This document shows positions 1-64,000 of a stretch of 64,000 nucleotides of DNA, in pieces. Position 1 is the first letter of the stretch. Each line of letters starts with the position of its first letter. A program made the position numbers and the translations under genes. The DNA comes from Xanthostigma xanthostigma (lineage: Eukaryota; Arthropoda; Insecta; Raphidioptera; Raphidiidae): contig OY754469.1 in NCBI GenBank assembly GCA_963575645.1, forward strand, positions 37,964,753-38,028,752, written 5' to 3'. The notes below the pieces were generated by a model. The model was not told where the DNA came from. It made no database searches and was given only the letters and a program-made list of their open reading frames with translations.

Positions 1-842
1 AGAAAAAAATTCACGACAAAAATAGAAGAAATGTAAATTCTTCAGGAAGGACTATGCCCTTCCTAGCCCTACGGCTTTATATCACGGTCATTTCATTCTA
101 GAAAACATGTATATTTAATAATTTAAGTTTTTGCATTATTTTTTAAAATGTGAATTTACTTGATATTGAAATGCTATTTCGAAAGTTTATATTCAAACAT
201 TTTTCGGTAGGTCTTTAAGGAACGTGAAAATTTGTAATGTGTGAATACAAAATCGAAGACCTGGCTGAACTGTAGTGGGGTCTATCCAAACCGGGAGTAT
301 TTTACTTTTCGAAATTTTATTTGCACTTTTAGAAATGTTGGAAGGTGTCACCCTATATAAAATAATAATGTCATGGATTCAGCGCACTCGAAAACATATT
401 TCTAGAGCTTAGGATTTTTTAAGATTGTGAATTCAATGGATATCCCTATATCTAAAATCTTGCTAAACATATCTGTAACTAAAAATCGATTAGTTTTTAG
501 GCTATGCGCCCATGGACACTTTTTCTTAGTGACCTTTAAACTATAAAATAAAACTATTTTCGATTAATTTAACCGAGAACCAAATCCTATAAGAGTCGGG
601 TCTAAATGTTTGCCAATTACCTACCCAAAAATGTTTGAAAGCTCTCGTACTATATTAATGGCCTTGAGAATAGTTGTCTGGTTTAACCCTTTGTTGTTTA
701 CTTGTTTTGTTTATGATTTCTATAAAGTACTTACATAGGTACGTTTAAAAGAAAGCAGACGCACATTTTACTTCATTACTTTTGTATAATATATAAATAC
801 AGTCGGACTCCGTGTATTGTCAACACTATCTACAGGGGGGGG
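1..842. repeat. Decayed repeat pieces at left edge
   Basis: No gene seen. Positions about 185-310 resemble part of the intron element at 21036-21440 (shared AAAATCGAAGAC...GGCTGAA stretch). Positions about 335-598 are a partial copy of one half of the inverted-repeat element at 13274-13805, without its GGACCCC terminus. The rest is unassigned AT-rich DNA. Confidence 0.6.
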
Positions 843-1361
843 TCAGAAAGGCGTACGATTTTAAAAACACTCTTGCGTTTGAACCTTATGAGAGGGGGCT
901 GCGCGGGTGGTGGGGTTGAGAAGCTCGGTTCTCGGAAATTTAGTCGCGATGGATCACTTCACCGGAGCGCAACGTGCATTCTGCGTTAAACATTATTACA
1001 TTATTTCCAGTGACAGATTGCCCTTGTTGATTTTCAAAGAAATAGGGTCCGATAATTCAGTGCGCTGATATGGCCGCTCAAACGGTTACTTTTGGCGATA
1101 GCAGAGGCTTTTGATGTTTTGCACGTGGGTTCTCTGCGGCCCAGTAACGGCAATTCTGTCTATTGACATGCCCATTTAAGTGAAAATACACGAATCGCCA
1201 TTTTTGTAATAATGTTTAACGCAGAATGCACGTTGCGCTCCGGTGAAGTGATCCATCGCGACTAAATTTCCGAGAACCGAGCTTCTCAACCCCACCACCC
1301 GCGCAGTCCCCTCTCATAAGGTTCAAACGCAAGAGTGTTTTTAAAATCGTACGCCTTTCTG
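843..1361. repeat. Nearly perfect 157-bp-arm inverted repeat
   Basis: Arms at 843-1000 and 1205-1361 are reverse complements with about one mismatch plus a small edge difference, around a 204-bp spacer. The arms are GC-richer than the surroundings. The stretch could be a foldback element or a source of hairpin RNA. It ends about 400 bp upstream of gene A. The short reading frames in each arm are mirror shadows. Confidence 0.9.
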
Positions 1362-1771
1362 GTCCACCCGTTATTTTAAACTGATTTTCACTATGTATTT
1401 TCATGTTTTTAATTCCTACTTTTCACGAAAAATGTCTCCCCCTACGCTGCTGAGTTAATGGAAATATACATTAGATAACTCGAACTAATAAAGACTTTTT
1501 TTCTGATTGGTCTGTGATTAACATGAAATGAGGGTGAAGGAGACGCTGAAAACACATGATTCGCTTAGTCCCGTTAAGTTGAAAATATCTTAGTTTTACT
1601 GTATCTTGATCATGTGAAGAAAAGATATGCTCACGCGTAAGCAAAACTCATCTCTTGCAACCAATCGATCTGATAGATAATGTAAAAGTGATTTAAAATT
1701 AACTTGCAAGGTTTGACCTAAACTTACTCACAGGAAAATGAAAGTTTGAAAAAACCTTTATTTATATATTC
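1362..1771. other. Upstream region of gene A
   Basis: AT-rich, no repeat recognised. A CTCACAG before 1735 and a TTTTTTTCTAG before 1816 are acceptor-like, so an untranslated or coding upstream exon may exist. No convincing core promoter was seen. Confidence 0.4.
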
Positions 1772-4700
1772 ATGTCATCTCGGTGCATCATATTTATAGA
1801 AGTCTTTTTTTCTAGATACGTTCCGATAGGAGGAGGGAGATTCGTTCCAAGAGACAGAGACAAAAAATACAAAAATAAGAGCAGTGCTACAGAAAAAATG
1901 ATTGTCACAGACAGTGAACTTAAAGATTTTGAGTCACCAATAGCCTCGATATTAAACGAGATGTTAGATAAAATCGAGGCGGAGCAAAATATTATCGTTG
2001 ATATGAATGAGTTGAGTACATTTTCTTCTGATGATAACTCTTCAGATATTGAAATAACCGAAGTAATTAATGTTGAAGATACGAATAGATTACAAGATTC
2101 AAAACATTATACAACTATTGAAGATTTCTATTCAAATGGTAAACTATTCGAAAAATTTGAAGACAAGTCATTTCTCGAAATGTACGAAAGTGGACAGGAA
2201 GTGAGTGTTCTAAATATGGCATCGAACGTAGAAAAGATGGAAACATCTGGTTTGTCTATAGAGAAGGAAAACATTGTCGTTAACGATGACTTGGCAATAA
2301 ATATGTCCCAAAAACTAAGTCCGCCTAAAAAACAAAAAATTGAAAAGTTACTTTCCAAAGATGATAATTTAGAAAAGTCATGTAAAAAGGCCAAAATCGA
2401 TTCAAAAAAATCAGGTACGAAAGATACGTCCGAATTATTAGAAAAGCAGCAGAAAAATACGCAAAAACGAGAATCTGCTGTAAATTCTGATCTTGCAAAC
2501 GGAGATGGCTATTTAAGAAATGTTAAAGAAATTGGCACGAAAAGTGGTACTTCCGAATTAAGCCACAAAAAATGTACACAAGAGAAACGAAAATCCGAAG
2601 AAGGTCCGATTCAAGTTACGCATGATTTGTCCAAGTTTCATAATTCAGAAGATTCACATAAAAATGTTAAAAACCTGGGCACGAATTATTCCAAATTATT
2701 GAAAAGCCGCAGACAAAATACCCCAGAACGAAAAAAATCGGGAGAACGTCCGGTTCAAGTTACGCGTGATTTGTCCAAATTTCATAATTCAGAAGATTCC
2801 TGTAAAAATGTCAAAAAAACGGACTTGAAAAATGGTACTTCCGAATTAGTGGAGAGCCGCAAAAATAGTACCCCAGAGGAAAGAAAATCTGGAGAACGCC
2901 CGGTTCAAGTTACGCGTGATTTGTCTAAATTTCATAATTCAGAAGATTCCTCTAAAATTATCAAAAAAACGGACGTAAAAAATGGTACTTCCGAATTAGT
3001 GGAAAGCCGCAAAAATAGTACCCCAGAGGAAAGAAAATCTGGAGAACGCTCGGTTCAAGTTACGCGTGATTTGTCTAAATTTCATAATTCAGAAGATTCC
3101 TCTAAAATTATCAAAAAAACGGACGTAAAAAATAGTACTTCCGAATTATTGAAAAGCCGTAAAAATAGTACCCCAGAACGAAAAAAATCGGGAGAACGTC
3201 CGGTTCAAGTTACGCGTGATTTGTCCAAATTTCATAATTCACAAGATTCATCTAAAAATATCAAAAAAACGGACGTAAAAAATGGTACTTCCGAATTATT
3301 GGAAAGCCGTAAAAATAATACCCCAGAACGAAGAAAATCGGGAGAACGTCCGGTTCAAGTTACGCGTGATTTGTCCAAATTTCATAATTCAGAAGATTCC
3401 TGTAAAAATATCAAAAAAACGGACGTAAAAAATGGTACTTCCGAATTATTGGAAAGCCGTAAAAATAGTACCCCAAAACGAAGAAGATCCGGAGAACGTC
3501 TGGTTCAAGTTACGCGTGATTTGTCCAAATTTCATAATTCAGAAGATTCCTCTAAAAATATCAAAAAAATGGACGTAAAAAATGGTACTTCCGAATTATT
3601 GGAAAGCCGTAAAAATAGTACCCCAAAACAAAGAAGATCCGGAGAACGTCCGGTTCAAGTTACGCGTGATTTGTCCAAATTTCATAATTCAGAAGATTCC
3701 TCTAAAAATATAAAAAAAACGGACGTAAAAAATGGTACTTCCGAATTATTGGTAAGCCGTAAAAATAGTACCCCAAAACGAAGAAGATCCGCAGAACGTC
3801 CGGTTCAAGTTACGCGTGATTTGTCCAAATTTCATAATTCAGAAAATTCCTGTAAAAATATCCAAAAAATGGACGTAAAAAATGGTACTTCCGAATTATT
3901 GGAAAGCCGTAAAAATAGTACCTCAGAACGAAGAAAATCCGCAGAAAGTCCGGTTCAAGTTACGCGTGATTTGTCCAAATGTCATAATTCAAAAGATTCC
4001 CGTACAAATGTTAAAAAGATGGACACAAAAATTGGTACTTCGAGATTATTGGAAAGCCACAGAAAAAGTACCCAAGAAAGGAAATCCGAAGAAAGATCAG
4101 CTCAAATTAAGAGTAATTTAGACGAAAATTGTCGGGAAATTGTCTCTGAAACAAAAACTGTCAAAATTAATACATGTGAAAAAACTATTGTCAATCAAAA
4201 TGTCAGTTTAAAAATTAATACGGTTTCTAAAAGACAAAAACCTGATAAAATGACACAAAAAGAAAAAAAACATGTGGAATTGTTCAGTGAGGTAATAAAT
4301 GAAAGTACGAAAGGTCGTGTAAACAGGCATTTTTCAACAGAAATAAAAATTGATAAAATTTATCGATTTGTAAAAAATCGAAAACATTTAAACAAATACG
4401 AGTTGAAGAAATTTTGGAAATTTTTAAAATGTTTGAATAAAAAAACAGTAAATGAACATTATGGCATTCTAAAAGATCAGCCATATATCAAGCTTGGAAA
4501 AGCAGTTGCACAGTTACCTTTGGTGATTAATGATTCCTCATCTAACAAGAAACAGGAGATAGTCAGTTTTGAGCTAGAAGAAGTAGAAGAAAAGTTTCCC
4601 AGTCCCAGCGAAAGCATTTCTGAAATGGCCGAATTAAATTTTGTCAGAGATGGTTTAGTTACCGTCGTGCGTTTAGATGGTGGTGCAAATAAATCATATG

Positions 4701-7700
4701 CCGAACAGTTAGCTAATTTGAACCAAACTGAACAGTCGAATAATGCATTTGGCCAGATGTCTGATTCAGACGCAATTTTCGCCCAAATATCTGAACAGTT
4801 AGCTAATTTGGACCAAATTGAACAGCCTAATAATGCAGTTGCCCAGGTGTCTAAATCAAACGCAATTATCGTCCAAATATCTGAACAGTCAGCTAATTTG
4901 GACCAAACTGAACAGTCGAATAATGCATTTGGCCAGATGTCTGATTCAAACGCAATTTTCGCCCAAATATCTGAACAGTTAGCTAATTTGGACCAAATTG
5001 AACAGCCTAATAATGCAGTTGCCCAGGTGTCTAAGTCAAACGCAATTATCGTCCAAATATCTGAACAGTCAGCTAGTTTGGACCAAACTGAACAGTCGAA
5101 TAATGCAGTTGCCCAGATGTCTGACTCAAGCGCAATTCTCGCCCAAATATCTGAAATCCTAGATTCAACATGTATGCAAACAGAGGAACAAGTGCCATTA
5201 AAAACTAATGCTTGTTCGCAAACTGAACCAGAATTAATCGATCTAACTGGAGATGATAACATAAAAATAGAGTTGGATGAAACAGATTCAACAGTCAGCA
5301 GCACTACTGTCTTTCGTCTGAAAGTAAAAGATCCGTTCAGCTTAGGCATGTTTTCGGAAGAACATGTGAAAACAATTAACGTCGTTACAAAGCATATTAA
5401 TCGGCTTATGATTGAGCGTATGTGTTACAAAATGTGTCTTGATACATGCATCAATGACGCGGATTACATAAAAAGGCGCACGTTACAGCACCGTCAAAAC
5501 CTTAATGAAATTTTAGATGAAATTGTTTTGGAATTAAAAGAGAATATGGAAATCTTAGGTAACTCTAATTTCTATCAACAAGTGTCCGTTGAAATAACTA
5601 AATTAAAAAAATTCAAATTCGACCCCAAACAATCTTTTGAACAGTTATGGCGTATCTTTAAACTTCGCCCTGCGGCGTTTAAATTGGCGAGACCTTTTTT
5701 TAAATCCGCCAGTGAAATTCTACAGGCCCCTTTTGACGGCGATAGTTTAGAAGCTGTTAATCAATGTCATGAAAATACTGCAATTAGGCTGTCACATCAA
5801 CAGCACTCTGCAACCGATCAAGAAAGTACAACACCAATTCAGCTGAACGGTAATCAATATCAATTGACTACTAGTCAAGCAACGACACAAACATCATACC
5901 AACAACTAGAGAATCAACATATGCCAGATATATCGCAAAATAATTCAATGTTGTCAACACAATTGAATCAACCTGCAACTGCAATCATGATGTCACATCA
6001 ACGGCACTCTGCCACTGATCAAGAAATTATAACGCCAAGTCAACTGCGCGGTAGACAAAATCAATTGGCTACTAGTCAAGCAAATACACAAACATACCAA
6101 CAGCTAAATAATCAACATCCAAATGTATCGCAAGATAATTCAATGTTCTCGGCGCAATTGAATCAATCTGTAACTGCAATCATGCCGTCACATCAACGAC
6201 GCTTTGTCACTAATCAAGAAAGTACAACACCAAGTCAGCTGAACATTAACCTAAATCAATTGGCTACTAGTCAAACAAGAACGCAAACATCATATCATAT
6301 GCCGAATATATCACAAAATTATTCAATATCGTCAGCACAATCGAATCAACCAGCAACTGCAATCATGATGTCACATCAACGCCACTCTGCGACTGATCAA
6401 GAAAGTATAACGCCAAGTCAGCTGAACGGTAACCGCAATCAATTGACTACTAGTCCAGCAAGGACACAAAAATCATATCAACAGCTAAATAATCAACATA
6501 TGTCGCAAAATAATTCAATGTCGTCAGCACAATTGAATCAACCTGCAACTGCAATTATGATGTCACATCAACGGTACTCTGCCACTCAGAAGAGTACTAC
6601 AGCAAGTCAGGTGAACGCTAATCAAAATCAATTGGCTACTAGTCCAACAAGGGCACAAACATCATACCAACGGCTAAATAATCAAAATATGCCGAATGTA
6701 TCGCAAAATAATTCAATGGCATCAGCACAATTGAATCAACTTTCAACTGCAATCATGATGTCGCATCAACGGCACTCTGCCACTGATCAGGAGAGTACTA
6801 CAGCAAGTCAGGTGAACGCTAACCAAAATCAATTGGCTACTAGTCAAGCAAGGACACAAATATCGTACCAACAGCGAAATAATCAACATATGCAGAATGT
6901 ATCGCAAAATAATTCAGTGACGTCAGCACAATCGCATCAATCTGTACCTTTGAACTATATGGAAATGATGTGTCGTGTTTTTCCTCCTAATATGAATCAT
7001 CCTCCCCCGCCCTATAACTCACAGAAAAACAATTCTCAAAATGTTTCCATGCCTTCTTCCGGTACATTTAGATCTATTCCAACTCATCAAGATGTATATT
7101 CTCGTAATAATTCAGTCCTTCCTCAGTTTTCGGGAAATGCAAATATGAATCATCCCCCGGCGCCTAATAATTCACAAAACAATTATTCTCAAAACCTTTC
7201 CATGTCTGCATCCAGTACATTTAGATCTATTCCAACTCATCAAGATGGATATAATGGTAATAATTCAGGCCTTCCTCATTTTTCGGGAAATGCAAATATA
7301 CCAATGAATGTCAGACCACCACCTCCTACATATTTTCCCACTCCACTACAACAACTATCCGGTTTGATTCAGCAGCCACCCAGTATTAATTCAAACAATC
7401 AAAATGGACAGACGTTGAGACAATTTCGACCTCCGCAGAGGCAAAAAGGCGGTCAGAAAAAACACCCCGCACAAAAACCTAATCGTCGCCAAGGCACCAC
7501 TGACCCACAGCAAGTGACAATTCCGCAAAACTGTATTCCTACCATTGTATCCCGTTACGTGACAGCAGCCGGTCAACAGATCGGATCTGGTCTCGTGACA
7601 AATTACATGGCCCCTGAACTTGGTCACCCACAGCACGGACCTGGTTTACAAATCGGGTACATGGACCCAACTACAAATACAGTACCTGAACGTACCCATC

Positions 7701-8176
7701 AACAGGATTTAGACTCCAGAAGCGTAATTCAAAACGCAAATACCATGCAAGAACAACGCGCACCTCATCAAGTGCAAAAAACATCTTTAACAACTAGCGT
7801 GAAGGCAACTACAGGTAATGTTGCTAAGAAAGCGGCTACTAAACTAAATACCCAAAAGCGACCCGTAGAAACGAAGAAAAAAAATGAATTAAGTTCGGCT
7901 GTCACGGATCCTTTAAATACACGTTTATTGACAGCTAAAGCGAATGAAATAGAAAATTCAGTTATGCTATCCGGCGTGTATATAGATAGCGACGGCCATC
8001 CGATTCTTGAAAGTGGCGCTTTAAAAAACTCCGATGCAAAATTCATTCAGGAATATTTCGAATCTGGATTCATGTTTCCCAAAAGAGAACCTGAATCTGA
8101 ATTGCCGACAGTTCCGTCCAATTTTGTGTCGACCACTCTGCATCCTGCGAATAGAAATAACAATTATGGTCAAACG
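1772..8176 (+). CDS. Gene A, long exon: giant repeat-built protein (ends in MYND finger)
   Basis: The reading frame runs open to a stop at 8183-8185, but a donor (ACG|GTACGA) at 8177 joins in phase 0 to the acceptor before 8439, giving a protein of about 2,221 residues with a C-terminal MYND finger. Seen in order: an acidic N-terminus; a 50-residue tandem array (residues about 280-780) rich in K/R and S-T-P sites; a basic helical stretch (about 830-910); five 30-residue repeats (about 978-1127); LIDLTGDD (1155-1162), a strong SUMO-interaction motif, followed by IKIE, which fits a sumoylation site; a conserved-looking helical block (about 1186-1320); six Gln/Asn-rich repeats (about 1338-1727); a PPPPY WW-binding motif (1744-1748); and a basic tail. 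The start is uncertain: a pyrimidine-rich acceptor precedes 1816, so the exon may begin there, and Met43 (1898) has a good context. I do not recognise the family; a nuclear scaffold or regulator is inference. Confidence 0.85.
2617..4116 (+). repeat. 150-bp (50-residue) coding tandem array in gene A
   Basis: The landmark TACGCGTGAT recurs at exactly 150-bp steps at 2761, 2911, 3061, 3211, 3361, 3511, 3661, 3811 and 3961. A diverged first copy sits at 2617 and a decayed partial one after 4050. Each unit encodes VTRDLSKFHNSEDS, a Lys-rich linker, GTSELLESRKNSTP and a basic ERRKSGER run. The fixed period and high identity of the central copies point to recent unequal exchange or gene conversion. 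Confidence 0.95.
4703..5152 (+). repeat. 90-bp (30-residue) coding tandem array in gene A
   Basis: Five units start at 4703, 4793, 4883, 4973 and 5063, each opening with a GAACAG that encodes EQ. Two unit types alternate (AFGQMSDS and AVAQVSKS forms), so the array is a 180-bp higher-order repeat that has itself been duplicated. The encoded pattern, EQLANLDQTEQSNNA...AQIS, could form amphipathic helices. Confidence 0.93.
5782..6950 (+). repeat. Six 183-201-bp Gln/Asn-rich coding repeats in gene A
   Basis: A sequence encoding SHQRHSATDQ recurs near 5792, 5993, 6188, 6371, 6563 and 6761. Spacing varies from 183 to 201 bp because of in-frame indels. The encoded units are rich in Q, N, S and T, resembling prion-like or phase-separating segments. 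They are more diverged than the 50- and 30-residue arrays. Confidence 0.9.
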
Positions 8177-8438
8177 GTACGATAATTTGGTAAAATTACG
8201 ATTTCCGTGGCGCCAAAGTTTAAAAATAAATTTCTACTGTCTTTTGAACAACAATTAAAGATTATCTACTTTAAGTTATTTTATTAATTTAATCATTTTC
8301 AAGATACCTTGGCGCCACGAATCTCGATAAAAAAATTGCCTTTGTGAGATTGAAAATTTTCCGGAAAGACATAGTGGAAAATTTTCCTATCACTACTCAA
8401 ATAGACTGATTTGCTCACCGCAATATTTTTATTTGCAG
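8177..8438 (+). other. Gene A last intron (262 bp, GT-AG, phase 0)
   Basis: The intron begins GTACGA and ends TTTATTTGCAG. Retaining it would add only Val-Arg and a stop, so an unspliced transcript would lack the MYND finger. It holds a small inverted repeat around GTGGCGCC: about 8202-8219 against 8303-8322. This could form a stem that brings the two splice sites together or blocks them; that is inference. Confidence 0.75.
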
Positions 8439-8699
8439 GAGATTCATCAACAACCGTCGATTGAGCCTGTTAGAGTGAACTCGGTTGATAGTGGTTATTT
8501 ATCAACGGACAGTGTTCTCTCACCATCATCGGTGTTTCGGTTGTGCGCCGGTTGCAACAAACCGAGCACAATTGAGTGTGAACAATGTCACGTCGAGACG
8601 TACTGTTCTCGCGAGTGTCGTGAACAGTGCTTACGAGAGTTTCATAGCCAAGTGTGCTGTACGCTAAAACCACGAAAAAGATGTCTGCCAGCAGAATAA
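8439..8699 (+). CDS. Gene A, last exon: MYND-type zinc finger
   Basis: Eighty-six residues in phase 0 with the long exon. The N-terminal part contains DSGYLS, which fits the DSGxxS phosphodegron pattern read by beta-TrCP-type ubiquitin ligases. It is followed by a Cys/His-rich module: CxxC, then CEQC, then YCSREC, then H and C spaced as H-x3-C. This is the MYND order of zinc ligands, although the third helix is one residue longer than usual and has Phe where Trp is common. MYND fingers bind proline-rich partner peptides (PxLxP type) and act as protein-docking domains, mostly in nuclear regulators. The protein ends in a basic tail. The TAA stop lies inside an AATAAA (8695-8700). Confidence 0.85.
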   Translation, partial: EIHQQPSIEPVRVNSVDSGYLSTDSVLSPSSVFRLCAGCNKPSTIECEQCHVETYCSRECREQCLREFHSQVCCTLKPRKRCLPAE

Positions 8700-8850
8700 A
8701 CGAAGTATCTATAGTCCATTTATTGTAGACATTTAATAGAATATGAAAAGTTAAATGGTTAAAGAAGTATTTAAAATATCGTAATGTTGTGTTTTTTTAA
8801 TTATCTTGTATCTTTATCTGAAAGACAACATCAGGAGTTCATTAATTTCA

Positions 8851-8856
8851 AATAAA
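8851..8856 (+). terminator. Candidate poly(A) signal of gene A
   Basis: AATAAA about 150 bp after the stop. A second AATAAA overlaps the stop codon at 8695-8700, so a very short 3' UTR is also possible. Confidence 0.5.
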
Positions 8857-8902
8857 TTTAATCTGTGAAAATAGGTATTTTACAGCTGGTTTTCAAGTTG
8901 AT

Positions 8903-9330
8903 GGTAAACTCACGCGAGTGAAATATTCTCCTACGATCAATAGTCGCACATAATATTTTATTCAACTAGCACGAGTAATATGTAATCGGGGCCCTGATAA
9001 AAGAGGGAAAAATAATAAATCACTTCATTGATTGACGTACCCAGCGCCCTCGATGCACACAAGATGCCCATGACTTTCGCTAAATTGCGATGCTGTTTTC
9101 ATATATACAATACCGCCTACCACGTTCCTATTGGTACAGAAGCTGCGTGCAGTTTTTTTTTTCATTATTGCACGCTTGGGCTTGCTACTGCGTTTCTATT
9201 GGTCCAGAACATTCATTATCACACTGTACGGCTCATTATTAGCACTCTACGCGTCAACATGAAGTAATTTATTTTCTCCCGAATTTAGCAGGGCCCCGAA
9301 ATTACATATTACTCACGCGTGTTGAATAAA
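8903..9330. mobile_element. 428-bp MITE, copy 1 (TTTATTCAAC family)
   Basis: Shares nearly its whole length with 16443-16871. Inner inverted repeats of about 40 bp read TTATTCAAC...CGGGGCCCTG on the left and CAGGGCCCCG...GTTGAATAA on the right. The open frame inside (9028-9267) is shared by both copies because the DNA is shared; it matches no transposase I know. Confidence 0.8.
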
Positions 9331-10000
9331 TAAATATACTGTGGTATCAAAGTACAAATTAATATAACTAAAGACCTGTTCCCACGACTGGTGCATTTGG
9401 CAAATATTCGTGCTTTTTTTGATATATTTATTAAACGCTTGTTTTAATAATTTTTTATACCAGTGATTCTCTTAATACCTTTGGCGTAACTGGAATTTGA
9501 AGCTGTGTCTATCTGTCTGATCAGCTTCTATTGGGAAATGTATTGAAAAACAATGTCGTACAAAAATCACGATTTAGTATTATTTTACGGCACTTGGGGA
9601 GGGGTCTTGCTCACCCGGCTCTTCTCTAGTTACGACTTTGATATTGTAAATAGAGAAATATAATGTTCGTTAGTTTATCGACATTTTAAAAGTTCGTTTT
9701 GTTTGTTCGTTTGTTTTTTTTTTGTTGGATTTCCGACCTTATTCACTCGTAACAGGTGAAATGTATTTTGTGCAACTTCTGTATTCACTGACTCTTAAGT
9801 GCTCCAATCGAAACTTTTTCGTTGCTGTTAATTTATCTGTAGCTAACCGCTCTCAGAAAAAAATTTTTTTTTTTATTAATTTCTATTTTCAATGTCAAAA
9901 ATTGAAAATGTTTTGACTCGAGTTGTTTTTTTTTTTTTTTTGTAATTAACATACGAATTAAAATATGTTGTTAAGTTTATAAAGGAATAATAATATAACC
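9331..10000. other. Intergenic, no gene seen
   Basis: Homopolymer T runs (about 9712-9722, 9861-9874, 9927-9942). A CCCACGACTGGTGCATTTGG at 9383-9402 resembles the edge motif of the 88-bp minisatellite further right. Nothing else recognised. Confidence 0.5.
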
Positions 10001-10007
10001 GTAATAT

Positions 10008-10382
10008 TAGAGCTGTAACAAACCGTATGTATTCGTTACTGAGTAACGGGTACATCGTCTGACTCGAAGTACCGAATCGTTACTTACAAATTCATTTCGT
10101 TACTCGCATCTGTCGTACCGAACTGACATGGAGTCAGTTCAACTCGTATGATGCTGTTATACGTTATACGAACGAAGTCATACCGTATCACGATACGACG
10201 CGCCTCGATGGAATGGGTACATGCTTGATGCCAGAGAGCATACACTTCTTGATGCTGTGATACACGATTGTATGTCGTATGAAAAGTAACGAGTAAGGTA
10301 ACGATACGAAAGTAACGGGTACTGGTTCTTTAAGTAACGAATACATACGGGTACACAATTTCTCGTTACTTTTACAGCTCTA
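10008..10382. mobile_element. 375-bp hAT MITE (TAGAGCTGTA ends)
   Basis: Terminal inverted repeats TAGAGCTGTAA... / ...TTACAGCTCTA, with inner GTAACGAATACATACGGGTA-type stretches. Flanked by a perfect 8-bp target duplication, CGTAATAT (10000-10007 and 10383-10390), which is typical of hAT transposition. No coding capacity. Confidence 0.93.
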
Positions 10383-10424
10383 CGTAATATCACTCCGTTT
10401 GCACATAGACATAGCTAACTGGAT

Positions 10425-10890
10425 TACCAGTTCAGGCTGCGCAAGTCAAAAGAAAGACCGATCAAGTTGAAACCATAAATTGCTGACGCCTATCTCTCGA
10501 GCATTACCAATTAGAAGACATTTTGAGAGAGGCAAACGCAGTAAAAAGATTCAAAATTCCATGTTATTTCATTGAACATTTTGACTGTTAATTATTCTGT
10601 CGAAAAAAAATAAACAGTGAATAATCACATTTTTCGGAATAACTGTCAAAATAGTTATTCTTGCAAGATTTCATTGATTGTGATAAGTTTTATTGATATT
10701 TTCAATTAAATATCATGAAATTTTAAATCTTTTTTAATTTCGCGAGCCTTTTTACGGTGTTTGTCTCTCCCAAAAATGACTTCTAATCGGCATAAAAAGT
10801 GCCCGCAATCTATCTACAATTGAGACATATTCCGTCTCAGAGAAACAAGCGCCGTCTCTTTCCTGCGCTTACTTGGTTGCGCAGTCTAGT
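10425..10890. repeat. Old inverted-repeat element
   Basis: An arm near 10485-10550 (GACGCCTATCTCTCGAG..., GAGAGAGGCAAACG) is matched in reverse near 10740-10800 (CGCGAGCC..., GTTTGTCTCTCCC). Weaker outer similarity runs to GGCTGCGCAAG / TTGCGCAGTC. Diverged foldback or MITE, no gene. Confidence 0.55.
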
Positions 10891-10896
10891 TGTCTA

Positions 10897-10925
10897 CAGT
10901 GCCGGTCAAATATTAATGAACAGTT
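10897..10925. mobile_element. Solitary Tc1/mariner-like end
   Basis: TACAGTGCCGGTCAAATATT followed by AATGAACAG resembles a Tc1/mariner terminal repeat starting at a TA. No matching opposite end was found nearby. Confidence 0.45.
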
Positions 10926-11544
10926 TTATTGCTCTAAGGATAAATAAAAATGTCTACAATAAAGATGTGATAAACCTTTTAATTATTTTAAGACAACACT
11001 TTTTTTCAATTCTCTACCCGGAACAGTTTTGGTAACTGGAGGATCTGTATTATAATTGAACATTTGTACAAAATATAGACAGAATTTGTTTTAGCAGTGT
11101 TTATAAATAAAATACGACTATAAAGTTCATAGGTTTAATTATTAACTGATTTTCATTATATTTATGTCAACGCTTCTCTGTTCTTTATCTACCGCGACAA
11201 ACTTTCATTCACTTAGACGATCATTTCATGACACGTCTGTCGAGAAGATGAGTCTGCGTGAATTCCCATTTTTTTTTTTTTTTTTTGAACGCTTAAAACC
11301 ATGATCTTTCCTGTTTCACGTGAAGTTTCGTAAAATTTCACTGAAATGAACTGTGCTGAAACGTTGACAAATCATTGATAATGAAAATTGATATTTTCTA
11401 ATTTCTATACAGCCGTACTTTGGCAATAAATACATCATTTAAGATTTAAGAGAACAGAATCATCCCATGTACTGTGAAACATGATGGGCATGAAGCTGGA
11501 ATGTTTTGGTCATTGTCAAGGTAATGAGTCACTGCACGCCAGTT

Positions 11545-12262
11545 AAATATGACATTAATCCTTGTGTGCCCACGGCTGGTGTACTTCATGTCAATAATTG
11601 TTTTGATCATTTGTCATGGCAAAGAGTCATTAGACAACAGTGAAACGTGGCCAGTTCTGCCATTAATCCTGGTGCTTGATGTCAAATGTTTTGATCATTT
11701 TTCATGGCAAAGAGTCATTGAACAACAGTGAAACGTGGCCAGTACTGCAATTAATCCTGGTGCTTGATGTCAAATGTTTTGATCATTTGTCATGGCAAAG
11801 AGTCATTAGACAACAGTGAAACGTGGCCAGTACTGCCATTAATTCTGGTGCTTGATGTCAAATGTTTTGATCATTTTTCATGGCAAAGAGTCATTGAACA
11901 ACAGTGAAACGTGGCCAGTACTGCAATTAATCCTGGTGCTTGATGTCAAATGTTTTGATCATTTGTCATGGCAAAGAGTCATTAGACAACAGTGAAACGT
12001 GGCCAGTTCTGCCATTAATCCTGGTGCTTGATGTCAAATGTTTTGATCATTTTTCATGGCAAAGAGTCATTGAACAACAGTGAAACGTGGCCAGTACTGC
12101 AATTAATCCTGGTGCTTGATGTCAAATGTTTTGATCATTTGTCATGGCAAAGAGTCATTAGACAACAGTGAAACGTGGCCAGTACTGCCATTAATTCTGG
12201 TGCTTGATGTCAAATGTTTTGATTATCGTCACTGAACACCGGTGAAACATGAGTGGTACTGC
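11545..12262. repeat. 88-bp minisatellite with 176-bp higher-order period
   Basis: AAAGAGTCATT recurs at 11621, 11709, 11797, 11885, 11973, 12061 and 12149, exactly 88 bp apart. Neighbouring units alternate between ATTAGACAACAG and ATTGAACAACAG forms, so the recently amplified unit is 176 bp. Decayed copies reach back to about 11475 and on to about 12510. Each unit carries GTGAAACGTGGCCAGTACTG and TTTTGATCATTTGTCATGGC. Confidence 0.95.
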
Positions 12263-12510
12263 CATTAATCCTGATGCCCACGACTGGTGTACTTGAGAAA
12301 TACGCAAATATCAATTTGTGCATTGTACAAGAACACGAGTCGTTATGGGACCGTTCCCAGGAGTCGTATATTTGACAAAATATATTCGCGCTTGAATATT
12401 CTTGTCAAATGTTTTGATTATTGTCGTGGCACTCATTTGACACCGGTGAAACATAGGCAGTACTGTCATTATTTCAAAATCCCACGACTGGTGTATTTGG
12501 CTAGAGTATA

Positions 12511-13043
12511 TTGCTTGAATACACTTTTGATGATTGTCATACCACTTGACACTTGACCAATATTGTCAATAGAAAATGAATTAAACGACTTGTCGCTTAT
12601 TTGCCGTAATTTGCGACGACATACGCCCATTTTACGGCAGTTGTTCCGTGCTTTTCCATACTGTTTCGCGTCGTATATTGTAAGACAAAGTTTTATTGTT
12701 TGATGGGTTTTTCTGATCCTACATTTACCTGATTAATTAATGAGAAAATTGCAATTTAAAATAAAACATAATGGTTCCGTCGTTACGTACTTCATTAAAA
12801 TTAGTGTTCCGCACCATTAAATTAAATAAAACCACGTTTTAATTTATAAACAAATGTTTCGGCCAACATAGTGACTTCGCCATTTTAAGATTATTTCTGA
12901 CGAACCACTGTGCTCTGCGAATTTATAAATAATAAAAAACGAGTTTTTATTTAAATGTTACTTAAATGTATTACATACAGTACGTTTGATTTCAATCAAC
13001 ATATTTTCTTTACATGTTGATTTTCTCCGTTTGAATGGCATTG
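12511..13043. other. Intergenic, no gene seen
   Basis: AT-rich sequence with no recognised repeat or gene. Confidence 0.4.
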
Positions 13044-13252
13044 AATTCAAGTTACATCAAATAGTAGGCTAACAAATATTAACATTGGAATAAAACTGTA
13101 TAAGCCAACTCTGAAATGTACTCAAAACCATGGTAACGGTTTTAAAGTTGTTTATTGCGATAAGATTGTTTCTGTGCAATTATTAACTGTAAGAAGTAAC
13201 GTTCCCATAGTTTTATGGATCGAGCCTACTATTTGACGTAACTTACATTCAC
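13044..13252. repeat. Short inverted-repeat element
   Basis: CAAGTTACATCAAATAGTAG near 13048 is matched in reverse by CTACTATTTGACGTAACTTA near 13229, enclosing about 180 bp. Probably an old MITE. Confidence 0.6.
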
Positions 13253-13273
13253 TGTAAATCATGTGGAAAAAAA

Positions 13274-13805
13274 GGACCCCGCACAAATCTTATGAGATTT
13301 TCGGTTAAATTGATCGAAAATGGTTTTATTTTATTGTTTAAAGGTCACTAAGAAAACGTGTCCATGGGTGCATAGCCTAAAAACCAATGGATTTTTACCT
13401 ACTATGTTTAGACTGTTCAAAGAGATTTTAGATATAGGAATATCCATTAAATTCACAATCTTAAAAAATCCTAAGCTCTAGAAATATGTTTTCGAGTGCG
13501 CTGAATCCGAATATGACATTATTTTGTAGAAGATGACACCTTCCAACATTATCTAGTTTTCGACTGTTTTTCTATTTCTAAAAAAAGCACAACAGTTGAA
13601 CGTGGAACATGTTTGTGAATTCAATGCATATCCCTATATCTAAAATCTCGCTAAACATATCTGTAGCTAGAAATCGATTGGGTTTTTTAGGCTATGCGCC
13701 AATGGACACTTGTTCTTAGTGACCTTTAGGCTTTAAACTATAAAATAAAACCATTTTCGATCAATTTAACCGAGAACCAAATCCCATACGGTTTGTGCGG
13801 GGTCC
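13274..13805. repeat. 532-bp foldback element with GGACCCCGCACAAA ends
   Basis: The two halves are inverted copies of each other, ending GGACCCCGCACAAA... and ...TTTGTGCGGGGTCC, and each carrying the sequence around TAGGCTATGCGCC. Half-copies lie at about 335-598 and 40068-40253. Non-coding. Confidence 0.85.
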
Positions 13806-14390
13806 TTCCACACATAAAGTCAATATGTTGGTGTATTTCAAATACCCACCCTGTATAAATCGAAGAAATGCTATTTGTTTTTATAAAAAAAAATATTATC
13901 ATTAGTAAACTCTAGAAATCAGTGCCATATCTGTTGTAGAAAACGGACTTAAATCACGAAGAAAAATATTATTATGTTTTAGCATCTGTAAATATAGAGT
14001 TGTGATAATTTCAATTATTTTATAATAATGTACGTTTTATTGTTAAAGACACATTGTCAGTTTAGTTTTTTTCGTTATTGCAATGAAAATTTATTTTATT
14101 TTAATTGTTTTTAAACTTTGATACGTTGTACTTAGTTAATAAAATTTTGTTACCATTTGTATTTCGTTGTTTTTATTTTCCTGGGTTGTAAAACGCCGGC
14201 AGAAAACTTAGTTTGTCAAAATTGTGATAACACATATTATTCACTTCCCCACTAATTTAGGTCAAAAATTAGCTTCTCACTGTTTTGCAGTACTGTTTTT
14301 TTTTTCTCATTTTTAAGTACCCTGAATTCAATAAACATATTTTTGGAAAGTCTGTTCGTCTGTGGGTCTTGTCTGTAAGTATAATACAGG
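13806..14390. other. Intergenic, no gene seen
   Basis: AT-rich. CCCACCCTGTATAA near 13846 looks like the end of a CAGGGTG-type element; nothing else recognised. Confidence 0.4.
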
Positions 14391-15119
14391 TCAAAAGGCA
14401 GTGGCGTAACTATACCACCTGAGGCCCTTGGAAAATTCATCGGATGGGGCCCGGCCTTAATATAAAAAGCTTCACGTCATAGTGTCATTTTTATAAATCA
14501 TGAAGTAAATTAGATATTTGTATAAATCGTGTATATTCTTGAGTTAATATCTAACTTAAAATTGATTAATATTTTTTACCGAATTTTGAAATAAATGTTA
14601 GGTACCTCCTGTCCTAACGGTCTCTCGGCTCGGGGCCACCTCAGGCAGGGCCCTCGCGCCCTATAGTGCGATGCACGCGGGCGGCACATTCAAGGGGCGG
14701 CAAATGGCCTAGTTGTGTTATGTTTTTTGTACTGTATAGAAAAAATATATAACTGATATTATATCAATTTTATTTGCATACTCAAGCTTGCGTGAAAACT
14801 CTTACGAGTAGTTATTTATTTTTTAATGAAATTCGAATTCGAAATATTTGGCGCGCAGTTTTCGATTCGATAGTTAATTCACATCAGCGCGTAGACAGGG
14901 CGCCCCTATCGGGAGACTCCCGCGTGTGTTTATATCTTGAATTTTCCTCTCGATTCCTGCAAGAGTGCGAGTGAAGTAAAGTATTTTTCAATCAACAAAT
15001 ACTTTTTACTAATTGATAAGCTAATGATTATTTTGACTTAATGAATTCTCTCAGCACAGCGGTGAAAATAAATTCATAAGTACGACAGGAGAAGAACGCC
15101 GTGAAAAATCGCACAGAGT

Positions 15120-15162
15120 AAACTGTTTTTGTAGAGAACAGTTTACTCTGCGGAGTGATTTT
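15120..15162. repeat. Small palindrome inside hAT element
   Basis: CAGAGTAAACTG...CAGTTTACTCTG with a short spacer, followed by further copies of the CACTCTGTGCGGAGTGA theme to about 15225. Likely a subterminal binding-site cluster or old duplication. Confidence 0.5.
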
Positions 15163-15546
15163 TTTAACGTGAAGAGAATTTTTAAAGTTCACTCTGTGCG
15201 GAGTGAATTTTCAAAATTCACTGTTTAATGTGTTTCATTTTAATTGAATATATTTCAGAATTAAATTTAGCTCCATGTTTCAATAATTGTGTTTCGTAAC
15301 CGTTTTTGTGCTCGGCTTTTTTAAAATCTTTTTTGCTTAAAAATTATTTCATCCCGCTTTTGTCCTGATTAAAAATTTGACTCGTTTTTACTTTTAGCGT
15401 ATCATTTGTAAAGTATCTTTCACTGTTACATTTTTCACATTTTTATTTGTTTTCAAAAATTAATTATCTTATTAGTATTTTTACCTGTCCAAATCGTTTT
15501 GTAATGACGATGTGAAGTGAAGCATTGTTGCATTTCAGGAAAGTAA

Positions 15547-15699
15547 CAAAAGAAAAAACCTTCGGGTGCACAATTTCGGCAACTTAAGAAAATTAGACAA
15601 GAAGAAAAAAACAAAATGTCTGATTCTATGAAGAAGTATTTGCAAAAAGACAACGAAACAAAGTTTCTATTAATTGCACTTACAGTATTAGTTGTTTAG
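15547..15699 (+). pseudogene. N-terminal fragment of a hAT transposase
   Basis: Translates as QKKKPSGAQFRQLKKIRQEE followed by KNKMSDSMKKYLQKDNETKF. This is the highly typical start of the hAT subgroup related to ZMYM/TTF-type zinc-finger transposases (KPSGAxxRKxKKxREEE...). An acceptor-like TTGCATTTCAG ends just upstream at about 15538. The frame stops at 15697-15699; no zinc finger or catalytic domain follows, so the element is an internal-deletion derivative. Confidence 0.85.
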
Positions 15700-16058
15700 G
15701 ATTTTTAACGTTTTTCAATTTGACATATCGTCTAGTGAGTTTATCCCCAATAAGGGGCGTCAATTATGAATCCGCACGCGGGCGGCGTAAGGCCTTACGA
15801 GGGCCCTGACCTCAGGCCAGGGGTTCGTGACATTTTGCCCGTTCTGTCACCCTATTGTTACGCCACTGTCAAATGGTTGAGCGGAACGAAACCAAATTTT
15901 GGTAGGACAGTTGGTTTACAAGACCACTACTTTGTATTTGTGAATGAAATTTTCTTGTAGAATTCTATATTCAATTTTTATTATAACACTAGTGTAATAG
16001 TTTAAATACTATTCAAATTGAGATTAGTTCTCTTCTAATTTTAAAAAATCACTTAAAG

Positions 16059-16244
16059 ACTAACAGACGGTCGTACTTGGTTCGAAGCGGACAGCGGATC
16101 TGGTCCGCTCCGTACCAAATCTGTTCGTCTGTACAGTAGTCTGCGTGTCCGCCCGGTTCGATGGGAACAGATTCGGTCGTCTGTTGCAAGATCCGCCGTA
16201 CCATGTCCGTTGTCGGACCGGACCAAGTTCGAGCGTCTGTTAGT
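16059..16244. mobile_element. 186-bp GC-rich MITE (ACTAACAGACG ends)
   Basis: Inverted ends ACTAACAGACGGTCGTACTTGG / its partner ...CCAAGTTCGAGCGTCTGTTAGT, with inner GGTCCGCTCCG/CGGACCGGACC. Contrasts in base composition with its AT-rich flanks. Superfamily not assigned. Confidence 0.75.
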
Positions 16245-16442
16245 ACTATTAAGGTAGTTCACTCGCTAGAGTCGTAGACAAAATTATAGCGTAATAGTAA
16301 GTACCAAGAGAGAAATTCACTGTGCAATGTTGTAAGAGACTGTACCCAACACATCTAAGTTTTAATCAAATACACTCATATACAATAATTACAATTGCAA
16401 GTACAATAATAGTATATTGTGCGACTAGTGACTAGCGAGTGC

Positions 16443-16871
16443 GGTAACACGCACGCGAGTGGAATATTCTCCTTCGATCAATGGTCGCACATAATATTTT
16501 ATTCAACTAGCATGATTAATATTTAATCGGGGCCCTGATAAAAGAGGGAAAAATAATAAATCACTTCATTGATTGACGTACCCATCGCCCTCGATGCACA
16601 CAAGATGGCCATGACTTTCACTGAATTGCGATGCTGTTTTCATATATACAATACCGCCTACCACGTTCCTATTGGTCCAGAAGCTGTGCAGTTTTTTTCA
16701 TTATTTAGCAGCTTGGGCTTGCTACTGCGTTCCTATTGGTCCAGAAACTCCATTATCTCACAGTACGGCTTATTATTAGCACTCTACGCGTCAACATGAA
16801 GTAATTTATTATTTCTCCCGAATTTAGCAGGGCCCCGAAATTACATATTATTACTCACGCGTGTTGAATAA
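16443..16871. mobile_element. 429-bp MITE, copy 2 (TTTATTCAAC family)
   Basis: Close copy of 8903-9330 in the same orientation, with the same CGGGGCCCTG / CAGGGCCCCG inverted ends. Superfamily not assigned, as no clear target duplication was found. Confidence 0.8.
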
Positions 16872-17103
16872 AAATATTTTTATTTAAAAAATCTCTATTT
16901 TTTTAACAAATCGATTCAAAAAATTTATAATTTTTTAATTTACAATGTATTCGTTTTTAAGAAATATACTAATAGTTAAAGAGTCAAAAAATTTTTAAAA
17001 AAATGAATTTGAAGTTGAAACTTGGAGGAATGGTTGATTGGGTGGCCCGGAAAACGAGAAAAAAATTTCGTGGCTCCAAGTGACCTCACTTTTTTTCGAT
17101 GAT

Positions 17104-17263
17104 TTTGACGTGATAACGTCTTATAAATTGATGAATCACGTCAATATAAAAAGATGAAACACCGGCTGCATGCACGAAAAAGTGTAACGTTTCTAACGTT
17201 CCGCCTGACCCTGTGCGTGATTATTAAATATGATATTCGAGCGGAATACGTTATCACGTAAAA
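17104..17263. mobile_element. MITE, TTTGACGTGATAACG family, copy 1
   Basis: Inverted ends TTTGACGTGATAACG / CGTTATCACGTAAAA. Shares GCACGAAAAAGTGTAACG and GTTCCGCCTGACCCTGTGCG with copies at 17991-18203 and 63653. It has lost part of the interior present in copy 2. Confidence 0.8.
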
Positions 17264-17990
17264 CTATCGTCCGTAAACCGACTTTACAGACAACCAATTT
17301 TCAAAATTTGCACAGACAAAAATTCGAAAAATTTTCGCTCGGTGGCACAAATTCTTACCAGGCTTCTATTAGTACTTGTAGGTACCCAAAAAGTTTGAAA
17401 AAAATAATATCTGCCAATTTTGTCACTGCTAGATCATAATCTGCCAATTTAATGTACTTGCCATTAATGCTTTACCTGAATACCATGTTAAACTTTCCGC
17501 GAACATGACGCGTTTTTGTAAGGTCGATTTTGGTCGAAAACTGTACCTCGGGATTCTCTACAAGAAGGCGAACCGTTTGAGCTCGGTTTCACTCACCGAG
17601 CTTTTTTTTTGAATTTTTTTGTGTTTATTTATTAAACTGACAGTCTCTGCAATGAGTAAATAGGCAACAGATATTTTTTCTGCAATTAGGAGGTCCCCCC
17701 AGGGCCCCAGATGCCTTTCAGTCATTTTCTGCCATTTAGTAGAGGAATTTTGAATTTTGCCGTTTTTTTTTAAGTGTCTCAGCGTCGTATCGCAACGCGC
17801 TAGACCCCTACTTCACTAAGCGGATTTGTAGAGGGGTAGAGAGCATTTCTGCCACCAAGTGCTCCTTGACCATTTCTGTCACCGTCTCTTTAACTATAAG
17901 AACTGTTTTCGGGATATTCTGGAATGTACTCGTTTTCTTTATACCTACAGCATGTTAATTATGCACTTTATAATTGAAAAAATTCATTTT
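17264..17990. other. Intergenic, no gene seen
   Basis: The first 40 bp (ACAGACAACCAATTTT) recur after copy 2 at about 18210, so the two MITE copies may sit in a local duplication. An inverted pair GAGCTCGGTTT/CACCGAGCTTT lies near 17579-17610. Nothing else recognised. Confidence 0.4.
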
Positions 17991-18203
17991 TTTGACGTGA
18001 TAACGTCTTATAAATTGATGAAACACCAGCTGCACGCACGAAAAAGTGTAACGCCGTAACGTTCCGCCTGACTCTGTGCGTGCAAGCGAGAGCGCAGTAT
18101 AAGCGATAGAGAAACACGATCGGCCCAAGTTTGACAGCTACTAAAATTTAGGTTATGTATTATTAAATATGATATTCGAGCGGAATACGTTATCACGTAA
18201 AAC
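17991..18203. mobile_element. MITE, TTTGACGTGATAACG family, copy 2
   Basis: Complete copy, 213 bp, with both inverted ends and the interior CAAGCGAGAGCGCAGTATAA. The right end CGTTATCACGTAAAAC is identical to copy 1. Confidence 0.82.
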
Positions 18204-18329
18204 TATAAACAGACAACCAATTTTTAATTATATAAGGCACTTTTATACTATTCTAAGACCTGTTGTAAGCTGTCAGACCAATCCGAAGATCCTAACACCG
18301 CCCTCCCCTCCAAACACCATAAAATGTCC

Positions 18330-18423
18330 GCTGTATGAGCACAATGGTATTATGCATGATTATGAGTGCGAGTGACGGCATTAGATGGCTTTTTTACGTA
18401 GGTCTGGCGGCTCTGGGATCTTT
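18330..18423. mobile_element. Half copy of the AAGATCCC...CCAGACC MITE
   Basis: CAATGGTATTATGCATG, GAGTGCGAGTGA and ACGTAGGTCTGGCGG...GGGATCTTT match the complete element at 53761-54179. The other half is missing. It lies about 170 bp upstream of the gene B start. Confidence 0.65.
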
Positions 18424-18592
18424 GTCTATATTTTTGTCCAATGATTGTCATGTTCCAGTGATGGAATTCACAGTTGGCTGATAAATTATAGACCCTTAAC
18501 ATCTAATAATAGTTGGCTGTAGCTTGTCAAAACTTTGACAGCTAAAAAAATTTTCAATTCATAATCGCAGTATAAAGCTAAAAACGATTGTA

Positions 18593-18827
18593 ATGTCTTC
18601 GACTTCAACGTTTTACCATATCAGTAAACTCAAAACAGAACAGTCTGCCGGAAACGAATCCAATTTGAGCAAAAATGAATGTTTGAAGAAAATTGCAAGG
18701 CGTTTAAAAGTCATTAAGGCTCCTCATAATTTTGCCGAATTCGCAGAAAATATAAAATTGCTGGAAAAATATTGTCTTGATTCAAGCGAAAAGTCAGCAA
18801 GTAAAATTGGATCTAATCGAAATAATG
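18593..18827 (+). CDS. Gene B exon 1 (start of putative ARM/HEAT-like protein)
   Basis: ATG at 18593 opens 78 codons plus one base, ending AATG|GTAAAA (donor at 18828, phase 1). The split Gly codon is completed by the GT at the start of exon 2. The encoded N-terminus is a Ser/Thr/Lys-rich leader, then a helical stretch (LKKIARRLKVIKAPHNFAEF...LLEKYC). Gene B as a whole codes for 554 residues in three exons. A TATAAAG lies only 22 bp before the ATG, too close to be an obvious promoter. I do not recognise the family. Confidence 0.75.
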
Positions 18828-18957
18828 GTAAAATATACCATTTCTTATAACTATGTTACCGGTTATTTAATTTTTTTTTACGAAATTGGTACAGCTGTCA
18901 GTGGCGTAACTATACCGTCTTAAGGCAACTACACACTGTCAGTTAAATCGTATGTAC

Positions 18958-19483
18958 GTGGTAGTGGTGTGCCGGATCGTTAAAAATGTATATCCGCGGA
19001 TACGGATCTGAATACGGATATTTGGTTTCAAGTTCCGGGGACACGGATACGGATCTTAACTTTCTTAGAGTACGCGGCGGTAAATATTGCACATCGACCT
19101 TTGGAAAGAGACTATCTGTTATGGGAAAAAGTTATTGACCTCTTTAAGAGTTAACTCTCATAACAGATTGTCTCTTTCCAAAGATCGATGTGCAATATCT
19201 CATTATAAAGATAGTTTTTTAGTACCTTTGAGTTATGTACTATTGGTATGGTACTCACTACGATAAATGTTTGCAATATAAAGGTGCCAAATACGATTTT
19301 AAAAAATAAAAAATAATCTGAATGGAATTTAACAGTTTTTCATTATTACCTAATCACCTATATTTATAACATTTCATCTATGAATTGAAAATTAATAAGG
19401 TAAAAGATCCGCCAAAAACTAACGGATACGGATCTTTCTTCTCCCTTGGATATCCGTGGATACGGATATCCGGCACATCACTA
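18958..19483. mobile_element. hAT MITE, TAGTGATGTGCCGG family, copy 1 (in gene B intron 1)
   Basis: Inverted ends TAGTGGTGTGCCGGATC / GATATCCGGCACATCACTA, with subterminal GCGGATACGGATC clusters. Flanks carry GTATGTAC (18950-18957 and 19484-19491), an 8-bp duplication fitting hAT, leaving four extra bases at the left end. The interior has an inverted CTTTGGAAAGAGAC...GTCTCTTTCCAAAG. It sits in the first intron of gene B. Confidence 0.9.
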
Positions 19484-20256
19484 GTATGTACGGTCTACAC
19501 ACGTTGAGATAAATCTGTCAGTCCCTTACCTACAGACGACGTTCTAGCGATGGATTAATATTTGTCATGAAAACGACTCATAAAAACGACGCATCATATG
19601 GCGTAAAGAGAGGTTAAACAAATTAAACGAATTGAGATTTACTCCCAAAAATATAGGCATAATTACCTAAGAATGGATGAGGATACCTATCTAAATCCTC
19701 TTTCTTTAGTTACACCATTTATTGAATGGTCATGCGTAATGCTATCCCTCTACATTAGAGGTTTTTTTACTGTTTCTAAGTTTGCCTGGGGTTCTTTTTC
19801 CTTTAATTTATCAATTAATTTTGAGAATGCAGCATCTCTTTTCGTACAGTCGTGGTATAGACTTTATTTTCCAGATACTTCGTTTCGATAAATTTCTGTA
19901 AATTCCTCAAACCCCTCGACTGTGTTGGTAGTATTTAAACGAGTGACTGTAAATTACAATTTTGGGTGACAAAAATAATCAATTTGGGTTACTGTATTAC
20001 TAAGTGAGCGACTGACTGCGCTTGACGAGAAAATAATAGTTGGGTGAATAAATTACTAAGTGAGCGACTGACTGCGCGTGACGAGAAATCAACAGAACAG
20101 CAACTTACAAACATCCATTTGAGTTACTTAAAATACAAAATGGGAAACTTCAAAATATTTAAGCGACCTAATATTTGTTTGAGTGTCAACGTTACGTCCT
20201 GCATTTTTTTCAAAATTTGGCAAATGATTTATTTGTTTCTGAGCGGCATTTTGTTA

Positions 20257-20370
20257 ATAGTTAATTGTTTGAATAGAACTGCGTTTTCTAAAAAATATAT
20301 ATTTAATTAATTGACTGTCAATTAAATATACATTTTTTAGAAAACGCAGTTCTATTCAAACAATTAACTA
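20257..20370. repeat. 52-bp-arm palindrome
   Basis: TAGTTAATTGTTTGAATAGA...TATTTAATT is mirrored by AATTAAATAT...CAAACAATTAACTA around AATTGACTGTC. Nearly perfect; it could form a cruciform or a hairpin in the pre-mRNA of gene B. Confidence 0.88.
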
Positions 20371-20600
20371 TTTAATTCGCATACCCCGTTATCGTGCACC
20401 CTGGAATTGTTTTTTTTTAAACTCCACATTTGCCCCTTCCCGTTTCATTGCGAGACAATTCGCATACCCCTTTATCGTTCACCCCGGAATTACAATTCGC
20501 ATACCCGTTTATCGTTCACCCCGGAATTATTTTTTTAAAAACTCCACCTTTGCCCCATTGCGTTTCACTGTGAGACAATTCGCATACCCCTTTATCAAAA
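20371..20600. repeat. Direct repeats with AATTCGCATACCCC
   Basis: AATTCGCATACCC recurs at about 20373, 20458, 20491 and 20578, each followed by a CGTTCACCCCGGAATT-like stretch and twice by an ACTCCACNTTTGCCCC block. A short tandem/dispersed array inside the intron element. Confidence 0.8.
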
Positions 20601-20903
20601 AAAGCGGTGGTTTTCAATCTTCATGAAAATGTGAGTTTTAAGTTGTAGTCTCAAAGTGAAAAAAAAAATAAAAACAAAAAAGATATCTGCTTCAAAATTA
20701 CCGAAGGCATTCTAGTCGCTCACTTAGTAATTTAGTCACCCAACTATTATTTTAATATCTCAAGTTATTAAAACAGTATCTCATCATCACTCATCAGTCA
20801 CCAATTTTTTTTTATTCGACCGTTTTATAATTCCCCATTTAGAAATATTTTATAGGTGTGAGAGAAAATAAAAAAAGTTATTATAATTTACCACTATTTT
20901 TAG

Positions 20904-21031
20904 GTTACAGACTGCTTTGTCAAATATTGCCTAGACTCGACCCGGAGTTACTACAAACTGAACACATAATGATATTGACATGGTCGGTCGTTAATCTCAT
21001 CAACTATTACCATAGCAAACTGAAATTACAG
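20904..21031 (+). CDS. Gene B exon 2
   Basis: Acceptor TATTTTTAG before 20904 and donor CAG|GTATAC at 21032. Its 128 bp complete the Gly codon of exon 1 and encode YRLLCQILPRLDPELLQTEH and a following hydrophobic helix (IMILTWSVVNLINYYHSKL), ending in phase 0. Phases at both edges fit the neighbours exactly, which is the main evidence that this is a true exon. The residue pattern suits a helical-repeat protein. Confidence 0.8.
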
Positions 21032-21035
21032 GTAT

Positions 21036-21440
21036 ACAGGGTGTCCAGAAAACCTTTCGTTAGACTTTAACACCGCTGATAGGTCTGACCATTTTAGTTC
21101 AAGAGTTATCAAACATTTTTGAAAAGGTGTTTTAGGCAGCGGGAATATTTGTGTAACACTTTTTTGTAACGTCTGAACACAAAATCGAAGACTTAGCTGA
21201 AGGGTTGTGGAGCTTAGTTATAAACCGTGAATAAAAAGATGTTTACATTTTAAAAGCGTTCAGCTGCGAATTTTACTCAGTTTTATAGTCGGGGACAACC
21301 GACTTGCGTTTTTAAAATTAAAAAAAAGCTTCATTATCTTGGAAAATGTGATGTCTTTACAGAGACCATGTTTTATTATTTTGAGAACGTGTGGCCAAAT
21401 TCATCATCGGTTAAAATCTTAGGGAAGACTTTCTGGACAT
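21036..21440. mobile_element. MITE-like element in gene B intron 2
   Basis: TACAGGGTGTCCAGAAAACC at the left and GACTTTCTGGACATC at the right are imperfect inverted ends. It starts only about four bases after the exon 2 donor, so the intron's 5' end is almost entirely mobile DNA. A related fragment lies at about 185-310. Confidence 0.6.
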
Positions 21441-21808
21441 CGGAGACCCAAATAATAAACCCAGTCGTTCTTGATAAAAATAATGTTATAGATTTTAAAC
21501 TAAATTGAAATGCGTTTTAATTTATTTAAACCTAAGAAGTATATTTCACAACATTATTATTTCGCACAACACAGAGCTTTTGGTTGATGAAGCCACTGTG
21601 CAGTTTAAGATCTGCGTTTGACGAAGTCACTCTGTTGTACAAAACAATTAGGGATTCGGCAGAAAAATATCTTAAACTTTCTTTAACGAAGTGTGGTTTA
21701 ATATTATTGACTGACGAATCCACTTCTACGAAACGGTTGTTAAACAAACAATAATTTCTAAGTGTATAGAATGTGTTTTCTTTAATTTTAAAATTTATTA
21801 AATTACAG

Positions 21809-23110
21809 GGCAATGGTTGCCTTGAATATCGAAACAGAAGACGCTGCAAAAATGCAATCAAGAATTACGAACACCTCTGTAAAATTCTCAGTAAAGATTA
21901 CAACAGTACGTTAATTGTATCTTTAGTAGCATTTTTTGTCGAAAGTCGTATGTGGCCACGTGAGTTCATGTGCATTGAATTGTTGAAGAAGGCATTAATC
22001 GATGATTCGTCAAGTGAAAAATGTATTTATTGCTTGCTGACATTAATAGAAGAACAGTCAGTGACTGATATCAAAATTGCCAGACAAATAATGAGGGTAC
22101 TTTATGGTATAATCGAAATGCATGCTTGGAGAGAAATAAAATACAATTTACTCGATCGAATTGTCGAAATGTTTCATCAAAGTATAATACCATCGGAAGA
22201 TGCTAAATATAACTACATTCCTTTAAGAAAAGGTTTGGAAGTTTGCATGCGTCGTCTTTTAGAAAACATTCCGAACGATAATTTGTTAATCGTTATCGAA
22301 ATGATGATCAAGTGGACTGTGGATGAAAGATTGATCGATGAATGTCTTTTGGATTTTGGTAATGTCCTTGAATACGCTGCATTACTGCATAACACAGGCA
22401 TCTATAAAAATACGTTGACCCAAGGTCTGTTTCCAATGGTACTCCAACTGATAGCTTCAGACAATCGACTACTAAGTTTATTGGGCAATAGAATCTTACA
22501 GCATCTACTCGATCGTCATAAAAATCGATTGCAGTTCGATACACCGCGTATTTATTTTCAAAATTCGCATTTCAATATCGTCATCGGTGAATATCATCCG
22601 GAAGATAAATCATTTTATAAGAAGTATCGTTCGATGATCCACGACAGCTTGATGGCATCAATAAACCAACACGGAGTCCATAGATTGAATCTGGACAGTT
22701 TGTTTTGTACGATAGCTTTGTTGATTGTTGAAATACCTTGCGGCTATACGGCTGCGGCCGTTGTTTGTCTCGGCATGAATATCCAAGAGTGTATATTGGC
22801 TGATGAATTTATTAGTTTGTCGTGCGCACACAGGGTACATGCCACCATTATGTCATTAATGTCGCTGGTCTGTTGGGTTCACAATGCTAAAGTATTCTAT
22901 GATTATCTAAATGAATTAATTGGCTTGCGAGCTCAAATGGCGCCTCATCTTAATCCGCCTTTAATGGCTTCCTATCAGTATGCACATCATCATGTACTTT
23001 GGAACAAGAAAGAATTATTTTTTGATGATTGGGAGGTCAGGTATGGTCTTTGGAAATGTTTTAAAACTGAAAATGCAGATGGGGAAACGACCAGTTCAAC
23101 TTTAGTGTAA
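21809..23110 (+). CDS. Gene B exon 3 (main body, helix-rich)
   Basis: Acceptor AAATTACAG before 21809; 433 codons then TAA at 23108-23110. The frame is open upstream to 21773, but the acceptor and phase favour 21809. The protein is a run of amphipathic and hydrophobic helices, as in ARM/HEAT solenoids: e.g. WPREFMCIELLKKAL, IARQIMRVLYGIIEMHAW, LRKGLEVCMRRLLENI, LFPMVLQLI, SLMSLVCWVHNAKVFYDYL. It has no signal peptide, zinc finger or catalytic motif. The C-terminus is a Trp/His-rich block (YAHHHVLWNKKELFFDDWEV) and a short acidic tail. Solenoids of this type serve as protein-binding scaffolds; the partner is unknown. Codon use is normal and there are no internal breaks. Confidence 0.88.
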   Translation, partial: GNGCLEYRNRRRCKNAIKNYEHLCKILSKDYNSTLIVSLVAFFVESRMWPREFMCIELLKKALIDDSSSEKCIYCLLTLIEEQSVTDIKIARQIMRVLYGIIEMHAWREIKYNLLDRIVEMFHQSIIPSEDAKYNYIPLRKGLEVCMRRLLENIPNDNLLIVIEMMIKWTVDERLIDECLLDFGNVLEYAALLHNTGIYKNTLTQGLFPMVLQLIASDNRLLSLLGNRILQHLLDRHKNRLQFDTPRIYFQNSHFNIVIGEYHPEDKSFYKKYRSMIHDSLMASINQHGVHRLNLDSLFCTIALLIVEIPCGYTAAAVVCLGMNIQECILADEFISLSCAHRVHATIMSLMSLVCWVHNAKVFYDYLNELIGLRAQMAPHLNPPLMASYQYAHHHVLWNKKELFFDDWEVRYGLWKCFKTENADGETTSSTLV

Positions 23111-23139
23111 CTCTATTATTGCAATTCATAAATTAAAAT

Positions 23140-23145
23140 AATAAA
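23140..23145 (+). terminator. Poly(A) signal of gene B
   Basis: AATAAA 30 bp after the stop codon, followed by a T-rich stretch within 25 bp, a good cleavage context. Confidence 0.65.
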
Positions 23146-23293
23146 AATGGGGCATGTTTCCTATTCTTAACATTCTATTACAGCAGAAAACTAGAGATAA
23201 GTGCCATGTGAAATGTTGAAGAAAGTTTCTCTATTTTGGATTAACTGATGTTTAAATGCATTTATTCTAACGATATTGAATAACAATAACAAT

Positions 23294-23345
23294 AACAATA
23301 TTGAAATTAAAATAGCATTTATGCTATTTTAATTTCAATATTGTT
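23294..23345. repeat. Perfect 25-bp-arm palindrome
   Basis: AACAATATTGAAATTAAAAT...GCAT, a two-base loop, and the exact reverse complement. It follows the gene B poly(A) signal by 150 bp; all AT-rich. Confidence 0.9.
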
Positions 23346-23551
23346 TTTAATTTTTGACCGAAAACAAAATATTTTTTTCAAAATTTCAGTTATAACATAA
23401 TTTAAAAAAAATACTGTTCCGTTTTTTTTATTATAATTTTAGAATTTTAATTCAAAATCTACTCTGTATTAATAAAAAAATGTTTTGTGTGTGATTTCGA
23501 AAATTAAAATTATAGCAACGATCAAAGAAGCTATACAGATAATTTAAAAGT

Positions 23552-23625
23552 GTAAAGGTCGCTGCACACGAAGCTATAGCTTTGCTGCTAGATTCGGGTT
23601 TCGTGTGTATGTAGGGGGTAATTTT
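23552..23625. mobile_element. Fragment of TTAA-type element end
   Basis: AAAGGTCGCTGCACACGAAG and the following TGCTGCTAGATTCGGG match the left end of the element at 38365 (AAGGCCGCTGCACACGAG family). Confidence 0.55.
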
Positions 23626-23689
23626 CGGGACCACTGCACCTATTTAAAATAATCTTTCACAACTAGTTGGAATAAACCTTTAGGATGGA

Positions 23690-23830
23690 CATAGGCCATA
23701 TATTTTAGCGTTAAAATAAAAGCGCTTTTCATAGAGACCAATTTTGCAACGTAAGTCGACGAAAAAACGATGGCAATCTACAAATTCGGGCGAAGCCGGA
23801 CCGGATCGCTAGTTATTTATAATATTAAAC
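23690..23830 (+). mobile_element. LINE/SINE-like 3' tail (GGGCGAAGCCGG...CGCTAGT)
   Basis: GACATAGGCCATATATTTTA, GAGACCAATTTTGCAACGTA and TTCGGGCGAAGCC...CGCTAGT match the 3' end of 50340-50780. This ending, followed by an AT-rich tail, is common in arthropod RTE-like retroposons. Only the tail is present. Confidence 0.6.
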
Positions 23831-24603
23831 TAACATAAGTATAAAGTATTAGTAATTATTATTATAATGAATATATTTCTTTTTTTAGTAGTTCTGAGTT
23901 TTCACTTTTCATTACCTGCAGTCAAGGACGTAGATGTTTTTTTTCTGGGGAGGTGAAGCAAAAAATAAATATTTTTAATTTTTATTGATATCACACAAGA
24001 ACACTCACGAAGGAAGGTGTCAAGCAAAATATTAATTCCCAAACTAATTTTACAAATTCCTTTTCAAAAAGTATTTCTAAAGTTTATTTTTTAGCCAGGA
24101 ATTCGTATTATTTTCAGTTTTATTTTTTTATTATTATGATCCTGGGGGGGTAATTACCCCCTTTCCCCCCATATCTATGCCCTGCCTGCAGTGGAGATTT
24201 TTTTTCATAGAATCCCGAAAAACCGATTTACAAATTAGCAACCCTAGTTACTAAGTAGGTACTCGAGCTCGCACTAGTCGATTGTGTATATTTTCCTTTA
24301 CACACAGCTGTTGAGCGTCTATAATCTGCAATCTGTCCATCGAAATACCTTCATACCATCTTTAAGCCTGACGTGTTCTCAGTGCCAAATTAATTATATA
24401 AGCACATTAAGCAATTGCTAGGGCATCACGTCTTAGGGGGCACCAAGAAGCACCACTCAGAAAGAAAAGTACCTCACTAAACCGTGTCAACAATTTTGTC
24501 TTCTTTTTGTCATGTTCTCAAAAATTTATCTATACTGGTATGTCTTTAGAATACAAATATTAAGAGCACTGTGGTTGAAACAAAAATAAAAAAAATAAGA
24601 ATA

Positions 24604-25370
24604 CAGTGAAAGCTCTCTTAAGCGGACACCTTCGGGACTATTAAAATATGTCCGCCTAAGAGAGGTGTCCGCGTATGGGAAAAATTAAAAAACACATATT
24701 ATGTATGTACATACATATTTTTTATTTACATAATAGGGTAGAATTTTATTGTTTTCTCATATACATTAATACGAGTATACATATATGTATGAAATCAAAA
24801 AATCAAACATAAAAAGTATAACTTAGTTGGCTTGAAAAAATCAATTATGGTTTTGACGCGTATTAGTTTTAAGCATGTTGTCTTGAAAATGTAATTCTAA
24901 GTCAAATAACATCTGCATTGCTGTTGAATCTCCTTTAGTTTTGGCAAATTCTTGAATTGTTTTCACCATACCAAATACCAATGGCCTGCTGATAACTTAT
25001 AGCATTAGATTGATCAGTTATGGTTATTTATTCATCGGATTCGTCAGATTCAACTAACGTCAGGTTGTCGCCTTTTTTTACAATTTTGTTAAAAGAGGTT
25101 TCATCATCATCTTCTACTAATAAGTTATTATCGATGGTAATGAATTCGCCTAAATCATTTTTTTATAGTGCAACGTGTTGCAACATTTTTAATTTCGTGT
25201 CCGTTTAAGAGAGAATTTTACAAGTTTTGTACTTAAATATTGCGTCCGCGTCCGCCCAAGAGAGAGTCCGCTCAAGAGAGATTATGTCATATGGAATTCT
25301 CTTGTACTTCATTCCGGACTATCACATAGTGACCGCCTAATAGAGCTGTCCGCTATGAGAGGTTACACTG
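24604..25370 (-). mobile_element. 767-bp non-autonomous pogo/Tigger-like element
   Basis: Ends CAGTGAAAGCTCTC... / ...GAGAGGTTACACTG with TA on both sides, plus subterminal TAAGCGGACA/TGTCCGC repeats. On the minus strand it keeps the 3' part of a pogo-type transposase gene (24841-25147). It is inserted in the left arm of the palindromic element 24552-25523. Confidence 0.88.
24841..25147 (-). pseudogene. C-terminal remnant of a pogo-type transposase
   Basis: Minus-strand translation gives an acidic stretch (EFITIDNNLLVEDDDETSF..., VESDESDE) and then VKTIQEFAKTKGDSTAMQML and LELHFQDNMLKTNTRQ, followed in a shifted frame by TIIDFF. This matches the acidic linker and C-terminal RQxTIxDFF ending usual in pogo/Tigger transposases. 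The frame is interrupted by a stop and shifts near the end; the DNA-binding and DDE domains are gone. Confidence 0.75.
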
Positions 25371-25850
25371 TAGTTACTTCTCACTACAACAGTTTTATTA
25401 GCGGATGTAAATTTCGCGAGCTGTGCTCGCATCTTCAGCTGAAGATGAGAGCATAGCTCCCGAAATGTACATCCGCTAATAAAACTGTTGTAGTAAGAAG
25501 TAACTATTCTTTATTTTTTTATTTATGTCTTTAGAAGTATAAAAGTCAATAATAAATAATAATTTATTTTTGAAAATGAAAACGAAAAAAAAACATTATT
25601 TCTTAAGAGTTCAATTTTTCTAATTTTAAAGTTTTGAAACATTTTTATCTATTATCCGATTTTATAGACAACCAAATTTTCAATAAGAGCATTGATTGCA
25701 AAATTAATTTTTTTTCCTAAAAATCTATGCTTTTTAACATTTATCTATCAATTTGAATTTTTTTATAAACTGAACATATTAGAGATAGGGCCCATAAGCA
25801 AGAAATGCTTAGGGCATCAAGGAGTCTTTCCGGCACTGCGTGTTCTGGAC

Positions 25851-26175
25851 AATCCGTTTCTCATTCCGTAAGCAAATGTTCTATGGACAAGTGAACAGTT
25901 CCGAAGTTTTCCGCTGATGGCGCAGCGATCGCCGTTATACGACGATCGAGCGCGTCGTTGCATGTAATTTGCGGCTACCGGCGTTTGTCGGCTCAGTCGT
26001 TATTTGCCGTTATTCGTGTGCGCACGTCTCTTTAACGGGCGCGCTAATCTCCACTTGGGACGTTTGTAGACTGTTCTCTCAAACACGTGTTGCATGCGGT
26101 ACTTTCTCTAACTCTCTGAAATTTCACGTCTACCTGTTCTGCTACTTCGTAACTCTGTGAGACTGATTCGAACGT
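25851..26175. other. Intergenic, no gene seen
   Basis: Slightly GC-richer unique sequence with a 63-codon open frame (25969-26160) that has no recognisable feature; ends in an (ATT)n run at 26177-26196. Confidence 0.35.
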
Positions 26176-26197
26176 CAGATTATTATTATTATTATTT

Positions 26198-26880
26198 TAT
26201 AACTTCCCGTAATCAATAAAAAATCGGGAAGTTATTGTTTTCACCCCGATTTTCGAAAATCGAGTTTTAGTCAGATCTCGACGTTTTGAAGTTCTAGGAA
26301 GCTATTCTGACTATTTTGGCGATGATGTTCGTAGGGCTGTATGCGTGTGTGTGTAAACTTACTTTTGAACGGAGTGTCCGATTGAAACGCGGTTTGCGGC
26401 ATCTGATGTGACTTTACTGAAAATTTGGAATGATTCGGCACAATAGATTGTGAGAAATCTCAAAAACGCAAGTTTTTTTGGATATTTGTTTTTTAGAATA
26501 TTTTCTGAACTACTAAACCGATTAATTCGAAAATCTTCTCCTTAAAAAACTGCGTCGATTGCCGCAAACTGCATCAACATCGGTTCATTTGTTCAAAAGA
26601 TATTGTGAACGAAAAATTTGTAAGAAAGTGTTTTTTTTGAGCTCGAAAAACTAAAAAATAAAGTTCTTGCTATATTTGATATATTTTTGATCGTTTTGAA
26701 CTCGAAAATAGCGAGAAGTTTCAGGGATGGCCTGCAGGGTCAAACATCTTTTCAATTTTTTTTATATAAAATGTTGATTTCTAGTAAAAGTTTTGTTAAC
26801 GTGAGATGAGGCAATTGCGACTCACAAAAATGAAAAGTGAGTTCTAATCGCTGAAACGCCAAGATTATTAGCTGAAGGAG
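26198..26880. repeat. CGGGAAGTTATT family element, copy 1
   Basis: ACTTCCCG...CGGGAAGTTATTG at the left, then CACCCCGATTTTCGAAAATC, TTTTGGCGATGATG and GTGTCCGATTGAAACGCGG. All recur in reverse order and strand in 51155-52270. The TTCGTTCACGA-type module occurs here once; in the other copy it is tandemly repeated. Confidence 0.8.
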
Positions 26881-27184
26881 TTTTTATCTTGGCAGTAAGG
26901 TAATAGTAGGTTGGAGGAAACTTTCACAATACATTCGATTAATTCCGTTTTTTTTTTTTAATTATTTGATCTATCAAAAACTTTGAACACAATTCTTTGA
27001 TTGTCAAACGAAGCTAGTGCAGTAAACAGGAAACCATTTGTTTGCAAAACATAGAAACAAGTAACTGAGATATTTATCCGAAATTATCACTAATTACTTT
27101 ACTTACCAGCGAAATTTCACGCGTGTCTTTCCATAGCAATAATGGAACTAAAAATCATCAGTGAATAAATATAAAATAATTAAT
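26881..27184. other. Intergenic, no gene seen
   Basis: AT-rich sequence with no recognised feature. Confidence 0.35.
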
Positions 27185-27822
27185 CAGCCTTATTCTACTA
27201 ACGATAACCAAGATGATTACCGTGTGCTTAGCAAAGTAAGCACTATGTGTAATCACTTAGGGTGCGTTCCGATATGCACTGCGATCACTGTACAGTGTGA
27301 CGTCAATTCAGTATACTGTGAAGCCGTTCCTTTATAGCCAGTAATACTGGTTACTAGTTAAAACGGAACGCACTCCAGTATACTGTCAGCATCGTTTTTT
27401 GACGCAGTTTTCAAATGAGCGTATTAAAGATTTCTAATTAAATAACAAAATCTATTGCTGGAGTATTGTCAAATTGAAAACATTTATATTAATATTAACT
27501 GTTAATGTCAACTGTTTAGCACTCAAGCGGCTTTGACTGATCACGTGATCAAAGTACTGGAGAGTACCTTACCTCGAAAACGCCAGTGCTCGCAGTAGAA
27601 ATATATGGTTATTTATGACGTCATATATTTCCCTAGGGTACTGCGGCAGTATACTGGCGTTCATAACGGAACGAATTTTTCTACAGTAAGAGCACTGGGC
27701 AGTGCTCCCAGTGTATATCGGAACGCACCCTTAGTGATTACAAACAGTGCTTATAAATTTTTCAATCACTGTGAGTACGTAAGAGCAGTGACTAGAATAG
27801 AAATAGTAGAATATGGCTAATT
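27185..27822. repeat. Outer palindromic element split by Harbinger MITE
   Basis: TATTCTACTA..., TAAGCACTATGTGTAATCAC on the left is mirrored by GTGATTACAAACAGTGCTTA...TAGTAGAATA on the right. The inner element sits at the centre of symmetry, at TTA. Confidence 0.65.
27260..27730. mobile_element. 471-bp PIF/Harbinger-type MITE
   Basis: Ends GGGTGCGTTCCGATATGCAC / GTGTATATCGGAACGCACCC with a 3-bp TTA duplication (27257-27259 and 27731-27733), the signature of PIF/Harbinger. The interior is a loose palindrome of CAGTATACTG-like blocks. No coding capacity. Confidence 0.9.
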
Positions 27823-27847
27823 CATAGTTTTCAGTGCAATATATGTG

Positions 27848-27990
27848 TCGCCGGGATATTGTCAAACCCGTGATATTATAATTTCACTTAGTGAAATTAT
27901 AATATCACGAATCTTTGTCAATCGTGATATTGTAATTTCACTAGTGAAATTACAAAATCACGGATTTGACAATATCCCGGCGACATATGC
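27848..27990. mobile_element. Palindromic MITE, TGTCGCCGGGATATTG family, copy 1
   Basis: TGTCGCCGGGATATTGTCAA at one end and its exact mirror at the other, with ATTTCACTTAGTGAAAT and ATTTCACTAGTGAAAT palindromes inside each half. So it is a palindrome of palindromes, about 140 bp. Confidence 0.9.
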
Positions 27991-28496
27991 AAGTATGTGA
28001 AATATAATGGCTGAGACTGCACTTGCCCCGGAAATGCATTTGCCCCATCTTGCCTTACTTAAATTTAAATCGGGGTAGAAGACTAGAGGCATAATAATTT
28101 TTACTTGTTAAAAACTTTTAATAATTGACTTTTCGTATTTTGTAATATATTTTATTTAAATAAATAACAAACGTTATTCTCTATCCACTGTTTCACCAAT
28201 TCGTTTATTAGTATTGGATAAATATTGCAAAATGCAGTCGGCCATTAAAAGTGTTTAACAAGTAAGAATTAGTTTTTTTTATTCATGTATCCCGATCTAA
28301 CAAGCGATTCCGCTGTTGATATGGCATTTTCGTCGTATTACAAGCCCTCAAGCTCTCAGGTTGTAATTCGAGAACTGAAGAAAGTATCAATTGGATTTTC
28401 AATTTTTTATATTAAATTGGAAATATGGATTGGTACTAGGCTCAAATAACCGTAGTTATTGTTGGCCTGAAAAAAAAAACAATCAATCGAGTATAT

Positions 28497-28888
28497 ATGT
28501 CGCAGTGATATTGTCAAACCAGTAATATTAAAATTTCACTTAGTGAAATTATAATATCACGAAACTTTTTCAATCGTGCAATTATAATTTTTTTTTTTAG
28601 GGTGTATCCAATTGTATATATCCACATATATAGAGCATATGCACATATACAAGAGTATATCACTTGGGGATGGCACTACCTCTTGCTATCTGGCCAGTAT
28701 CATTAAATTTCAAAGCTGGGTCTAAACGACAAACACAAAATATCCATGAGCAGAGGTGGGATTCGAACCCACGACAGTGCGATCCAAAGGCCAGCGTGCT
28801 TAACCATTACACCACGCTGTCCTCCAATTATAAATTCACTAGTGAAATTATATCACAGGTTTGACAATATCGCTGCGACATTATATAA
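28497..28888. mobile_element. Palindromic MITE, TGTCGC family, copy 2, split by a SINE
   Basis: TGTCGCAGTGATATTGTCAA and TTGACAATATCGCTGCGACA ends. Same interior ATTTCACTTAGTGAAAT as copy 1, but interrupted by the tRNA-headed insert 28590-28825. Confidence 0.88.
28590..28825 (-). mobile_element. tRNA-derived SINE (Gln-like head), minus strand
   Basis: Reading the minus strand: head GGAGGACAGCGTGG with a pol III A box TGGTGTAATGGTTAAGCACG and B box GGTTCGAATCC, then a body of about 150 bp ending ACACCCT and a run of about 12 A. Flanked by AATTATAA-type target duplications (28580-28589 and 28826-28836). The head most resembles tRNA-Gln (GGTGTAATGGTTAGCAC...CTTTG). The anticodon stem no longer pairs, so it is not a working tRNA. 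Confidence 0.88.
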
Positions 28889-29395
28889 GCTATGCGTAAA
28901 TCGCGCCTAAAAAGAAATTACAAATTTTATAGGCATTGAAACCAGCCTTGCATCATGCCCGAACAAAAAATGACCTGTTAGATAATAGACTATTATAGCA
29001 CTATTACTACCTGCTTTATGAACACTTTTTCATTTGTTTTAGTCATTCTGAACAAGTGATAGTGTAATAATGTGACAATTTTGTGAAAGTTTTTATTACT
29101 AACTGATTAAAAATGTGAACAGTTTTTATTAATTAAATATTGTGACATTACAATTTTATTTTTTTGTGTTGTGGGAGACAAAGAAGGGGTTATGAAGTAA
29201 TTCAAGTAAGTTTACAATTTTTTATCATACATTTTTCAGAAGGAATATCGTGCCTGACATTTTTATGTACTGTAGAATTTAGATAAATATATTCTAAACA
29301 AATGAAAAGCGGACCTTAAGCCTGTGTACATATTAATCTCATTTCCAACGTTTTGTCTATAATTTGTGATTTCTTCAAGACTATTATAAATTTTA
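28889..29395. other. Intergenic, no gene seen
   Basis: AT-rich, no recognised repeat or gene. Confidence 0.35.
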
Positions 29396-29510
29396 CAATA
29401 AATAAAATTATTATCGACCAATTTTTCAGACAAATATATTAACAAAAAATAATAATTAATACATTGACGTTCGGTCCGGATTTGGACTTCTTCAGAAATA
29501 TGTAATCTAA
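29396..29510 (-). repeat. CTGAAGAAG...CGGACCGAA repeat, copy 1
   Basis: On the minus strand: TTTCTGAAGAAG, CCAAATCCGGACCGAACGT, then TTTTTTGTTAATATATTTGT and CTGAAAAATTGGTC. Closely matches 50205-50320. The CTGAAGA ... GAA layout recalls the core found near the ends of Penelope-like elements. Confidence 0.65.
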
Positions 29511-29970
29511 AAAATATAAAAAAGAATTAGTATCTACTTATTTTACAATGGAATTAAGATTGAATTTTTTAAATAATTTTTGAAAATTAAGAAAAATTAA
29601 TAACTAACAATTTTTTAATAAGTAGTCATTGAGCATAGTCAGGACACAGTTTAATATATTATTTTATACCCCATTTTTAATGTTAGGTACCTAATTGACA
29701 TAAACTTGATATAATAAATTCTTTGCAACCGGCAAAACTTTGTATTTGATTATTATTTGGGAACTAAAGAACCTATAAAAATTAATACAAAAATTTGACT
29801 TCCTGTAACTAGAACATTGTAGAATTATGTAATGTGAATTTGAAACCAAAAATTAGTATCACCCCACACTTGTAAAGTTGGAATGATAAAAATTAATTTT
29901 GGTCACGTAATAACAGTGTAAATAAATTATCCTAGACATTTTGTATACCCCTGTTGAACAAAGTTTAATA
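29511..29970. other. Intergenic, no gene seen
   Basis: AT-rich, no recognised feature. Confidence 0.35.
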
Positions 29971-29972
29971 TA

Positions 29973-31584
29973 CAGGGTGTTTGGCACATGAACCGACACA
30001 ATTTTTTGGGGGGTTCTCGTGGTCATTGTGATCATTTTAACCCCAATGACTTTTGCCCTAAGTGTCATGGTTATCGAGATACGATTTTTTTTAGTTATTT
30101 TCGAAAATCGGCCTAAAAATTGCCTTCAAAAAATCGTAACCTGTTTGTTTTTGGTACTAGAGACACGAAAATACATTTATTGAGTTCTCGAATGACTCCT
30201 TGTTCTAAATGAATCGTAATTTTATGCAAATAGTATCAGGAAAAAGACCCTATGGACTTTTAAAGTGCCTGTATAAATAAAAACCAGTAGGAAAAAATAA
30301 TTTAAAAATCATTTTAAAAAAAATTAAGGGGTATTTAGAAATTAGTTTTGTTTAGAAAAATACTCCACTTTATCCTCTTTTCAACGATATGCCACATGTC
30401 ATATTTATCATTCAGAATGTAGCCAAATTAAACATTACCAGTTTGCAAGAGTCAACTCGTGCGCCAAAAAATATCAAGTCAGGTAGTCAGCCGTTATGGA
30501 TCTAGGATGTAAATAACAAAAATCTTATTGGGCCGTTTTATTTACCCCAACGCTTAAACGGAGATGCATATTTGGAATTTTTAGAGAATACTCTCCTAGA
30601 GTTATTGGCAGAAGTGCTTGCGTACGAAGAAGACGTACCGATAGTGTTTCAGAATGACGGTTGTCCGGCACATTACCAACGATCAGTACGCGAGTTTTTA
30701 AATTATTCTTTCATCAATTCGTGGATTGGAAGAATGGGCCCAATCCCGTGGCCCGCGCGATCCCCAGACCTGGCACCTATAGATTTTTATGTCTGGGGAC
30801 GTGCTAAAGATCTAGTATACGCAACGGAGGTACCCAGCAGAGAAAATTTAATAGAAAGAATAGATGCTGCATTTGAATAATGAAAAGGGAAATGCTTTTG
30901 AGAACAACAACTGTTGAAATTAGAAATAGGTGTCGTGCTTGTATATCCGATGTGGAGGGGCACAATTTGAGCAAATTTTGTAATCATTGTCTACCTGTTT
31001 AACAGTCAATATCGTTTAATGAAAAGTGAAACAAGACTTGTTATTTACATCCTAGATCCATAACGGCTGACTACCTGACTTGATATTTTTTGGCGCACGA
31101 GTTGACTCTTGCAAACTGGTAATGTTTAATTTGGCTACATTCTGAATGATAAATATGACATGTGGCATATCGTTGAAAAGAGGATAAAGTGGAGTATTTT
31201 TCTAAACAAAACTAATTTCTAAATACCCCTTAATTTTTTTTAAAATGATTTTTAAATTATTTTTTACTACTGGTTTTTATTAATACAGGCACTTTAAAAG
31301 TCCATAGGGTCTTTTTCCTGATACTATTTGCATAAAATTACGATTCATTTAGAACAAGGAGTCATTCGAGAACTCAATAAATGTATTTTCGTGTCTCTAG
31401 TACCAAAAACAAACAGGTTACGATTTTTTGAAGGCAATTTTTAGGCCGATTTTCGAAAACAACTAAAAAAAATCGTACCTCGATAACCATGACACTTAGG
31501 GCAAAAGTCATTGGGGTTAAAATTATCACAATGACCACGAGAACCCCCCAAAAAATTGTGTCGGTTCATGTGCCAAACACCCTG
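29973..31584 (+). mobile_element. 1,612-bp Tc1/mariner-like element with 547-bp inverted ends
   Basis: Ends CAGGGTGTTTGGCACATGAA / TTCATGTGCCAAACACCCTG with TA duplications (29971-29972 and 31585-31586). The inverted repeats extend for about 547 bp (29973-30519 and 31038-31584) with only a few mismatches, leaving about 520 bp of unique interior. That interior is the C-terminal third of a DDE transposase. Normal relatives have short ends and a gene of about 1 kb, so this is a rearranged, non-autonomous copy. Confidence 0.92.
30517..31002 (+). pseudogene. C-terminal part of Tc1/mariner-type transposase (DD41D-like spacing)
   Basis: The open frame from the inner edge of the left repeat reads NLIGPFYLPQRLNGDAYLEF, then VPIVFQNDGCPAHY and WPARSPDLAPIDFYVWG. 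The Asp of QND and the Asp of PID are separated by 41 residues, as in DD41D Tc1/mariner groups. The frame stops at 30878-30880; the expected continuation (MLLRTTTVEIRNRCRACI) follows in another frame. The first catalytic Asp and the DNA-binding domain are absent, replaced by inverted-repeat DNA. Confidence 0.87.
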
Positions 31585-31589
31585 TATAT

Positions 31590-32370
31590 GTTTTTTAATT
31601 GTGACTTGTAACCCGGCAAGAAAAACGCTTTGTACACAAAGAAGGTATACGCGTTTTTTCTTTCGTTTGGTATCTACTTTTCCACTTGAAATTATAATGA
31701 TATTGGAAATTTGCCAATATCAAAGAAAATAACTGTCAAGGGCTTCCAAATGAAAGAATCAAATATTTGTGCTTCATTTTATTGAGGTAATATGTCACAA
31801 TTTTGTTTTCTTTTTATTAAGTATTAATGAAATCAAAAACATGCTTTGTATAAAAAGTAATTGCAATATATTACATGCTGAATGAACATTGTTTCAAACC
31901 TTTTTTAAAGCTAGAGAATATCCAAGCATGTTACAGTGTCATTGTTTACATATTACAAGCCCCCACTCGTCAAATTCTAACCCTAGAACAGAGAACTTCT
32001 ATAAAAGTACCAATTGACTTTTCATTTTATTATTAAAAATTTAAGTCTATTGGGTGGCAGACCTTAAAAACACTGACATTTGACATATTATTAAAATAAT
32101 TAAAGCTGTGAACGTGTCAAGTATACTATAGTCGGATAGAAAGGCACACGCAGTACACAGATCACACAGAGAAACAAAGAAGTGTATAGTATACGCACGC
32201 GCACCCACGAGAGAGTCGAGACCGGTGGCGTAGAGGGGGCATGAAGACTTTAGAGAGCGTCGTGCCGTTTGGCATGGTTTTACTGCCAAGGCGCGCCAAC
32301 AGATGTTTCACATCAAAAATAAAATAAAATTTTTGTTAACGCAGGTAACGGCTAGTAATAAATATTATGA
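31590..32370. other. Intergenic, no gene seen
   Basis: No recognised repeat; an 80-codon minus-strand open frame (32047-32289) has no recognisable feature. Confidence 0.35.
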
Positions 32371-32372
32371 TA

Positions 32373-32810
32373 CTAGCGGTCCGTCCCGGTTTCACCCGGG
32401 TGCGATAGATATAATTCTGCAAAATGTATTTCGTTTACGGCCCGGCGTCTGAACTAATAACTTTGAGCAAATTCTACCAGATTTGCTTCTGAACTCACAG
32501 CTTTGAGCAAATTCTACCAGATTTGCTTCTGAACTAATAGCTTTGAGAGAATTCTTATAGATGTCGCTACTTGGTACTAAAACAGTTCTTTTTGTTTGCT
32601 TCTGAATTAATAACTTTGAGTAAATTCCATCAGATGTTGTTACATGTTACTAAAACAGTTCTTATTTTTTTGAGAAAACATTAATTTTGCACAAAATATT
32701 TAAAAAAAACTATGTTATAGCGTAAGTTGCACCAAGCAAGACCCATTTACAAAATTTCTTTAAAATCTGTTCAGTGGTTTCCGAGATTAGCGCGGCCAAA
32801 ATTGTGACAC
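32373..32810. mobile_element. ACTAGCGG...CACCCGGGTG dispersed element, copy 1
   Basis: Starts ACTAGCGGTCCGTCCCGGTT then TTCACCCGGGTG, and ends near GTTTCCGAGATTAGCGCGGC. Inside, a unit of about 49 bp (TCTGAACTNATAGCTTTGAG ... CCAGATTTGCT) is repeated about three times (32450-32600). Relatives: 48146-48490, 54192-54545, 61166-61500. Confidence 0.7.
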
Positions 32811-33328
32811 GGGAATTTTATATTAACTGCGGTAGACATGATCAATTTATCATTTGATAATGTCTACCGCAGTTGTAACCGAAACGTCAGATAGAAACGT
32901 TAATGAAGAGCGCTGCAGTCTACAACAAAAACCTAGATTTGAAACAACTTTTCGGCTATTAAAATATTCGATTATTCCCATCTCTAATAGAAACATTGTA
33001 ACTCTGGTGAGGCTATTTTGGCATTTCATAAAATTGAAAAAATAAATATACAAACACATACGCAGCTGTTTTGAATTAAAATTTTTAAACGCCGTTTATA
33101 AAAGCCGTCAAACAAAGAATTTATTACGGATATTATTTGAACAAATTCGTAATTCAAAATCTCCGATTATACTGTTCTTCCTTTTCTGTATTTTATGTTA
33201 TTGACGTTTTTTTTTTGTTTGTGTATTTGTACTGGAATACTTAACACAAAGAACGCATTTGTATGGAAATATTTATGTGGATACTTACAAAGTGACTAAA
33301 TTGTTTTATTTTTTTTCTGTATAATTTT

Positions 33329-33884
33329 ATCTTAAAAAAAAACTTCGGAGAAGTAAAAACTTCGTTCTGTGCTAAATTCAAAAACTTGAGGCGACTGAAT
33401 CTTAAGATTATAACTTAAAAAAAAAGAATTTCGAGGCAAACAATAAATTGAAATCAAGCTCGAAATTCTGTGCGTAAGACGTCGAAAAAAAATGAATTTC
33501 GAGGCAGACAAGGAATTGAAATCCAACCTTGAAATTCTGTGCTTATAAAAGCTACAAGAGCAACAGCAAAAAAAAATGCAAAGACGGTGTTCGCATAACT
33601 CCTTTAGTTACCACTAAAAAAACGCCGTCTGTGCACTTTTTTTTGCTGTTGCTCTTGTAGCTTTTATAAGCACAGAATTTCAAGGTTGGATTTCAATTCC
33701 TTGTCTGCCTCGAAATTCATTTTTTTTCGACGTCTTACGCACAGAATTTCGAGCTTGATTTCAATTTATTGTTTGCCTCGAAATTCTTTTTTTTTAAGTT
33801 ATAATCTTAAGATTCAGTCGCCTCAAGTTTTTGAATTTAGCACAGAACGAAGTTTTTACTTCTCCGAAGTTTTTTTTTTAAGAT
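33329..33884. repeat. Nearly perfect 260-bp-arm inverted repeat
   Basis: Arms 33329-33587 and 33624-33884 are exact reverse complements over nearly their whole length; I see one homopolymer indel and one or two changes next to the loop. Each arm contains two diverged units of about 65 bp (GAATTTCGAGGCA...CGAAATTCTGTGC). The identical 64-residue frames in the two arms (33332-33526 minus, 33686-33901 plus) are mirror images, not evidence of a gene. Confidence 0.95.
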
Positions 33885-34102
33885 TTCACGTCTTTTTCTA
33901 AAGTGTGAGACATTATTTTTATTTTTCCTCCAAAATAAACATATGTGCATTTTTTATATTGTTGTATTTAAATGCAATAAAAGTGTTCATATTGTTGTAT
34001 TTAAATGTAATGAATCTCCGAAATTAGAATATGCATTGTAAAAAACAACACGATCCTTACTCCATGCAACTATGGTTTCGAGCGCGTCTCTCATGTATTT
34101 TG

Positions 34103-34181
34103 TTAAATAAGAAGTAACAATCAAAAGTCGGTTATAGAAATTGCAATAATCGACTTTTGATTTTTACTTCTCATTTAATAA
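34103..34181. repeat. Short hairpin (28-nt arms)
   Basis: TAAGAAGTAACAATCAAAAG...TCGGTTAT pairs with ATAATCGACTTTTGATTTTT...ACTTCTCA around a 10-nt loop, about four mismatches. MicroRNA-precursor size, but more likely a tiny palindromic element. Confidence 0.6.
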
Positions 34182-34823
34182 ACAGTACTACAAAAGTGCA
34201 TTTATATTTTGCCGCGTAGTCCAGTGCTGCCGCGGTGCAACACCTAGTGGTGCAATCGGCTCATCACACCTCCATGCGAATACCATGACATTCAATTTGT
34301 AAACAATCCATGTGAAGTCTATTAAAAATAAAAATGAGCTATAACAAGTCTATGCTCTGTGATACATGATTCTTTTTTATATTCATTTGAAATATGGATA
34401 TTCTTGAAGATTCCATGAAGGCACATTTTGAAGGCATGAAAAAAAAATCAATGAACAAGGCCCACCATTAAAAATACAAATTTTTTTTCATATCATTTGT
34501 AAAATACTTATTTTGCATTAAAAAAAGAAGTTTCACTTCGTAATCTTTTCACTTTTTAATTTTTGTTGCACTTTTTATGATAAATATGTTTTTTAATAAA
34601 TTAATTTATTTAAATCTAACTTCAATCATATACCTATTTTGTTATTTTTTAATAAAAGATTTGACGAAAGTGAATTTTTCAAAAAACAAGAAAATAATAA
34701 AAATTAAAAATTAAAAAGGAAATAAAAATATAATGAGAAAAAAATTGAGAAAATAAATTAAAACTAAAAAAACAATTAAAAACATAAAAAAATTAAAAAT
34801 TGAAAAATAAATTTTCCAATAAT

Positions 34824-34905
34824 GCTGGCGGGAATCGAACTCAAGACCCTGTTTATTAGTTATTACTAGCCTAACGTCGTAACCGCTCGTCCACGCGCAC
34901 TCTCA
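34824..34905 (-). repeat. tRNA-like sequence, SINE head or decayed tRNA
   Basis: Minus strand: GTGGACGAGCGGTTACGACG (A-box region) and GAGTTCGATTCCCGCC (B-box/T arm). The stretch between is too long for a class I tRNA and shows no clean anticodon stem. AT-rich simple sequence follows on the + strand left side (34680-34815). Confidence 0.6.
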
Positions 34906-35059
34906 CCATATAAGCTGTTATTGTGGTACAGAAGTATATATGGGTGATACGAAAAATCGGTCCTATGAAAGTCACGTGGTCACAGAACTATAAAACTTGG
35001 AAACTTGCTTCATATACACGGCGTTATATGGGACAAAGGCAAAATCAATGTATAAGAAT

Positions 35060-35115
35060 ACGCTAGAGATTCGTTGGCATTTAGCACAGAAAAGAATCTC
35101 TAGCGAGATTCTTCG
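35060..35115. repeat. Small hairpin around ACGCTAGAGATTC
   Basis: CGCTAGAGATTC and GAATCTCTAGCG are perfect 12-nt inverted arms around about 20 nt. Confidence 0.5.
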
Positions 35116-35509
35116 ATTACATTACGAGGATTACAACGAATAATTAATAACTTTGCCGAATATTCATTGGCGAAGTTTTTACTATTCGGCTGTGAAAGTG
35201 AAATCAAAATTTAAAAATTTAAGAAAAAATAAGCTTAAACTTTAAACAGATAAAGTCTGGCCAATCGGACGATTCCAACTTCAAAAATACTGAAAAACGT
35301 AATATAATAAATAAAATAAAATTTCTTTTTAACGCGTGGAGTGACGTGGATGCCGGCTTCTAATAAATATTATATTTCCTTTTCGTTTCATAATGCGGGC
35401 TCACATTTAATAAATATTATTTCCAATCTCAAACAAATTAAACGCTTTCTACAAAATGCCCCCACGATTTTCTTTTAGTTTAATCGAAGCCCCCTATGGT
35501 GACTCTCGT

Positions 35510-35690
35510 TTTTAGGACATTATCGATTGTACGATAAGTGCGATTTGCATCCGGACGACATTCCGGAACGGTCAGTTAGTTATTATAACATTGTATTGTC
35601 ATCGAAACTACATACGTGTGCAAAATTTCAACCCAATCGGATAACGAAAAATAGTTGAAAAAGCTGTCCCAAGATTTGAAACAAAGAAAT
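35510..35690. repeat. Dispersed repeat (GTGCGATTTGCATCCGGACG)
   Basis: GTGCGATTTGCATCCGGACG, ATTGTATTGTCATCGAAACT and GCAAAATTTCA are found in reverse at 57995-58105. A fragment lies near 59727-59760. Probably a LINE or SINE 3' region. Confidence 0.55.
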
Positions 35691-35800
35691 ATATGGAGTC
35701 AAACCAAATTCAAGCGTTTAAAAATCATATACTCCTAGATTGCTAGTTCCCATAAGTGGAAGTGTTACCCACCAAGAGAGAGCAACTGCATACTTCTATC

Positions 35801-36345
35801 TAGTGATGTACCGGATCGTTAAAAATGTATATCCGCGGATACGGATCTGAATACGGATATTTGGTTTCAAGATCCGCGGATACGGATACGGATCTTAACT
35901 TTCTTAGAGTACCTACGCAACGGTAAATATTGCTCATCGACCTTTGGAAAGAGACTATCTGTTATGGGAAAAAGTTATTGACCTCTTTAAGAGTTAATTC
36001 TCAAAACAGATTGTCTCTTTCCAAAGATCGATGTGCAATATCTCATTATAAAGATAGTTTTTTAGTACCTTTGAGTTATGTACTATTGGTATGGTACTCA
36101 CTACGATAAATGTTTGCAATATAAAGGTGCCAAATACGATTTTAGAAAATAAAAAATAATCTGAATGGAATTTAACAGTTTTTCATTATTACCAATCACC
36201 TATATATTATGTAAAAATTCATCTATGAATTGAAAATTAATAAGGTAAAAGATCCGTAAAAGATCCGCCAAAAACTAACGGATACGGATCTTTCTTCTCC
36301 CTCGGATATCCGCGGATACGGATACGGATATCCGGCACATCACTA
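35801..36345. mobile_element. hAT MITE, TAGTGATGTGCCGG family, copy 2
   Basis: A 545-bp copy nearly identical to 18958-19483, with TAGTGATGTACCGG / CCGGCACATCACTA ends and a perfect 8-bp duplication CTTCTATC (35793-35800 and 36346-36353). The clean duplication and high identity suggest fairly recent movement. Confidence 0.95.
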
Positions 36346-36438
36346 CTTCTATCTCATTGACATTTGAGGTCTAAATGACGGAGACAGATGTACGTATAGC
36401 TGCACCGTTGGGTTCTTTTCCCGACTCCTACTAGCAAT

Positions 36439-36669
36439 GCAAATATTATGAGCACTGTGGTTGAAACAAAAATAAAAAATATAGAATAGTTGCTTCTTAC
36501 CACAACAGTTTTATTAGCGGATGTACATTTCGGGAGCTATGCTCTCATCTTCAGCAAACACTAAACAAAAAACAGTTTAGTGTTTGCTGAAGATGAGAGC
36601 ATAGCTCTCGAAATGTACATCCGCTAATAAAACTGTTATGGTAAAAAGTAACTATTCTATATTTTTTAT
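36439..36669. mobile_element. Palindromic retroposon-like element, copy 2 (complete)
   Basis: 231 bp, flanked by a perfect 13-bp duplication TCCTACTAGCAAT (36426-36438 and 36670-36682). Leader GCAAATATTATGAGCACTGT, then arms TTGCTTCTTACCACAACAG... mirrored around AACACTAAACAAAAAACAGT. In the right arm, GAGAGC-ATA-GCTCTC forms a 6-bp stem between CTGAAGA and GAAA. Confidence 0.9.
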
Positions 36670-36693
36670 TCCTACTAGCAATATAGGAGTATT

Positions 36694-36716
36694 AATAATA
36701 ATAATAATAATAATCG
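36694..36716. repeat. (AAT)n microsatellite
   Basis: Seven to eight AAT units just after the palindromic element. Confidence 0.9.
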
Positions 36717-36719
36717 ACT

Positions 36720-38360
36720 TTATTTAGGGTCATGAGTACCCAAAACCATTTCAACATGCCCTCTCTGATAAAATATACAAAACATAAGATATTTATATTT
36801 TGACATAAAATTACTGAAGTTGCAGCCGTAAAACATAAAAATTTAGGTTAAAAGTAAAATTAATCAACTAAAGTAAAGAAGCTTGATGGTGCAGTGGCAG
36901 AATTCGACTAAAGGTCATGACAACCGGACAGGAAAACTAGTTCATTAAATAATGTTACATCCTATATTATTTTTGTTCGATGTGTTTTCCATAATATTCA
37001 TAGTTCATATCCCGAGAGATACAAAAGATATCTTTCCCGTATGCAAATATAAGCAAAAGTAAACATTTACATTTCGTAGGTATATATTTATTGCCGTACA
37101 GTAGAAATAGCTTCATAGTGTTTCATCAAAACTCTCACGCGAGTCGCGTGCTTTGTCTTTTGTATATTATACAGGAGTAACCAAATAATTGGAAATAATA
37201 AGAAACAAAATAATATACTGTTTTCTTATAAAGTAGCTCTCGCTCGAGCGAAGGTTCCATAAATAAAACGTAAAACTAATTTAAATAATTGGGTAAAATT
37301 GAATTACAATTCTGTAAAAGGAGTGATTGAAAATCTATAATTTTATAATATCAAAAAATTTGATTAATTTTTTTACTTCATTTTACAGTCTTGCACTTAA
37401 TTTAATGTCTTTTTCTTACAGACAAGTTGTTTAACAACTTAAGTAAGAATTGTAGGTATATATAATTAGGTAATGTGCAATTTTATGCTTTTCTTAAGTA
37501 AGTAAATTAAATTTTACTCATGGTAATTTGGCTGCTACAGATTGACAGATTAACAATCCTGATTGTGGCGAGATTATTAATCCTTCATTTATTCCACAAT
37601 CATTGGATCTTGTTAAACAAGAACTATTTCTAATAACATCAGCTAAAGCCGACACAAGACAGTCATTTCTGTGCTACCAGTTTATTTTTTATTATTTCTT
37701 ATTACAATTAAAGATTTTCAACTTATATTTGAGTTGTGCTTCATTTATTTAATATCTTCGGTGATTGAACAATCTGATCGTCATACCCTAACAAACTTCC
37801 ACAACCTTCCACCGTCGATACCTAATCTGTGCGAAGCTTCGTCACATAACCATTACGATATGATCAGGAAATAAAAATTTAAACCAATTTGGAGTCTCAT
37901 GCATATGATCTATTAGTTACGGGCAGAAAATGTGTGCGCAAAGGTATATTCCTTTCTATTATTTGTCTGAGAACGCGACTGAACGAACGAATCAAAAGAG
38001 ATCCCGCAACAGGGAAATCTTATAATCCTTGTAACAAACCGAAATCTACATACCGACGAAGTCATGCCGGAAATTTGGTAAAAAGTAATATGAAACATCA
38101 TAAATGCAGTAAACTAGTGAACTTGTAAATAGTCAGCGTAGTTAAATATAAACATTTTTAATAGGAAACCAGAAATAATATTTATTCTGACGGTAATTGA
38201 ACCTGCGGACAGATGAGACGCTAGTTATTGATAATTGGCCGTTGTTATTTTCCTACATACACACAGGGACGGATTTTGAAGTTTTAGCGCCCTAGGTCAT
38301 GAACGATAGAGACAAAGGTGATTATAATCGTCATTTATTCGCCCTAGTCTAAAAAGTAAA
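36720..38360. other. Intergenic, no firm gene
   Basis: AT-rich. About 45 codons open from 37548 (NPDCGEIINPSFIPQSLDLV ...) and a 79-codon frame at 37889-38128 look faintly coding but have no clean splice sites and no family I recognise. Kept as a note only. Confidence 0.3.
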
Positions 38361-38364
38361 CTAA

Positions 38365-39296
38365 AGGCTGCTGCGCACGAGGCTGGATTTGCCGCTAGAT
38401 TCCTTGCTAGTATAGAGGGTAAGGAGAACCGTTTCTCTGTATGAAAAGTGTCCGTCAAAAAGACTGAAATTAAGATGGCGCCACCGTAGGAAGAGTGTCA
38501 ATTTCTCTCTCATGATTCTACGGGTTATATTTGTTATATACTGGAATCAAATGAAGAACTACATTCTGATTTATTGTTGAAGGCCCAATACATAATAACA
38601 CTGGTGGCGTCGTTAAGATGCACAACTTTTTTATCTAGTGTTGCCAACCTAACTAATGTTGCCAACACAACAATATTTACTAAACAATGTTTGACTACGT
38701 AAGTGACTGAGGTTTCATTTACTCTGTAACTACTCTAGTCTCCAAAAATATTAAATATTTCCTTTCAGCACACTTCACTTTGTCTACAACTGCTAAGTTT
38801 ACAATAAACACTTTTTCTACACCAGCGCCATTCTGGTCACTTTTTGAACTGTTATTTGGCGCTTTCAGGTGGACACTTTTTCAGTTTTACCCCCTTATAA
38901 TATGGATCTCCTTACCTCTACCCTCCATACTTGCTAGATTTGACTACTAGTTTTCTAGCGCTGTTTTTCTTGATTGTTTTTATGTGTTCACTTCACACGT
39001 GCGCGCAATGACAGAAAGGCAACAAAACTGGACGTTTATTGTCTCTGAACAGAACACACACCATGGCACAATGTTTGTTTGTGAGCGTTTGTTCATGTCG
39101 CCCACGTGACAAGATACTGTTTCCTGATTGGTTCTTGCTCAGAGCAAGCAGAGGGCCAAGCAAGAAAAATAGCCCCTGTTCTAATTTTAAAACCCATCTT
39201 GTGAGCTAGCAGGCTAGCCCGCAGTGACGTTATTTCCAGCCAGCGTGCCGGCCAGCAGAAGTCCCAACTGTGTTTCGAGCCTCGCGTGCAGCGGCC
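38365..39296. mobile_element. TTAA-type element (GGCCGCTGCACACGAG ends), interrupted
   Basis: Left end GGCTGCTGCGCACGAGGCTG after CTAA and right end CAGCCTCG-type ...CGAGCCTCGCGTGCAGCGGCC before TTAA (39297-39300). The TTAA borders suggest a piggyBac-like MITE. A 519-bp element sits inside (38411-38929). Relatives: 39301, 45650, 47165-47240, 56683 and 23552. Confidence 0.78.
38411..38929. mobile_element. 519-bp element inside the TTAA element (8-bp duplication)
   Basis: Ends TATAGAGGGTAAGGAGA / ...CTCTACCCTCCATA, flanked by a perfect 8-bp duplication CTTGCTAG (38403-38410 and 38930-38937). Eight-bp duplications fit hAT or P superfamilies; the ends fit neither clearly. Contains AAAGTGTCCGTCAAAAAGAC / GGACACTTTTTCAG subterminal inverted parts. 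Confidence 0.9.
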
Positions 39297-39300
39297 TTAA

Positions 39301-40066
39301 AGCTCGCTGCACACGAGGCTGGTTTTGCCACTAGATTCCTTGCGTAGGTCTCAAGTGTGCTGTGGCGTTGGGTTTCGTGATGGTTTTTATACAGTATGTA
39401 AACACGTAAGGTGCACATAGGGAAATTAAAATTGGGAAAAAATGACTGGATTTGAGTGAGCCTTGAAATCTTGTTTTTCAATTTGACAGATAATATTCTT
39501 TTGCAAAATGAATGTGTATACTACCGAAGAAAATATTCAAATGATTACAACATAATCGGACTTTTTTTATTAATGGGACATTAAATTCCCAAAAATACTT
39601 AAATATGGTGCGAGATCAAATATCTCCGCCTATTCGTGTTGAATCTAAAGACATCGGGTCACTGATATACCAGCGCGCATACGCCATACCAGTCAGACAT
39701 TTTTTGAATGAAATGTTAACATACAGATGGAGTTGTTTATTTGTTTTATTTTTGTACAAAAAAATTAAAATAATGATTTATAAGAGCTTTTTATTCCAAA
39801 AACTCCAAGTAAAATAAAAATAAATCAAAATAAAATAGAAATCCTCAAGATTACCACGATAATTCAATAGAAATAACAATAACTGCAGTCATGGCTAACA
39901 CTGATCCATGTATTTTTTCCCAATGCTAATTTCCCTATGTGCACCTTACGCGTTTACATACTGTATGATCGCTTCACACGTTGCTTGTTTTGAAGACGGG
40001 TTTTGTGCGCGCGCAGTGACAGTTCCAATGTTAGCAAAAGTGAACATTTATTGTTCCTGAACAGAT
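39301..40066. mobile_element. Second TTAA-type element, abutting the first, truncated
   Basis: Begins AGCTCGCTGCACACGAGGCT directly after the TTAA that ends the previous element, so two elements share one TTAA. It is interrupted by the MITE 39392-39963 and stops at about 40066, where a piece of the GGACCCC foldback begins. Confidence 0.7.
39392..39963. mobile_element. 572-bp MITE, CAGTATGTAAAC family, copy 1
   Basis: Ends CAGTATGTAAACACGTAAGG / CCTTACGCGTTTACATACTG with TA duplications (39390-39391 and 39964-39965), consistent with Tc1/mariner-type movement. Inner inverted parts include GTGCACATAGGGAAATT. Inserted in the TTAA-type element. A 71-codon frame (39605-39817) is also present in copy 2. 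Confidence 0.9.
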
Positions 40067-40067
40067 T

Positions 40068-40253
40068 GCGAATTCAATGGATATCCCTATATCTAAAATC
40101 TTGCTAAACATATAAGTATGTTGCTAAAAATCTATTGATTTTTAGGCTATGCGCCCATGGACACTTTTTCTTAGTGACCTTTAAACTATAAAATAAAACC
40201 ATTTTCGATCGATTTAATCGAGAACCAAATCCCATAAGATTTGTGCGGGGTCC
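40068..40253. repeat. Half copy of GGACCCC foldback element
   Basis: GAATTCAATGGATATCCCTA through TTTGTGCGGGGTCC matches the right half of 13274-13805; the left half is absent. Confidence 0.8.
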
Positions 40254-40709
40254 TTTAATTCATTTCTCGATTATTTGAGACACTCCTCATACGTCCTCGA
40301 TATTATATTACTTTATGTCATGTCAAAACGCCGTTTAGAATCAAAGGAATAATCACGAGCCGCTACTGAATCAAACATAATGGTGAATGGAAGCGATTTT
40401 TAAATACTGCTTTAACCCCATTTGACGGACATTACAGTTGTTGTTAGTTTCTTTATTGAAGTAGAACTTTATACGGAAATTGTCACAACAATAATTGCGT
40501 AATGATATATAATAGTTCAACCGTAATTTTTATGAAACTTGTAAAATGTTTTTAAACTCATTAACAAGCAACTAGTTTCAATCAAAATTGCATTAAAACG
40601 ATCCATACACTATTGTCTTGTTGAACGACTCTATTATTAACAGTTTGACGGACACTTAAAAATTCAGTTTTGTACCAATTTTGACACTATTAGCTTAAGC
40701 AACGAATAA
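40254..40709. other. Intergenic, no gene seen
   Basis: AT-rich, no recognised feature. Confidence 0.35.
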
Positions 40710-41877
40710 TTCTAGATGGAAAAGTCGAAAGCAGAACATTTGACTTAGGAACTTTGTTTGGACTAGTTAGGAGATAAACATACTAAAAGTCCTTACACCT
40801 CCGAGGTACGCCCGAAGGGGGGGAGCACAAAGAAGGTCCCGTTTTTTGGTATTTTGCTTTCATCTCGAAAACGGTACGTCGTACGAAATTTTGTTGGAAT
40901 ACATAATGAAAGCTGATAAAATTCTCTACAACTTTAGTTTTCCCACTTTTTATCTATCTCCAATCTTTGCCTAGCTATGAGCTCCGAAAAATGGTCGATT
41001 TTCAAAAATGAGTTAAATTCTCTGTAGCACATTGTAACAATACGAATTTGTCAAAATCATTTCGTATCGCTCATCCACACTATTAATAACACCCACACAC
41101 TATTAAAAAATAACATAAGCTGGGAGTACCTCCACACAGGGCCCTCTTTCCCACTGGGCACTCTGGCACGTGCCCAGGGCCCCGCGATCGATAGGGACCC
41201 CCTAGTTTAATGGTATACTAAGTACCTAAACTGTTTTAAACAAAAATCATCAGTGAACTATTTTTCATATACTTATTTTTTTTGTGTCCTTCATGTTAAA
41301 ATTGGGAACGTGATCCTTTTAAATATATGCATTTTATATCACATTCCTCGACTTAGAATCTAGAACCTTGTTTATCTATTTTCTTTGTCTATTCTAACAA
41401 AATAGTGCTCTGTTAAGGTCATAGGGGCCCCATAATCCTAATGTGCCCAGGGCCTTCAATAGGTTAAAGCTTATGTTATTTTTTAATAGTGTGTGGGTGT
41501 TTTTAATAGTTTGGATGAGCGATACGAAATGATTTTGACAAATTCGTATTGTTACAATGTGCTACAGAGAATTTAACACATTTTTGAAAATCGACCATTT
41601 TTCGGAGCTCATAGCTAGGCAAAGATTGGAGATAGATAAAAAGTGTGAAAGCTAAAGTTGTAGAGAATTTTATCAGCTTTCATTATGTATTACAACAAAA
41701 TTTCGTACGACGTGCCGTTTTCGAGATGAAAGCAAAAAACCAAAAAACGGGACCTTCTTTGTGCTCCCCCCCTTCGGGCGTACCTCAGAGGGGCAAGGAC
41801 TTTTAGTATGTTTATCTCCTAACTAGTCCAAACAAAGTTCCTAAGTCAAATGTTCTGCTTTCGACTTTTCCATCTAG
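40710..41877. repeat. Palindrome with 400-bp arms and 350-bp centre
   Basis: Arms of about 403 and 412 bp (40710-41112 and 41466-41877) are near-identical inverted copies, from TCTAGATGGAAAAGTCGAAA inward to CTATTAAAAAATAACATAAGC. The centre is a separate GC-rich sequence with GTGCCCAGGGCCCC and GGGGCCCC...GTGCCCAGGGCC. No coding potential. Confidence 0.9.
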
Positions 41878-41879
41878 AT

Positions 41880-42420
41880 GCCCCTTATGAGCACACATTG
41901 ACTAAACTATATAGTTTTTAAATTTTTTCATATGTTTGAATTACTTTTAAAAGTTGTTATGTTGTGACAATATTGCTTTAGTAGATATTTGTACGGTGAC
42001 ACAGAGCACACAGGGTATGTATTCTACAATCTACACTGGAAAATAGACTGCTACACCCGTCTGGCTATAAAACGTTTAGTAGTATACGACGGCTTCAGCC
42101 GTCGTGTCAAATTTTTGAAGTTTTGTTTATGACGATCTAAGCCGGTTTTTCCGTCAAAGTGTTAAAAAAAAACAACCAGTAGTTTATTATTACCTGGCAT
42201 TGCTCGAGAATGATAGCGTAAACGCGCTGTAGCTGGAAGTTAACTTTGAGTTATCTTGTCAGAAAGTCTGATTTCACAAAATGACGTTAGATAGTGACCG
42301 TCATATTTCTCCATAAGAAAAGCATAATAGAATTTTTAATCGATTCTACTCGAAAAATTACTAAAATTCTGCTTACGTAGGTCCCCAAATAACAAATACG
42401 AAAAAGTTTCTCGGCGTTCA
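41880..42420. other. Intergenic, no gene seen
   Basis: No recognised repeat or gene; a small GACGGCTTCAGCCGTC palindrome lies at 42089-42104. Confidence 0.4.
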
Positions 42421-42421
42421 A

Positions 42422-42566
42422 TGTATTATGTATTGGAATTATTGTATTCATCTATGTTTGATTCATTTTTTTAACAACATAATTTCTTTGCCTCTTTGTT
42501 GGCACGTCGCGGCTACATTTAACATTTTTGAAAAAAAATGGCATGTAGAAAGGTTCGCTAACCCTA
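42422..42566. mobile_element. hAT element right-end fragment
   Basis: TGTTTGATTCATTTTTTTAA, TTTCTTTG, TTGGCACGT and GGTTCGCTAACCCTA. The last is the mirror of a CAGGGGTGGCGAAC-type left end. Matches 45470-45634. Confidence 0.6.
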
Positions 42567-45340
42567 ATATAGGTAACGGGCTATGTTTAAGGAGGCGGAG
42601 TTACAAATTTATCGATGCATGAGTTTGTGGTGAGCACTAGGGGAAACTTAAACCTCAAATTTTCCGTATGTCAGTGAACAATGTTTATTAAAAGTGAAAA
42701 TAGTTATAATTTTATGAAGTTTTTTAATTACACATGGGCAAAACTAGGCGATCTGGAAATGCTTGTTGTGTCCCGGGCTGTTGCGCTGATGGCGAATTAA
42801 GTAAAATAAAGACCATTGGCGCCATAATTTAACGTTCCGCTGTCAGTGTAAACAAATTAATTATTTATATATTGTACGTCATAATTGATAAATAAATAAT
42901 TAATATAATGGTTTACAATCTGAATTTTATGGTACCTATATAAAATTAACATCAGTTTTCATTATTACATTTTTTTTGACATATCATAGCCAACTAAAGT
43001 TTTTGACTCACCATAGAAACATGTCGCGATTTCCATTAAATGTGAGTTCAATAAATTCTCTATTACCCACTAGCGGCGCTAGTAGGCTTCGTGCACATAG
43101 CCTATAGACAACAATTGTAAAATTGTAATCCAAACGAAATAAATAAATCAAAGGTTCATCGTGTACAGGAAAAAGACCTTCGTTTATTTTCAGCGTTCCT
43201 GCTACTACTTTCAAAAAGGTGCGCAGAAAACAAATGAAGCGTGACGTCTCTTTATTTGTGCCTTCGTGTTCATTCTTTCAGACTTAATCTAATTAGTTGT
43301 ATAACTGAAAACTGTAATCGTTCACCTTAATTAGAGGAAATTCAATCACTAGGCGAAATGTCGCAGCCGTCTGCTGTAAATAAACATTTAATGAAATGTC
43401 CAAATAGTCCATGGAACTCTGACAGATTGCGTAACGGATCTATATTATTAATAATTTAGTTAAGGGGTTCGGTAGACTTGATTGAAATCTATCAACATTT
43501 TTTAAGCATATAAAATGTTAATTCGAACCAACAGAAAGTCGAACACTCTCGTTATTACGATAATAATTTAACAAATTTGACAATAGGCTATTGCACTGTT
43601 TTTTGAAAAGTATTGTAAATGAATCCTAAAGTGATAAAGAAGCACTACAATTTTTATAATAATTTATAGCCGAATAGTGGCATAAAAACGACTTTTAATA
43701 TATCATTATGAATTTTCGCGCGAAACTGACTTGTGACGTCATTATGTAACCATAGTAACACTACATTTAAAAATATTTAAGATTTTGATTATTGTATACT
43801 ACCAGTGTAAGTAAGTATACAAATTAGTAAAACTTTATTTATTTATTAAACGTATTTTTCCTTGGTAGACTAGTACTTTCTGCTTTTACGAAACCGTCTT
43901 CCATAATGCAAAATCAATAAAATACGAGATAATAACTTCAAATAACTTCAAAATAACACACAGCACAACATAAACATAGGTAGTTTACAGACGAAGTGGC
44001 GTCACGCCGAAATACAATTTGGCGAACAGCGTTTTAGACTTTTAAAGAACAGATTGATTCAAAAATACATTTCCACTTACCGATACTTACCGTTAATATC
44101 AAATGAATTGTAATTTATTTTCTTCACTTTATGTATTTTTCTTTTTGTAGTGATAATGGCCTTTGAAGCCGATTCACTTGTTTGTTATTAAAAAAAAAAA
44201 AAAAATACATTTCTTAAAATTGAATTATAAAATGTATATTGCATTATTGTGAATAGAAATCAACATTTCTCGTTTGATTTTTACAAAATCTATCAATAAT
44301 ATTTATATTATTAGATTGTTTCTTACATGGTGCAAAATATCCTATACTCAGCTTGCACATCTTTGTAGTTTACAGTCGAATGCTGTTTTTTACCCACTAG
44401 AGTCGTTGATAAAGTAATTCATAGATAACTCTAGATTTATTTGTGTATTTTAGAAAACAAATTATTGCATTGAACTGACAAAATAATATAAATTTTTTAT
44501 ACGTTGTAAAACATTTTGTCGCTGTTAAACGAGTAACGTATTAATGAATTACTTATGTGATCAGAATAATCGATCAAAATGACCGCTTTGTATTTTTCAT
44601 CCAAAATGGCAGCTTCGAGTTAATTAGCCACGCTCTATACCCTCTCTAGGCCACTCACACGTAAGTTTTAAAACGAGCTCGAAAAAGTATCGTCAAAAAG
44701 ATGGACCAAGTACCTACCTACATTTCAGGTATCCTTTGGATCTCGTCTCGTCGAAAAGAGATCGAGAAAGTATCGGGGGCGTGTGTAACTCGATACAAAA
44801 AAAATAAATAAAGTACTGATATAAACCTGCTACAGGCTCAGTTTAATACGGATTACGGATCAACCGCATTACGTGCTTCTGCACTGGGCTACTAGGCGCT
44901 GTGTTCAATATGTCAGGTTGTATAATGGTATTAGAAATCGATTAACCTGTGAATTTATAGCTCAAAGTAAGTGTGATATACGCGGTCAGAAAATATAAAA
45001 CGTTATCAATTGACTGTTGTCGAGCGTCTATATTTGTCTGTCTTCTAATAATAGTGATTTTGCGGTTCGTCAACTACATAGCTAATAGATTAACTTTTAC
45101 ACGCTTTATATCAACTTCACATGTAAGTTTGTATGTATGTATGTATGTATGTTTGTTTGTTTGTAACCTTCCTTTGGACTACAGCAAGTGGTTTATTAGA
45201 ACGAAGTTCCGTATGAGCTTTATAGAAGGGCTGAAAGAAAAAAAGTGTAAGATTTTGATCGTCACGAAATGTTATTATAAATTAATGTGTATAGTAACAA
45301 ACATGTATGTTGGCATACAAAAGCGTGGCGTGGTCTAGGG
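42567..45340. other. Intergenic, no gene seen
   Basis: Long AT-rich stretch with no convincing exon. Contains GGTTCGGTAGACTTGATTGA at 43478 (matched in reverse at 58430), an A run at 44191-44205, and a (GTAT)n(GTTT)n microsatellite at 45126-45163. The 121-codon frame at 44973-45338 spans this microsatellite and shows no domain. Confidence 0.4.
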
Positions 45341-45634
45341 CAGGGGTGGCGAACATATGGCACGCGTGCCACAGGTGGTACGCGACAAATTATTATAGGC
45401 ACGGCAGTGATTGAGGTGCAAAATCGAAATAATTAAAAATATGCTAGATGGCGAAAAAAATTGACTATCACCAGATAACAAATTTATACAAAAAAGTTTC
45501 ATAGCGCTCAGTGTATTATCGACATTATTCTTTTCATCTGTTTGATTCATTTTTTTGACAACTAAATTTCTTTGACTGCTTATTGGCACGTTATGGTCAT
45601 ATTAACATTTTTTTTAAAAATTGGCACGTAGATG
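45341..45634. mobile_element. hAT element with CAGGGGTGGCGAAC left end
   Basis: CAGGGGTGGCGAACATATGG followed by CACGCGTGCC is a canonical animal hAT end. The right part matches 42422-42550 but the right end is lost at about 45634. Confidence 0.7.
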
Positions 45635-45644
45635 CAGTATGATT

Positions 45645-46090
45645 CTCGCTTTGGGTGCGAGAGGTTCCGGGTTCAAATATCGTTTTATTTCTTTACTGTT
45701 TGTCTCGATTCGTTGCTTGATTTCGCTGCTAGATTCCAAGCGTGCTGTGGCGCTGAATTCGTGATGGTTTTTATGTGTTGGCTTCACGCGATGCGTGTTT
45801 TAATGCTGGTTTTGTAGATGATTTTGGTGTTCGCGCAGTTTGAATGTTAACAAAAGTGAATGATTATTGTCACTGAACAGAACACAAACTACGACGGCAT
45901 TTTTATTTACGCTCACGTGACAAGATACTGTTTTCTGATTAGTTCTTGCTAAATCAAACTCGAAGAATAGCTCCGGCTCTAATTTTGCAATCCAGCTTGT
46001 AATCACACACGCGAGCCTGCAGTGCTGTCATTAGCATCCTCGCAGGCAGCACGGCAGTCAGTAGAGGCGACGGCCTCGAACTGCGCACTG
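45645..46090. mobile_element. TTAA-type element, interior copy
   Basis: GCTGCTAGATTCCAAGCGTG, CGTGATGGTTTTTATGTGTT, TCACGTGACAAGATACTGTT and ATAGCTCCGGCTCTAATTTT match 38938-39296 and 39301-39391. Three GAACTGCGCAC units follow (46078-46175). Confidence 0.65.
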
Positions 46091-46474
46091 TATACCCGGC
46101 TCCTAATCTTTAGTACACGAACTGCGCACTGTACAAAAGACCATAAAAATTCACAGTTACACGAACTGCGCACCAGGCAATTATAATAATAATTATGTAT
46201 GATCAAGGAAAGAAAAATAAAACTTAACGGCTCTGCAAGTTTTAAAAGCACAGCGCCAAAACGACTCGCCATTTTTTAAAACCATCGAAAACTATACTCA
46301 AAAACGGGATTCATAATGAATATCAGACGCTAGAGTAACTTTAGCAAGATTTCACTACAAGCACCTCTAGAAAACAAATCTGAAGAACAATTGAAAAATG
46401 AATATGTCCATCCAATGCAAATGCGAAGATAAATCAATTAAGAAAAGGGATAATTATATTTTTGTAAATACCAG

Positions 46475-47099
46475 CAATTAGGCTTTTGAAAAAAAAATAA
46501 TTATCGATTTTTTTATTGTATTTTAAAACTTTATTATAAATAATATTGATAATAATCGATGCGAAAAACTTTCAAAAAACTTTTTTTAAATTAATTATAA
46601 GCAATTTAAAATTGATATAATATTAAAAAAAATCACGTGACTGCAAACGCACTAAAATTGTTTTTGACAATTGTGACGTCATATTGTTAAAATGTATATA
46701 CGCAGTACACTATCAATGGCTTCTACATGTGTATTGACTAAAACTTTCCTAAATTTAGTATAAAAAAATATTGTTGACAAGCACGATAACATTTAAGATT
46801 CGATATTTTTGATAAATTTCTTAATATATTGACTGTATTCAATCAATTAGAGGTTAAAAGTGTTAAAACACTGTGTCAATTGCATGTGATGATAACAGAA
46901 ATTAACATTATGACGTCACATTATGTTCGGGAAATGTCGGCGCGTTCTCGGAACTGGGTACAAAAATGTATTTTTAATTTGATATAACTTTTGAATTATA
47001 ACGAAAATAAAAAAAAGAAAAATAGTTTTGTTATAAAACTTATATACATACGATCTTTCCATTTATGACAAAAAAAAAATTCATTCAAAAGCCCAATTG
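46475..47099. mobile_element. Possible MITE (CAATTAGGCTTTTGAA ends)
   Basis: CAATTAGGCTTTTGAA and TTCAAAAGCCCAATTG are imperfect inverted ends enclosing 625 bp of AT-rich non-coding DNA. Confidence 0.45.
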
Positions 47100-47164
47100 G
47101 ACTAGTGCGGAATTCATGTTAAGTATTACAGGTAATAAAACGAACCCTCATTAAAAGATTAAGA

Positions 47165-47240
47165 AAGTGCGCAGTTCATCCACGTCCAGTAGAAGTGCCA
47201 GCAATGATTCCGGTGACGAAAACAGCTTCGTGTGCAGCGG
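47165..47240. mobile_element. TTAA-type element right end
   Basis: CAGCTTCGTGTGCAGCGGCC followed by TTAA, the same right end as 38365-39296. It may be the far end of the copy at 45645, split by later insertions. Confidence 0.6.
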
Positions 47241-47631
47241 CCTTAAGGTGATGTATTTTGTGGACACCTGTAATATTATAGTGTACAATGTGCCTACTGA
47301 GATAAACTTAATAGTCGAGATAGTACGGTAGGTAATACTAAATTCAAGTTTCAGTATCAACTTATGTTATTATCCTGGCACGGGTAATCGAATTTGTAAC
47401 TTAGCAAACATGTCCTATAAATACCTGATGCAAGTGCCTACTTATCATTAAATCTTATTAAACTGTTTACACCATGTACTGCAGTGTACTGTAGATCATC
47501 CACGATACTAGGATAATACCGTTGAGTTTGAAAACTACATATACTTTTATTCTATACTGACCATAGGAATAAAATCGCAATCGAACTATTAGGGTGAAAA
47601 CATATACTTCTGTCTTTTTTTACGCCGTAAG

Positions 47632-47726
47632 CACTGGCGAATCCAGGAAGGCAAAACAAGCACGGGGGACTCGGCTTAAAATTTCTAATTTGCCCCCTCC
47701 TGGGCCAAATGCTGGATACGCCCATG
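47632..47726. mobile_element. 95-bp hAT-like mini element
   Basis: CACTGGCGAATCCAGG and CTGGATACGCCCATG are near-inverted ends; the interior has GCACGGGGGACTCGGC and TTTGCCCCCTCC. No clear target duplication. Confidence 0.5.
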
Positions 47727-48145
47727 TTAACGTCATAGAAAAAGACAAAGTTTTTGAAGCAGAGATACTTTATTCAGATTGAATGCAAGTACATCAACCA
47801 ATCCTATTAACGGAGAAATCAGGGAATTACATCGAAGAAAGAGACGCAGATATATTTTCGATACCTACGCTTTGTTGCGTTCACTCACCGCACATTGAGT
47901 AGATAGGCAATGATTCATATAGTTAATTAATAGATATATGGAAAACTATCGGTGTTTAATGTTTCGACCATCGACGTAAACTCCTGGGCATGTCCTAGCG
48001 GTGTAAAAAGTGTTTCTCTCTTCGAAAGAAAAAGATAGACCGACGCTGTGGCCTGTGACCATCTCTATCTCTCTCAAATCAGTACTTTAACCTCAATCGG
48101 GCATGTAGAGAAAAGGATAGAGATAGCCACAACCTAAATATGTAA
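47727..48145. other. Intergenic, no gene seen
   Basis: No recognised feature. Confidence 0.35.
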
Positions 48146-48490
48146 CTAGCCCGGTGCAAAAGAAAGAATGGGGGGAGGGGCACGAGTACGCACGTTCATT
48201 TACCGAGATGAATGTTGTGCCCAAATTTCATGATGATCGAAGTTACCGTTCAAAAATTTTTGTCGGGCGGATACATTTTGAGTTATATTTTGCAAAAATT
48301 TTCTTTGATGCTCCTCTCCTCTTGGTCGTAGCGTGATATTATATAGCCTATAGCCTTCCTCGATAAAGGATAAATGGGCTATCCAACAAATTTTTTTTTT
48401 CAATTCGAACCAGTAGTTCCTAAGATTAGCGCGTTCAACCAAACAAACATACTCTTCAGCTTTGTATATTATACTATATTGATAGTGCCC
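48146..48490. mobile_element. ACTAGC...CCGGTG dispersed element, copy 2
   Basis: Left end ACTAGCCCGGTGCAAAAG; middle CGAGATGAATGTTGTGCCCA and TTACCGTTCAAAA, shared with 54192-54545; right end GATTAGCGCGTTCAACCAAA and ACTCTTCAGCTTTGTATATT, a common arthropod retroposon tail. The 120-codon minus-strand frame here is a shadow of this repeat. Confidence 0.65.
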
Positions 48491-50204
48491 TGTTAACTTT
48501 TCAAAATGTATTGTATACATCGTTTGAAGTAAAATAAATTTATTATTATTATAATATATCACTCCCTAAGTGAGACTGCATATTACTGGCTCTATCTTTG
48601 CCGAGAAATCTAGCTAGTTGTGCGCAAAGGTGTTTTTTTTTCAAAAAAATGCCGCACCTGTAAAAATAAATATTTTTTAATTTTCGTATGTACTTCACTA
48701 ACATAAGTCATGTAGATAATGAAGGAAAGTTTAGTTTTTCCCTAGAAGCAAATGTGCGATACTTCTACTGTCGGCTGTGGAGGACCTTCAAAAAATGTTA
48801 CCTCCGCTCTATACACTCTGCGCAGTCATTTTGCATCATAATTTAAAATTTTGTTTTTCTAATTGTTTTCTAATTACGAATTAATTGGTACCGGGGTCGA
48901 TTCGGATAATCGAAAATTCGGATAATCGGACATGTAGTGTCTTTTTTCTAGTTTTCAACCATAACAGTTGAAATATATCTGGACTCCAGCGAGTTCCAAC
49001 TTCGACGTGTGCTGATACCATTGTAGCGTCTACACGGCAATTGTCACTCGCATTTTTGTATTCTTGCGTCCCCACAAAACTTGTTTTTATTGAAAAATTA
49101 TCTGGTTTTAATTTTTTATATTACGCTTAGGACCGATTCGGTTAATCGGCGTTCGGATAATCGGCGTTCTTAATAAACACCTAATGTGATTTTGTATTTA
49201 CTTATTTCGTTTTAAGAAAAACAGAATTTCAAAAAAAACATTTTTTTAGGCTTCAAACAGATATTGCCCCTTATTCTATTCTATTCTATTTATTAAGGTG
49301 CTTCAGGTTCGAAGGAAGACGAGAAAAAGTTGAATAAAATAGTAAAACCAACATAGTAGCGAACAAAAATGTCAAATCAAAATATAAAAAAATTATAATC
49401 GACAGTAAGATTATAGACGTTTGACAACTGAGGTCATAATAAAAATTCTATAAAAGAATTCCGTGCACGTTTGCCAGTTCTTATATAAGTGCTGCGGTTT
49501 TTATCCCGCCTCCTTGATCCATTCCAACACCACGGGCGTAGGTTAAAGTGTTAGTAGATGTGTTTACTGATGATGAAAGGTAATTTAACGTCTCAAGAAA
49601 TCACATCAAACGCCCTGCCGAGTTATAAATATCTTCCAACAAGTTCCAACGCAATGTGTGCAGTGGAAGGTGGAATATATATTATATAGCGATTGAGGAA
49701 GAACAAGTAGGACTACTTGCTTCATTCTTCGGGCATTATAAAGGTTATATATCTACACTAATAAGGCACCCTGTGCGGTTTGTGTGAATGTACTAGAAGA
49801 CACGTATTATAGCCTTACATATATCTGTGGGAAAATAATAAAAACGCTTATGTTCAATTTGGCCAGTCAGTATGTAGGTAGGTACTATAATGAATATTCG
49901 CATATTTTTTTGACATTCTCATTTGCAAGAATACGAATATTATTATCGCAAAAAATCATATATTTTTTTAATGTGAAAATAATATCAAATATATGACAAA
50001 AAATATTAATTTCTAAACATTTTTATCAGAGAAGTTTTTTTCTTACTCCTTTTTTAAAAAATAACATTTTTTCGCTAAGGTAACCTTTCATTATAAATTT
50101 TATCAACCTTTACTTTAACATCTATACTTCTATAATAATAGTATAAAGAGAAAAGATTTTAAGCGAATTTTATTAAAAACTAATTATTAATTAATTTTTA
50201 TATT
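48491..50204. other. Intergenic, no gene seen
   Basis: ATTCGGATAATCG-type doublets at 48899-48930 and 49134-49165 form a direct repeat 235 bp apart. An (ATTCT)n run lies at 49271-49288. Otherwise unassigned AT-rich DNA. Confidence 0.4.
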
Positions 50205-50322
50205 TTTTAGATCAGTTCTGAAGAAGGTTCAAATCCGGACCGAAACGTTACTGTATTGAATTTATATATTTTTTGTTAATATATTTGTCTGAAAAATTGG
50301 TCTATAATTTTATTTATTGAAG
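50205..50322 (+). repeat. CTGAAGAAG...CGGACCGAAAC repeat, copy 2
   Basis: TTCTGAAGAAGGTTC, AAATCCGGACCGAAACGTTA, TTTTTTGTTAATATATTTGT, CTGAAAAATTGGTCTATAAT. Same layout as copy 1; GGTTC/GGACC can pair between CTGAAGA and GAAAC, as stem II of a hammerhead would. No stem I partner is evident. Confidence 0.65.
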
Positions 50323-50339
50323 AAAAGATTTGTATTTAT

Positions 50340-50780
50340 GTATTTTTTTTTGTAATGAATAAACTCAAAAATTACTGGACCAATTTTAAAAATTCACTCA
50401 CTAATAGAATGGTACATTATCACTGAGTAACATAGGCTATACTGTTAACCGAGTTAAATTAGGAATCCCTACGAAAATCCCAATAATGCAGCCCGAGGTG
50501 TAAAAAAATTACACATAAAACTCTTTACATCGCACGCGCTGCGAAAATATTATATAAAGAGGTAAAGTTTGTAAGTTTACATGTAGGAGGTAATCTCCGA
50601 AACTACTCATCCGATTTCAACATTTTTTTCACCAATATTTAGAATGGACCTTCCGGATTAACATATGGGCTATACAGTATCGCGTTAAAATCATTTCGTG
50701 GAGACCAATTTTTCAACGTAAGTCGACGAAAAAATTGCAATCTATACAAATTCGGGCGAAGTCGAACCGGGCCGCTAGTA
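50340..50780 (+). mobile_element. LINE/SINE-like element, 3' part
   Basis: ACATAGGCTATACTG, CCGAAACTACTCATCCGATT and the tail TTCGGGCGAAGTCG...CCGCTAGT match a widespread arthropod retroposon ending. The tail is shared with 23690-23830. No reverse transcriptase is present. Confidence 0.65.
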
Positions 50781-51154
50781 AGGTAATAAAGATTCAAACA
50801 TGAATAATAATCAGTCCAGTACCCAGAACCACTATACAAATGTGTGCGTGTGACTTGCGCGGCCAAATGACGCCAGATTTTAAAACTGAATATTAACATT
50901 CACATCCGCGAATGTCTAAAAATTGACATTCATTACGTCACTAGTAGGTATGCATGTAGGTATATTCGTGAATCGTGTTTTTTTTCTTATTCGACATAAA
51001 CCACCATGCAATGTGACCGTAGATACATGTGTAGCCAAAGTTAATTTACATCCTTTGTGCATAAAATATACACTGTGTCCCCGAATCGCGTTGCAAGTGG
51101 GTAAACTTATTTTATTATGCGTTTTACGCAAAAAAAAATTTGAAAAGTAGTTTG
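50781..51154. other. Intergenic, no gene seen
   Basis: Opposed open frames of 71 and 75 codons overlap here on the two strands; neither has a recognisable motif. Confidence 0.35.
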
Positions 51155-52046
51155 ACCCTGCAGGCCATCCCTGTAACTTCCCGCTATTTTCGAGTTCAAA
51201 ACGCTCAAAAATATGTCAAATATAGCAAGAAGTTTATTTTTTAGCTCTTCGAGCTCAAAAAAAAACACTTTGTTACGAAATTTTCGTTCACGATATCTCA
51301 TGAACAAATGAAGCGATTTTGATGCGATTTGCGGCAGTCGACGCAATTTTTTAACCTTAAAAAGTAATTTTATACAGAAAAATCGATCTCATAGGAATTT
51401 TACGAGAAATTTAAAAAAAAACACTTTTTAAAAATTTTTCGTTCACGATATCTCGTGAACAAATGAGCCGATTTTGATGCGGTTTGCTGCAATCGACGCA
51501 GTTTTTTTAACCTAAGAAAGTAAATTATTACAAAAAAATCGATTTGATAAGAATTTTACGAGTAATTTTAAAAAATTACTTTTTTCCTAATTTTTCGTTC
51601 ACGTTATCTCATGAACAAATGAACCAATTTTGATATGGTTTGCGGCGATCGACGCAGTTTTTTTAGCTTAAGAAAGTAATTTATTACAAAAAAATCAATC
51701 TGATAACAATTTTAAGAGTCATTTTAAAAAAACACTTTTTTACGATTTTTTCGTTCACGGTTTCTCGTGAACAAATGAACCGATTTTGATGCGGTTTGCG
51801 GAAATCGACGCAGTTTGTTAAGGAGAAGAGCTGATTAGTTTTTGGAATTAATCGGTTTAGTAGTTTAGAAAATTTTTTACAAAAACAAATTTTTAAAAAT
51901 TTTTGAAACTTGTTTTTTTAAGATTTCTCAAAATTTTTTGGGCCGAATCGTTTCAAATTTTCAGGAAGTCTAAGTTCACCAAGATCACGTCAGATGCCGC
52001 AAACCACGTTTCAGTCGGACACTCCGTTCAAAAGATATAAAAGGTT

Positions 52047-52093
<47 letters not shown>

Positions 52094-52270
52094 CCATACA
52101 TACAGCCCTACGGACATCATCGCCAAAATAGTTTCAATAGCTTCCTAGGACCCCAAAACGTCGAGATCTGGCGAAAACTCGATTTTCGAAAATCGGGGTG
52201 AAACCAATAACTTCCCGATTTTTGAAAAAAAAAAAATTTTTTTTTTTTTTTTTAAAGCGGGAAGTTAAAA
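51155..52270. repeat. CGGGAAGTTATT family element, copy 2 (inverted, with tandem modules)
   Basis: Inverted relative to 26198-26880. A module of about 150-165 bp (TTCGTTCACGATATCTCGTG ... GCAATCGACGCAG) is repeated four times, near 51285, 51432, 51596 and 51745. A (CA)n run (52051-52091) and the terminal CTTCCCG/CGGGAAG pair follow. Non-coding. Confidence 0.85.
52050..52105. repeat. (CA)n/(CATA)n microsatellite
   Basis: TACATACATA blocks flank about 20 CA units. The same spot in copy 1 (26341-26357) has only a short TGTG run, so the array expanded inside this copy. Confidence 0.95.
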
Positions 52271-53760
52271 ATAATTCTTCAAAAAATACCCGCTTGTTTA
52301 AAAAATGAGATTCGTAACAATTATTATTGTTTTATTCAACATATTTATTTATTCAACTCATGCGCATTATTCATGTTTTATCATGCCTAAAAACCAAACC
52401 CTAAATAGCCATTTACCGACTGGTGACAATTACTTGTCATAACTCAATGAAGATTCCTACTAGCTCGGCCATTGTGGAGTAATGAAAATAAACGTAACTA
52501 TTTTCTGAGTCGTAACGAAATAGTAGGTAACAACAACTCCGTTGTTACCCATTGAGACTAAAATTGAGAGGCCGAATGTTTTCGACATGGAGTTTATTCA
52601 TAACCGGCTAACCTCAAACCAAAACATTGAATCGTGCTGTTTGGTGCTGTTAGTATTGACAGTTTTTTTTTATAAAGAAATAAATAGATATTTACAACAT
52701 CTCATTATAATTAAAACATGAATAACGCGCAATTGTTGAATAAAATTATGGGCGCAACTTGTTGGCTAAGTCATGACCTGTCAGCGCCATGAATGACTTA
52801 GACTACTAGTTACGCCAATAACTATAACGTTAGTTTGTAATATGAATATTATTTAATTCAACATATTTATTAATCTAAGTTTTTTAACATGAACACTACT
52901 TCCTAGTTCATACGCACCGCTGCCATCTTGCCTATGTTTCTCCACATGACCACCAGGGTACACCAGTGGCGGTGTGGCTTTTTAAGACGTGGTGGTCCCA
53001 TAAAAAGTTTTGATTCAAATGTACAGGTGCTTAGAAATTAAGAAAACATGAAAGTGCTTCAAACCAGAAGTAGGTACCTTTATTTGTTATTTTATAAGAG
53101 AAGGTAGTTGACGATTGAAATTGTTTTTGATGTTTATGGAAACTTTATTCGAAGAATGGAAAGATACGGGAACGTTACGGTTGGAAGGGGTCAAGTGGAA
53201 TAATTTATTACCAATTTTTGTATGCTAATTTTTGTCTTATTTTTTCATTTAAACTGAGGTAAGAAAAAATTGTGAATTTCGCTAATTTTTTCGCTTAAAA
53301 ATAATCAATAAAGGTACTTTTCTCATGAAGCAATTTCTTCTTTTCTATTCCTGTCTACATTTGATTAAAAATAAAAACTTTATGAGAAAAGTATTTTTTA
53401 AATAAGCAGGAGTTTTTGTGAACAATTAATTTTTTTTTCGTGAAACAAAATAAATTTTTTTTCTATTAGCAACCTGATTCAGGGACGCAGTGTATATGTC
53501 GAATAAAACAAGTGGTAGCTATAAACTTTTGCCTTGATTCAAGTATAGGGCTGGAATGTTTTAGAAAGTTCTCATCAAAATTCAAAACTTGTAAAGAATT
53601 TAATTTAAGCTATCAAATGTTTCATATTTATAAAAAAAATTGTTAACATTTTTAAAACTTCAAGTAAACTTATACAAAGAGCATAGGCGTAACTAGACGA
53701 CTGTTATTTTAAAGGAAGTTTGTGCATCAAATACCAGATTTATTTCGTGCGTAATAGACC
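52271..53760. other. Intergenic, no gene seen
   Basis: TTATTCAACATATTTATT recurs at about 52332 and 52856. Small palindrome CAACTCCGTTGTTACC near 52533. No exon recognised. Confidence 0.35.
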
Positions 53761-54179
53761 AAGATCCCCGACCCGCCAGACCTACGTCATTTCAGATTTT
53801 ATCAGTAAATGTACAATATTTAGTTAAAAACGTATGCCAATTTGCTAGCTTGAAAGCGGAGGACCTTTTAGAGATAACAGATTCTAAAGATACATAAAAC
53901 ACGCGCTTACCTACGTACGCAATGGTATTATGCATGCATATGAGTGCGAGTGAGAGCATTGAATGATTCTCTTTTGTTTGACGAAGTCATCTAATGCTCT
54001 CACTCATGCATATAATTCCATTGTAGGGTGTTTTATGTACCTTTAGAACATGTTATCTCTAAAAGGGCCCCGCTTTCAAGCTAGCAAATTGGTGTACATT
54101 TTTAACTAAACATTGTACAATTACTGACAAAATCTTAGCAGTACCGAAATGACGTAGGTCTGGCGGGTCTGGGATCTTT
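53761..54179. mobile_element. 419-bp palindromic MITE (AAGATCCC ends)
   Basis: AAGATCCCCGACCCGCCAGA...CTACGTCATTTC is mirrored by GAAATGACGTAGGTCTGGCG...GATCTT, and the similarity continues inward nearly to the centre (GCATATGAGTGCGAGTGA / TCACTCATGCATAT). A half copy lies at 18330-18423. Confidence 0.88.
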
Positions 54180-54191
54180 ATATATAATGAT

Positions 54192-54545
54192 ACTAGCGGT
54201 CCCGTCCTGTTTCACCCGGGTGTAAAAGAACGAATGGGGAAGGGAGGAACATGAGTACACACATTCATCTTAGTTTACCGAGATGAATGTTGTGTACAAA
54301 TTTCATGATGATCGGAGTTACCGTTCAAAAGCTTTTGTCGATAAAAATCATTATTTATACTTTTTTAAACTTATAATTTTTTTTTAATTAATTAAATAAA
54401 ATTAAATTAAAGCAATGTAGAAAATAAAAAAAATAAAAATATTTTCGCCCAACGTGGGGCTCGAACCCACGACCCTGATATTGACAGTCGCACGCTCTAC
54501 CGATTGAGCCATCCGACGCTAATATGAGTATATTTAGTTAGTGCA
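54192..54545 (-). mobile_element. tRNA-headed SINE with ACTAGCGG tail, minus strand
   Basis: On the minus strand it runs from a tRNA-like head (54446-54520), through AT-rich body and ACGGTAACTCCGATCATCAT, to CACCCGGGTGAAACAGGACG and CCGCTAGT. This ties the ACTAGCGG family to a tRNA-type promoter and gives its orientation. Confidence 0.7.
54446..54520 (-). repeat. tRNA-like SINE head (Lys-like), not a working tRNA
   Basis: A box TGGCTCAATCGGTAGAGCG and B box GGGTTCGAGCCCC on the minus strand. The D arm and T arm pair well, but the acceptor and anticodon stems do not. Overall closest to tRNA-Lys (GACT...GAGGGTC layout). Confidence 0.75.
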
Positions 54546-54583
54546 TTTCACCTGAATAGAAGCTTATTTTCTATGTCACTGAA

Positions 54584-54810
54584 CTCCTCCTAAACGGCTG
54601 GACCGATTTTTTGTGTGTTCAAGGGGATTCGAGAATGTTTTAGATTCACAATTTGGTCCACTGGAAAATTAATAAAGAAATAAAAATTAATTAAAAAAAC
54701 ATTTTCCAGTGGACCAAATTGTGAATCTAAAACATTCTCGAATCCCCTTGAACACACACAAAAAATTTCATCAAAATCGGTCCAGTCGTTTAGGAGGAAT
54801 TCAGTGACAT
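54584..54810. repeat. Palindrome with about 86-bp arms
   Basis: CTCCTCCTAAACGGCTGGAC...TTCACAATTTGGTCCACTGG is mirrored after a 35-bp AT-rich spacer, with a few differences at the outer edge. CTAAACGGCTGGACCGATTT is a motif common in arthropod retroposon tails, so this may be two tails head to head. Confidence 0.85.
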
Positions 54811-54832
54811 ACACACGGACAGAAGAAATATA

Positions 54833-55764
54833 TAAAGGCTGATTTTTTAAGAGTGTCCGAACTTCTATCCGAGAAGGCTATGAAATGAACTATCACTTTT
54901 CGCGCTTGTAGTGTCAGAATTATTCAGTATAGTCTGGCAAATCATTATGGAAAGAATAACACCAGAGCAATGCTTGCAAATTGTCCAAATTTATTATCAA
55001 AACCAGTGTTCTGTGCGCCAAACTTATAGAGCACTTCGTGGATTCTATGGTGCCCATAATCGCCCAATCGAACGATGTATTCGCCGATTTATAGACAAAT
55101 TTTGAACGCAATTTACATTACTCGATATTAAAACAAAAACCAGACAAATCTGTGCGTTCCCAAGAAAATATCGCCGCTGTAACTGCTAGTGTTGATGAAG
55201 ACCCAAATTTATCAATTCGTAGACGTTCGCAAGAAGTTGGGCTTTGTTATTCGACTACGTGGACAATTTTGACTAAAGATCTTGGTCTGGTGCCTTACAA
55301 GATCCAGCTTATCCAAGAACTTAAGCCGCAAGATCATCGTTTGCGTCGTACGTTCGCTGAATGGTCTCTTAGTCAATTGCAACTTGATCCAGAATTTTAC
55401 CGCAAAATTTTGATCAGCGAAGAAGCTCATTTTTGGTTAAACGGTTACGTCAATAAACAGAATTGCCGCATTTGGAGTGAAAATAATCCCACAATGATTC
55501 AACAATTGCCGTTGCATTAGAACACAACATAACGCGGACAATTGCAGACATAAGTCCCCAATTGCTTGAAAAAGTGGTCAGAAATTGGATTGACAGAATG
55601 CGCTTTGTTAGAAGAAGCCGCGGCGGATATTTGACCGAAATTATTTTCAAACATTAATGCCATTAAATGTTATTTCACATAAAATAGATAGTTTAGAGAT
55701 ATCTAATATAGTTGTTGTTTAATTTAAATGTAAAGTTCAGACACTCTTAAAAAATCAGCCTTTA
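54833..55764 (+). mobile_element. 932-bp Tc1/mariner-like element, internally deleted
   Basis: Ends TAAAGGCTGATTTTTTAAGA and GTGTCCGAAC / GTTCAGACAC and TCTTAAAAAATCAGCCTTTA, flanked by TA. It carries an N-terminal half and a short C-terminal piece of one transposase. The deletion between them removed the region holding the second and third catalytic Asp. One in-frame stop, one frameshift and one deletion are visible. Confidence 0.92.
54947..55657 (+). pseudogene. Broken Tc1/mariner-type transposase
   Basis: From ATG 54947: an HTH region, ITPEQCLQIVQIYYQNQCSV then RQTYRALRGFYGAHNRPIER, a stop at 55103-55105. Another frame follows with SQENIAAVTASV, LSIRRRSQEVGL, YKIQLIQELKPQDHRLRR and ISEEAHFWLNGYVNKQNCRI. 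The first catalytic residue, normally Asp in SDEAHF, is Glu here. After LPLH the protein jumps to the C-terminal NWIDRMRFVRRSRGGYLTEI IFKH. Family members are about 340 residues; this has roughly 225 residues of sequence left. Confidence 0.9.
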
Positions 55765-57359
55765 TATAAAGATTACGCAACAAGAATTCTACTATTTCAT
55801 CCCTGCATTTAATGGCACTTGAAATTAGCAACAACATTGATTCTTGGGGGCACGGTTGTTACGCGAACTTTCAGCATTAAAAACATTAAAGACGATGTCT
55901 GAGTTACAAATCTTTGCTAAAAATAGCACATATACGAGTCAACTGGCACTTCTAATTTCATTTATCTTTCCCAATTCAAATTTAGATTTAAATGTAAATA
56001 AGGGGGTGAGAAAAGGTGGCGACTAGAAAATGCGTCATAGTATATATTCAGATTCTACACTATACTGGTCTAATAGCCATATTCACCGAACGTAAGTAGT
56101 TATTTATTCGGTTTATTTGTTCTTCAGGTAACTATTCCTCCGAATAAAATAGCGATAATTCAATTCACCAGCCATAATTATGTTTACTGCAGGTGTAAAT
56201 CTATTCTGTCTTACTTCCAGGGTATAAATTTGCCTGATAAAATAATAATGGCCGCTACATAGATCATAATACCAAACCTATAAACGTGGAGTATTATATC
56301 TACGGTTGCTCTTGCGAATTTATTTATTATTAACCTTTAGTGAAGTGTATAGTTGTAAAATATGAAAGTTAGTGGAAGTTTTGTGTGCAATTGGATTAGG
56401 ATAAAACATTATTATTTTGTGAAACTTTTTTTTTGATGTTTATGCCTTCGGTCAGATTTTTGGGTGAACGTCAAAGTATTCAACAAAAAAGCAAGGAGTA
56501 TAGTGAGTGTATATTTATTCTTTAACTAACTTTTCTACCTAATAATTAGCTTGATGAATTGAAAGTAAATTTTATTCTAACGAATAAATTTGTTGATTAG
56601 TAACTTCTATCTTTAGTAGTGCTCGGTGAATATGGATATAAGACCATCTTAGGTAACAAGTAACGTTTAATTTCAATGCTTAAAGGCCGCTGCACACGAG
56701 GCTGGTTTTGCCGTTGGAACTTGCGCTGGCTCGCATGCGTGGTCACAAGGTGGATATAAAAAATTAGAACAAATAGTTAAAACATTTAAATTAGTATAAT
56801 TTCTTGTAGTAGGTACCGGAATTCCCGGAAAATGGGTTTTATTTCCCGGTACTAAAGGCGATGAAATTTCTCGGGAATTCCCGGGAAATTGAGTACCGGG
56901 TGTTCCCGGGAGCGATTCCTAAACACAACCCTGCACAAACCAGCAAATTTTAATGCAGTTGTCGTTAAATATGCGGCAGACATTTTGCAATTTGCAAGTA
57001 GTTTTATCTGTGCAAATTAATTAATGAAAACGACGCAACACTATCACACTAGGTCGGTTTAATACGGCTAGACAGAAATTGCAGGCGACCGACTGGTGGT
57101 CGTTGTGGCTGCTGGTTGCAGGTGCTGGTCTAATGTGCTCTACTCCGTTGATTAACATTGGACACCTTCACGAACAGGCTTTATTTGCTCCACGATGTAC
57201 CGGTCATGCAGATTCATGTTTGCCAAAAATCTAAACCTATATAAATTAATAGTAAAAAAACATTTTATAAACAAAGTTCAATTTAAATACTCTAAAAAGA
57301 AAATAAACTTTAAATTAAATCAAACCCAACCATTCGTTACATTAGCTTTGTTTGCGGGG
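55765..57359. other. Intergenic, no gene seen
   Basis: AAAGGCCGCTGCACACGAGG at 56683 is a lone TTAA-type element end. A short GTACCGG.../TTCCCGG inverted cluster lies at 56813-56920. No exon recognised. Confidence 0.4.
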
Positions 57360-57660
57360 CAGTTGCAGACAGTACCGGATTAACCTATAAGCAAAGTAAG
57401 CAACTGCTTAGGGCATCATGTCTCAGGGGGCACCTAAAATCACAACTTAGAAACGAAAAGTATACCGTGTCAACAATTTTTTTTTCATTTTGTCATGTTC
57501 TTAAAAATTTGATCCACTGATATAAAACTGTCTTTAGAAGTATAGAATTTAAAAATAAATAATAATTTATTTTTGAAAATGAAAACGAATATTTTTTTTA
57601 AGTTAACTGTATAAATTTTTTTTACCAATTGCGCCCTCCCCAAATAATCCACTTTCTTAG
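57360..57660. repeat. Uninterrupted copy of the 24380-25850 outer repeat
   Basis: GCAACTGCTTAGGGCATCAT, CAGGGGGCACC, CCGTGTCAACAATTTTTT and CTTTAGAAGTATAGAATTTA show the empty site of the element inserted at 24552. Confidence 0.75.
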
Positions 57661-57994
57661 GAGTGGCTTGGGGAGGGTACCTGTGACAGACGTTGATGAC
57701 CTCAGCTGTTTAGCGTTTATAATCTACAATTCTTGTTCTTCTTCCTGCGCCTGTGCTTAATTTCAACTGTTTTCGTCAAACGGTCTCTGAGAAAAAGACA
57801 GACAGACAGACATCGAGGTGATACCATAAATATTCTGTAAACGGTAACAGGTGAATTGGTAAGATCGTATTTTATAGTTTTTACCTTACGCACTAGTGCG
57901 AAATGGATCATTTTACTACCGCTATACAGGCATGAAAAGCAGCTGTCCGTCTGAAATCAAATCTTATAAGTTAAATTTGACCCACTTCATGGTT

Positions 57995-58580
57995 TCCGAT
58001 TGAGCTGAAATTTTGCACAGGTATGTAGTTTCCGATGACAATAAAATATCATAATAACTAACTGACCGATCCGGCTTTCGTCCGGATGCAAATCGCACTT
58101 TTAATAAAGCACACTAAAAACTTAAAAATAAAATTAACAGTAAAAAAACATTTTTTAAAATAAGCTTCTATTTAAATACTCTAAAAAGAAGAAAATAAAC
58201 TTTAAATTAAATCAAACCAACCATTTATTACATTATACAATTTATATGACATAAAAGCTTGTCGCGAGATTTTTCAGTGTAAATAAACAAGAATACAATT
58301 TTTTTTTAATATTAACCATTTTTTTTACCGGCAGGGTCCAGATTCCGCCTATATATCATATAAGAAAAAATGCTCTAAATTACTAAAATAGCTTATGTAC
58401 CAGGCAGCAGAATGTTGGGACGACATGGATTTCAATCAAGTCTACCGTACCATGCAACGAAAGTATTAATATAGTCCAAGTTACTCGGGAATCAAATTAG
58501 TTCAGTAGTCCCTGACATAACTCGCGACATACAAACAAGTACTTTCCCTCTTTATAATATTAATATATAGATTAGTGCAG
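57995..58580. repeat. Dispersed repeat, inverted relative of 35510-35690
   Basis: Left part matches 35510-35690 in reverse. The right part ends ACTCGCGACATACAAACAAG, CTTTATAATATTAATATATA, a common retroposon tail. GGATTTCAATCAAGTCTACC at 58430 is matched in reverse at 43478. Confidence 0.55.
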
Positions 58581-59329
58581 ATTATCGCACAAACATGTTT
58601 TTAAACAGTAATATTTTTTTTGATCTCGTATAAAATTCGGAGCGGACATAAAAGCTTTTAAAGAATTTTATCAGAAAGCCATTGAAGCTTGTTTTCATTT
58701 TGCAAATGGATGTGTTTTGCATAATAAGTGTCGAGATTCAATACCGGTTTACAATGCCATCGAAAATAACTGATTGATGTGCTTCCATACAAAAAAAGAA
58801 AGGTAATTTTTTTCACACCGTTTTTGCTTTGTACTTTTATACCTTCGATTTTTATGATTTAAATGAATTTCTAGTCACGGTCTAGCGAAATTTCCTTCTC
58901 TTAATTTCCAGGATATGATATGATTGGAGATTAATGCAGTCTCTAGATTCAGGTACCAATAGTCCGGGAACCGGTGGCACAGAAAGTACCGTCATTGCGG
59001 TATTCAATTTTTTTTTGTAAATCGATAGTAACAGTTATACAAACAAAATGAGCTCGGTACGCGTTGATTTAATAAGCCGAAAATATGTTCAGAAAAATTA
59101 ATTATCCCAAAAAAGCAAAAATGTTTCACCGTTTTCGCGGATCTTGATAAATTGTAGTGTATTCGATATGATAGTTCGTTATTTAACAGGGAAAAAAATT
59201 GGCTGACAAACTTTATTCGACTGAAAGATTCTAGCATACCTATTTGAAGGGCGCGAGACGGGGTAAAATTTCTTCATTATCACGTGGAAACTTTTTTTAT
59301 TTAACTCGTTTTGATGTGATCCTTAATTA
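58581..59329. other. Intergenic, no gene seen
   Basis: No recognised repeat or gene. Confidence 0.35.
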
Positions 59330-59600
59330 AAAAAAAAACTAAAAAAACAGGCTTTAATAGCAAACCGAACTAAAAAGTAGAAATTAAATAATTATTATTA
59401 ACAAAATAATTCAATTATACTAAAAAGCGTGGGGTGTTTGATATTTCATTGGTAGCTATTTATAAAATTAGAGTTATAATAAAAATATGGTAATTGGCAC
59501 CCCACGCTTTTTTACTATAATTGAATTATTTTGTTAATAAATATTTTTTTCTTTTTAGTTTGGTTTCCTATTAAAACGTGTTTTTTAGTTTTTTAAACAA
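59330..59600. repeat. Palindromic element with GCGTGGGGTG core arms
   Basis: TATTAACAAAATAATTCAAT...AAAAAGCGTGGGGTG is mirrored by CACCCCACGCTTTTTT...ATTGAATTATTTTGTTAATA. A weaker match extends outward to about 59330 and 59600. Non-coding. Confidence 0.85.
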
Positions 59601-59810
59601 GAATTTATTTTCTTAATTTTTAGTTTCGAAGCGACATCAAAAGTAATTTTTCTCAAAGTTTTCAGTTTCAAATTTTTACAAAATTTTTAAATTCAAATTT
59701 ATTTTTATGAAATAATTGTATTGTCATCGGCCTTTGACACGTGTGCAAATTTTCATGTTAATTAGACTTCTTGAAATTGATGAAAATTACGCTGAAAAAT
59801 TCCTTAACAT

Positions 59811-60323
59811 ATACAGTGTGTCGCCGGATTGAGTTAACAATAGGTGAGATTGACCAAAAATTTTCGAATTGGAATTTCATATTTTGGGATTCCGCCCTGC
59901 TTGGTCTGAAACCTCTTTTTGTTTCAGGTAAAGTACCTTTTCCGTTCATAGTACGCAAAAGTGTCACTAAGAAAAGTTGTTCACAATGAAAAATTATGGC
60001 GTTATGCAAATTTTTAGAATGATCGGTCTACTTTGATAATAGAAGATAATGACAGTAAATTGTTTGCTTTACTACGACGCCATTGTATTTCAAACAAAAC
60101 AAAACAAAAGCGAATTTTATCAAAGTAGGCCGATCATTCTGAAAATCTGCATAACGCCATCATTTTTTAACTGTAAAGGCCTACTTGATTTAAAAAAATC
60201 GAAAGTAAACTAAAAATAAGTTTCAGATCAAGCAGGACGGAATCCCAAAATATGAAATTCCAATTCGAAAATGTTTGGTCAATCTCACCTATTGTGAACT
60301 CAATCCGCGGACACACTGTATAT
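59811..60323. mobile_element. 513-bp palindromic MITE (ATACAGTGTGTCGCCGG ends)
   Basis: CAGTGTGTCGCCGGATTGAG / CTCAATCCGCGGACACACTG with ATA/TAT flanks. The inverted similarity covers most of each half, including TTGGAATTTCATATTTTGGG and GGCGTTATGCA. TA borders suggest Tc1/mariner-type movement. The frames here are mirror shadows. Confidence 0.88.
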
Positions 60324-61165
60324 ACAGGTCAAGCGTATAAAAATATCTTGGTATGCGTGCCTACTAACTGCCGGAAGTATCTGGCATACCAGATCTGTTG
60401 CATGGGCTCGGTACTTTCAGTGTCACCGGCTCTCGGACTAATGAGAACTACAGGACAGCTAGTTTCAAACGCCATTAAACTGTTCCTGAATGTATAAAAA
60501 TTGTAATTATATAGTCACAATCTAAGACATATATCAAACTAATTTTTTTTCAAATGTTTTCTGCAACCCACTGTAATATTGACAATAACAAACCGCGTCG
60601 ACTTATATCTCTCGGTACATTTAAATTGAAACGTGCTTATTTGAAATTGTGGTGTTATTATTTTGCAATTATAACGGATTTAATAACCGTTTTATTTTAA
60701 TGCAGTAGATACAGTGTAAATATTACAAGTAGAAATACGTTTGTTTGAATGAAAACCGTAATAATTTTCTGTTTATTTGCTAGCTTCGTTTCAAAATTAC
60801 ATAGGCTGTCCTTTTTGTCTATACAGGATGCATGAATTGCTCAGATGTAAAATATAGGGATTTAACATGTAAAATCATAAGTATGATATTTCTTGCTCTT
60901 CTGACTTTTTTGGAGCAAAAATTCATGAAATTAAATTATCTACACGATGGGTCACCTGCGGAACAGACATACAAATTACAAACACACAACTTTATTTATA
61001 GTAACAAATGTGAATTTTTAATACGGTATAGTGCGTACTACTATTTAATAATTTTAAAGAAATAAATTTAAAGAAATAAATTTTTCTAATATAGACATGT
61101 AACAATGGGTGTTTTAACAATGTAGCAACAGAAGCTATTCTTTACAATTTATTTTTAGTATTTAC
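60324..61165. other. Intergenic, no gene seen
   Basis: No recognised feature; AAAGAAATAAATTT is tandemly doubled at 61058-61083. Confidence 0.35.
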
Positions 61166-61500
61166 TAGCGGCCCGCTCAGGTTCACCCGGGTGCAAAACT
61201 GTTCTGGAAATATAATATTGGCCTTCCCATCTACACGGCAAAACTATCAAAGTACATTGTTTTGATGCATCTCTAAAGATTTGGCCAGCGTTAGCCATGT
61301 AAGCGTACGAAAACAGTTTTTTTTTGTGGACAAAACACCGTCATAGTTCAGCCATTTTGTACAAAATATTTTCAAATTATATACAGAAACCTTCCTCGCT
61401 TATCGCTCTTTCTAGTAGTGACAACCGTATGAAAATCTGTTCGGTAGTTTTTGAGTTTATCGCGTTCAGACAGACAGACGCGGCGGGGGCACTTTGTTTT
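61166..61500. mobile_element. ACTAGCGG...CACCCGGGTG dispersed element, copy 4
   Basis: Starts ACTAGCGGCCCGCTCAGGTT then CACCCGGGTG; ends GTTATCGCGTTC-like, CAGACAGACGCGGCGGGGG and CACTTTGTTTTG, a typical arthropod retroposon end. The inverted-repeat element 61506-62081 is inserted immediately next to it. Confidence 0.7.
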
Positions 61501-61505
61501 GCATA

Positions 61506-62081
61506 CAGTATGTAAACGCGTAAAGTTCACATAGTGAAATTAGCATTGGGAAAAATACTTGGATCAGAGTTAGCCATGACTGCATTAATTGTTATTTCTA
61601 TTGAATTATCGTGGTAATCTTGAGGATTTCTATTTTATGTTGATTTATTTTTATTTTACTTGGCTTTTTTAATAATAAAAAGCTCTTATAAATCATTATT
61701 TTAATTTTTTTGTACAAAAATAAAACAAAAAAATAACTCCATCTGTTTGGAAACATTTCATTCAAAAATTGTCTGACTGGTATGACGTATGCGCGTTGGT
61801 AAATCAGTGACCCAATGTCTTTAGGTTTAACACGAATAGGCGGAGATATTTGATCTCGCTCCATATATTTAAGTATTTTTGGGAGTTTAATGTCCCATTA
61901 ATAAAAAAAGTCCGATTATGGTGTAATCAGTTGAATATTTTCTTCGGTAGTATACACATTCATTTTGCAAAAGAATATTATCTGTCAAATTGAAAAACAA
62001 GATTTCAAGACTCACTCTGATCCAGTCATTTTTTCCCAATGTTAATTTCCCTATGTGCACCTTACGTGTTTACATATACTG
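61506..62081. mobile_element. MITE, CAGTATGTAAAC family, copy 2 (inverted)
   Basis: Same element in the opposite orientation with TA at both sides (61504-61505, 62082-62083). The minus-strand frame 61598-61864 (RDQISPPIRVKPKDIGSLIY) matches copy 1's frame with scattered amino-acid changes and no disruption over about 70 residues. Confidence 0.9.
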
Positions 62082-62579
62082 TATATAGAGGATTGTATTT
62101 TCTCAAGCCATGGCCCCATTTGGCAGTAAAATATTTAGTTAGCTTTGGTCATCACACTTATGACAGCTAAAAAAATAACAATATCGGGTTTAGCAATCAC
62201 GCGTCTGTGCAGACCGGAACTAGTACTCGAAACAAACCGGAACTGCCAATGTTGTGCCGGAAGTTACAGGAGTATAGCTAATGCGTCAGTCCGAATGTTA
62301 TATTGCTTACCACTGCATAATATTGTTAACGATTTAACCCTTTCACAGTTGTTGTGAAATTGTCATTTCCACCTTCGTTTCGAGTTATTAACGAAATGAT
62401 TTGTGACAAAACGAACGAACTAATTTCAACGAGGCCCATAGGAAAAAAGAAATGCGATAAACGAAGTTCTCTTTCTGATCTGTCTTGTGTGTTTGTAAAC
62501 AAAGACGGAATAGCTACCGCAATTATCTCTGTCTCTCTCGCACAGTTCAGACTGCCATTTCATATGTAATACCTCGATC

Positions 62580-62715
62580 AGTGGCGTAGCTATGCCGTTT
62601 GAAGCCCGTAGCAAATTTTATTAAATGTTGTAACAGTAAATGTTAAAATTCTCATGCGCTTATGGTTCTGTCTTGCCGAGGGCCTGTAGCAATTTTCCCG
62701 TTCTGCCACCTCGAT
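62580..62715. mobile_element. Decayed hAT element left end (CAGTGGCGTAGC)
   Basis: CAGTGGCGTAGCTATGCCGT resembles the left end of 14399-15868, and CCCGTTCTGCCACC its right subterminal part; the right end itself is gone. Confidence 0.65.
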
Positions 62716-62724
62716 GACAAAATT

Positions 62725-63185
62725 AAACGAGCGAATTTTAAAGAACGATCAAATTTTTAACTAGATAATTTTGATGAACTACGCAGAGATATTAAACCTT
62801 TGAACGGATAAACCTTTGATGAACAAACAAATTTCTAACAAGCAAATTTTAACGAAAGGTAAATTTGTTGAGGGTCGAATTTTAATAAATAAGTAAGTAA
62901 TTATTGAACGGACAAATTGTTAACGAATAGCGAGTGAATTTTAACGTAATTGACACCGGACAAACCGGTGAGAAACGAACGAATTTTTAACGAGCGAAAT
63001 TTAACGAATGATCAAATTTTTAACTAAATAATTTTGATTAACTAAAGAGATATTAATAAACGGGCAAACCTTTGACGAGCGAACAAATTTTAACGAACGG
63101 TTAAATTTTAATCGAGCTAATTTTAATAAACAAACAAATCATTAACGGACGAACAAATTTTTGATTAAGGAAATAATTTTAAAGA
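62725..63185. repeat. Short-motif repeat field with about 262-bp duplication
   Basis: CGAGCGAA, GAACAAATTTTAACGA and CAAATTTTTAACTA-type words recur throughout. The blocks starting near 62727 and 62989 (each with ATAATTTTGAT, GAGATATTAA, CAAACCTTTGA-like words) are a tandem duplication. Non-coding. Confidence 0.75.
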
Positions 63186-63652
63186 ACAAATAATACAATT
63201 AAAAAAAATGTTATTGAGAGGTGGCATGTTTTTAAGATAAACTAAATGTTTATAAGTTGTTTTAACTTCAAAAGAAAATAAATTAGCAGCAATATTTATA
63301 AAGTTTAATATAATTCCAGTGAATTCGTCATATTTGTTTAAAATTAAAGAGAAATATTCACTGCCACAAAAATGTTATGATAAAATGTAAAAAAATACGC
63401 ATAAGGATGAGTGGTACTTCGTACTGTGCAAACAGTTGCCAGTGAGCAAACTAACCTTCTTTTGTTTCTCTTTTAAATGGTAATTCGGTACGCTTTTTTA
63501 CCTACCCAAAGAATGAAAGCTGACATTCGAGTGACTGCGTTAACTCGAGCCAAGTAGAAATTTAAGATGTGTCCTTCTAGGACACTTCGCCCGGAAGCCA
63601 AGAAGATTCGGAACAACACCGACCGTGAAAGCCTACTATTTGATAGATACCT
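63186..63652. other. Intergenic, no gene seen
   Basis: AT-rich, no recognised feature. Confidence 0.35.
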
Positions 63653-63778
63653 TTTGACGTGATAACGTCTTATAAATTGATGAAAACACCAGCTGCACGC
63701 ACGAAAAAGTGTAACGCCGTAACGTTCCGCCTGACCCTGTGCGTGCAAGCGAGAGCGCAGTATAAGCACGATCGGCGT
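63653..63778. mobile_element. MITE, TTTGACGTGATAACG family, copy 3 (partial)
   Basis: Matches the left end and interior of copy 2, including CAAGCGAGAGCGCAGTATAA, but the right inverted end is absent. Confidence 0.75.
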
Positions 63779-64000
63779 CGGCTTGTAGGCATTTCACTCT
63801 TCTTGCGTGACGTCAGAGAGTAGTGTGCGTTCAACATTTTTTTCGGCTGTTCCAGCGAAAGCTACATCTGACAGATGGCCTTTGTTTTATAAACCGTGGA
63901 AATTAAGACTTAAAATCAAGATATCTAATAAAAATGTCATAAATTATCGAATTTTTAAAGCAATTTTTCAGATAATACATCGTTATTTGTTCGTTTTTGC
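63779..64000. other. Right edge, no gene seen
   Basis: No recognised feature before the window ends. Confidence 0.35.

What the first reader, a model, noticed from the sequence alone, without database searches (positions are those of the whole stretch)
1772..8699. Giant repeat-built protein ending in a MYND finger
One gene combines three independent coding tandem arrays, a SUMO-interaction motif beside a sumoylation consensus, a PPPPY WW-binding motif, a DSGYLS degron-like motif and a terminal MYND finger. The architecture matches no family I can name and suggests a fast-evolving docking scaffold, possibly nuclear. The motifs are seen; the role is inference.
Basis: partly seen in the sequence, partly recalled or inferred. 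Interest (0 to 1): 0.7.

Follow-up and report, generated by a model that had tools for sequence, protein, structure and literature searches.

The report
Repeat-built insect MYND-finger protein gene
This looks like a working, fast-changing insect gene for a protein of about 2,200 amino acids, built largely from internal repeats and ending in a small zinc finger whose usual partner-binding residues have changed; its job is unknown.

Summary
The gene looks real. A 2,147-codon open frame (1742-8185) joins by a phase-0 intron (8177-8438) a terminal exon that lacks any ATG and encodes an eight-ligand MYND finger (Pfam E 4e-5, just over its cut-off). Three large coding arrays (10x50, 5x30, 6x61-67 aa) and a two-copy one are confirmed. 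The start at 1772 is doubtful.

New: chromosome C10 of the same genome holds one truncated, partly frameshifted genomic duplicate with, by eye, one array-1 anchor (window ten) and one array-2 unit (window five). dN/dS is 0.75 (0.53-1.10), yet the window copy lacks the roughly 9-12 stops expected under neutrality in the homologous codons alone: kept, but fast-evolving. The MYND keeps its zinc ligands but has R and L where DEAF-1, ETO and BS69 use Gln and Trp to hold peptides, so classical corepressor docking is unlikely.

Best reading: a disordered multivalent scaffold, probably nuclear, with a changed MYND. No RNA-seq and no other eukaryote's proteins were available, so orthologues and function stay open.

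The parts
781..1816 (+). Non-coding 5' flank or intron shared with the C10 duplicate, interrupted in the window by a 539-bp inverted-repeat element (833-1371) flanked by TA
   Evidence: blastn: 781-832 = c10 5050-5099 (81% of 52, E 3e-6) and 1372 onward = c10 5098 onward, so C10 looks like the empty site; TA on both sides; 14 near-full-length matches including itself at 90-100% identity in the genome, a lower bound
1817..8176 (+). Large coding exon (2,120 codons from the acceptor-like site at 1815; start codon unresolved: 1772, 1898 or an upstream exon)
2321..2412 (+). Lysine-rich stretch that looks like a nuclear localisation signal (PPKKQK ... KSCKKAK); basic character kept in the C10 duplicate
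   Evidence: read by eye from the translation; no predictor was run; alignment
2568..4078 (+). Array 1: ten copies of a 50-aa K/R/S/T-rich unit (...TPERRKSGERPVQVTRDLSKFHNSEDS...)
   Evidence: TRF; ten anchors spaced 144 then 150 x8; eight inner units of ten pN/pS 0.57; one diverged anchor in the C10 duplicate, read by eye
4250..4564 (+). Unique segment 1, predicted mainly helical at very low confidence; shared with the C10 duplicate
   Evidence: AF2 single sequence, pLDDT 48; alignment
4703..5155 (+). Array 2: five copies of a 30-aa Q/N-rich unit in an alternating A-B-A-B-A pattern
   Evidence: TRF 90 bp at 87% and 180 bp at 96% matches; one unit in the C10 duplicate
5234..5272 (+). SIM-like core LIDLT followed by IKIE (psiKxE)
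   Evidence: SIM core P 0.011 (looser pattern 0.104), psiKxE at chance level
5321..5776 (+). Unique segment 2, predicted all-helical, no second copy found in the genome
   Evidence: AF2 single sequence, pLDDT 64, six helices; no Foldseek PDB match with E <= 0.001; no Pfam or PDB sequence match; only itself at E <= 1 in the genome
5777..6944 (+). Array 3: six Q/N/S/T-rich units of 61-67 aa
   Evidence: 30% Q+N, 26% S+T
6989..7299 (+). Array 4: two copies of a 51-aa unit
7004..7333 (+). Two PPxY motifs (PPPY at 7004-7015, PPTY at 7322-7333), possible WW-domain ligands
   Evidence: coordinates by arithmetic from residue numbers
8177..8438 (+). Intron, phase 0, GT...AG (predicted, no reads)
8439..8699 (+). 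Terminal coding exon with stop codon; MYND finger at 8544-8657, DSGYLS at 8487-8504; AATAAA at 8851 downstream

Best explanation
A functional, rapidly evolving, apparently lineage-restricted insect gene for a disordered multivalent scaffold of about 2,200 aa, probably nuclear. The arrays supply many copies of short interaction or phosphorylation sites: array 1 is basic with RRxS and TP sites, arrays 2 and 3 are Q/N-rich. Two PPxY motifs could hold WW-domain proteins. The C-terminal MYND is a folded zinc module that binds a partner through a surface different from the classical PXLXP pocket. Valency changes by gain and loss of whole in-frame units. Shown: gene anatomy, coding arrays, MYND zinc ligands, an open frame kept against neutral expectation, copy-number difference between duplicates, loss of the Gln/Trp pair. 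Inferred: splicing in vivo, disorder, nuclear location, scaffolding, partners.
For: Open frame and coding arrays. No stop in the window copy where 38-50 are expected under neutral drift since the duplication, or 8.6-11.5 over 404 codons of the homologous segments. Array 1 has ten anchors and array 2 five units, the C10 duplicate one of each (the C10 anchor by eye). Charged, Q/N- and S/T-rich composition. PPxY x2 and RRxS x15 exceed shuffles. MYND keeps eight zinc ligands.
Against: No transcript, protein or orthologue evidence. Nuclear location rests on lysine-rich stretches seen by eye. The RRxS excess comes mostly from repetition of one unit, and the TP site of array 1 is TQ in the C10 copy and at both ends of the window array. 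The MYND lacks the canonical Gln and Trp, so it may bind no partner. dN/dS includes 1 in its interval (0.53-1.10). Structure predictions were poor (pLDDT 48 and 64). The window copy was flagged because its frame is open, which biases the no-stop count.
Confidence: 0.45

Rival explanations
1. A fast-evolving germline or chromatin-conflict factor (for example in transposon silencing, telomere capping or meiosis), with repeat turnover and divergence driven by an arms race.
For: dN/dS 0.75, large repeat-number change and a broken duplicate; a SIM-like core, a kind of motif that SUMO-dependent silencing proteins carry (recalled).
Against: No chromatin, Tudor or DNA-binding domain over its Pfam cut-off; fast evolution is also what weak constraint on disordered sequence gives; no expression data.
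Confidence: 0.2
2. A classical MYND corepressor adaptor of the DEAF-1, ETO/Nervy or BS69 type, with the MYND recruiting corepressors that bear PXLXP-like motifs.
For: C-terminal MYND; nearest PDB fingers ZMYND10, DEAF-1 and CBFA2T1, all weak (E 0.023 to 0.66). MYND binding modes vary: BS69 also needs a basic residue just after its finger, and this finger is followed by KPRKR.
Against: No SAND, TAFH, PHD, bromo or PWWP match in Pfam. Of the binding residues named for DEAF-1 (Met512, Glu514, Thr516, Gln529, Trp533) only the Glu is kept in the phmmer alignment (residue numbers placed by me). Gln and Trp, whose mutation largely abolishes BS69 peptide binding, are R and L.
Confidence: 0.07
3. A gene decaying towards a pseudogene: long open frame by inertia, little function.
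For: dN/dS near 1 with the duplicate; the C10 duplicate is broken at its 5' end and truncated.
Against: No stop in 2,120 codons, expected 38-50, or 8.6-11.5 in 404 homologous codons, for a branch divergence of 0.12-0.16; array periods of 150, 90, 201 and 153 bp are multiples of 3.
Confidence: 0.08
4. A structural or secreted repeat protein (silk, egg or venom type) that happens to carry a zinc finger.
For: Q/N/S/T-rich arrays; if translation starts at 1772 the N-terminus is hydrophobic (CIIFIEVFF).
Against: That stretch lies in what looks like the pyrimidine tract of a splice acceptor, and the C10 duplicate has no ATG at 1772; lysine-rich nuclear-type sequence; MYND fingers are intracellular in described proteins (recalled). 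No signal-peptide predictor was run.
Confidence: 0.08
5. Two genes wrongly joined: the MYND exon belongs to another transcript.
For: The splice is predicted, not observed; the duplicate ends before the MYND.
Against: The MYND frame (8331-8699) has no ATG, the donor lies 6 bases before the stop of the big frame, phases agree, both sites score in the top 2% of the window.
Confidence: 0.04

Closest known systems
DEAF-1 MYND (PDB 4a24, 2jw6)
   Same: C-terminal MYND with the same zinc-ligand order; phmmer E 0.033 and 0.049
   Different: No SAND match; one residue more before the His; Gln529->R, Trp533->L, Met512->T, Thr516->E in the phmmer alignment, residue numbers as named in PMC3555993
ZMYND10 MYND (PDB 2d8q, 2dan)
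   Same: Best PDB sequence match for the finger, E 0.023
   Different: The genome has a separate finger that by eye is far closer to ZMYND10 (L004/L011, with Gln and Trp); the match covers the finger only
ETO/Nervy (CBFA2T) and BS69/ZMYND11
   Same: MYND near the C-terminus of a transcriptional adaptor (recalled)
   Different: No TAFH, PHD, bromo or PWWP match found; the Gln/Trp pair stated to be conserved in ETO, DEAF-1 and BS69 (PMC4742278, passages) is absent
Arthropod SMYDA-like MYND fingers (family assignment recalled; PMC5459927 seen in a search listing only)
   Same: Three fingers of this genome that I read as this type (L005, L007, L010) also lack the Trp and have C-x8-H
   Different: SMYD proteins carry a SET domain (recalled); no SET match in this protein
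C10:12241718-12243446 duplicate in the same genome
   Same: Genomic copy covering non-coding flank, N-terminus, array 1, unique segment 1 and the start of array 2, 59-70% aa identity
   Different: Two frameshifting gaps and a TGA at the 5' end, one array-1 anchor and one array-2 unit, about 58 extra residues; nothing matching segment 2, arrays 3-4 or the MYND exon was found there

Membership tests
zf-MYND (PF01753) domain | Curated Pfam cut-off of 22.7 bits | tested here: met
   24.0 bits, E 4.2e-5; not among the 22 places of the whole-genome search at E <= 0.001
zf-MYND (PF01753) domain | Eight zinc ligands C4-C2HC | tested here: met
   CAGC...CEQC...YCSREC...H...C; zinc binding itself not testable here
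Peptide-binding (PXLXP/PPPLI) MYND of the DEAF-1/ETO/BS69 kind | Conserved Tyr, Gln and Trp of the binding site (PMC4742278, passages) | tested here: not met
   Tyr kept; Gln->Arg and Trp->Leu in the phmmer alignment to DEAF-1; no Trp anywhere in the exon. Of ten other distinct fingers legible, six keep Gln and Trp and four do not (one of the four, L016, is a weak match that Pfam did not list); an eleventh, L015, is cut by an intron
DEAF-1 family | SAND domain | tested here: not met
   No SAND match in Pfam scans of the big exon and of four of its segments
ETO/Nervy family | TAFH (NHR1) domain | tested here: not met
   No match
SMYD family | SET domain | tested here: not met
   No match
Known insect orthologous group | Orthologues in other insects | not testable with these tools
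   No eukaryotic proteome or genome other than the window's own was searchable; one viral-contig scan with segment 2 found no relative

The most novel reading that the evidence does not exclude
A genetic-conflict scaffold (for example in germline silencing) that tunes its valency by gaining and losing whole in-frame repeat units and has swapped the ancestral MYND corepressor pocket for a new partner surface, so that a copy-number-variable protein sets the strength of a nuclear assembly.
Probability: 0.1. Interest if true: 0.65.

Novelty: new variant of a known kind. Interest (0 to 1): 0.33.

Why it matters
MYND fingers are best known as peptide adaptors. One that keeps the zinc ligands but has lost the residues that hold the peptide, at the end of a mostly repetitive protein, would show how an old module is re-used in a young scaffold. 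The duplicate with one anchor against ten gives a within-genome comparison of coding repeat growth. Otherwise it is one of many fast-evolving orphan repeat proteins.

Tried and rejected
Pfam HrpB_C scored over its cut-off for the whole protein (54 bits against 25, E 2.7e-14) but with no stretch passing on its own and a best stretch of 17 residues inside array 1; rejected as repeat noise. CinA_KH, LAMTOR5 and DUF3231 were below their cut-offs. Viral relatives: a viral-contig scan with segment 2 matched 3 patterns but no relative; an exact 26-base pattern from the window's first 120 bases found nothing.

Structures: segment 1 folded at pLDDT 48 and was not searched; segment 2 at pLDDT 64 gave 464 Foldseek matches with E <= 10, none with E <= 0.001. 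The viral and pdb_via libraries were not searched.

5' exon: a candidate ATG exon about 8.5 kb upstream (L024:2879-3047, good donor) leaves one base. That does not fit the acceptor at 1815; by arithmetic it would fit the weaker AG at 1798-1799 (85.7th percentile). It has no convincing counterpart beside the C10 copy (best E 0.42). Not adopted, not excluded. C10 upstream of about 5067 is sequence shared with L024 at 93-99% identity, probably a recent repeat, so it could not show the first exon.

Species: no TTAGGx5 or TCAGGx5 match; no paper naming 623.3 Mb found. An ecdysone-receptor exon of the genome is closest to PDB 2nxx, ahead of 4ozt and 1z5x and far ahead of 1r20 (that these come from Tribolium, Bovicola, Bemisia and Heliothis is recalled). 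This says insect; the order is not settled.

dN/dS: a first pooling of ten array-1 units gave 1.0 because the outer ones were out of register; the eight inner units in register gave pN/pS 0.57, first and last dropped. Array 2 pooled gave 2.4 on 9 pooled synonymous differences, not interpreted. A MYND regex caught 5 distinct fingers, this one included, so I read the 16 loci L001-L016 directly. These cover 10 of the 22 Pfam places; the other 12 were not read.

Literature: searches returned no papers. Searches (15 of 22 listed; 15 of 1,448; 15 of 76; 12 of 29) gave lists; no listed title or abstract start describes this architecture. Passages only of PMC3555993 and PMC4742278 were read.
Full report
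Observation. The window is G000:C6:37964753-38028752 of a 623-Mb, 28-contig genome. The + strand holds one open frame of 2,147 codons, 1742-8185, against 446 for the next longest; chance is about 10^-61 at the window's stop frequency. Tandem Repeats Finder finds four arrays inside it: 2568-4078 (150 bp x 10.1), 4703-5155 (90 bp x 5), 5777-6944 (201 bp x 6) and 6989-7299 (153 bp x 2). These periods are multiples of three. The uneven spacings of array 3 (201, 195, 183, 192, 198) were measured on anchors in the translated frame, so an out-of-frame unit would not have been seen; the count of six agrees with Tandem Repeats Finder.

Gene model. The frame ends 6 bases after a donor at 8177 (ACG|GTACGA) and continues in phase 0 at 8439 after TTTTTATTTGCAG. 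With weights recalled from memory the donor lies at the 98th and the acceptor at the 99.6th percentile of the window's GT and AG sites. The open frame that holds the MYND (8331-8699) has no ATG, so it needs an upstream exon. AATAAA follows at 8851. The 5' end is unsettled. The acceptor-like AG at 1814-1815 (94.8th percentile) is kept in the C10 duplicate and the ATG at 1772 is not; the AG at 1732-1733 scores a little higher (96.3rd) and would fit a start at 1772, but it is not kept at that place in C10. The protein is 2,221 aa from 1772; by arithmetic 2,206 from the 1815 acceptor and 2,179 from ATG 1898.

Families. zf-MYND is over its Pfam cut-off (24.0 bits against 22.7), marginally: the whole-genome search at E <= 0.001 lists 22 fingers and not this one. 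HrpB_C is also over its cut-off for the whole big exon, but without any passing stretch, and I discount it. Five segments, four of this gene and one a neighbouring frame, gave no family over its cut-off. The 207-aa stretch 5156-5776 has no PDB sequence match at E <= 5; the MYND exon's PDB matches are weak, E 0.023 at best. The rest of the protein was not compared with PDB. Segment 2, modelled from a single sequence, is all-helical at pLDDT 64 with no Foldseek match at E <= 0.001. In the own genome, 5156-5776 and 6989-8176 find only themselves at E <= 1.

A duplicate on C10. The whole big exon finds one relative at E <= 0.1, C10:12241718-12243446 on the minus strand, in four pieces 59-70% identical. 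DNA similarity starts in non-coding sequence (window 781-832 and 1372-1815; 74% over the 395 aligned columns of 1372-1815, with 78 gapped columns) and ends near window 5175, so it is a genomic, not a retroposed, copy. Between the two upstream blocks the window alone carries an inverted-repeat element, 833-1371, flanked by TA; most simply it inserted after the duplication. The C10 copy has gaps of 10 and 5 bases and a TGA near its 5' end, followed by a 529-codon open frame that runs into unrelated sequence. It has, read by eye, one diverged copy of the array-1 anchor (ten in the window), one array-2 unit (five in the window), and about 58 residues that the window lacks. Copy number therefore differs since the duplication; window units are more alike (91% matches) than seven inner units are to C10 (68-71%), which favours expansion or homogenisation in the window copy over loss in C10.

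Selection. Over 395 aligned codons dN is 0.21, dS 0.28, ratio 0.75, bootstrap 0.53-1.10. That alone does not reject neutrality. The two copies sit in one genome and are equally old, so each branch carries roughly 0.14 neutral changes per site (dS 0.28; non-coding flank 0.32 in total). At 0.12-0.16, 38-50 stops are expected in the 2,120 codons of the window copy, or 8.6-11.5 in 404 codons of the homologous segments; none is there. The C10 open frame, 509 codons up to the end of homology, would have gathered 10-14 and also has none, so that copy was constrained for most of its history and was damaged late, or still codes for a shorter protein. Cautions: both frames were picked because they are open, and the whole-frame estimate assumes arrays as old as the duplication. 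Eight inner units of array 1 give pN/pS 0.57.

Motifs. In 1,000 shuffles (seven patterns, no correction) psiKxE is at or below chance (1 seen, 2.63 expected), DSGxxS has P 0.073, the SIM core LIDLT P 0.011 but a looser SIM pattern P 0.104, two PPxY P 0.001, nine [ST]P-basic sites P 0.058, fifteen RRxS in 0 of 1,000 shuffles. The RRxS excess is mostly one unit repeated. The TP site of array 1 is TQ in the C10 copy and at both ends of the window array (translations), so it is probably not ancestral.

The MYND. All eight ligands are present, with C-x8-H instead of the C-x7-H of DEAF-1 and ZMYND10. PMC4742278 (passages read) states that Tyr540, Gln546 and Trp550 of BS69 are strictly conserved with ETO and DEAF-1, and that mutating Gln546 and Trp550 largely abolishes peptide binding. 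PMC3555993 (passages read) names Met512, Glu514, Thr516, Gln529 and Trp533 for DEAF-1. In the phmmer alignment to DEAF-1 (residue numbers placed by me) the window finger has the Tyr kept, Gln->Arg, Trp->Leu, Glu514 kept, Met512->Thr, Thr516->Glu. There is no Trp in the exon. Six of ten other legible distinct fingers of this genome keep Gln and Trp (10 of the 22 Pfam places were read, plus L016). So the fold is probably kept and the classical pocket is not. PMC3555993 also shows that MYND binding modes vary and that BS69 needs a basic residue after its finger; the basic tail KPRKR here leaves some other peptide binding open.

Interpretation. Shown: a coding gene kept open, coding arrays that differ by whole units, a fast-changing sequence, and a MYND without the known pocket residues. 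Inferred: disorder and multivalency from composition, nuclear location from lysine-rich stretches and the MYND, WW partners from PPxY. No transcript data and no other eukaryote were available, so 'lineage-restricted' is provisional: it means no credible Pfam family beyond the MYND, no PDB sequence match for the one unique stretch searched, and one relative in its own genome.

Noticed in passing
window 833-1371: 539-bp inverted-repeat element flanked by TA (MITE-like); 14 near-full-length matches including itself at 90-100% identity and many partial ones among 145 listed (40 of 77 candidates scored, so a lower bound); absent at the C10 duplicate.
   Followed up: yes
window 11599-12223: 88-bp minisatellite, 7 copies at 94% matches, 3 kb downstream of the gene.
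   Followed up: no
window 51259-51816: 156-bp tandem repeat, 3.6 copies.
   Followed up: no
window 21770-23110 (+): 446-codon open frame with no Pfam match at E <= 5; looks like a helical-repeat protein by eye.
   Followed up: partly
window 30506-30880 and 55095-55520 (+): Open frames that read like mariner/Tc1 transposase fragments (by eye, not searched).
   Followed up: no
L024:2879-3047: Plausible short ATG exon with a good GTATGT donor about 8.5 kb upstream on the same strand; phase does not fit the 1815 acceptor but would fit AG 1798-1799 (arithmetic).
   Followed up: partly
L022:249-1748 and L022:5293-6768 (C10): Two long open frames (499 and 491 codons), transposase-like by eye, lie about 6 and 1 kb downstream of the truncated duplicate, on the opposite strand.
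   Followed up: no
window 54454-54511 and 28748-28821 (-): Two tRNA-like Rfam matches barely over the gathering score (30.1 and 30.0 against 29), possibly tRNA-derived repeats.
   Followed up: no
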